DNA of 32,598 bases from Ectothiorhodospiraceae bacterium (lineage in GTDB: Bacteria; Pseudomonadota; Gammaproteobacteria; Nitrococcales; AK92), in NCBI GenBank assembly GCA_029268285.1, contig JAJUGG010000005.1, forward strand, positions 1 through 32,598, in the 5' to 3' direction. Positions 1 through 32,598 of the stretch are shown here, piece by piece (position 1 is the first letter of the stretch; every line of letters starts with the position of its first letter). The notes below the pieces were generated by a model. The model worked only from the letters and a program-made list of their open reading frames with translations. It did not search any database and was not told the origin of the DNA. The position numbers were made by a program, and so were the translations under genes.

Positions 1-767
1 AGACGCACCAACGGGCGGCGGTCGGCATAGGCACCGAGCAGCGCGCGGTCGCAGATCACGTTGAGAAGGCGCGGCGTGCCTCGGCTGAGGCGATGCGCGG
101 CGAGCATGGCGGGGGCCGTGAAGAGCTTGCGCCGGCAGCCCGCTACTGCGAGACGATGGCGGATGTACCTGCGGGTGTCGCGGTAGGTGAGCGGCGTGAG
201 GTGATAGCGCGTGGTGATCCGTTGCGCGACTTGCCTCAGCTCGGGGCGCGCCAGCATCTGGCGCAATTCCGGTTGACCGACCAGGATGATCTGCAGCAGC
301 TTTTCACGCGTCGTTTCCAGGTTGGTCAGCAGGCGCACCTGCTCGAGCGCGAGCTTGCTCAATCCCTGCGCCTCGTCGATGAGGATCAGGGTATGGCGGC
401 CGCGCGCATAGGCATCCAGCAGGTAAGCGTTGAGCGCGTCGATCAGCGGCTGGGTGCCCTGGGCCTCAGGCAAGGGGGCAATGCCGAGCTCGTTGCAGAT
501 GACGCCGAGGAATTCGCGAATGCTGACGTGCGGATTGAGCACCAGCGCAACGTCCACATCTTCCGGCAGTTGCTCCAGCAAAGCTCGCACGACAGTGGTT
601 TTGCCCGTGCCCACCTCGCCCGTGAGTTGCACGAAGCCGCCCCGCTCGCGCATGCCGTAGAGCAGGTGCGCGAGCGCCTCCCGGTGGCGGGGGCTGAGGT
701 AGAGATAGCGCGGGTCTGGCGCGATCGAAAACGGGCGTTCGCGCAGGCCGAAGTACGTCTCGTACAT
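1..767 (-). CDS. GspA/ExeA-family AAA ATPase (3' end beyond the window)
   Basis: The reading frame is open from the ATG at 767 to the left edge, giving 255 codons of a partial protein. It begins MYETYFGLRERPFSIAPDP, the usual N-terminus of ExeA/GspA-like ATPases. Walker A (GEVGTGKTT) lies at residues 50-58 and Walker B (LILIDEAQ) at about 127-134; a VGQPELR stretch after them fits the AAA_22 fold. Known members supply ATP-driven energy for secretin assembly in type II secretion (ExeA with ExeB), MSHA pilus biogenesis (MshM) or exosortase-linked polysaccharide export; a C-terminal peptidoglycan-binding region is typical but would lie outside the window. Which system this one serves cannot be told. 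It is divergent from the chemoreceptor gene, sharing a 144-bp spacer. The ribosome binding site is weak. Confidence 0.88.
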   Translation of the reverse strand, partial: MYETYFGLRERPFSIAPDPRYLYLSPRHREALAHLLYGMRERGGFVQLTGEVGTGKTTVVRALLEQLPEDVDVALVLNPHVSIREFLGVICNELGIAPLPEAQGTQPLIDALNAYLLDAYARGRHTLILIDEAQGLSKLALEQVRLLTNLETTREKLLQIILVGQPELRQMLARPELRQVAQRITTRYHLTPLTYRDTRRYIRHRLAVAGCRRKLFTAPAMLAAHRLSRGTPRLLNVICDRALLGAYADRRPLVR

Positions 768-852
768 GAGCGGCGGTGGTCGTTCCTTGTTATAGGCCGG
801 TGGTGGCAGATTAGCGCAATCGGCGACTCTGGCAAATGCCTGAAAAAGCAGC

Positions 853-879
853 TCAACTATTTCGTCTGGCGGCCGATAC
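853..879 (+). promoter_or_regulatory. Candidate sigma-28 (FliA) promoter of the chemoreceptor gene
   Basis: The -10 element GCCGATAC (872-879) matches seven of eight bases of the enterobacterial FliA consensus GCCGATAA. Exactly 11 bases upstream, TCAACTAT (853-860) matches five of eight bases of TAAAGTTT. A start site near 886 would leave a leader of about 25 nt before the ATG at 912. Chemoreceptor genes are classical FliA targets, so position and identity agree. Only sequence matching supports this. Confidence 0.7.
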
Positions 880-911
880 CTTCTATGCAAGCTTATTGAC
901 CGAGGCGACAC

Positions 912-2564
912 ATGCTAAAAAAAATCGCTCGCTTACTTACCGGTAGCATCCTCAACAAGTTGTTCGCCATCACCGGCCTAGGCACGGTGCTGGTCGTAGC
1001 CGCGGCGCTGTTCGGCATTTTGCAGGCCTGGCAGAGCCTGCAAGGCTTCGAGCACCTCATGGGGGAGGAGGTCGATCTCGCCAGCCGCATCGAACACCTC
1101 AAGCTCGAGTACGCACATCAGGAAAGCCTCTGGCAGTCGGTGCTGGTACGCGGCGACGATAACATCGACCGCGAGAAGTACCTCGAAGCGCTCGCGCAGC
1201 AGCGCCGCGATGTGGTGGAAGAGGCCGGCGAGCTGCTGGGTAGCGTCAGCGATCCGGTGGTACGGGATTCACTGCAGGCCTTCGTGCAGCGGCACGGCGA
1301 GATGGAGCAGCTCTACCGCGAGGCCTTCGAGACTTACGAGCTGCTGGGCTACAACGCGCGTATGGCCGACGACATGACGCGGGCCTCGGCGCTCGAACTC
1401 GAGGAACTGTTGAATGAGGCCTCGCGCATTCTGCAGGCCCAGGCGCAGGCGAAGACTCGCAGCAACATCGAAGAAGCCGGGGCGGTGATGGTGCAGAGCT
1501 TCGTCGCCATGGGGATTGCGATCGTCGTGGCTTTCGTGGTCTTCCTGCTACTGCTGCGCCGGAGCATTCTGAAGCCGACGCATGCTTTGGTAGAGGATCT
1601 GGAGCGCTTGGCAGAGGGCGATTTCTCTGTGCCCATCAAGGCCACGACGCGCGACGAGATCGGCAAGGTGGCCGTGAGCGCGCGTCAGTTGCAGGAGCGT
1701 CTCGGCCACGCCCTGGGTCAAATCGCCGATGCCGTAGCGCAGGTGGCGTCTTCGGCCGAAGAATTGGCCGTGGTCTCGGAGCAGACGACTCAAGGCGTTT
1801 CCCAGCAGCGCGGCGAAACCGCGCAGGTGGCGGCGGCCATGAACCAGATGAGTGCGACCGTTCAGGAGGTTGCGCGCCATGCCGCGCTGGCTGCCGAGTC
1901 GACCCAGGAGGCAGACCACAAGGCCCTGCATGGTCGCCAGGTAGTGGAGCGCACCACCGATGCCATTAATGCCCTGGCAGCGAACGTGGAACAGGCCGTG
2001 ACCGCCATCCGTCGTCTTGACGAAGACAGCGTGGCTATCGGTGCGGTGCTCGACGTGATTCGCGGCGTGGCCGAGCAGACCAATCTGCTGGCGCTCAATG
2101 CCGCCATCGAGGCGGCGCGTGCCGGCGAGCAGGGCCGCGGCTTTGCCGTGGTGGCCGATGAGGTGCGTACGCTGGCGCTGCGAACCCAGAAGTCCACCGA
2201 GGAAATCCAGGACATGGTCGAGCGTGTGCAGGCAGGGAGCGCCGATGCGGTGAAGGTGATGGACACCAGCCGCAGCAAGGCCGAGCAGGCGGTGGGAGAG
2301 GCGCGCGGCGCGGCTGAGTCCCTGCGCGCAATCACCGACGCGGTGGGCACCATCAAGGATATGAACAATCAGATCGCCAGTGCGGCCGAGGAGCAATCCG
2401 CCACCGCCGAGGAGATGAACCGCAATATCACCACCATCAGTCAGATTTCGGAGCAGAACGCGGACGGCGCGGCGCAGACTACCGCGGCGGGCGAAGAGCT
2501 TGCCCGCCTGGCAGCCGATCTTCAGTCCTTGGTCGGGCAGTTCCGGCTCGCCGGCAAGCGCTGA
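912..2564 (+). CDS. Methyl-accepting chemotaxis protein
   Basis: This 550-residue inner-membrane chemoreceptor senses a periplasmic signal and controls CheA/CheW. A first membrane helix is at about residues 17-40, a helical periplasmic domain of some 150 residues follows, the second helix is at about 194-216 and HAMP at about 217-270. The cytoplasmic signalling hairpin carries the conserved tip ([19 protein letters not shown] and [15 protein letters not shown], around residues 387-422). There is no C-terminal NWETF-type pentapeptide for CheR/CheB docking; it ends FRLAGKR. The periplasmic domain looks like a four-helix bundle but its ligand cannot be read. The ATG follows GAGGCGACAC. A run of eight A falls at codons 2-5. 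A terminator hairpin follows 16 nt after the stop. Confidence 0.95.
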
Positions 2565-2579
2565 AGCCGGCCCGACTCG

Positions 2580-2621
2580 GCAGGCTCTCCGCCCTTTATG
2601 CGAACGGGGAGCCTGCTTCTT
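2580..2621 (+). terminator. Rho-independent terminator after the chemoreceptor gene
   Basis: An 11-bp stem (one G-U pair) is formed by GCAGGCTCTCC (2580-2590) and GGGGAGCCTGC (2606-2616), with a 15-nt loop, followed by TTCTT. It lies between convergent genes and runs up to the stop codon of the BON gene, so the stem may also slow transcripts from the other side, although that strand has no T tract. Confidence 0.7.
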
Positions 2622-3343
2622 CAGCCGTTACGCATGCGTTCGCGAACCTGCAGGCGGTTCTCCACTCCGTGTACGCCGGGGATGTACCAGCAGTCGTAGC
2701 AAGCGATGCGGCGATTGACTTCGCTGCTTACCGTGCCTTCCAGGATGATGACCCGGTCGCGGGCGCGCACGAAGATCTCGTCGGCGTCGAAGGAAGGGTC
2801 CTTGTCCAGCACCATGCGCACGGTATCGGTGAGGTCGTCGTCATTGTCCTGCTCCGCGGGACGGACCCGAATACGGTTGTCGACATCGGCCGTGCCGGGC
2901 ACCCACCAGGCGATGACTTCAGCCAGGCGCCGGTGCGGCAGGCTCCACACCGCGCCGCTCAGGTGCACCATCGAGCTGCCTTGCCGCACCGTGACCCGCA
3001 GCCAGTTGCTTTCTTCGTCCTCCGGCGGTTGCTGGCTTTCATCCAGGATGGTGAAACCTCGGAATACCGGTTCCTCCATCAGTGCCGATAACACCGCGGC
3101 CCGCAGTCCGTCGCCATCCCTTTTCTGTCCTACCTGTACGCGTAGGTGATCATGGATTTCCTGGGTCCCGGCGACCTCCCGCGCAATCTGCAAGGCGCGA
3201 CGCTTGGCGACGATGTTTTCCACTTCGCCTTCCAGACAGAGCGTGCCCCGGTGACTGATTTCGATGGGAAAGCGGTGCAGGTTGATGTCCGGGTCGCGTT
3301 CCAGGGCCGCCCGTACCTGGTTAATCAGCGCCGGTCCGACCAT
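2621..3343 (-). CDS. Triple BON-domain protein
   Basis: The 240-residue protein consists of three BON-like modules, roughly residues 1-70, 77-162 and 170-235. Each has the alpha/beta pattern ending in a conserved glycine and a V..(N/D)RI/L..V segment such as VHGVENRLQV. BON domains usually bind phospholipid or other surfaces and occur in OsmY-type envelope proteins. No signal peptide is visible, so this copy looks cytoplasmic unless exported differently. The frame stays open upstream for 73 more codons, but the ATG at 3343 is preceded by AGGAGGTGAAC, a near-perfect ribosome binding site at proper spacing, which fixes the start. The middle module is divergent and longer. It is divergent from the lipid kinase. 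Confidence 0.85.
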   Translation of the reverse strand: MVGPALINQVRAALERDPDINLHRFPIEISHRGTLCLEGEVENIVAKRRALQIAREVAGTQEIHDHLRVQVGQKRDGDGLRAAVLSALMEEPVFRGFTILDESQQPPEDEESNWLRVTVRQGSSMVHLSGAVWSLPHRRLAEVIAWWVPGTADVDNRIRVRPAEQDNDDDLTDTVRMVLDKDPSFDADEIFVRARDRVIILEGTVSSEVNRRIACYDCWYIPGVHGVENRLQVRERMRNG

Positions 3344-3578
3344 GTTCACCTCCTGTAGGCTGATGATGCGCGCTCGTCGGTTCTGAAGAGCCGTGTGGGG
3401 CCGTGGACGCCGCCTTCGGCGCAAATGCGCCCGGAGGTCGTTCCGAGGCCCAAAGCCACAGGTGGTGTCTTTCCGGGGGCGTGGCAAGGCAAGCATGCCA
3501 TCCGGCTGCCCCTGCCGTTGCAGCAGCGGCTTCATAAGCAGCCTTGGCGCGGCGCGGCCCAATGCCTATGTGTGGGGT

Positions 3579-4514
3579 ATGAATACCGTCCAGGATGAAG
3601 CGCGTCGCGCCCAACGGCGTGCACTGGTCATTGTCAATCCCCAGGCGCGCTCCGGTGCGGCCGCGCTTGATTCCATGATCGAGCAGTTGCAGCGCCGCGA
3701 GGTGCGGGTCGAGGTGCTGCAGCTCGACGAGCGTGCCGAGGCCGAGCGCGCGATTCGTGCCGCGCGTGGCAACAAGGAGCTACTGATCGTCGGCGGCGGC
3801 GATGGCACGCTCAACGGTCTGGTCGAAGCTGTCATGGAGAGCGGTTTGCCGCTCGGCGTATTGCCGCTGGGCACGGCAAATGATCTGTCGCGCACCTTGG
3901 GCCTGCCGGGCGACCCGCGGGAGGCTGCCGCCGCGCTCGCAGGCGGCACGGTGCATCGCATCGATCTGGGCCGGGTCAACGGCCGTTACTTCTTCAATGC
4001 CGCCAGTCTTGGTTTGGGGGTGGCTGTCAACAGAGGCCTTACGAAGCAGCTGAAGGCCCGGTGGGGCAAGCTCAGTTACGCCCGCAGCCTACTACAGGCC
4101 TTGTGGCGCCCGCGGTCTTTCAGTGCCGACATCGTCTGTGACGGCAGCCGGCATCGGCTGCGCTGCCTGCAGATCACCGTCGGCAATGGGCGGTACTACG
4201 GCGGCGGCATGACGGTGCATCGCGATGCGGCAATCGACGATGGCCTGCTCGACGTCTACTGCGTCGCGCCGCGACCGCTCTGGCGCCTGGTGCGTCTGCT
4301 GCCGGCGCTGCGACGCGGGCATTATCGCCGCAGTCAAGGAATAAGAGTGCTGCACGGGCGACGCATCGAGATCGCTACGCGCCGGTCCATGGCCATCACG
4401 GCCGATGGCGAGCAGATTGCGCGCACCCCCGCAGTGTTCGAAGTAGCGCCTGCGGCGGTACCGGTCATCGTGGCCAGGGCGCAGACAGAGGGGCTGAAAC
4501 GTGCTGTGGAGTGA
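3579..4514 (+). CDS. YegS/DAGK-family lipid kinase
   Basis: A 311-residue protein of the diacylglycerol kinase catalytic family, the same size as YegS/BmrU-type bacterial lipid kinases. The nucleotide-binding motif GGGDGT is at residues 72-77, preceded by a VIVNPQARSG strand-turn near residue 18 and followed by LPLGTANDLSRTLG near 100, where the family has conserved phosphate-contacting residues. A C-terminal TADGE-like segment (ITADGEQI) is also present. It should phosphorylate a membrane lipid such as diacylglycerol or phosphatidylglycerol from the cytoplasmic face; the substrate is not readable. The frame extends 62 codons upstream, but family alignment favours the ATG at 3579. The stop overlaps the next gene by 14 nt, so the two are probably translationally coupled. 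Confidence 0.9.
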   Translation: MNTVQDEARRAQRRALVIVNPQARSGAAALDSMIEQLQRREVRVEVLQLDERAEAERAIRAARGNKELLIVGGGDGTLNGLVEAVMESGLPLGVLPLGTANDLSRTLGLPGDPREAAAALAGGTVHRIDLGRVNGRYFFNAASLGLGVAVNRGLTKQLKARWGKLSYARSLLQALWRPRSFSADIVCDGSRHRLRCLQITVGNGRYYGGGMTVHRDAAIDDGLLDVYCVAPRPLWRLVRLLPALRRGHYRRSQGIRVLHGRRIEIATRRSMAITADGEQIARTPAVFEVAPAAVPVIVARAQTEGLKRAVE

Positions 4515-4935
4515 GGCGGATATTGCGCTCAACGATGTTTTGCTGGCGCTTGGCGAGGCTGCCGATCTGTATCAGGACGAAGCGGAGTTGGCCGAGCGGG
4601 CGGATTCGGTTGCGCTGTTTCAGGAGTTGGCGGAGCGTCGTCGGCGCCTTCACCAGGCGCTTGCCGAGCAGATTCGACGGCGCGGCGAGTTGCCGCCAGG
4701 CCTAGATACCGACCGCGAGACGCTAATGAAGCTTGGTAAACGCTTGCGCGCCGCGCTATCGGCCGATGAAGAAATGCTCTTGCGCGCGGATCGCAGGCAA
4801 AGCGAAGACAGAATCGCCGAGCTGCTGCAAACGGCGCTGGCAAACGTCGATGACCCCGAAGCGCGCGCGCTGCTGGAACAGATCAAGCTCGATGTCAACA
4901 AGGCTCGGCAGCAGCTAGGTGAGCCCGAGCCCTAG
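4501..4935 (+). CDS. Ferritin-like four-helix protein (DUF2383-like)
   Basis: A 144-residue, wholly helical, highly charged protein. The pattern of a long helix ending ALFQELAERRR, an RRRGELP turn, a DRETLMKLGKRLRAAL helix and a DEEMLLRADRRQSEDRI helix resembles the PA2169/DUF2383 ferritin-like family, where Glu and His positions in the helices can hold metal. That assignment is from memory of the pattern; metal ligands are not certain and the role is unknown. It starts with GTG at 4501 inside the last codons of the lipid kinase gene. No other gene of the same strand follows closely (126-nt gap). Confidence 0.75.
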   Translation: MLWSEADIALNDVLLALGEAADLYQDEAELAERADSVALFQELAERRRRLHQALAEQIRRRGELPPGLDTDRETLMKLGKRLRAALSADEEMLLRADRRQSEDRIAELLQTALANVDDPEARALLEQIKLDVNKARQQLGEPEP

Positions 4936-5061
4936 AGGCTCGAAACCGCGGCTGCGCGCCCTTATCTCCCATAGCTGAAGCTGTCGCGAGCCCATTCGCG
5001 ATGTTGTCCGGGGATATTCACAGCAATAACGCAGAACCCATCGCGGGGAGCCGACCGAGCT

Positions 5062-5901
5062 ATGGGAGAGGCCAGGCAGGTAACGTCTTTCTGGAACCGG
5101 CTGTTGTGGCAGGCCGCGTTCCTGACGGTGGCCTTGGCCCCGGCATTGGCGCTTGGTGTGTTGCTCTACGATGTCGCTTTCAACAATTCCGAGAAGCAGG
5201 CAATGGTTCTGCAGGAGCGGGAGCGGCTGCGAGCGGCAGTGACGCAGCGGTTGGTCGATGTGCGTGAGGCAGCTGAAACGCTGATTGATCTGCCCCCGCT
5301 CGAAGAACCGGCGCACGACCCACGTTTTACCGCCGTCGTCGCCTGGCGCGAGGGAGGGCGACCTCAGTTGCTCAGCGGGAGCTGGTCCGGAAGCGTGCGT
5401 CTGCCGGGTACCCCGAAGGAGTTGCTGGGGGATCAAGCCAGCCGCTTCGTCGCCGACGGCGATGAGTTGCTCGTTCTGGTGGCGTCCCGCGAACCCTTTC
5501 TGGTGCGGGTCTCCATGCCTTGGTTCTGGCAGGCCCTGGACGACGCGGCTCTGCCGGCCTGCGGCTTCGTAAACGGCTCGGTGGTTGCTTGTTCCTATCC
5601 ACTGATCTGGCGGGTCGCTCAGTTTGTCTGGGGAGGGCGTGAGCCGGCTGAACAGCGGCGCCTGGATCTGAACCTGCCGAGCGCCGACGGGACGGTATCG
5701 CTGCGCCTGATCAGCCTCGCGCCGCCGCCGCTCCGGGTGTGGCTGCCGACGCCGCCGGCCTGGTCGCCGCAGGAGCGTTTCCTCGCCGGTGCTCTGCTGT
5801 GGCTGAGCAGCTTGCTGCTGCTGCTGCGCACCCGGCCCCAGGGTGCGAACGGCAACATTGCTGCGCCGGTCCTCTCGCGCGGCGGTCGCGTGCGCGCCTA
5901 G
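5062..5901 (+). CDS. Unrecognised two-TM protein with a large extracytoplasmic domain
   Basis: I do not recognise this 279-residue protein. A hydrophobic helix at about residues 13-33 (QAAFLTVALAPALALGVLLY) is followed by a helical stalk rich in Glu and Arg, then a mixed alpha/beta region of about 180 residues, and a second hydrophobic helix near 245-262 (FLAGALLWLSSLLLLL) before a short basic tail. That is the topology of a membrane-tethered periplasmic sensor domain such as Cache-like modules, but no HAMP, kinase, GGDEF or other output domain follows. The ATG at 5062 has GGGGAG about 12 nt upstream. It may be an accessory sensor or a decayed receptor; both are inference. Confidence 0.72.
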   Translation: MGEARQVTSFWNRLLWQAAFLTVALAPALALGVLLYDVAFNNSEKQAMVLQERERLRAAVTQRLVDVREAAETLIDLPPLEEPAHDPRFTAVVAWREGGRPQLLSGSWSGSVRLPGTPKELLGDQASRFVADGDELLVLVASREPFLVRVSMPWFWQALDDAALPACGFVNGSVVACSYPLIWRVAQFVWGGREPAEQRRLDLNLPSADGTVSLRLISLAPPPLRVWLPTPPAWSPQERFLAGALLWLSSLLLLLRTRPQGANGNIAAPVLSRGGRVRA

Positions 5902-6093
5902 TCGGACTCAATGACTCTTTTTGATTTAAGAGGCTTGCGCTTCGTCCCGACTCATGCAGAATGCCTGCTTTCCGTTCGATTGCGATGGCTTTAGCTTGCA
6001 TTTCGGGCAAAAGGACTTAAGCCGGGCCCTTTAATCGAGAGCGCCGCGTGGGTCGGACGGACTCCCATTTGTACGCTGTAGGGGAGCAGACCT

Positions 6094-6546
6094 ATGAACA
6101 ACGTCGAGCGGCTTGAACGAGCACGGCATTTCTTTTCGATGATTCCGCATGGAAATGCTTTGGGCTTTGAAGTGGTCGCGGCTGAAGAGAATGCCGTGAT
6201 CGTGCGTTTACCCTACCGAGAAGATCTTATCGGCGATCGTCGCACGCGCCAGATCCACGGCGGCGCGCTGGTAACTCTGGTGGATCAGACCAGCGGCGCG
6301 GCGGTGATCTGCACGCTGGATGAGCCGGAGGCCGTGGCGACGCTGGACCTGCGAGTCGACCATCTGCGTCCTGCCGAAGCGGGGCGCGACGTGTTTGCTC
6401 GCGCCGAGTGCTACCGCGTGGCGCGGAATATCGCGTTCGTAAAATGCCGGGTTTATGACGATGATGCTTCCGACCCGGTGGCCACCAGCATGAGCAGCTT
6501 CATGCGTGCTTCCAGTACCAAAGGCAACATGTTCGCGGGTAAATAA
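6094..6546 (+). CDS. PaaI-type hotdog thioesterase (first of a pair)
   Basis: A 150-residue single hotdog domain of the 4HBT/PaaI family, which hydrolyses acyl-CoA or acyl-ACP thioesters in the cytoplasm. The signature helix HGGALVTLVDQTSGAAV lies at about residues 55-71, with Asp (in LVDQ) at the position used as catalytic acid in PaaI. The later strands (ATLDLRVDHLRPA) match the family's DLRVDYLRP motif. The substrate cannot be read. The ATG has GGGGAG 9-12 nt upstream. Only 2 nt separate its stop from the second thioesterase gene, so both are made from one message. Confidence 0.9.
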   Translation: MNNVERLERARHFFSMIPHGNALGFEVVAAEENAVIVRLPYREDLIGDRRTRQIHGGALVTLVDQTSGAAVICTLDEPEAVATLDLRVDHLRPAEAGRDVFARAECYRVARNIAFVKCRVYDDDASDPVATSMSSFMRASSTKGNMFAGK

Positions 6547-6548
6547 GC

Positions 6549-7007
6549 ATGACGGAACTGACCCAATTGATCAGCGAAGCACGGGCTGCGGGCGACTATC
6601 AACGTGTCGTGGATATGGTGCCTTACGCGAGCATGCTCGGCATCGCTTTCGAGGCGGATGAGAACGGTCGGCTGTTGTTTAGGCTCGAATATAACGAGCG
6701 CAATATCGGCAATTCCCTATTGCCGGCGCTCCATGGTGGAGCAATTGCTGCTTTCATGGAGCACGCGGCTCTGTTAGAACTAGTCTGGAATCAGGAAACG
6801 GTGTTGTTGCCGAAAGTCATCGATTTCTCGATCGATTACCTGCGGCCGGGGCGCCCCGAAACGGTTTTCGCCGAATGCCACGTCATTCGGCAGGGACAAA
6901 GGGTCGCCAACGTTTCCGTTACTGCTTGGCAGGGCGACCGTAATAGGATCATTGCCACGGGGCGCTGCCATTATCTGCTGACGCGTTCGGAGGATGAGCA
7001 ACGCTGA
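6549..7007 (+). CDS. PaaI-type hotdog thioesterase (second of a pair)
   Basis: A 152-residue hotdog protein, clearly related to but diverged from its upstream neighbour. The helix reads LHGGAIAAFMEHAALLELV, with Glu where the first enzyme has Asp; both acids occur in active members. The strand motif KVIDFSIDYLRPG follows. Start and preceding stop are 2 nt apart, indicating coupled translation. The two could form a heteromer or act on different acyl groups; neither can be decided here. Downstream, after 71 nt, comes a small unrecognised gene that may belong to the same transcript. Confidence 0.88.
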   Translation: MTELTQLISEARAAGDYQRVVDMVPYASMLGIAFEADENGRLLFRLEYNERNIGNSLLPALHGGAIAAFMEHAALLELVWNQETVLLPKVIDFSIDYLRPGRPETVFAECHVIRQGQRVANVSVTAWQGDRNRIIATGRCHYLLTRSEDEQR

Positions 7008-7078
7008 CGAGAGCTTCGTCCGTCGGCGCGGGGCGTCCGGCGAGCGCGAAAGCCGTCGATAGGCCAGGGGGGCGTGCA

Positions 7079-7390
7079 ATGATCGAGTTGTCGAGTCAGC
7101 TGACGAAGGCGGAGCGCGATTACCTGCGGAAGATGTTCGAGGATTCCGCAGCCACGGCAACGCTTGGCGACCATATCGACGTGGAACTGCCGGACCATGG
7201 CCGGGATGCGCTGTTCCGCACGCTGGAGCGCGGCAGAGCCGAGCTGGTGGTCGAGGACGGAACCTACCGGCTCAGTTATCGCGTTGAGTTGCTTACCGAC
7301 CCTGGCAGCGGCTTACAGCGCCTGCGGCTCTCGCGTCCCATCGTCAGTGATCGCACCGAGCACCGGCTGTCTGCAGATAAAAGCGCATGA
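7079..7390 (+). CDS. Small hypothetical protein (103 aa)
   Basis: I do not recognise this protein with confidence. It has an N-terminal helix (LTKAERDYLRKMF), a strand-turn segment around GDHIDVELPDHGRDALFRTLE, and then alternating strands (AELVVEDGTYRLSYRVELL, LQRLRLSRPIV). The latter half vaguely resembles the first part of a PilZ or similar small beta-barrel domain, but the RxxxR c-di-GMP motif is absent. It has no signal peptide or membrane segment and is likely cytoplasmic. ATG at 7079 is preceded by a G-rich stretch. Its 3' end faces the 53-residue gene, with a strong hairpin between. Confidence 0.68.
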   Translation: MIELSSQLTKAERDYLRKMFEDSAATATLGDHIDVELPDHGRDALFRTLERGRAELVVEDGTYRLSYRVELLTDPGSGLQRLRLSRPIVSDRTEHRLSADKSA

Positions 7391-7395
7391 GCCTG

Positions 7396-7424
7396 CCGCG
7401 CGCCGAGCCCACCCCGGCGCGCGG
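7396..7424. terminator. Hairpin between convergent genes (bidirectional terminator candidate)
   Basis: A perfect 10-bp inverted repeat, CCGCGCGCCG (7396-7405) and CGGCGCGCGG (7415-7424), encloses a 9-nt loop. It starts 6 nt after the stop of the upstream plus-strand gene and lies 6 nt beyond the stop of the minus-strand gene. No T run follows on either strand, so termination may need Rho or the stem may only protect 3' ends. Confidence 0.5.
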
Positions 7425-7429
7425 AACCA

Positions 7430-7591
7430 CTAGCCGTTCTTGTCGGATTTGTCTTCCGGTTCGCCGGTGTGACTGGTCGGCGTCCAGGCCGGCGCATCGC
7501 TGGCCGGGAACGATTCCTTGGCAGCTTCGTCTACCGTCTCGTCTTCCCAGCGTTTTTCCTCGTTCTTGGTCTTGATCCTATCCTTGCTCAT
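7430..7591 (-). CDS. 53-aa acidic protein with ESFPASD motif
   Basis: The frame from the ATG at 7591 encodes 53 residues beginning MSKDRIKTKNEEKRW and containing VDEAAKESFPASDAPAWT, ending DKSDKNG. The E(E/A)SFPASD-x-P-(A/S)(W/Y) core is one I recall from many small uncharacterised bacterial proteins; the function is unknown. GAGGTG sits 5 nt before the start. The protein is hydrophilic and probably disordered apart from the core. It lies 101 nt downstream of the zinc-ribbon gene on the same strand and may share its transcript. Confidence 0.75.
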   Translation of the reverse strand: MSKDRIKTKNEEKRWEDETVDEAAKESFPASDAPAWTPTSHTGEPEDKSDKNG

Positions 7592-7692
7592 TGACACCTC
7601 GTTGCCGGTTTTCAGGCCGCTTCATCCAGTTGAGGCCCGGATTGATGCACTTCGACCGACGCGGCCGATGCTCTGCGATATCGAGCGCGTGC

Positions 7693-7875
7693 TCAGGCGC
7701 CGCCGATGCCCTCGACGACATAACCCGTGCCGCCACAGTTCTCGCAGGGCTTGTCTTCGAGCTTGCCCGAGCCGTGACACTTCGGACAGATATCTTCGCC
7801 GGTACCGGGAGTGCCGGGTGGCGCCTGGTCGCCAGGGTTCATGTCCTCATGGCCCTGTTTGTGCTCGTCTTGCAT
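7693..7875 (-). CDS. 60-aa zinc-ribbon protein with two CxxCxGxG motifs
   Basis: The 60-residue protein has an acidic, Pro/Gly-rich N-terminus (PPGTPGTGED) followed by CPKCHGSGK and CENCGGTGY, then a VVEGIGGA tail. Two CxxCxGxG motifs 9-10 residues apart can bind one zinc, as in the DnaJ cysteine-rich region, but here there is no J domain. Small proteins of this kind occur in many proteobacteria without a known role. An in-frame ATG 12 nt further upstream lies inside the GAGGTG ribosome binding site, which is spaced 5 nt from the ATG at 7875, so the shorter start is preferred. Confidence 0.8.
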   Translation of the reverse strand: MQDEHKQGHEDMNPGDQAPPGTPGTGEDICPKCHGSGKLEDKPCENCGGTGYVVEGIGGA

Positions 7876-8070
7876 AGCCCACCTCATACGTATTGCGGTT
7901 TGGCCGTGCTTGTTACATGCGGCTGAAAGCTACAGCGAGCAAGGCCGAATCAGCGACACGCAGGGGTCGGAGTGTGGATGCTAATGCGCAACGCGGCGTC
8001 ATGTCGGCTTGAACTCGCGTCCGCCCCGTTGCCGTCGGGCATCGGCATGGAGATAGTTCGAGGCCAGCCC

Positions 8071-8652
8071 CTAGCGGCCTTCGGTCGCAACAAACTGCAA
8101 GAGCTCCGGAAAGAAAGCGAGGAAATCCTGCTCCAGGTCGACGTAGTGTTGTTCGAGCTCCACGCCGCAGTCGGCCAACGGCTCAAAGCGCGGCCGGCGC
8201 CGGGAAATACCGACAAGGCTGCGCTCAATGAGCCAGAGATGGCGGTAATTGGTCAGCCAGTCTTCGCGCGCCATGTGATGCACGATACGGGTGCAGGTAA
8301 GGGGGAGGGTGGCCTGGTGTTGCTCGAGCAGCCGGTAGCTTTGAGCGGCAAATTGGGCCAGCGGTTCGGAGCTGAAGCGGCTCCAGTGTCGGGCCAGGAA
8401 GTGATCGTAGGCGAGATCGACGGCTATGCCGGCAAAGCGGCGGCGCTCCGGCGCGAAGCGCTCGCGGCTGCGCGCGGTGATCGGGTGCTCATCAGTGAAG
8501 CTGTCGACCTTTCGGTGCAGTTCGATGCCGCGCAGCAATTCGCCTTCATAGGGCAGGTGTTCGAGCCGGCCTTTGACGAAGTCGCCGAGAAAACTGCCGA
8601 CCAGGCGGTCCTCAGTAGCGGAACCAAGCAGAAGATGGGCCAGATAATTCAA
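8071..8652 (-). CDS. acpH: Acyl carrier protein phosphodiesterase
   Basis: A 193-residue protein, the same length as E. coli AcpH, which removes the 4'-phosphopantetheine group from holo-ACP to give apo-ACP. The start (N)YLAHLLLG and the segments FLGDFVKG, GIELHRKVDSFTD and DLAYDHFLARHW are family landmarks; the D/H residues in them are the likely metal ligands. The start is TTG at 8652, shown by family alignment at the first residue and by GGAG 7 nt upstream; no ATG is available nearby. The gene lies 27 nt after the degenerate GGDEF gene on the same strand. Confidence 0.92.
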   Translation of the reverse strand: MNYLAHLLLGSATEDRLVGSFLGDFVKGRLEHLPYEGELLRGIELHRKVDSFTDEHPITARSRERFAPERRRFAGIAVDLAYDHFLARHWSRFSSEPLAQFAAQSYRLLEQHQATLPLTCTRIVHHMAREDWLTNYRHLWLIERSLVGISRRRPRFEPLADCGVELEQHYVDLEQDFLAFFPELLQFVATEGR

Positions 8653-8679
8653 GCGGGCTCCAGAAGCTAAGGCGGGCCC

Positions 8680-9111
8680 TCATGATACCTCGCCCTGCAT
8701 GTGGCGCCACAATGCCGTAGCGGTCTCGCCGTCCTCGGGGAACACGGTCAGGGTGTAGTCCTCGCTGAACGCGGGCGGCGGCGTTCCTGCTTCGGTGGGC
8801 TTTGGTTGCCGTACCGTCAATAACAATTCCTCCGCAACGGCCCAGGCAGCCGCACGGTCTTCGACTTCACTAAGCAGTACCAGAAAGGCGCGCCCGTCCA
8901 GAGAGGTAACGCTGTCGCTGGCGCGTAAGCGCGCGGCCAGGCGCTCTGCCAGCGTCCGCACCGCATTGATTCCGGCGGGTTTCTCCAGCAGCGGGAGGGT
9001 CAGCAATGCGACGCCGTTCTGGCGCCGCCGGGCGAGGTGAATGGCCTGCTCCAGCCGGTCAAGGAACAGCGCTTCGGTAGGGAGCTGGGTCTCGGGGTCG
9101 TGCAGAGCCAC
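8680..9111 (-). CDS. Stand-alone degenerate GGDEF-domain protein
   Basis: The 143-residue protein begins LHDPETQLPTEALFLDRLEQAI, the classic opening of a GGDEF domain (HDPLTGLPNR..F). It continues with the RLAARLRASDSVTSLDGRAFLVLL region, where a diguanylate cyclase has RxxD then GG(D/E)EF. Here the signature is LDGRAF, so GTP/metal binding is lost, while the I-site-like RASD pattern is retained. The usual KxxND loop after strand 1 is shortened or missing. It has no sensor domain. It cannot be a cyclase; a c-di-GMP-binding or protein-interaction role, or decay, is inferred. The start is GTG at 9111 with GGAGAAG upstream; an in-frame stop 21 nt upstream rules out a longer form. Confidence 0.78.
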   Translation of the reverse strand: MALHDPETQLPTEALFLDRLEQAIHLARRRQNGVALLTLPLLEKPAGINAVRTLAERLAARLRASDSVTSLDGRAFLVLLSEVEDRAAAWAVAEELLLTVRQPKPTEAGTPPPAFSEDYTLTVFPEDGETATALWRHMQGEVS

Positions 9112-9341
9112 GAAGTCTTCTCCGGATCATCAGAGCCGCCTTGCGGAGGCTTGGTCCATCGTTATTGTTGATCTGGCGTCAGCCAACGGCCGCGCGAGCC
9201 GCAGAGCACGGCACATTACACATGATCACGGTTATAGCTTAGAGCCTCGGACGGTGGCTTGCCTAGCTCACGTGCTCCTGCCGAATACCGGGGCCGCTTG
9301 GCTGCGAGCAGTAACAGCCTCGGGGGCGGGGGCAAGAAGCC

Positions 9342-10364
9342 CTATTTTCGTTCCCAGCGGAAGATTGCCGCGCTGATGCTCAGGAACAGCGCCGACATCA
9401 CGGCAAGCGCGGCGAGTTGCGGCAGAATGCCGCTTAGGCCCGCGCCTTCCAGCATGATGGCGCGCGCGCCATCGAGGATATGGGTAAGGGGCAGGAGCTG
9501 CGCGGCCCAGTGCAGTGCGGGATGGCTGCCTTCTAGCGAAAACCAGACCCCCGATAGCACCATCATGGGCCAGGCGATGGCGTTGAGCAGGCCTTCGGCG
9601 AATTCCTCGCTTTCTGCCCGTGCGGCGATGATCAGGCCCAAGGCGATCAGGCTGACAGCACCGACGGCGCTTAGCAGGAGGAGCGCGAAGTGGCTGCCCT
9701 CCATGCGAAACTCGAGCACGAGTCCGGTGCCGAAGAAAATCGCGGCGCTCAGCACGATGATAATGACCAGCCGCGACAGGATCTGAGCGCAGAGAAACTC
9801 GAAAGCGCTGAGCGGCGTCGCGTGCAGGCGCTTCAGGTAGCCGTTCTTGCGATAGCGCACCAGCACGTAGCCTACGCCGTACATGGCGCTGAACATCATG
9901 TTCATGCCGATGACGCCGGGAACCACCCAGTCCACGTAGCGAATGGGCTTGCCCGTGATGGTTTGACGCTGCAGCTCTGGGTCGGTTTGCAGTAACAGGC
10001 GTTCTAGAAGCTCGCCCTTGCCGGAGGTCGGGTTGATCCAATAGCGGCCGGGCGAATGGCGCAGATCGATGAGCATATCCGTTTGATGGCGGCTGACGTC
10101 CGCCTGCGCGCCGGAGAGCGACTCAGCGGGATAGAAATCGATGTGCGGCGTGTCGAGAAAGGGATGGCGGGCGCTGCTCTGGGCCGCATCGTCGAGCACG
10201 GCGACCTTATACAGGGGGCGCGGCTCGCCGGAAAACACAAGTGCTAAGCCGAACACCAGAAGCACCGGCAGGAGCAGGTTCCAGCCGAAGGAACCGCGGT
10301 CGCGCACGAACTCCAGCATGCGCGCGCGCATGACGGCGTTGACGCGTTTCAACGCGGCCATCAT
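9342..10364 (-). CDS. ABC-2 type transporter permease
   Basis: This 340-residue inner-membrane protein has one N-terminal helix (about residues 28-46, LLLPVLLVFGLALVFSG), an extracytoplasmic loop of about 120 residues, then five helices: near VPGVIGMNMMFSAMYGVGYV, ILSRLVIIIVLSAAIFFG, LLLLSAVGAVSLIALGLI, AIAWPMMVLSGVWFSL and ALAVMSALFLSISAAIF. This is the ABC-2 (YhhJ/NatB-like) export architecture. The ATG at 10364 overlaps the stop of the ATPase gene by 4 nt (ATGA), so the pair is translationally coupled. The substrate is unknown. Confidence 0.9.
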   Translation of the reverse strand: MMAALKRVNAVMRARMLEFVRDRGSFGWNLLLPVLLVFGLALVFSGEPRPLYKVAVLDDAAQSSARHPFLDTPHIDFYPAESLSGAQADVSRHQTDMLIDLRHSPGRYWINPTSGKGELLERLLLQTDPELQRQTITGKPIRYVDWVVPGVIGMNMMFSAMYGVGYVLVRYRKNGYLKRLHATPLSAFEFLCAQILSRLVIIIVLSAAIFFGTGLVLEFRMEGSHFALLLLSAVGAVSLIALGLIIAARAESEEFAEGLLNAIAWPMMVLSGVWFSLEGSHPALHWAAQLLPLTHILDGARAIMLEGAGLSGILPQLAALAVMSALFLSISAAIFRWERK

Positions 10365-11242
10365 GCGCGCAGCTCTCGGCCGGTGAGTTCGAGAAACAGG
10401 TCCTCCAGCGTGCGCGATCTGACACTTAGGCGCTGCAGCGGCACGCCCGCTTGGAGCAATTGCTCAATCACGGCGTTCACATCTTCAGTCAGGATCTCGA
10501 CCAGGTCGCCGTCACGTCGTGCGACGAAGGGGAGCGTCTTGCCGTCGATCGCGTTGTAGGGCAGCTCGATGACGACTTCGGAGAAGTGCTGCGCCAGCAG
10601 CCCTTCGGGCGTGCCTTCGGCAATGATGCGGCCATGGTCCATGATGGCGATGTAGTCGCAGAGGCGATAGGCCTCTTCCATGTAGTGCGTGGTAAGTATG
10701 ATGGTCTTGCGCTGCGCCTTGATGCGCTCGATCAGGCTCCAGAAGTTGCGCCTGGCCTGAGGGTCGAGCCCGGTGGTGGGCTCATCCAGGAACACCAGGG
10801 CCGGGTCGTTGACCAAGGCGATTGCCAGCAACAGCCGTTGACGCTGGCCACCGGACAGCTTGCGGGAATCGCGATCGAGATAATCGCCGAGCGCGCACAG
10901 CTCCGCGAGTTCCTCTACCGAGAGCCCCTGAGGGTAAAAGTCGCGAAACAGCTCGATCTGTTCGCGCACGGTGAGAAAATCCTGCAGCGATGTGGTTTGG
11001 AACTGAATGCCGGCTTCGCGACGAAAGCGCGGGCCTAGCGGCTCGCCGCGGTAGAGCACTTCGCCCGAGGTAGGGCGGGTAATGCCCTCGAGGATCTCGA
11101 TGGTGGTAGTCTTGCCGGCTCCGTTAGGGCCGAGCAGGCCGAAGCAGATCCCTTCCGGCACACGGAAGCTGGTCCCGTTGACCGCGCGCACGCCGGGATA
11201 GGTTTTGACTAGATTACGGACTTCCAATATCGGTGCAGGCAT
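10361..11242 (-). CDS. ABC transporter ATP-binding protein
   Basis: A 293-residue ABC ATPase of the CcmA/DrrA/NatA type that powers the ABC-2 permease encoded directly after it. Walker A (GPNGAGKTT) is at 38-46, a Q-loop Gln at about 80-82, signature LSGGQ at 129-133, Walker B with LVFLDEPTTG ending near 158, and the H-loop in ILTTHYMEEA. The last 70 residues form the C-terminal extension common in drug or lipid exporters of this class. AAGGATG lies upstream of the ATG at 11242, immediately against a stem-loop that separates it from rhlB. Confidence 0.93.
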   Translation of the reverse strand: MPAPILEVRNLVKTYPGVRAVNGTSFRVPEGICFGLLGPNGAGKTTTIEILEGITRPTSGEVLYRGEPLGPRFRREAGIQFQTTSLQDFLTVREQIELFRDFYPQGLSVEELAELCALGDYLDRDSRKLSGGQRQRLLLAIALVNDPALVFLDEPTTGLDPQARRNFWSLIERIKAQRKTIILTTHYMEEAYRLCDYIAIMDHGRIIAEGTPEGLLAQHFSEVVIELPYNAIDGKTLPFVARRDGDLVEILTEDVNAVIEQLLQAGVPLQRLSVRSRTLEDLFLELTGRELRA

Positions 11243-11253
11243 GGCGGCATCCT

Positions 11254-11293
11254 TGCACCGTCGCGACAGGGCAGAAGCCTATCGCGACGGCGC
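11254..11293 (-). other. Stem-loop between rhlB and the ABC ATPase gene
   Basis: An inverted repeat pairs CCGTCGCGA (11258-11266) with TCGCGACGG (11282-11290), extended by two pairs beyond one mismatch, with a 15-nt loop. It begins 19 nt after the rhlB stop and touches the Shine-Dalgarno sequence of the ABC ATPase gene. No T run follows, so it may be a Rho-type or processing hairpin, or it may mask the ribosome binding site. Confidence 0.5.
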
Positions 11294-11308
11294 CAGCCAG
11301 AAATAGAG

Positions 11309-12622
11309 CTACTGTTCCGAGCTGGGCTGCGAGGTGCGGGAACTGCCGCCGCCGCGGGGACCACCGCGTCCGCGGTTGCCGCTACGACCGCCGCCGGCGC
11401 GGCCGCCGTTGCGCCCGCCCGTGGTGCGGCGTTGGATCTTCTTGGGCGGCTTGATCTCGTCCGCCAGTTCCGGCGCGGCCGCTTCCACCGGGATCTTGGA
11501 GCCGATGTACTGCTCGATTTCCGGCAGCGAGAAGACGTACTCGTCGCAGGCGAGGCTGATGGCGTCGCCGCTCGCGCCGGCGCGGGCCGTACGACCGATG
11601 CGATGCACGTAATCTTCTGCATCCTGCGGCAGGTCGTAATTGACGACATGGGTGACGCCCGGGATGTGCAAGCCGCGCGCGGCAACGTCCGTGGCCACCA
11701 GAATAGGCAGCTCGCCGGACTGGAAGCGCTCGAGAAGCTTCTCGCGTTTCTTCTGCGGGATATCGCCGGATAGCACTTCGGCGTCGAAATCGTTGCCGAG
11801 CAGATAGCCCAGGACCGTATCGCCGGCGCGCTTGGTGTTGACGAACACGATGGTGCGCGTGAGGTCGGTCTGCTTGAGCAGGCTGATCAGATAACGCGGC
11901 TTGTCCTCTTTGGCGACGTGGTAGAGCGTCTGCCGGACCCGCTCAGCGGTGACCTGCTCGGGCTCGATTTTTACCACCTCGGCGTTGTTCATGTGCTCGT
12001 AAGCGAGCTCCATGACGCGATGCGAGAGCGTTGCCGAGAACAGCATGTTGAGGCGCTTGGACGGCTCAGGCATGCGCCGCAGCAGGTAGCGAATGTCGCT
12101 GATGAAGCCGAGGTCGAACATGCGGTCGGCTTCGTCCAGCACCACCACTTCCACGTTCTTCAGGCTGAACACCTTTTGCTTGTAGAAGTCGATGATACGG
12201 CCGGGAGTGCCGATGATGATGTCGACACCGAGCTCGAGCTCGTGTCGTTGCTTCTCGTAACCGGTGCCGCCGTAGACGGCTTCCATGAAGAGTCCTGTAC
12301 GGGCGCCGAGCAGTTGCGCGTCATTGTAGATCTGAATGGCCAGCTCGCGCGTCGGTGCGAGGATAACTGCAAAGGGCCCGTACTGGCCTTCCTCGATGGG
12401 GTTCTCCATCAAACGATGCATGGTCGCCAGTAGGAAGGCGGCTGATTTGCCGGTCCCGGTCTGAGCCTGTCCGGCGACATCTTTGCCGGCGAGGGCCGTG
12501 GGCAAGGTGGCGGCCTGGATCGGCGTGCAGTGCGTGAAGCCCGCATCCGCCAGCCCCTGCATCAGGGTGGGCGTCAGGCCGAGAGAGTCGAAGGAAATGT
12601 CTGTTAGATGATCTGTATTCAT
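11309..12622 (-). CDS. rhlB: DEAD-box ATP-dependent RNA helicase RhlB
   Basis: A 437-residue helicase matching RhlB along its length: the start [26 protein letters not shown] (Q motif), AQTGTGKS (residues 53-60), [23 protein letters not shown] (163 on), [33 protein letters not shown]. In E. coli RhlB unwinds RNA within the RNase E degradosome. The C-terminal 50 residues are a low-complexity basic tail of Gly, Arg and Ser repeats (RGG-like), a usual RNA-binding extension that differs between species. The gene follows the DUF3301 gene on the same strand by 78 nt. A small CCGC-TTTT-GCGG hairpin (12637-12648) lies in its leader. Confidence 0.93.
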
Positions 12623-12700
12623 GGCTGCGTAGGGTACCGCAAAAGCGGCTGGAAAGAGAGTAAACGTATGAATTCGGGGGCGTCATTCTCAAGACGGCAG

Positions 12701-13024
12701 TCACAGAATCGTCGAGCCGTCCGGCAGGTCGAGCTGCACCCGAGCGATACGCCGGCCGAGCACCTGCACATAGCCGCGACGGCGTTCGCGGCCGTCGAGA
12801 CTGAACTCGAGCCGGTAACGGCGCGCCAGGTGTAGGCGTCCATCGGCGCCGCGCTGCAGCCCCAGGCGATCCAAGGCCACTGTTTCGTCCAGTAACTGTA
12901 CGTCCATCTGGCGGCAGGCAAGGCGGCCGGCGATGATGGCCTGTTCACGCGCACGGTTGGCATCGTGCCAAGCCCATCCGGCCAGGCCCAAGACCAGCGC
13001 GCCGCCAAGAGTGGAGAACTCCAT
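12701..13024 (-). CDS. DUF3301-family small membrane-anchored protein
   Basis: From the ATG at 13024 the protein has 107 residues: an N-terminal hydrophobic helix (about 5-19, TLGGALVLGLAGWAW) followed by ANRAREQAIIAGRLACRQMDVQLLDETVAL and a beta-rich RYRLEFSLDGRERRRGYV segment. The AR.AC...QLLD.TVAL.R pattern is that of DUF3301 proteins of gammaproteobacteria, of unknown function. The frame remains open 77 codons further upstream, but that part is not protein-like and would overlap the promoter region of rnm. The gene is divergent from rnm and precedes rhlB on the same strand. Confidence 0.82.
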   Translation of the reverse strand: MEFSTLGGALVLGLAGWAWHDANRAREQAIIAGRLACRQMDVQLLDETVALDRLGLQRGADGRLHLARRYRLEFSLDGRERRRGYVQVLGRRIARVQLDLPDGSTIL

Positions 13025-13168
13025 ATTTACGTCCGTGGGGCGTTCCCGCACAGGCTTCGCCGCATCCGCGCCGCAGCCTGCTCGAAAAGCCTGAAGGGCT
13101 TCAGGTTCTAAAGCGAGAAGATTACACCTGTTATGATGGCCGGCTCCACTCATTACGCTGCGCGCCCC

Positions 13169-14020
13169 ATGACTATCTTCGATTTGCATTGCCACTCCAC
13201 AGCCTCCGACGGTCGCTTGTCGCCGACCGATCTGGTCGCTCGCGCCCATGAGCACGGCGTGTCGGTGCTGGCGCTAACGGACCACGATACGGTGGCGGGG
13301 CATGCGGAGGCGGCCTTGGCGGCATCCGCGTGCGGGCTGCAGCTGGTTCCCGGCATCGAGCTCTCGACGCGCTGGGATAAGCACACCATGCACGTGGTGG
13401 GCTTGGGCGTCGACCCGCGAAATCCGGTGTTGTTGCAACATGTGGAATGGCTTGGCGAGGTCCGTCGACAGCGCGCGCGGGACATGGGGGCGAAGCTCGC
13501 CAAGCTCGGTTTTACCGGAGTTTACGAGCAGGCTCTGGCTGAGGCGGGGGAGGCTGAGCCGACCCGGCCGCATTTTGCGCGCGCGCTGGTAGAAGCCGGT
13601 CATGTCCAAACCGAGGGCGAAGCTTTCAAGCGCTACCTGCGGCGCGGTAAGCCCGGCTACGCGACAGCCGCCTGGCCGGACTTGGAGCAAACCATAGCGG
13701 TCATACGTGAGGCGGGGGGTATGGCTGTGCTGGCACACCCCCACGGCTACGGTTGGACTGGCGCTTGGGTGCGGCGCATTCTCGAAGCATTCGTTGGCTG
13801 TGGCGGCGAGGCGCTTGAGGTCGTGTGCGGCGGCAGCACGCCCAACGATATTCGCGATATGAGCGGGCACGCTCGGCGCTTCGGTCTGTACGCTTCTCAG
13901 GGGTCGGACTTTCATAGTCCGGCGACGCCGTGGATCGAGCTTGGCCGTCTGGCGCCGATGCCGGCAGATCTGAAACCGGTATGGCAAGCGCCGCAGGTAG
14001 CGGCTTGGCTGGCGGCGTAG
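13169..14020 (+). CDS. rnm: PHP-domain 5'-3' exoribonuclease RNase AM
   Basis: A PHP-superfamily protein close to E. coli YciV/RNase AM, which trims the 5' ends of rRNAs and degrades short RNAs with Mn2+. Metal-ligand motifs are in order: FDLHCHSTASDG near the N-terminus, LTDHDT, GIELST, MHVVG, RPHFARALV, VLAHPHGY and SQGSDFHSP near the C-terminus. The start at 13169 gives 283 residues and puts five residues before DLHCHS; an ATG at 13133 in the same frame would add 12 residues. Neither has a strong ribosome binding site, and TATGAT at 13132-13137 could be a -10 element, which would exclude the longer form. Confidence 0.9.
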   Translation: MTIFDLHCHSTASDGRLSPTDLVARAHEHGVSVLALTDHDTVAGHAEAALAASACGLQLVPGIELSTRWDKHTMHVVGLGVDPRNPVLLQHVEWLGEVRRQRARDMGAKLAKLGFTGVYEQALAEAGEAEPTRPHFARALVEAGHVQTEGEAFKRYLRRGKPGYATAAWPDLEQTIAVIREAGGMAVLAHPHGYGWTGAWVRRILEAFVGCGGEALEVVCGGSTPNDIRDMSGHARRFGLYASQGSDFHSPATPWIELGRLAPMPADLKPVWQAPQVAAWLAA

Positions 14021-14093
14021 CGGACGGTCCTTTCGACGTGGGCGCTTCGACTCTGCGCCATGGCCTAATTCCATAGGGAAGGCTGGTCCGGTC

Positions 14094-14109
14094 GCGGCCG
14101 TCGGGCCGC
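14094..14109. other. Small hairpin between convergent rnm and c-di-GMP genes
   Basis: GCGGCC (14094-14099) pairs with GGCCGC (14104-14109) around a GTCG loop in the 158-bp spacer between two convergent stops. Further GC-rich stems follow at about 14115-14135. No T tract is present, so termination activity is only possible. Confidence 0.3.
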
Positions 14110-14178
14110 TGCGCTCGCGGCAGGGGCGGTGAGCCGCCGCAACGGCAGGGCCCAACGCCCTCACCTGCCGCAGCGCGC

Positions 14179-16515
14179 TCAGCCCACTTCGTGCGCCAAG
14201 CGTTGATGCTGCAACAGCAGGGTGCAGTCTTCCGCCGACAGTGGACGGCTGAAATAGTAGCCCTGGATTTCGTCGCAGTCGTGTCGGCGCAGGAATTCCA
14301 GCTGTTCCAGCGTCTCTACGCCTTCGGCCGTGACCCGTAGCCCCATGTTCTTGGCCATGTCGATGATGGTGGCCGTGATGGCGGCGTTGTCGCTGTCCTC
14401 GGGGAGGTCATGGATAAAAGACTGGTCGATTTTCAAGCGATCCAAGGCAAAGCGCTTGAGATAGCTTAGCGAGGAATAGCCGGTGCCGAAGTCGTCGATG
14501 GTGATGGAGGTGCCGAGCGTCTTGAGCTCGTTCAGGGTCACGATCGCGTCCTCCGGGTCGTCGACGAGGTAGGTTTCCGTGAGTTCCAGTTCGAGAAAGC
14601 GGGCTTGAATGCCGGTGCGCTGGAGGGTGTTGGCCACATCCTCGGCCAGCTGGCCGTCGCGGAAACTGCGTCCTGAGATATTCACCGCCATGCGGATCTG
14701 CCCCAAGCCTTGATTGCGCCAGAGCGCATGCTGGCGGCAGGCCGTCTCCATCACCCAGCGGCCGAAGGGTACGATCAAGCCGCTTTCCTCGGCCAAGGGA
14801 ATGAAGCGAGCGGGCGAGACCATGCCCAGTTTCGGGTGGTTCCAGCGTAGCAGCGCTTCGACCGAGCTTATTTGGCCGGTCATTAAGTTGACCTGGGGCT
14901 GGTAGTGCAGCATCAGCTCGTTGCGTTCGAGCGCGCTACGCAGTTGCGTTTCCAGTGCAAGGCGCTCCATGAGCGCCGTGTTCATTTCTTCGGTGAAGAA
15001 CTGGAAGGTGTTGCGACCGCGCGCCTTGGCCCGGTGCATGGCGGTATCGGCATTCCCCAGCAGCGCCTGGCCGTCGGTACCGTCTTCGGGCGCGAGACTG
15101 ATGCCGATGCTCGCAGTAATCACTAATTGATGACTGTCGGCGCCCAGCGGTTCAGTGAAGGCCTCCAGCACCTGCTGGGCGAGGGTAGCTGCCTGCTGCG
15201 CATGGGTGAGATCGGTAAGCAGAACCGCAAACTCGTCGCCGCCCCAGCGCGCAACGATATCGCCTTCGCGCAATCGTTGCTGCAGCCGTCCGGCGGCCGC
15301 TTGCAGTAAACGATCGCCCGCGCTGTGGCCCAGGCTGTCGTTGAAGAGCTTGAAACGATCGAGATCGACGATCAGTACAGCCATTATGCCCCCATTGCGT
15401 TGCAGCTGATGCAGGGCGCGCGATAGGTGGTCCTGGAACAGTCGTCGGTTGGGCAGTTCGGTTACCGGGTCGTAGTGCGCCAGCCGATAGATGTGCGCCT
15501 GCGAGCGCTCCAATTCGGCGATCTGGCGCTCGAGGCTGTGCTTGGCGTCGAGTAGTTCCTGCGTGCGCAGGCTTACTTGCCGCTCCAGTTCATCGCCGGC
15601 CGCGCGCAGGCTTAGTCTTGCCCGCTGCCGCTCTTGAGTGATGCCGATAGCGGCGTAGACCGTCGTGCTCACGACGATCAGGTACACCTGGAGCAGAGCC
15701 AAGGCCATGTCCTTGGGCAATGTGCCGAACGGCCCGCGGCCGAGCATGGTGGCTGCAATGGCGAGGAAGGCGAGCAGCGACATAGCGGCCGTCGCTGCTC
15801 GCGGCGATAAGCGTGACGCCGCCCAGGCAAGTCCAGGCAAGACCAAATACGCCAGCGGGTAATGGCCGTGCTCGTTTCCGAGTGCACCAAAGAAGGTGTA
15901 GTAGGTAGAGGCGGCGGTGAAGCCGATCACCAGCACGGTCTCCGCGCTTGAGGCAGAGCCGATGCTGTCGCGATCGGGCCAGAGCGCGGTCAACAAGGGC
16001 GGAGCAAAAATCAGCGTACCGGCGGCGCCGGCCAGCCATAGACCGAGAAAGCCGGGGTCCGCGACAAGCGCCGGCATGCCGGCCACGGCGTAGACGGTGA
16101 CGTGCGCAGCCGCATGCAGGAAGCTCCCGACGAGCGCGCCGAACACAGCGAACAGCAGCACGCCGCGAGCCTGGTGCAGCGGATTACCATGACCGTACAG
16201 CCGCCGTAGCGCAAAAAGACTGCTCAACAGGGCGATGAGGGTGCCGAAGCCGAGCAGCAACGAGCCAATGAGGCCATAGCCCTGCCAGAGCGCGTGCCCC
16301 AGCGCGCCCAGCCACGTGCCGGCCCAGATGCTGCGGCCGAAGCGTAGAGCCAGTGCGAGCGCAACACCCAGTGCCGGGGCGAATGCATGCTGCGGCGTAA
16401 GAGTGGCAAGCAGTAGATAAATCGCTGCGGCCTGCAAGGCCCCAAGCCATGCGAGGATTGGGAAGCGCCAGTTATTCTTCTTCGGTTTCATTAGCTCATA
16501 CAGGGCGCGCAGCAT
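14179..16515 (-). CDS. MASE1-GGDEF-EAL c-di-GMP turnover protein
   Basis: A 778-residue inner-membrane protein. Residues of about 15-300 hold eight or so membrane helices matching a MASE1 sensor. A helical linker then leads to a GGDEF domain with intact GGDEF at 425-429 and an RxxD inhibitory site (REGD, 416-419), and then an EAL domain with EALLRW from 553, NISGRSF, ELTETYL, DDFGTGYSSL, KIDQSF and AEGVET. All catalytic residues I can check in both halves are present, so it could make or destroy c-di-GMP; dominance of one activity cannot be read. MASE1 ligands are mostly unknown. It is monocistronic, with AGGTGGG before the ATG. Confidence 0.93.
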   Translation of the reverse strand: MLRALYELMKPKKNNWRFPILAWLGALQAAAIYLLLATLTPQHAFAPALGVALALALRFGRSIWAGTWLGALGHALWQGYGLIGSLLLGFGTLIALLSSLFALRRLYGHGNPLHQARGVLLFAVFGALVGSFLHAAAHVTVYAVAGMPALVADPGFLGLWLAGAAGTLIFAPPLLTALWPDRDSIGSASSAETVLVIGFTAASTYYTFFGALGNEHGHYPLAYLVLPGLAWAASRLSPRAATAAMSLLAFLAIAATMLGRGPFGTLPKDMALALLQVYLIVVSTTVYAAIGITQERQRARLSLRAAGDELERQVSLRTQELLDAKHSLERQIAELERSQAHIYRLAHYDPVTELPNRRLFQDHLSRALHQLQRNGGIMAVLIVDLDRFKLFNDSLGHSAGDRLLQAAAGRLQQRLREGDIVARWGGDEFAVLLTDLTHAQQAATLAQQVLEAFTEPLGADSHQLVITASIGISLAPEDGTDGQALLGNADTAMHRAKARGRNTFQFFTEEMNTALMERLALETQLRSALERNELMLHYQPQVNLMTGQISSVEALLRWNHPKLGMVSPARFIPLAEESGLIVPFGRWVMETACRQHALWRNQGLGQIRMAVNISGRSFRDGQLAEDVANTLQRTGIQARFLELELTETYLVDDPEDAIVTLNELKTLGTSITIDDFGTGYSSLSYLKRFALDRLKIDQSFIHDLPEDSDNAAITATIIDMAKNMGLRVTAEGVETLEQLEFLRRHDCDEIQGYYFSRPLSAEDCTLLLQHQRLAHEVG

Positions 16516-16809
16516 GCTTGACGCCCACCTGTATAAGCCCCGGTTTCGCGCACTGGCCTCGAGCGGCTAGGGCGACGCGGCGGTCTATAGGGATGGGCGC
16601 TTAACCCGGCAGTCCGGCGGGCAAGCTTGCTACTTCAACTGCGGCCGCTCCGAGGCTGCTGCTTCCCTCGCGTCGTCGGAGCGGACGATGGGGCGCCTGT
16701 CACCGCCTTGCGACCATGATCCTGAGAAACGGCGACACCCCCGCGTCGCCGCCTCGACGCACCGATCAAGCTTAGCGCATAAAACGATCTTCCCCCAGCA
16801 GGACAGCGC
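16516..16809. other. Spacer between the c-di-GMP gene and bactofilin
   Basis: This 294-bp stretch has no gene I can support. It should hold the promoter of the MASE1-GGDEF-EAL gene on the minus strand near 16516-16600, though no clear -35/-10 pair is visible, and the terminator hairpin of the bactofilin gene at 16730-16751. The only frame of size in it is a shadow of GC-rich sequence. Confidence 0.4.
16730..16751 (-). terminator. Terminator candidate downstream of bactofilin
   Basis: On the minus strand CGGCGAC and GTCGCCG form a 7-bp stem with an 8-nt G-rich loop, followed by TTTCT. It lies about 58 nt past the bactofilin stop, and would close the M23-bactofilin transcript. The T tract is short. 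Confidence 0.5.
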
Positions 16810-17253
16810 TTAGGCTTCGCGAACCTGCTCGGCGATATTCTCCAGCGCGGCTTCGTCGTCTTCGCCAGCGGCTGCCGGGGCAATGCGCGCGACCGGCTGC
16901 TGGTCTTTGACATGGCTCTCGCCCACGAACTGTCCGCCGGACTCGATGATGAACTCGTTGCTCACCACTTCACCGAAGACCTTGCCGTTGCTGACGATCT
17001 CCAGGCGCTCGCAGTCCAGTCGGCCGTTGATATAACCGCTGACGACGATGTGCTGCGCCCGCAGCGTGCCCTCGAAGCTGCCGCTCTCGCCGACCGAGAC
17101 GTCGGCGCTGGATTCGATGCTGCCTTCGACGTTGCCGTCGATGTGCAGCGGTGCTTCCAGCGTCAATTCTCCGCGGATTCGACTGCCCGCAGCGATAATC
17201 GTCGTTCCTGCGGTGCCAGTTTTTGTCTTATTGCCTTTACTAATGAATCCCAT
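16810..17253 (-). CDS. Bactofilin
   Basis: A 147-residue bactofilin. A short basic N-terminal tail (MGFISKGNKTKTG) precedes the core beta-helix of about 90 residues, with repeating hydrophobic-glycine rungs such as IIAAGSRIRGEL, LHIDGNVEGSI, VSVGESGSFEGTL, IVVSGYINGRL and LEIVSNGKVFGEV; an acidic helical tail follows. Bactofilins polymerise without nucleotide and act as membrane-associated scaffolds in shape, stalk or chemosensory positioning. The gene begins inside the M23 peptidase gene with a 91-nt overlap and its own purine-rich ribosome binding site (AGGGAGGGACGGGTGCA), so expression is tied to that of the peptidase. Confidence 0.93.
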   Translation of the reverse strand: MGFISKGNKTKTGTAGTTIIAAGSRIRGELTLEAPLHIDGNVEGSIESSADVSVGESGSFEGTLRAQHIVVSGYINGRLDCERLEIVSNGKVFGEVVSNEFIIESGGQFVGESHVKDQQPVARIAPAAAGEDDEAALENIAEQVREA

Positions 17254-18110
17254 TGCACCCGTCCCTCCCTCTCGAATAAGGAATCGTAGTTATCGAGGCT
17301 CCACTCCATGAAGGCTACTGGGTCGAGCCGACGCTGGATATAGCGGACCTCATAGTGAAGGTGTGGCCCGCTGCTCAAGCCGGTACTGCCGCTGCGCGCG
17401 ATCATGTCGCCTTTGCGCACGAAGTCACCGGCCTTGACTGTGAAGTCCTGCAGATGGCCGTAGAAACTGTTGAACCCGTAGGGGTGGTGGAGGATGACGA
17501 GGTTGCCGAGGCCGCTGCTCTTGTGGTAGCCGGCCCATTCCACGACGCCGTCGGCGGTGGCGTATACCGGCGTGCCATGGGGGGCGCGCAAGTCTACGCC
17601 GGCGTGGAAGGCGCGCTCGCCTTTGACCGGATGCGTGCGGTAACCAAATTGGCTGGTAACGCCCTTGTACTCCACCGGATAGCCGCTGGGAATGCTCTGC
17701 AGTATGGAAACCTTCTCCAGCGCAGTCAGGCTCGCGGTGTCGAGGCGCGCGTGGATGTCCTGTTCGGGAGCGGGCTCTAGCCCGATCATCACTTCGAGTG
17801 TGCCGAGTTCGTCGCTAACCAGCGCGAGCTCATGCTCCTTTTTGGCGATGGCTGCCTGCAGCTCGGCATGCTCCTGAAGCAGTAACGCGTACTCGCCCTG
17901 CGTCAGATTACGGCGCAGCTGCAAATCGACCAGCTCGCTCTGAACCGTATCGAGCTTGGCGCTCAGCCAATAGATGACCAGCACGCCGGTAAGCAGCGTC
18001 CCCAGTAGTGCGAGCGCCACCCCAAGCGCGTAAGTCTTGGCTACTTGCGTCAGCGAATAATGACGTGCGCCGCGAAAATCCGTGATTGTTATTACGAAAC
18101 GGTTCCGCAC
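17163..18110 (-). CDS. M23-family peptidoglycan endopeptidase
   Basis: A 315-residue, membrane-anchored M23 metallopeptidase. One helix at about residues 28-50 (LGVALALLGTLLTGVLVIYWL) and a coiled coil at about 52-105 precede the catalytic domain. The zinc ligands are visible: H169 and D173 in FHAGVDLRAPHG, and H250/H252 in GPHLHYEVR, with GFNSFYGHLQ between. It should cut peptide cross-links of peptidoglycan in the periplasm. The start is GTG at 18110, preceded by AGGAATAAACCG. The last 30 codons are shared with bactofilin in another frame. The pairing resembles the H. pylori Csd1/CcmA shape module, an inference from known biology. Confidence 0.92.
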   Translation of the reverse strand: MRNRFVITITDFRGARHYSLTQVAKTYALGVALALLGTLLTGVLVIYWLSAKLDTVQSELVDLQLRRNLTQGEYALLLQEHAELQAAIAKKEHELALVSDELGTLEVMIGLEPAPEQDIHARLDTASLTALEKVSILQSIPSGYPVEYKGVTSQFGYRTHPVKGERAFHAGVDLRAPHGTPVYATADGVVEWAGYHKSSGLGNLVILHHPYGFNSFYGHLQDFTVKAGDFVRKGDMIARSGSTGLSSGPHLHYEVRYIQRRLDPVAFMEWSLDNYDSLFEREGRVQWDSLVKAIRQKLAPQERRLSLRAVESAEN

Positions 18111-18319
18111 CGGTTTATTCCTGTTGTTGGCCGGCCATCGTTCGGCGTTCCAGCTGCACCGGCTGTTCGAGCAGGCCCTCCCAGCTTGCCATGCTCGTGG
18201 TTTGAGAACTGTGCACGATCCGCAAAAACAGTCGATCGGACCGTACTTTATTTAAAACTGCCTGAAATGCCCTCGGCCTGCTGCGCAAGCGCGGCCTGAG
18301 CCGCTACTCGCTGCCGCCA

Positions 18320-20212
18320 TCAGGCTTGGCGCATCGACTCTAATTCGTCCCAGCGCTGGAAAGCTTCCTCCAGGTCTTGCTCTAGCTCCGTCAAGCGCTT
18401 CCCGGCGTTCTGTACCGCCTCCGGATCTTTCCGATAGAGCTCCGGGTCGGACAACGCCGCTTGTACTTCGGCCAGCTCCGTCTCCAGCGCTTCGATGCGC
18501 TCGGGCAGGGCCTCTAGCTCCCGCTGATCCTTGTAGCTCAATTTGCGCGAGCCGCTCGCCTTGGGTTTGGTTTTCGGCTCGGCGGGCGTTTTCTTTACTG
18601 GGCTTGCAGGCTTCGGCGCCGACGGCCGCTGCCGCAGATAATCGTCATAGCCGCCGACGTATTCGTTGACTTCACCGGGCGCGTCGAACGCCAGCGTGCC
18701 CGTCACCACGTTGTTCAGGAACGCCCGGTCGTGGCTGACGAGAAGCACGGTGCCGGTGTAGTCCACCAGCAGCGACTCCAGGAGCTCCAGCGTTTCGACA
18801 TCGAGATCGTTGGTCGGCTCGTCGAGAACCAGTACGTTAGCCGGCTTGGTGAACAGCTTGGCCAGCAGCAGCCGCGCGCGCTCACCGCCGGACAGCGCTT
18901 TGGCAGGCGCGCGAGCGCGCTCCGGCGGGAACAGAAAGTCCTGCAGGTACGACATCACGTGCCGCGCTTGCCCGTTGACGGTAACCTTGTCGCTGCCCTC
19001 GGCGACGTTATCGAACACGCTCGCCTCGTCGTCGATGTCGCTACGCATCTGGTCGAAGTAGGCGACTTCGAGACGCGTACCTAGTCTTATTGTTCCTGTC
19101 GTGGGGGCAAGTTGCCCCAGCAGCAAGCGCAGCAGCGTGGTCTTGCCGGCGCCGTTAGGACCGATGATGCCGACCTTGTCGCCGCGCAGAATGGTTGTGC
19201 TGAGCTCGCGAATGATGGTGCGGTCGCCGTACCGGTAACCGAGTCGGTCCGCTTCCACCACCAGCTTACCGGAGCGTTCGGCCACGTTCCCGCTCAAGCG
19301 GGCGGCACCCTGCTGCTCGCGGCGAGCTCGGCGTTCTTCGCGCATGGCCTGTAGGGCGCGCACACGGCCTTCGTTGCGGGTGCGCCGCGCTTTGATGCCT
19401 TGCCGAATCCAGACTTCTTCCTGTGCCAGCCTGCGGTCGAACTCGGCGTTTTGGGCCTCTTCGACCTCCAGTTCGTGCTGCTTGCGCGCCTGGTAGGCGG
19501 CGTAATCGCCGGGATAGCTCCGCAGCACGCCGCGGTCCAGTTCCACGATGCGGGTGGCCAAGCGCTGCAGGAACATACGGTCGTGGGTGATGAACAACAG
19601 GGCGCCGCCAAAGCCCTTGAGGAAGGCTTCGAGCCAGTCGATGGTTTCGATGTCGAGATGGTTGGTCGGCTCATCCAGCAGCAGCAGGTCGGGTTCCGTG
19701 ACTAGACTGCGGCTGAGCAGCACCCGGCGTTTCTGCCCACCGGAAAGCGCGGAGAAATCGGCATCGGCATCGAGTTCAAGGCGCGACAGCGCGGTTTCGA
19801 CGCGCGTCCGCAAGGACCAGCCGCCTTCGGCCTCCAATCGGTGCTGAATGTCCTCGAGGCGCTTGAGCCGTGCCGGATCGGGCGCATGAGCCAGGGCGAG
19901 GCTGATCTCATGGTATTCGCGCAGCAGCGTGCCCAGCTCGCCCAGCCCGTCGGCGACCACATCGAACACGCGCCCTTCGGTCGTCTTCGGAACCTCTTGG
20001 GTCAGGCGCGCGACCCGCAGGCCAGGCGCGCGCTGAATTTGGCCGGCATCCGGCGCCAGCTCGCCGTCGATGAGCTTCAGCAGGGTGGACTTACCGGCAC
20101 CGTTACGGCCGACCAGCGCAACTCGCTCGCCGCGTTCGATGACGAAGTCGACCGAGTCGAGCAGCGTAGGGCCGCCGAGGCTAAGATGGATTCCGGTAAG
20201 TTGTAGCAGCAT
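18320..20212 (-). CDS. uup: ABC-F family ATPase Uup
   Basis: A 630-residue soluble protein with two ABC domains and no membrane segment. Walker A motifs are GRNGAGKS at 35-42 and GPNGAGKT near 350-358; signatures are LSGGQKRRVLLSR and LSGGERARLLLAK; both have LLLDEPTNHLD / LVLDEPTNDLD. The inter-domain linker has WIRQGIKARRTRNEGRVRALQAMR, which distinguishes Uup from EttA and YheS. A Lys/Pro-rich link leads to a C-terminal coiled coil (about 555-630) that binds DNA in E. coli Uup. Known links are to ribosome function, and to transposon excision and branched-DNA repair. Transcription is probably from the 271-bp spacer upstream. Confidence 0.93.
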   Translation of the reverse strand: MLLQLTGIHLSLGGPTLLDSVDFVIERGERVALVGRNGAGKSTLLKLIDGELAPDAGQIQRAPGLRVARLTQEVPKTTEGRVFDVVADGLGELGTLLREYHEISLALAHAPDPARLKRLEDIQHRLEAEGGWSLRTRVETALSRLELDADADFSALSGGQKRRVLLSRSLVTEPDLLLLDEPTNHLDIETIDWLEAFLKGFGGALLFITHDRMFLQRLATRIVELDRGVLRSYPGDYAAYQARKQHELEVEEAQNAEFDRRLAQEEVWIRQGIKARRTRNEGRVRALQAMREERRARREQQGAARLSGNVAERSGKLVVEADRLGYRYGDRTIIRELSTTILRGDKVGIIGPNGAGKTTLLRLLLGQLAPTTGTIRLGTRLEVAYFDQMRSDIDDEASVFDNVAEGSDKVTVNGQARHVMSYLQDFLFPPERARAPAKALSGGERARLLLAKLFTKPANVLVLDEPTNDLDVETLELLESLLVDYTGTVLLVSHDRAFLNNVVTGTLAFDAPGEVNEYVGGYDDYLRQRPSAPKPASPVKKTPAEPKTKPKASGSRKLSYKDQRELEALPERIEALETELAEVQAALSDPELYRKDPEAVQNAGKRLTELEQDLEEAFQRWDELESMRQA

Positions 20213-20438
20213 GTATTCGCTCGTGCGCGGAGGCCCTGGGTACGAATCTGGAGAGCGACGAGAATAACCGTCATGTTAAGAGCCTATCCGAATGCCCCGG
20301 ATTCTGCAGTGGTTTTGGGCTAACGTCTGTTCACCCTACGGCCGCTACATAAGAAATCGGCGCCATGCCGGACAGGCTGGGGGCGACTTTACTAAGTTTT
20401 TACTGATGAACGCCAGACCGGGGGCGGGGGAAATAGAA

Positions 20439-20461
20439 AAGCCCCGCGTGGAGCGGGGCTT
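20439..20461 (-). terminator. Rho-independent terminator of the RRM gene
   Basis: On the minus strand AAGCCCCGC and GCGGGGCTT form a perfect 9-bp stem with a 5-nt loop, followed by TTCTATTT (TTTTCTATTT including the arm end). It lies 22 nt after the stop of the RNA-binding protein gene and so sets it off from uup. Confidence 0.82.
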
Positions 20462-20483
20462 CAGATCGCATCAGGACGAACGG

Positions 20484-20750
20484 TCAAGCGTAGCGTGGTG
20501 CGCGCGGGGTACGCGGCTGAGCCTCGTTGATGCGGAGCGTGCGACCGCCAAGATCCTTGCCATTCAGCGCCTGAATCGCGGAGTCGGCATCGGCATCGTT
20601 CATTTCAACGAAGCCAAAGCCGCGCGGGCGTCCGGTTTCCCGATCGGAAATGAGCTTCACGGAGCCCACTTCACCGTAAGCCGCGAACAGGTCTCGAACC
20701 TCCTCTTCCGTGGAGGAAAAGGGGAGGTTTCCGACATAGATAGACTTCAT
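20484..20750 (-). CDS. Small RRM RNA-binding protein
   Basis: An 88-residue single RNA recognition motif. RNP2 is IYVGNL (residues 4-9) and RNP1 is RGFGFVEM (about 43-50), with aromatic residues at the RNA-stacking positions. After the domain only a short Arg/Pro tail (QPRTPRAPRYA) remains. Such proteins in gammaproteobacteria and cyanobacteria are often cold-induced and act as RNA chaperones, but targets are unknown. The gene stands alone with its own terminator, and has up to 300 bp of leader or promoter region before it, including a GGCCC/GGGCC hairpin in the presumptive leader 24-37 nt before the ATG. Confidence 0.93.
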   Translation of the reverse strand: MKSIYVGNLPFSSTEEEVRDLFAAYGEVGSVKLISDRETGRPRGFGFVEMNDADADSAIQALNGKDLGGRTLRINEAQPRTPRAPRYA

Positions 20751-21052
20751 AAGCCGTAATCACTCTATAAACAGGCCCAGCCGGGCCGAAACATTCCAAC
20801 GCGCCAGCGGCGCTACACGTGGCCGAGACCGTCGATGCACCTGCCGGTACCATCCCGACGCGTCACAACCAGCATCGAGCATACGTCGCTCACCGGTGGA
20901 AGTACATATAAGACCCGGTAGACATGCTAGGCGTTCTCCCGAGGTCCGGGACTTGAATGTGATCTGCATCGAGCCGCGAGCTCGAGCCTGTGTCAGACTT
21001 GAGGAAACAGAAGCATTAAGCGCGCTCACCGGGCGCGCAAGGAGAGCGGAGC
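20751..21052. promoter_or_regulatory. Divergent control region between the RRM gene and srkA
   Basis: The 302-bp region holds no gene I can support. It must contain the promoters for both flanking genes. Visible elements are GGCCC-AGCC-GGGCC (20774-20787), which would be a leader hairpin of the RRM mRNA, and GCGCGC-(7 nt)-GCGCGC (21020-21038), which directly adjoins the AAGGAG ribosome binding site of srkA. No convincing -35/-10 pair was found on either strand. Confidence 0.45.
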
Positions 21053-22033
21053 ATGTCTGAGCCGCAAGATTTCGAAGCCTTGCAGCCGGAGCTGATACTT
21101 GACGCCGTAGATAGCTTGGGGCTGCGCAGCGACGGGCGCTTCAGTGCCTTGAACAGCTACGAGAATCGCGTCTATCAGGTCGGGCTGGAGGATGGGGCGC
21201 CGATCGTGGCTAAATTCTACCGCCCCTTGCGCTGGAGCGATGAGGCGATACTAGAGGAGCACGCCTTTTCGTTGGCGTTGGCCGAGCGCGAGATACCGGT
21301 GGTGCCGCCCAGCGTGTACGGCAGCGAGACGCTACATCGTTTCCAAGGCTACCGCTTTGCCTTGTTCGCGCGTCGCGGCGGCCGTGCGCCTGAGCTCGAC
21401 GACCCCGATCAGCGACTGTGGCTCGGCCGATTTCTGGGTCGTATCCACGCGCTTGGCGCCACCGCCGACTATAAGGTCCGGCCAGCCATCGACATCGAGC
21501 GGCTGGCCGTGGAGCCGTCGCATTACCTGCTGACCGAGGGCTGGATTCCTGCGCATCTGGAAGAGGCCTATCGCAGCCTGGTCGAGGACCTGCTGCTGCG
21601 CATCCGGGCCCGCTTTGCCGAGGCCGGCGACTACCTCGCCATTCGCCTGCACGGGGACTGCCACGTCGGTAATATTCTGTGGACCGACGCCGGGCCGCAT
21701 TTTGTCGATCTCGACGACAGCATCATGGGGCCGGCGGTGCAGGATCTGTGGATGCTGCTCTCGGGTGATCGTGCCGAGCAGGCGCTGCAGCTTTCGGACA
21801 TTCTCGAGGGCTACGAGGAGTTTCATGACTTTTCGCGCCGCGAGTTGCACCTGATCGAGGCCCTGCGCACCCTGCGCATGATTCACTACGCCGCCTGGCT
21901 GGCGCGGCGCTGGACGGATCCGGCTTTCCCGCAGGCGTTTCCCTGGTTCGACAGCACCCGCTATTGGGAAGATCATGTGCTGTCCTTGCGCGAGCAGGCG
22001 GCGCTGCTGGATGAGCCGCCGTTGATGGTTTAG
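21053..22033 (+). CDS. srkA: Stress response kinase A (YihE-type)
   Basis: A 326-residue protein kinase with the aminoglycoside-phosphotransferase fold, matching E. coli SrkA/YihE in length and motifs. NSYENRVYQVGLEDG and IVAKFYRP (nucleotide-binding Lys) lie near the N-terminus; the catalytic loop HGDCHVGNILW starts at H200, with D202 as base; the metal-binding segment is FVDLDDS (219-222). In E. coli it is a Cpx-controlled Ser/Thr kinase that counters stress-induced death. AAGGAGAG precedes the ATG, immediately after a possible leader hairpin. It is followed by the YgjP-like gene after 6 nt, so the two are likely one operon. Confidence 0.93.
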   Translation: MSEPQDFEALQPELILDAVDSLGLRSDGRFSALNSYENRVYQVGLEDGAPIVAKFYRPLRWSDEAILEEHAFSLALAEREIPVVPPSVYGSETLHRFQGYRFALFARRGGRAPELDDPDQRLWLGRFLGRIHALGATADYKVRPAIDIERLAVEPSHYLLTEGWIPAHLEEAYRSLVEDLLLRIRARFAEAGDYLAIRLHGDCHVGNILWTDAGPHFVDLDDSIMGPAVQDLWMLLSGDRAEQALQLSDILEGYEEFHDFSRRELHLIEALRTLRMIHYAAWLARRWTDPAFPQAFPWFDSTRYWEDHVLSLREQAALLDEPPLMV

Positions 22034-22039
22034 TTCCGC

Positions 22040-22780
22040 ATGGCGGTCAAACAGTTATTCATCGAAACGGGCGTATTCGAGTTCGAAGGCGAGCGCTTGC
22101 CGTACCGCCTCAGCTATAGCCGTCGCCGAACCCTGGCTATACACGTGTTTGCCGACGGGCGCATCGAGCTGCGCGTGCCGCTCGGTTGTACGCGCGCCCA
22201 GGCCGAAGCGTTCCTGCGCGAACGCGGCGATTGGGTACGGCGCAAGCAACGCGAGCTGTCCCAGCGCCCCCCGCCGCCGCTGCCGGAGTATGCGGAAGGT
22301 AGCCTGCAGCCTTATTTAGGCAGGCACTATGCTTTACGGCTGGAGCGGCGTCGGCCGGAACGGGTCGACCTGCGCGGCGATCTGCTATGGGTGCGGAGCG
22401 AGGCCGAGCGCGTCGAACCCTTGCTGCGGCGGTGGTATCGGCGCTGTGCGGGCGTTGTTTTCCAGGCGCGCTTGCGCGCGTGCTATGAGCAAGCCGCGCT
22501 GCCCGATGTGCCTTTTCCCGAGCTGGGAATTCGCGTAATGCGCAGCCGCTGGGGAAGCTGCTCGAGTCGCGGGCGGGTGAACCTCAACCTGGAGCTGATC
22601 AAGTATCCGATCGAACTCATCGATTACGTGATCGTGCACGAGCTGTGTCATTTTCTGGAATTCAACCACAGCCCGCGCTTTTACGCCCACATGGAGCGCC
22701 TGATGCCGGACTGGCCCCAGCGGCGTAGGCGGCTCAACGAATTATCAAAAGAAATCGCGCCGTTTCCAGCGCGATCTTAG
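22040..22780 (+). CDS. YgjP-like (DUF45) zinc metalloprotein
   Basis: A 246-residue protein of the YgjP/SprT-like metallopeptidase group. The zincin motif HELCH lies at 200-204 with the third ligand His about six residues on (FNHSPRF), preceded by MRSRWGSCSSRGRVNLN, a highly conserved family block. The N-terminal third has the YRLSYSRRRTLAIHV beta segment. Some members were reported to act as UTP pyrophosphatases, others are called peptidases; I cannot choose. It follows srkA by 6 nt. Its TAG stop overlaps the stop codon of the small gene on the other strand. Confidence 0.9.
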   Translation: MAVKQLFIETGVFEFEGERLPYRLSYSRRRTLAIHVFADGRIELRVPLGCTRAQAEAFLRERGDWVRRKQRELSQRPPPPLPEYAEGSLQPYLGRHYALRLERRRPERVDLRGDLLWVRSEAERVEPLLRRWYRRCAGVVFQARLRACYEQAALPDVPFPELGIRVMRSRWGSCSSRGRVNLNLELIKYPIELIDYVIVHELCHFLEFNHSPRFYAHMERLMPDWPQRRRRLNELSKEIAPFPARS

Positions 22781-22926
22781 TTGGCAACGCTACTGCCTTC
22801 GACCCTGGCGGTGTCGATGCTGACTTCGCCTCGGGCCGGCGTGGAATTGTGGCTGTTGTCCACATACCAGAAGGTCAGGACGCCGAGCAGAGTAAAGACG
22901 ATGAGTGTGGAGCGAGCTAAATCCAT
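22777..22926 (-). CDS. 49-aa single-TM protein
   Basis: From the ATG at 22926 the gene encodes 49 residues: MDLARS, a membrane helix at about 7-23 (TLIVFTLLGVLTFWYV), then a short polar tail with DNSHNSTPARGEVSIDTARVEGSS. GGGAGG 5 nt before the ATG supports translation; an in-frame start 78 nt further upstream gives an unlikely N-terminus. No family is recognised. The stop TAA shares bases with the stop TAG of the convergent metalloprotein gene (TTAG at 22777-22780). It is likely exported to the inner membrane; function unknown. Confidence 0.62.
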   Translation of the reverse strand: MDLARSTLIVFTLLGVLTFWYVDNSHNSTPARGEVSIDTARVEGSSVAN

Positions 22927-23088
22927 CGCGCCTCCCGGTAGCTGATCGAACGCGACGCGCTGCGGAAAGATAGTGTGAAGCGTATCACAATTCAAGCGCG
23001 TCATCCCCGGGTTCTACCTGGGGATGAGGAAGAGCAAGCACAACAAGCGGCGTTGTCCGTCGAGAGCGGCAGGCGGCGGCGCTAAAGC

Positions 23089-23115
23089 AAGAGCCCCGCT
23101 GGACGGGGCTCTTTT
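23089..23115. terminator. Terminator hairpin after typA
   Basis: AAGAGCCCCG (23089-23098) pairs with CGGGGCTCTT (23104-23113) around a 5-nt loop. It lies 14 nt beyond the typA stop. On the minus strand it is followed by GCTTT; on the plus strand a TTTT tract overlaps the arm end, so it could stop transcripts from either side. Confidence 0.75.
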
Positions 23116-23126
23116 GCTCGCGGTAC

Positions 23127-24944
23127 TTAGCTGGCAGCGCGGGTGCCGCGTTTGCGCTCGTGCTCCTTGAGGAGCTTCTTGCGCAGGCGGATGTTGTTGG
23201 GGGTTACTTCCACCAGCTCGTCGTCGTCGATGAACTCCAGCGCCTGCTCCAGCGAGAGCTGGATGGGCGGCGTCAGGATGATGTTCTCGTCGCTGCCGGC
23301 AGCACGGATGTTGGTCAACTGCTTGGCCTTCATCGGGTTGACCACGAGGTCGTTGTCCCGCGAGTGGATGCCGATGATCATGCCTTCATAGACCTCGGTG
23401 CCGTGCTCGATGAACATGCGGCCGCGCTCCTGCAGGTTGAACAGCGCGTAGGCGAGCGCCTTGCCGGGGCCGTTGGCGATCATGACGCCGTTCTGGCGCT
23501 GACCGTACTGGCCGCTCTTGACCGGGCCGTAGTGGTCGAACACGTGGTACATCAGGCCGGTGCCCGAGGTTGCCGTCATGAACTCTGTGCGGAAGCCGAT
23601 CAAGCCGCGCGAGGGGATGATGAAATCCAGGCGCACGCGGCCTTTGCCGTCCGGCACCATGTCCGTCAGCTCGCCACCGCGCATGCCGAGCTTCTCCATG
23701 ACGCCGCCCTGGTCTTCTTCCTCGACGTCGATAGTGAGCTGCTCGTAAGGCTCTTGGCGCACGCCGTCGATCTCGCGCACGATCACCTCGGGGCGCGAAA
23801 CACCGAGTTCATAGCCTTCGCGGCGCATGTTCTCGATCAGGATGGAGAGGTGCAGTTCGCCGCGGCCGGAGACGCGGAACTTGTCCGGGTCTTCGGTTTC
23901 TTCGACGCGCAAGGCGACGTTGTGCACCAGCTCACGCTCGAGGCGCTCGCGGATCTGGCGCGAGGTCACGTACTTGCCGTCGCGGCCGGCCATGGGCGAG
24001 GTGTTGACCTGGAAGGTCATGCTCACGGTCGGTTCGTCCACGGTCAGCGGCGGCAGTGCTTCCGGCTGCGCGGGATCGGTCAGAGTGTCGGAGATGTTCA
24101 GCTCGTCAATGCCGGTAAAGGCGATGATGTCGCCGGCGCTGGCTTCCGGAACCTCGACCCGTTCGAGGCCGAGAAAGCCGAGAATTTGCAGTACGCGCCC
24201 GGAGCGCTTGTTGCCTGCGCGGTCGATCACCGTGACCTGCGTGTTGCTCTTGATCTTGCCCCGCTTGACGCGGCCAGTGCCGATAACGCCGACGTAAGAG
24301 CTGTAATCGAGCGAGCTCACCTGCAGCTGGAAAGGGCCGTCGAGGTCGACGTCGGGCGGCGGAACCTTGTCCACGATAGTCTGGAACAGCGGCGTCATGT
24401 CCCCTTCGCGCACTTCTTCGTCCAGTCCCGCGTAACCCTGTAGGCCCGATGCGTAGACGACCGGGAAATCGAGCTGCTCGTCGCTTGCCCCGAGGCGGTC
24501 GAAGAGATCGAAGGTCTGATCAAGGACCCAGTCGGGACGCGCGCCCGGGCGGTCGATCTTGTTGATGACCACGATGGGCTTGAGGCCTTGCGCCAGCGCT
24601 TTCTGCGTGACGAAGCGGGTCTGCGGCATGGGCCCGTCGACGGCGTCGACCAATAGCAGCACCGAGTCCACCATCGACATGACGCGCTCCACCTCGCCGC
24701 CGAAATCGGCGTGGCCGGGGGTGTCGACGATGTTGATGCGGTAGCCGTTCCACTCCACGCCGGTGTTCTTGGCGAGAATAGTGATGCCGCGCTCTTTTTC
24801 GATGTCGTTGGAGTCCATGACGCGCTCGCCGAGATTGGCGCGGGCGTCAAGGGTGCCGGATTGGCGCAGCAGACTGTCGACCAGGGTCGTCTTGCCATGG
24901 TCGACGTGAGCGATGATGGCGATATTGCGAAGCTTTTCGATCAC
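23127..24944 (-). CDS. typA: Ribosome-associated GTPase TypA/BipA
   Basis: A 605-residue translational GTPase. G1 is [10 protein letters not shown] near residue 12, G2/switch I contains [13 protein letters not shown]3 is [15 protein letters not shown] and G4 NKIDR; the domain order of EF-G-like beta barrel, alpha/beta domains and the BipA-specific C-terminal domain ([26 protein letters not shown]) is complete. TypA binds the ribosome and assists 50S assembly and growth in stress or cold. The start is GTG at 24944 ([17 protein letters not shown]), in agreement with the family; the ribosome binding site is weak. A terminator hairpin follows. Confidence 0.97.
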
Positions 24945-25237
24945 AGGGGATACCGGAATTCGTTGATGGGGCGAGACAAATCAGGGTCTCGGCGTGGCGA
25001 ACTATACGCGAGCACACGCAACATTGCGAGAAGTCGCCCACGGTTACTGGACCTGCGCTTTGATCGACTGCGGCGGGAATAGTTCCACGCCCCCCCTGAG
25101 AGGCACCTGTCAATTTTAAGTAGCGGAAAGTGACAAGCCGCGGAAGACGCGGATGGGCACGCTAGGGCGGTGCCTCGGCCCTTCCGTGCCCCCCGCGGCG
25201 AGCGAGTCGCTTTGTGGTGTTGCCGAGTGCCGGGCGG
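24945..25237. other. Spacer upstream of typA
   Basis: The 293-bp stretch between typA and the hydrolase gene shows no supported gene. The typA promoter should be here; TATAGT on the minus strand near 24998-25003 could be a -10 but has no good -35. Overlapping short inverted repeats at 25155-25191 (GGGCAC with either of two GTGCC copies) could fold downstream of the hydrolase gene, without a T tract. Confidence 0.35.
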
Positions 25238-26692
25238 TTACGGCGCCGGGCAGGCCAGAGCGGCTACGTCAGGGAAGCGATTCTCCCGCGTGAAGGCACA
25301 GCCGTAGTCGCTGGCAGCGACGATGCTCGGGTCCAACACCTCATCGCCGTCAGGACGCTGTCCGTTCAATTCCCAGGCGACCATGTCGGTGAAGGCCTCC
25401 CATTCTTCGTCGGCTGTGAAATCGCAATGCTCGACGGCGCGAATGGCCCGCTGCACCAGCCATTGATCGGAGCCGTTTTCTTCAGCCCTTCGCGCATAGA
25501 TGCGCTGCATTTCGAAGGGTACGAACAGATCGCCCAAGGTGTGGAGCGTGACGACGGGTACGGAGAACTCGCCGTTGACTTGCGGTATCCAGCGTAGCCC
25601 GTCCGGCCGCGGCGCGTTGGCGCCGGGCGTGGGGCTGTAACGTTCAACCGCTTGATTGAAGGCCCGCTCATCGGCAGTGATGGCGCCATCGCTCCAACGA
25701 TACTGAATATCCGTAGTGTCGACCACGTTGCTCGCGAGTATGCCGCTGACGTTGCCGTTGGGCACGCCAAAGCCGAGCAGGAGGTCGTGCCAAGCCCTGA
25801 CTTGCGAACTCAGCACGTAGGTGGGGCGCGCACCGCCTGAAAGTCGTTCGAGAATGTTAAGCAGGTGCATGCCGGCTTCTGTCGGTACGCCGGTGCTGCC
25901 GCCGGGCGCGTTGCCGTAACCAATCCAGAGCGCATCAGTAATGCGCGGCAGCACCTCTTCGACGTAGTTTTCCGCCGTGACTTCTATATCGATTCCCGCC
26001 AGTTCCTGCGCTGCCAGGTTATAAGCGGCGAAATAGTCGAACAGCTCGGTGTCGCCCATGACGCCGCACATCGGGACAGCGCCGGCATACTCCACGACGT
26101 TGTTGGCGGTTGCCAGCGTCTCGGCTTCGACGGCAGCGCCGGCGATGTGGCCGCCCATGGAGTGGCCGATGATGTAGTACTTGCTGGGTGAGCCCGGGGA
26201 GTTGCCTTGCACGTCGCGGGTGAGCGCCTCGAAGGCGAGGGCGAGGGCATTCGTGTCCTCGATGCCCGCGCGAACGTCATAGTAGTTGGCGCTATAGCTC
26301 GAGGCCGCCCAGGCATAGCCGTGATCTATCAGTTGCTGATAGATCACCGGAGGCTGTACGGTCAGCGCTTCCTCCTCGCCCCGATAGCCGTGGGCGTACA
26401 TCACTAGAACGCCGTTCCAGTTATCAGGCACCTGGATCAGATAACTCGCGTGACCGTGTTCGCCCTCGTGCAGACCGGAGTAGAGCGTGGCGCCCTCGAG
26501 TTCGAGGGCTGCCAGCGTCTCCTCCGACGGCAGTACCGGGGTAAAGCTGCGCTGATCGTGCAGCCGCGCTGGCGTGGCCGGATCGGGGGCAGGTTGGAAA
26601 TTGCGGTTGGAGTTGCTGTCGGAGCTGCAGCCGGAGATGAGCAGCGCGCACAGGGCTGCGGCCGCTCCGTGTCGAGCGAGTAGGCGTCGCAT
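25238..26692 (-). CDS. Lipoprotein alpha/beta hydrolase
   Basis: A 484-residue predicted lipoprotein: basic MRR, a hydrophobic stretch and the lipobox LISGC put the lipidated cysteine at residue 22, followed by Ser/Asp/Asn spacer, suggesting envelope location. The alpha/beta-hydrolase nucleophile motif GHSMG is at about 176-180 (Ser near 178), with an oxyanion-type VMYAHGYRG near 108. A C-terminal VVTLHTLGDLFVPFEMQRIYARRA gives a candidate Asp, and AVEHCDFTADE a candidate His, so the triad seems complete. The substrate is unknown; ester-hydrolysing enzymes such as polyhydroxyalkanoate depolymerases share this arrangement. AGGAAGGA precedes the ATG. Confidence 0.85.
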   Translation of the reverse strand: MRRLLARHGAAAALCALLISGCSSDSNSNRNFQPAPDPATPARLHDQRSFTPVLPSEETLAALELEGATLYSGLHEGEHGHASYLIQVPDNWNGVLVMYAHGYRGEEEALTVQPPVIYQQLIDHGYAWAASSYSANYYDVRAGIEDTNALALAFEALTRDVQGNSPGSPSKYYIIGHSMGGHIAGAAVEAETLATANNVVEYAGAVPMCGVMGDTELFDYFAAYNLAAQELAGIDIEVTAENYVEEVLPRITDALWIGYGNAPGGSTGVPTEAGMHLLNILERLSGGARPTYVLSSQVRAWHDLLLGFGVPNGNVSGILASNVVDTTDIQYRWSDGAITADERAFNQAVERYSPTPGANAPRPDGLRWIPQVNGEFSVPVVTLHTLGDLFVPFEMQRIYARRAEENGSDQWLVQRAIRAVEHCDFTADEEWEAFTDMVAWELNGQRPDGDEVLDPSIVAASDYGCAFTRENRFPDVAALACPAP

Positions 26693-26871
26693 GAGGGTCC
26701 TTCCTCTGTATCTGGTTGTTCTTGCTCAGCGCTTCCTGCGCTGGCGGCAGAGGCCGCCCGTTAAGCATAGATGATGGGCTCGGCCCGGTGCTATAGGGGC
26801 GTATCCGTAGTTCGTGCGCCTTTGTTATGCTTGGCGGCTCTTACGCTGCCGCTTGCACGAATCCCGGTCAT

Positions 26872-27753
26872 ATGAATCTGAAGAACCTTGAAAAACGCCT
26901 CAGCCACCTGGTGGGAAACGCAATCCGCGATTACCGCATGATCGAGGACGGTGACCGAATTATGGTTTGCCTGTCCGGCGGCAAGGATTCCTACACGCTG
27001 CTGAGCATATTGCGATTGCTGCAGCAACGCGCACCGGTGCGTTTCGAGCTGATCGCGGTGAACCTCGATCAGAAGCAGCCCGGCTTTCCCGCGCATGTGC
27101 TGCCCGCGTATCTGGAAGGGCTGGGCGTGCCCTATCGCATTCTCGAGCAGGACACCTATAGCGTGGTCAAGCGCGTTCTGCCCGAAGGCAAGACCATGTG
27201 CTCGCTGTGCTCCCGGCTGCGTCGTGGCGCGCTCTACAGCGCGGCAGAGGAAATGGGCATTACCAAGATTGCGCTGGGTCACCACCGCGACGATATCCTG
27301 GCGACGCTGTTCCTCAACATGTTCTACGGCAGCAAGCTTGCGGCCATGCCGCCCAAGCTGCGCAGCAACGACGGCAAGCACGTCGTGATCCGACCGCTGG
27401 CCTACGTGCCCGAGCGCTACTGTGAGCGGTATGCCCAGCTCATGGAGTTCCCGATTATTCCCTGCAACCTGTGCGGGTCGCAGGAGAACCTCAAGCGCGC
27501 GGAGGTGGGGCGGATGTTGCGGGAGTGGGAGGCGCGCGAGCCCAAGCGTCTGCACAACGTGTTTCGTGCGCTGCAAAACGTCAACCCCTCGCACCTCGCC
27601 GACCGCGACCTGTTTGACTTCGAAAACCTCGCGGGTGCGTTCACGCCGGACGGTGAAGGCGACCCCCTCGTTCCGCAGGAATGGCCGGAGGACGAGCCAG
27701 CGGGCGAGGGGGCCGCGGTCGTGCGCTTCTCGCCGCGACCGCAGAAGGGATGA
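26872..27753 (+). CDS. ttcA: tRNA 2-thiocytidine synthetase TtcA
   Basis: A 293-residue protein matching TtcA, which thiolates cytidine 32 of some tRNAs using ATP and a [4Fe-4S] cluster. The PP-loop SGGKDS is at 35-40; CSLC supplies C110 and C113 and CNLC gives C198 and C201, the motif cysteines of the family. The start at 26872 ([10 protein letters not shown]) is chosen because the preceding 15 codons are not conserved-looking and include a likely promoter position; E. coli TtcA carries about 15 more residues, so the ATG at 26827 is not excluded. It faces the efflux operon's 3' end. Confidence 0.93.
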
Positions 27754-27827
27754 TTCCTCCCGCAGATGGAGCCCCCTAAGCCCAGTAAAACGCGTTCGCT
27801 GCTGAGGTCGGTTTCTTCGAAGGCCGC

Positions 27828-29201
27828 TTACTCCGCACTGGTCGGGACTTCCTCGACTAGGTATTGGTTCACCTGCGCGATGATTTCCTCGTCCGTGGCG
27901 CGACCGACCGCCGCTTGCAGGCGGATGTAGTTGAGCAGGTAGTTATAGCGGGCGGCGGCCAAGTCGCGCTCGGCAGCGTAGCGCTCGCGTTGGATATCAA
28001 GGACATCCAGGGTCGTCCGCAAGCCCAGTTCCATGCCGCGTCGGGTGGATTCCTCGTTGAGGCGAATGGACTTCAGGGCCTGTTGCAGGGCGCGCAGCTG
28101 CTCGACATTGGCCTGCAGCTCCAGGAAGGCGGACTCGGCGGTAATGGCAGCTTCGCGCTGCGCGTCCTCGAGCTGGCTGAGCGCGGCGCTTCGATTGTAC
28201 TGCGCTTCGCTGACCTGCGAGGAGATCGCGCCGCCGGTGTAGAGCGGTACGGTGAGGTTTACGCCCACACTGCCCTGGGTGGCCTCGCTGTCTTCGTCGA
28301 AGCTACTCGGCGCCGGAGAGTTCTTGCCGTAGCGCGCGACCAAGTCCACGCGCGGGTAGCGCTGCGCGCGTTGACGCGACACCTCTTCCCGCGAAAACGC
28401 GAGGTTGGACGCGGCCAGCAGGACTTGAAGGTTCTTCTCTTCGGCCAGTTCGGCCCAGGCGTCCGGCGCTTCCGGTGCCGGTGTTTGCGGCTGGAAGGTA
28501 TTGGCCACGTCGGCGAGCTCGTCGGCGCGGGCGCCGGTAAGGCGGCGCAGCCGCTCGCGGGCGACCTGGAGCTGGTTCACGGCCGCGACGCGTTGCGCCA
28601 CCGTAATGTCGTAGCGTGCCTGGGCGTCGTTGACGTCGGTGATCGTGCCCGAGCCTACTTCGAAGGCGCGTTGTGCCCGGCGTAGCTGCTGTTCGATGGC
28701 CTGCAGCTCGGCATCGAAAGTTTCCAGTGCGTTCTGGGCCTGCAGGACCGCGAAGTAGGTTTCGACCAGGCGCAGGATCAGGTTTTGGTGTGCTAGCCCC
28801 AGCTGCAGGTCGGCCTGGTTCACCAGGGTTTTTGCCTGCCGATAAACGACGAAACTCTCGGCGCGGAACAGCGGCTGCGTCAGGGCGACGCCATAGCTGG
28901 TGCTGGTGTAGCGATCGGAAACGCTGCCAGCCGGCCGCTCCGGCGTGGCCGGTGCCTCGTAATCGATGTCGTTGCGGGCCGCCTCGCCCTCCAGCCCGAT
29001 GTCCGGGAGAAAGAGGGAGCGCGCTTGGTCGATGCGCTCACGTTGCGCTTCACGCTGCCAGCGTGCCGCCGCGAGTTGCGGATCGCTTTGCACCGCAAGA
29101 CGGTAGGACTCCAGTAAATCCTGAGCCGCTTGGGCGACACCGATTCCCCCTGAGAGCAGCAGGGCGGCCAGCGAAAGCCCTGCACAGCGTCTGTATTTCA
29201 T
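27828..29201 (-). CDS. TolC-family outer-membrane efflux channel
   Basis: The ATG at 29201 gives 457 residues with a signal peptide (MKYRRCAGLSLAALLLSGG, cleavage near AQA-AQ) and two OEP repeats of long amphipathic helices and short strands, as in TolC. Repeat landmarks are YGVALTQPLFR, VETYFAVLQAQ, VGVNLTVPLYTGG and RYNYLLNYIRLQAAVG. It would form the trimeric outer-membrane duct for the RND pump encoded upstream. The frame is open 130 codons further but these overlap the pump gene in another frame. Start and pump stop are 2 nt apart, with AGAGGA before the ATG. Confidence 0.93.
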   Translation of the reverse strand: MKYRRCAGLSLAALLLSGGIGVAQAAQDLLESYRLAVQSDPQLAAARWQREAQRERIDQARSLFLPDIGLEGEAARNDIDYEAPATPERPAGSVSDRYTSTSYGVALTQPLFRAESFVVYRQAKTLVNQADLQLGLAHQNLILRLVETYFAVLQAQNALETFDAELQAIEQQLRRAQRAFEVGSGTITDVNDAQARYDITVAQRVAAVNQLQVARERLRRLTGARADELADVANTFQPQTPAPEAPDAWAELAEEKNLQVLLAASNLAFSREEVSRQRAQRYPRVDLVARYGKNSPAPSSFDEDSEATQGSVGVNLTVPLYTGGAISSQVSEAQYNRSAALSQLEDAQREAAITAESAFLELQANVEQLRALQQALKSIRLNEESTRRGMELGLRTTLDVLDIQRERYAAERDLAAARYNYLLNYIRLQAAVGRATDEEIIAQVNQYLVEEVPTSAE

Positions 29202-29203
29202 TC

Positions 29204-32200
29204 TTAGTGTCCTCTCGACTGCCGGTACTGCCGCAGGCGGGCCACGCCGCCTTCCATCAGTGAATACACGGCAGGTACTACAACTAAGGTAAGCAGGGTG
29301 GACGTGATCATGCCACCAATCACGGCCACCGATAGCGGACCGTTGGTGTCGGCGCCGGCGCCGAAGCCTAGCGCGGCCGGCAGCAACGCGAGAATGACTG
29401 TCAGCGATGTCATCAGCACAGGACGTAGTCGAATGGGGCAGGCTTCCAACAGGGCCTCGCTGATGGCCTTGCCCTCCGCGCGCAACTGGTTGGTGAGATC
29501 CACCAGCAGGATGGAGTTCTTTGCCACCAGGCCGAGCAGCAATACCAGGCCGATCATGGAGAAGATGTTCAGCGTGTGGCCGGTCAGCCACAGCGCCGCA
29601 ACGCCGCCGATCATGGCCAGCGGCTGCGCCATCATAATGATGATCGGCTGCAGGAAGCTGTTGAACTGGCTGGCGAGCACCATGTAGACCAGCACGATGG
29701 CGAGGACGAAGGCAAAGCTGATATAGCCGACGGTCTTGCCGAACTCCTCCGCTTCGCCTTGCATTTGCACCTGATAACCGAGCGGGAGGATCTCCTCTGC
29801 CACGTTTTCGACCATGGTGACCGCTTCGCCGAGGGGAACTTCAGGCGTGCTGTAGAAATGCGCCGAGTACTGCAGGTTGAAGCGGCTGATGACAGCCGGG
29901 CCCAGTTCCTGATGGAACTCGACGATATTGTCCAAGCGCACCAGCTCGCCACTGTTGCTGCGCACGTAAATCTGCCGTAGGTCCTCGACGCTGTTGAACG
30001 CATCCTCTTTGCCTTTCAGGCGGATGTCGTAGCGCTCGCCTTCGCCGATCTCGTCATCGTACTTCGCCACATCCAGGCCGCCGACCAGCATGTTGATCGC
30101 CAGGGCCACGTCCTGGGCGGAGATGCCCAGCGCCGAAGCGCGGATGCGGTCGAGGTCGAAGCGAACCTGCGGCAGGTCGAGCTGCAGGTCGAGGTCCAGG
30201 CGCCCGATGCCCGGCTCCTGGGCGAGTCGCTCATAGACTTGGCGAGCGTAGTCCGCCACGCGATCGAGCTCGGGGCCGCTGACCACGAACTGGAGCGGTT
30301 CGCCGCGCGCGCCGCCGACGATGGGAACGGCAGTCGGAAAGGCCTGTACGCCGGGGATGCGCGCCAGCAGGCCGCTGAGACGATCGGTCAGCTCTTGCTG
30401 CGATATCTCGCGCTCGTCGCGCGGAATCATGCGCACGACGGCGATGGCTTCGTTTACCTGGCCTTCTTCGCCGATGCCGACAGCGGTGAAGTAGGTGGCG
30501 ATTTCCGGCTGCTGCGCCAGGATGTCCTCGATCATGGCAAGGCGCTGTTCGGTGTAATCGATGCTCGAGCCGAGTGGAGTGCGGATGATCACCAGGAAGG
30601 TGCCCTGATCCTCTTCCGGCACGAAGCCCTTGCCGACGTTGGCGAAGAAGTAGCCGCTCGTGAGGACTACCAGTGCCGACGCGCCGACTACCGTCCAGCG
30701 GAAGCGCAGCGCGACGCGTAGCGCGCGGGCATAGCCGCGCTCCATGGCGCGGAAGCTGTTCTCCAGCGCGTTATAGACCTTGCCGTGCTGCTTCTCGACC
30801 TTGAGGAAGCGCGAGCACAGCATGGGCGTCAGGGTCATGGAGACGAACCAGGACACCAGCACGCCGATGGTGACGACCACTGCGAAGGACTCGAAGAAGC
30901 GGCCGATGATGCCGCCCATGAACACCACCGGCGCGAAAATGGAGACCAACGTCAGCGTTGCGGCGAGCACCGCGAACACGACCTGATTGGTTCCGTTGAC
31001 GGCTGCCGTAACCGGGTCGGGATCGATTTCTTCGCGGTGCCGGAAGACGTTCTCCAACACCACGATGGCATCGTCGACCACCACGCCGATGAGCAGCAGC
31101 AGTGCCAGCAGCGTCATGGTGTTGATGGTGTAGCCAAACATCAGCATGACCGCGAAGGCGCCGAACAGCGAAACCGGAATGGCCGTGGCGATGATCAGCG
31201 TGGAGCGGATGCTCTTCAGGAACAGCCACACTACCAAGGCCGCCAGCAGCGTGCCGAGGATGAGGTGCTCCTCCAGCGCGTGCACCATTTCCAGAATGAA
31301 CGTGGAGGTATCGGAGGCAACGCGAATTTCGAGGCCGGGCGGCAATTGCGGCCGGATTTCTTCGTCGATTCGGCGCTTGACCTCCTCGATGATGGCGACT
31401 GTGTTGGTGCCGGCGATCTTGACGACGCCCAGGCCCACGGTCGGCTCGCCGTTGAAGCGCGCAAGGCTGCGATAATCCTCCAGCGCGTCTTCGACTTCGG
31501 CGATATCGGCGAGGCGCACCGGAGCGCCTTCGCGGTAGGCAAGGATCATCTGCGCGAGTTCGTCGATATCGTGGAACTCGAGATCGAGGTCGAGCAGCAT
31601 CTCGGTATCGCGGCTGACGAGGAAGCCGCCGGGCAGCTGCACATGTTCGCGCTGGAAGGCGGCGTACAGATCCTGCGCGGTGATCCCGAAGGCCGCCATG
31701 CGGATCGGGTCGAGTTCGACGCGGATGGTGCGCTCGCGCAGGCCGCCGATACGGATTTCGCCGACGCCGGCAATGGTCTCCAGGCGCTTTTTGATGACGT
31801 CATTGGCGTAGAGGTTGAGCTGCTGCAGCGTGCGGTCGCCTTGCAGCGAGAGCCACATCACCGGCTCGGCATTAGTCTCTACTTTCGCCACCACCGGCGG
31901 ATCGGCATCGTCCGGCAGCAGGTTGAGGACCTGGTTGATCTTGGCCTGAACCTCGTTGAAGGCGACATCTACGTTCTTATCGAGCTCGAAGGTGATGGCC
32001 ACGACCGAGGCGCCGGGCGAGGACGAGGACTGGATGTTCTCGATGCCCGGGACGCTGTTGACCGCCGTTTCGATCACGTTGGTGATCGAGGAGTCGACGA
32101 TTTCCGGGTTGGCGCCGGGCATCACGGTGGTGACGGCGATGACAGGAAACTCGATGGTCGGAAAGCGATCGACGCCGAGCCGCAGGAACGCGATCAGACC

Positions 32201-32272
32201 GAACAGGACCAGCACTGCGTTCATCATGAACGCAAATACCGGTTGCTTGATAGAAAGCCCCGGCAAGGACAT
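29204..32272 (-). CDS. HAE-1 RND multidrug efflux pump
   Basis: A 1022-residue inner-membrane RND transporter. The N-terminal helix (FAFMMNAVLVLFGLIAFLRLG), two large periplasmic loops and 12 helices follow the AcrB plan. The proton-relay motif GVVVDDAIVVLEN lies at about residues 395-407 with the double Asp, and the partner Lys is in LVAKNSILLVDLTNQL, near 917. The size and VDRFPTIEFPVIAVTT opening fit the MdtB/MexF-like HAE-1 group, but substrates are not readable. It is the second gene of the adaptor-pump-channel operon, with a 1-nt gap from the adaptor stop and 2 nt to the channel gene. Confidence 0.96.
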   Translation of the reverse strand: MSLPGLSIKQPVFAFMMNAVLVLFGLIAFLRLGVDRFPTIEFPVIAVTTVMPGANPEIVDSSITNVIETAVNSVPGIENIQSSSSPGASVVAITFELDKNVDVAFNEVQAKINQVLNLLPDDADPPVVAKVETNAEPVMWLSLQGDRTLQQLNLYANDVIKKRLETIAGVGEIRIGGLRERTIRVELDPIRMAAFGITAQDLYAAFQREHVQLPGGFLVSRDTEMLLDLDLEFHDIDELAQMILAYREGAPVRLADIAEVEDALEDYRSLARFNGEPTVGLGVVKIAGTNTVAIIEEVKRRIDEEIRPQLPPGLEIRVASDTSTFILEMVHALEEHLILGTLLAALVVWLFLKSIRSTLIIATAIPVSLFGAFAVMLMFGYTINTMTLLALLLLIGVVVDDAIVVLENVFRHREEIDPDPVTAAVNGTNQVVFAVLAATLTLVSIFAPVVFMGGIIGRFFESFAVVVTIGVLVSWFVSMTLTPMLCSRFLKVEKQHGKVYNALENSFRAMERGYARALRVALRFRWTVVGASALVVLTSGYFFANVGKGFVPEEDQGTFLVIIRTPLGSSIDYTEQRLAMIEDILAQQPEIATYFTAVGIGEEGQVNEAIAVVRMIPRDEREISQQELTDRLSGLLARIPGVQAFPTAVPIVGGARGEPLQFVVSGPELDRVADYARQVYERLAQEPGIGRLDLDLQLDLPQVRFDLDRIRASALGISAQDVALAINMLVGGLDVAKYDDEIGEGERYDIRLKGKEDAFNSVEDLRQIYVRSNSGELVRLDNIVEFHQELGPAVISRFNLQYSAHFYSTPEVPLGEAVTMVENVAEEILPLGYQVQMQGEAEEFGKTVGYISFAFVLAIVLVYMVLASQFNSFLQPIIIMMAQPLAMIGGVAALWLTGHTLNIFSMIGLVLLLGLVAKNSILLVDLTNQLRAEGKAISEALLEACPIRLRPVLMTSLTVILALLPAALGFGAGADTNGPLSVAVIGGMITSTLLTLVVVPAVYSLMEGGVARLRQYRQSRGH

Positions 32273-32273
32273 G

Positions 32274-32598
32274 TCAGAGCTCCTCTACCACATCGACCGG
32301 CGCGCCGTCGGAGAGGAAAGAGGCGCCGTCCACAGCCACCACGGCGTCGGCTGCAAGCCCGTCCAGGATTTCTACCTGCCCCTGCTTGCGGGTACCGATG
32401 GACACCTGGCGCGCATGCGCCACACCGTCGATTATCTCGTACACCACGATGCCTGCCGGGCGCCGAACGGCGCTATTCTCCGGAACCAGCACGCTATCAC
32501 GCTGCTCGATGACGACTTCACCGACGACGCTGGCGCCGGCGCGCCAGCCGCCGGGATTGGGCAATTCCACGATCGCTTCCAGCGATCGGCTGCCCGTC
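32274..32598 (-). CDS. RND periplasmic adaptor, C-terminal part
   Basis: The frame runs in from the right edge and ends at 32274, giving the last 107 or so residues of a membrane fusion protein (HlyD/AcrA family). The visible portion has NPGGWRAGASVVGEVVIEQRDSVLVPENSAV, the beta-barrel to membrane-proximal domain transition usual in adaptors, then VYEIIDGVAHARQVSIGTRKQGQVEILDGLAADAVVAVDGA. It would bridge the pump and the TolC-like channel. The TGA stop is 1 nt before the pump's ATG. The 5' end, signal peptide and operon promoter lie outside the window. Confidence 0.92.
   Translation of the reverse strand, partial: TGSRSLEAIVELPNPGGWRAGASVVGEVVIEQRDSVLVPENSAVRRPAGIVVYEIIDGVAHARQVSIGTRKQGQVEILDGLAADAVVAVDGASFLSDGAPVDVVEEL

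Follow-up and report, generated by a model that had tools for sequence, protein, structure and literature searches.

An M23 metallopeptidase gene and a bactofilin gene of an Ectothiorhodospiraceae bacterium overlap out of frame, and the start of the bactofilin at one invariant tryptophan codon of the peptidase is fixed in almost all relatives examined over three phyla, unlike the length of the overlap. Judged from codon comparisons in both genes, about 90 nt are truly dual-coded. We propose one account of this arrangement, to which we assign a probability of about 0.77: the two genes would encode a cell-shape module, the shared DNA would serve both proteins, the bactofilin would initiate independently at a Shine-Dalgarno sequence written into peptidase codons, and its start position would have stayed fixed from early in the history of the family, both protein ends being required.

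The overlapping gene pair

The window is the whole stretch of 32,598 nt that was analysed. Both genes were identified by their open reading frames and Pfam matches on its minus strand: a metallopeptidase of the Csd1/LmdC type (17163..18110, 315 amino acids, GTG start) and a CcmA/BacA-type bactofilin (16810..17253, 147 amino acids, ATG start). The 91-nt overlap reported in the initial annotation (17163..17253, minus strand) is confirmed, with the two frames being different; its length is 1 mod 3, and third positions of peptidase codons are first bases of bactofilin codons. At 17250..17253 (minus strand), the A of CAA (Gln286) followed by TGG (the invariant Trp287) provides the bactofilin ATG. 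Ten nucleotides before it lies the Shine-Dalgarno sequence AGGGAGG (17264..17270, minus strand), within the peptidase codons for FEREGRV. Upstream of this ATG there is no better-fitting bactofilin start, and the start cannot fall after the overlap because the Pfam domain begins at residue 18.

The bactofilin matches the Pfam family Bactofilin (1.6e-24, residues 18-113), a core with flexible tails. Its residues 1-30 lie inside the overlap, comprising the N-terminal tail and 13 residues at the beginning of the Pfam domain (residues 18-30; 17163..17202, minus strand), and the earlier claim that the shared DNA covers the first rung of the bactofilin core is a fair description. The dual-coded tail MGFISKGNK (17227..17253, minus strand) resembles bactofilin membrane-targeting sequences, for which the consensus MFSKKKK has been reported (PMC12448750). 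The likeness consists in a short hydrophobic, lysine-bearing N-terminus ahead of the β-helix; from its sequence only, the tail fits that consensus loosely and is a putative targeting signal. It differs in that the consensus here is M[GA]x[FI]xxK, with the hydrophobic residues at positions 3-4, and in that every base of the putative tail is common to the peptidase. Such starts occur in 51 of 68 non-redundant linked pairs, in which a bactofilin adjoins the peptidase, compared with 3% expected if the peptidase is held fixed and codons are shuffled. CcmA of Helicobacter pylori behaves like a deletion when it lacks its N-terminal region (PMC9507126). In its bactofilin frame, the overlap would encode a membrane-targeting tail and the start of the β-helix.

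The window's own genome contains a second bactofilin-like stretch (G000:C71:9912-10226) with one in-frame TAG, which is 47% identical to the bactofilin of the window. Just downstream of the latter, at a distance of about 300 nt and on the same strand, a MASE1-GGDEF-EAL protein is encoded (14179-16515). Elsewhere in the window, a 1022-codon ORF on the minus strand (29204-32272) faces an antisense 575-codon ORF on the plus strand (30785-32512), which is probably a by-product of GC-rich DNA.

The peptidase consists of a putatively cytoplasmic N-terminal motif, one probable membrane helix, a coiled coil, the M23 domain and a C-terminal helix; a hydrophobic stretch and a long helix are predicted at residues 20-108 of the AlphaFold model. 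The catalytic domain (Peptidase_M23, 1.2e-32, residues 168-264; 17319..17609, minus strand) carries the zinc-ligand motifs HxxxD and HxH, and H169, D173, H250 and H252 are invariant. The proposal that the pair is Csd1/CcmA-like is borne out by sequence and fold: the closest solved relative by sequence is H. pylori Csd1 (5j1l_A, 2.3e-49, with an alignment reaching residue 310), which also ranks first for the peptidase model in Foldseek (TM to target 0.92), the top matches being 5j1l, 5j1m and 5j1k chains with target TM values of 0.84-0.94. By the same comparison, the peptidase carries a helical domain flanking the M23 domain, a feature only of Csd1 and Csd2.

The alignment with Csd1 extends into the overlap (FEREGRVQWDSLVKAIRQKLAPQERRLS versus FNKERSIRWQSLITIINRLMQKQDQRLS). 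AlphaFold predicts a single helix at residues 287-314 (17169..17252, minus strand), nearly coincident with the dual-coded stretch, and this segment aligns with Csd1 helix α4, which packs with Csd2 in a four-helix bundle with interface residues Arg286, Arg296 and Gln299 (PMC5053510). The peptidase frame of the overlap would accordingly be expected to encode the last helix of a helical dimerisation domain. At the other end, the putatively cytoplasmic stretch MRNRFVITITDFRGARHYSL (18051..18110, minus strand) stands out by its sequence conservation; the equivalent region of Hyphomonas neptunium LmdC binds BacA (PMC10945521), and by analogy a similar role may apply in the present species. We infer that peptidase and bactofilin may form a complex and act in cell shape here, as a putative membrane-anchored periplasmic endopeptidase and a cytoplasmic scaffold that would place or control it.

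The bactofilin start register in related loci

Searches of relatives, the class, other phyla and GTDB contigs yielded 233 distinct peptidase loci, 147 of them with a bactofilin nearby. Four of these (L111, L114, L128 and L132) were excluded, being other M23 types that lack the tail and have a bactofilin neighbor without overlap, and 143 remained for an automatic scan. In 139 of the 143, the third base of a peptidase codon and the TG of the following Trp codon together form the bactofilin start (138 ATG, one TTG). The anchoring Trp sits in a W-x-S-L motif, and the overlap measures 28-136 nt, always 1 mod 3. Locus L009 adds one anchored pair, and L249 (G488), beyond the distance limit of the scan, another one with a complete bactofilin and the longest overlap seen, 208 nt. 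Altogether, 141 of 144 related pairs from Gammaproteobacteria, Campylobacterota and Fusobacteriota show the Trp-anchored register, with lengths varying from 28 to 208 nt. The three exceptions (L262, L265 and L267) belong to a single clade of Campylobacterota. Lineages with the register include Halorhodospira relatives from the window's order, Vibrio, Photobacterium, Methylococcaceae, Sulfurimonas, Campylobacter and Helicobacter as well as Fusobacteriota such as Propionigenium. This conservation is unusually deep, and the phase 1 mod 3 is the rarer one among long overlaps (PMC10666635).

An overlap of exactly 91 nt was found in 16 loci, mostly of the window's order. We rejected a conserved 91-nt length as the key feature, the fixed part being the start register. 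The initial annotation had raised a sequencing frameshift in the peptidase tail as a way in which the overlap could be spurious. No point in support of such a sequencing or assembly error was found; it is excluded because relatives from the same family and order share the 91-nt overlap, and the arrangement recurs in 68 non-redundant relatives, complete single-contig genomes among them. We regard it as refuted and give it practically no credence.

The base preceding TGG is an A in 67 of 68 non-redundant linked peptidases versus 12 of 24 unlinked ones (Fisher p = 8e-8); these raw counts include related species from a sample heavy in Campylobacterota and Vibrionaceae, and the unlinked control set is small, with two relics (L151 and L158) among its 24 non-redundant members. 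Counted over phylogeny-independent pairs, the associations are weaker, with 4.5 for and 0 against (median p 0.06) for the ATG and 6.1 for and 0.1 against (median p 0.03) for the Shine-Dalgarno sequence.

L009 (G005, about 2334-3100) harbors two tandem bactofilins: the first is diverged and has the 91-nt overlap with the peptidase, and the second, downstream copy is closer to the bactofilin of the window.

Constraint on both reading frames

Strong mutual constraint is expected in this phase because the wobble position of the bactofilin is the second position of peptidase codons and the peptidase wobble is the first position of bactofilin codons. In 57 disjoint linked pairs, the identity of codons for the same amino acid in the peptidase is 0.57-0.60 upstream and 0.86 in the ten codons before the Trp. 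It reaches 0.89 in the seven codons after the Trp, compared with 0.35 in ten unlinked pairs. For the bactofilins of the 57 pairs, the corresponding values are 0.84 within the overlap and 0.56 beyond it. Both genes therefore conserve synonymous codons over the overlap, a pattern absent from peptidases that have no bactofilin after them, in agreement with the earlier suggestion that both frames are constrained. Of what the initial annotation proposed to look for in aligned homologues, both frames are kept, each under constraint; the overlap length is not.

We also held the bactofilin protein fixed, shuffled its codons by local usage and compared the resulting peptidase frame with the tails of unlinked peptidases. 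The native peptidase frame resembles these tails more than the recoded bactofilins do in 62 of 68 non-redundant pairs, and none of 300 recodings of the window's bactofilin matched them as well.

These data bear on the possibility that the peptidase passively lost its stop codon and reads on into the bactofilin, with a shared tail devoid of function. An open frame is indeed probable in GC-rich DNA: synonymous recoding of the window's bactofilin codons leaves a 29-codon alternative frame open with P = 0.81, and we rejected the open frame of the window alone as evidence for coding. Tail length is variable, and the bactofilin sequence favors the 91-nt stop, with the first stop falling at this position in 51% of recodings; in the window's clade, GELT codons of the bactofilin itself contribute to where the stop falls. 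A length of 91 nt is therefore in part passive. On the other hand, the tail following Trp287 is also retained by peptidases lacking a bactofilin neighbor downstream and aligns with an ordered dimer helix of Csd1, and synonymous constraint is present in both genes. Passive overrun is largely refuted for about residues 287-300 and very improbable as an explanation of the overlap; it may be the source of the last, variable peptidase residues.

Translation of the bactofilin

The Shine-Dalgarno sequence of the bactofilin has an energy of -11.9 kcal/mol in the window, equaled in only 3% of synonymous recodings, versus -4.3 at the peptidase's own GTG start. Linked pairs show a mean of -8.2 kcal/mol versus -5.0 after recoding, encoded in the peptidase codons FExExx[VI]; no such excess was found in unlinked peptidases (-4.0 versus -4.4 recoded). 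The difference between the two starts of the window suggests that bactofilin output may exceed peptidase output rather than match it 1:1.

The initial annotation had proposed synthesis of both proteins in a fixed ratio by reinitiation; in this reading, a ribosome that has completed the peptidase would move back and begin anew on the bactofilin. In its favor, translational coupling is common at short overlaps, subunits of complexes are overrepresented among overlapping pairs (PMC10666635), and a 17-bp overlap in H. neptunium has been interpreted as coupling (PMC10945521). Here, the peptidase stop lies 88 nt past the bactofilin start, with no stop at or near the latter, and across species the overlaps of 28-208 nt show no sign that a short distance is selected for. 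In published measurements, termination-reinitiation drops almost to nothing at 20-38 nt (PMC10666635), although these concerned gaps, and applying them to a backward step of 88 nt extrapolates from the data. Moreover, deletion and complementation of either csd1 or ccmA in H. pylori leaves expression of the partner unchanged (PMC9507126). Because of the far and variable stop, the strong dedicated Shine-Dalgarno sequence and the independence of the H. pylori genes, we prefer de novo initiation; a fixed ratio by reinitiation is unlikely. Independent initiation of the bactofilin is the more likely mode and may be assisted by ribosomes on the peptidase gene that hold the mRNA open, without a ribosome stopping and stepping back.

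Programmed -1 frameshifting would yield a peptidase-bactofilin fusion. The bactofilin does lie in the -1 frame, and 18 of 68 pairs contain an in-register slippery heptamer, but the slippery site is not conserved among the 68, whereas start codon and Shine-Dalgarno sequence are. From the topology, a fusion would place the cytoplasmic bactofilin in the periplasm, and we consider this mechanism extremely improbable.

Separated genes and relics

Homologues in which the peptidase stops before the bactofilin, named in the initial annotation as the case against its reading, do occur in L262, L265 and L267, yet both parts survive in L262: the bactofilin starts 56 nt past the peptidase stop, and WKSL and MAMFSSNDK are both present. 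Separation in this clade is a derived state. Family f2 from the window's order has no bactofilin downstream of the peptidase, yet retains VKWD-L-AVR-RLN-RLTMR; the bactofilins of these genomes are located elsewhere, and most retain an MGLFG...K start. The relics L151 and L158 have lost the body of the bactofilin, of which roughly the first 30 codons persist within the peptidase tail. Judged from f2, L262 and the relics, each protein appears to need its own part. The overlap itself is dispensable, because some relatives lack any adjoining bactofilin. The linked state seems to predate several of the unlinked ones; 11-12 changes between linked and unlinked state are required by the tree, from which alone gain and loss cannot be separated.

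Vibrionaceae genomes such as G424, G810 and G914 contain at least two copies of the Csd1/LmdC-type peptidase each; the second copy sampled in G914 (L282) has no bactofilin beside it.

Implications

The locus represents a rare, well-controlled case of long-lived same-strand dual coding in cellular genes, and its linked, separated and relic states are natural experiments that allow testing why the overlap persists. It is possible, though rather doubtful, that the overlap itself has a regulatory function and has been retained as such in three phyla, with ribosomes translating the peptidase passing over the bactofilin start and thereby gating it. If so, a Shine-Dalgarno sequence, a start codon, a membrane anchor and a dimer helix would be packed into about 120 nt, and few known out-of-frame overlaps in bacteria would be conserved so deeply in a fixed register. 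In practice, any truncation or tag at the N-terminus of the bactofilin or the C-terminus of the peptidase alters both proteins. Automatic annotation may also overlook where the bactofilin truly starts, as it did for CcmA of H. pylori G27 (PMC6590870).

Comparison with known systems

The initial annotation regarded the long overlap as the new point. This does not hold, given the overlaps already published: 82 nt for H. pylori csd1-ccmA, as quoted in PMC9507126 from Sycuro et al. 2010, and 64 bp for Campylobacter jejuni 1105-1104 (PMC10151779). In the literature searched, we found neither the Trp-anchored register shared by three phyla nor the synonymous constraint on two frames nor the embedded Shine-Dalgarno sequence.

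H. pylori csd1-ccmA shares the gene order, with the M23 peptidase upstream of the bactofilin, the phase, and peptidase homology through the overlapped helix. Taking the quoted length, 82 equals 1 plus 26 codons plus the stop, which puts the Csd1 anchor at residue 287 of 312 and the bactofilin start at the same Trp as here; the overlap is then 9 nt shorter than the 91 nt of the window. H. pylori differs in its additional partners Csd2, Csd5 and Csd7 and in Csd5-dependent localization. Its CcmA does not directly bind Csd1 (PMC10151779), which counts against the account proposed here. The C. jejuni pair agrees in order and phase (64 = 1 mod 3), but its peptidase has a shorter tail, and deletion of the bactofilin is almost without effect on shape (PMC10151779). 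H. neptunium lmdC-bacA likewise pairs a bitopic M23 endopeptidase with a bactofilin; its 17-bp overlap, however, is 2 mod 3 and thus in the other phase, outside the Trp-anchored register. The csd1-ccmA type of overlap is therefore already known, and the present analysis adds the fixed Trp-anchored start, the constraint on two frames and the embedded Shine-Dalgarno sequence.
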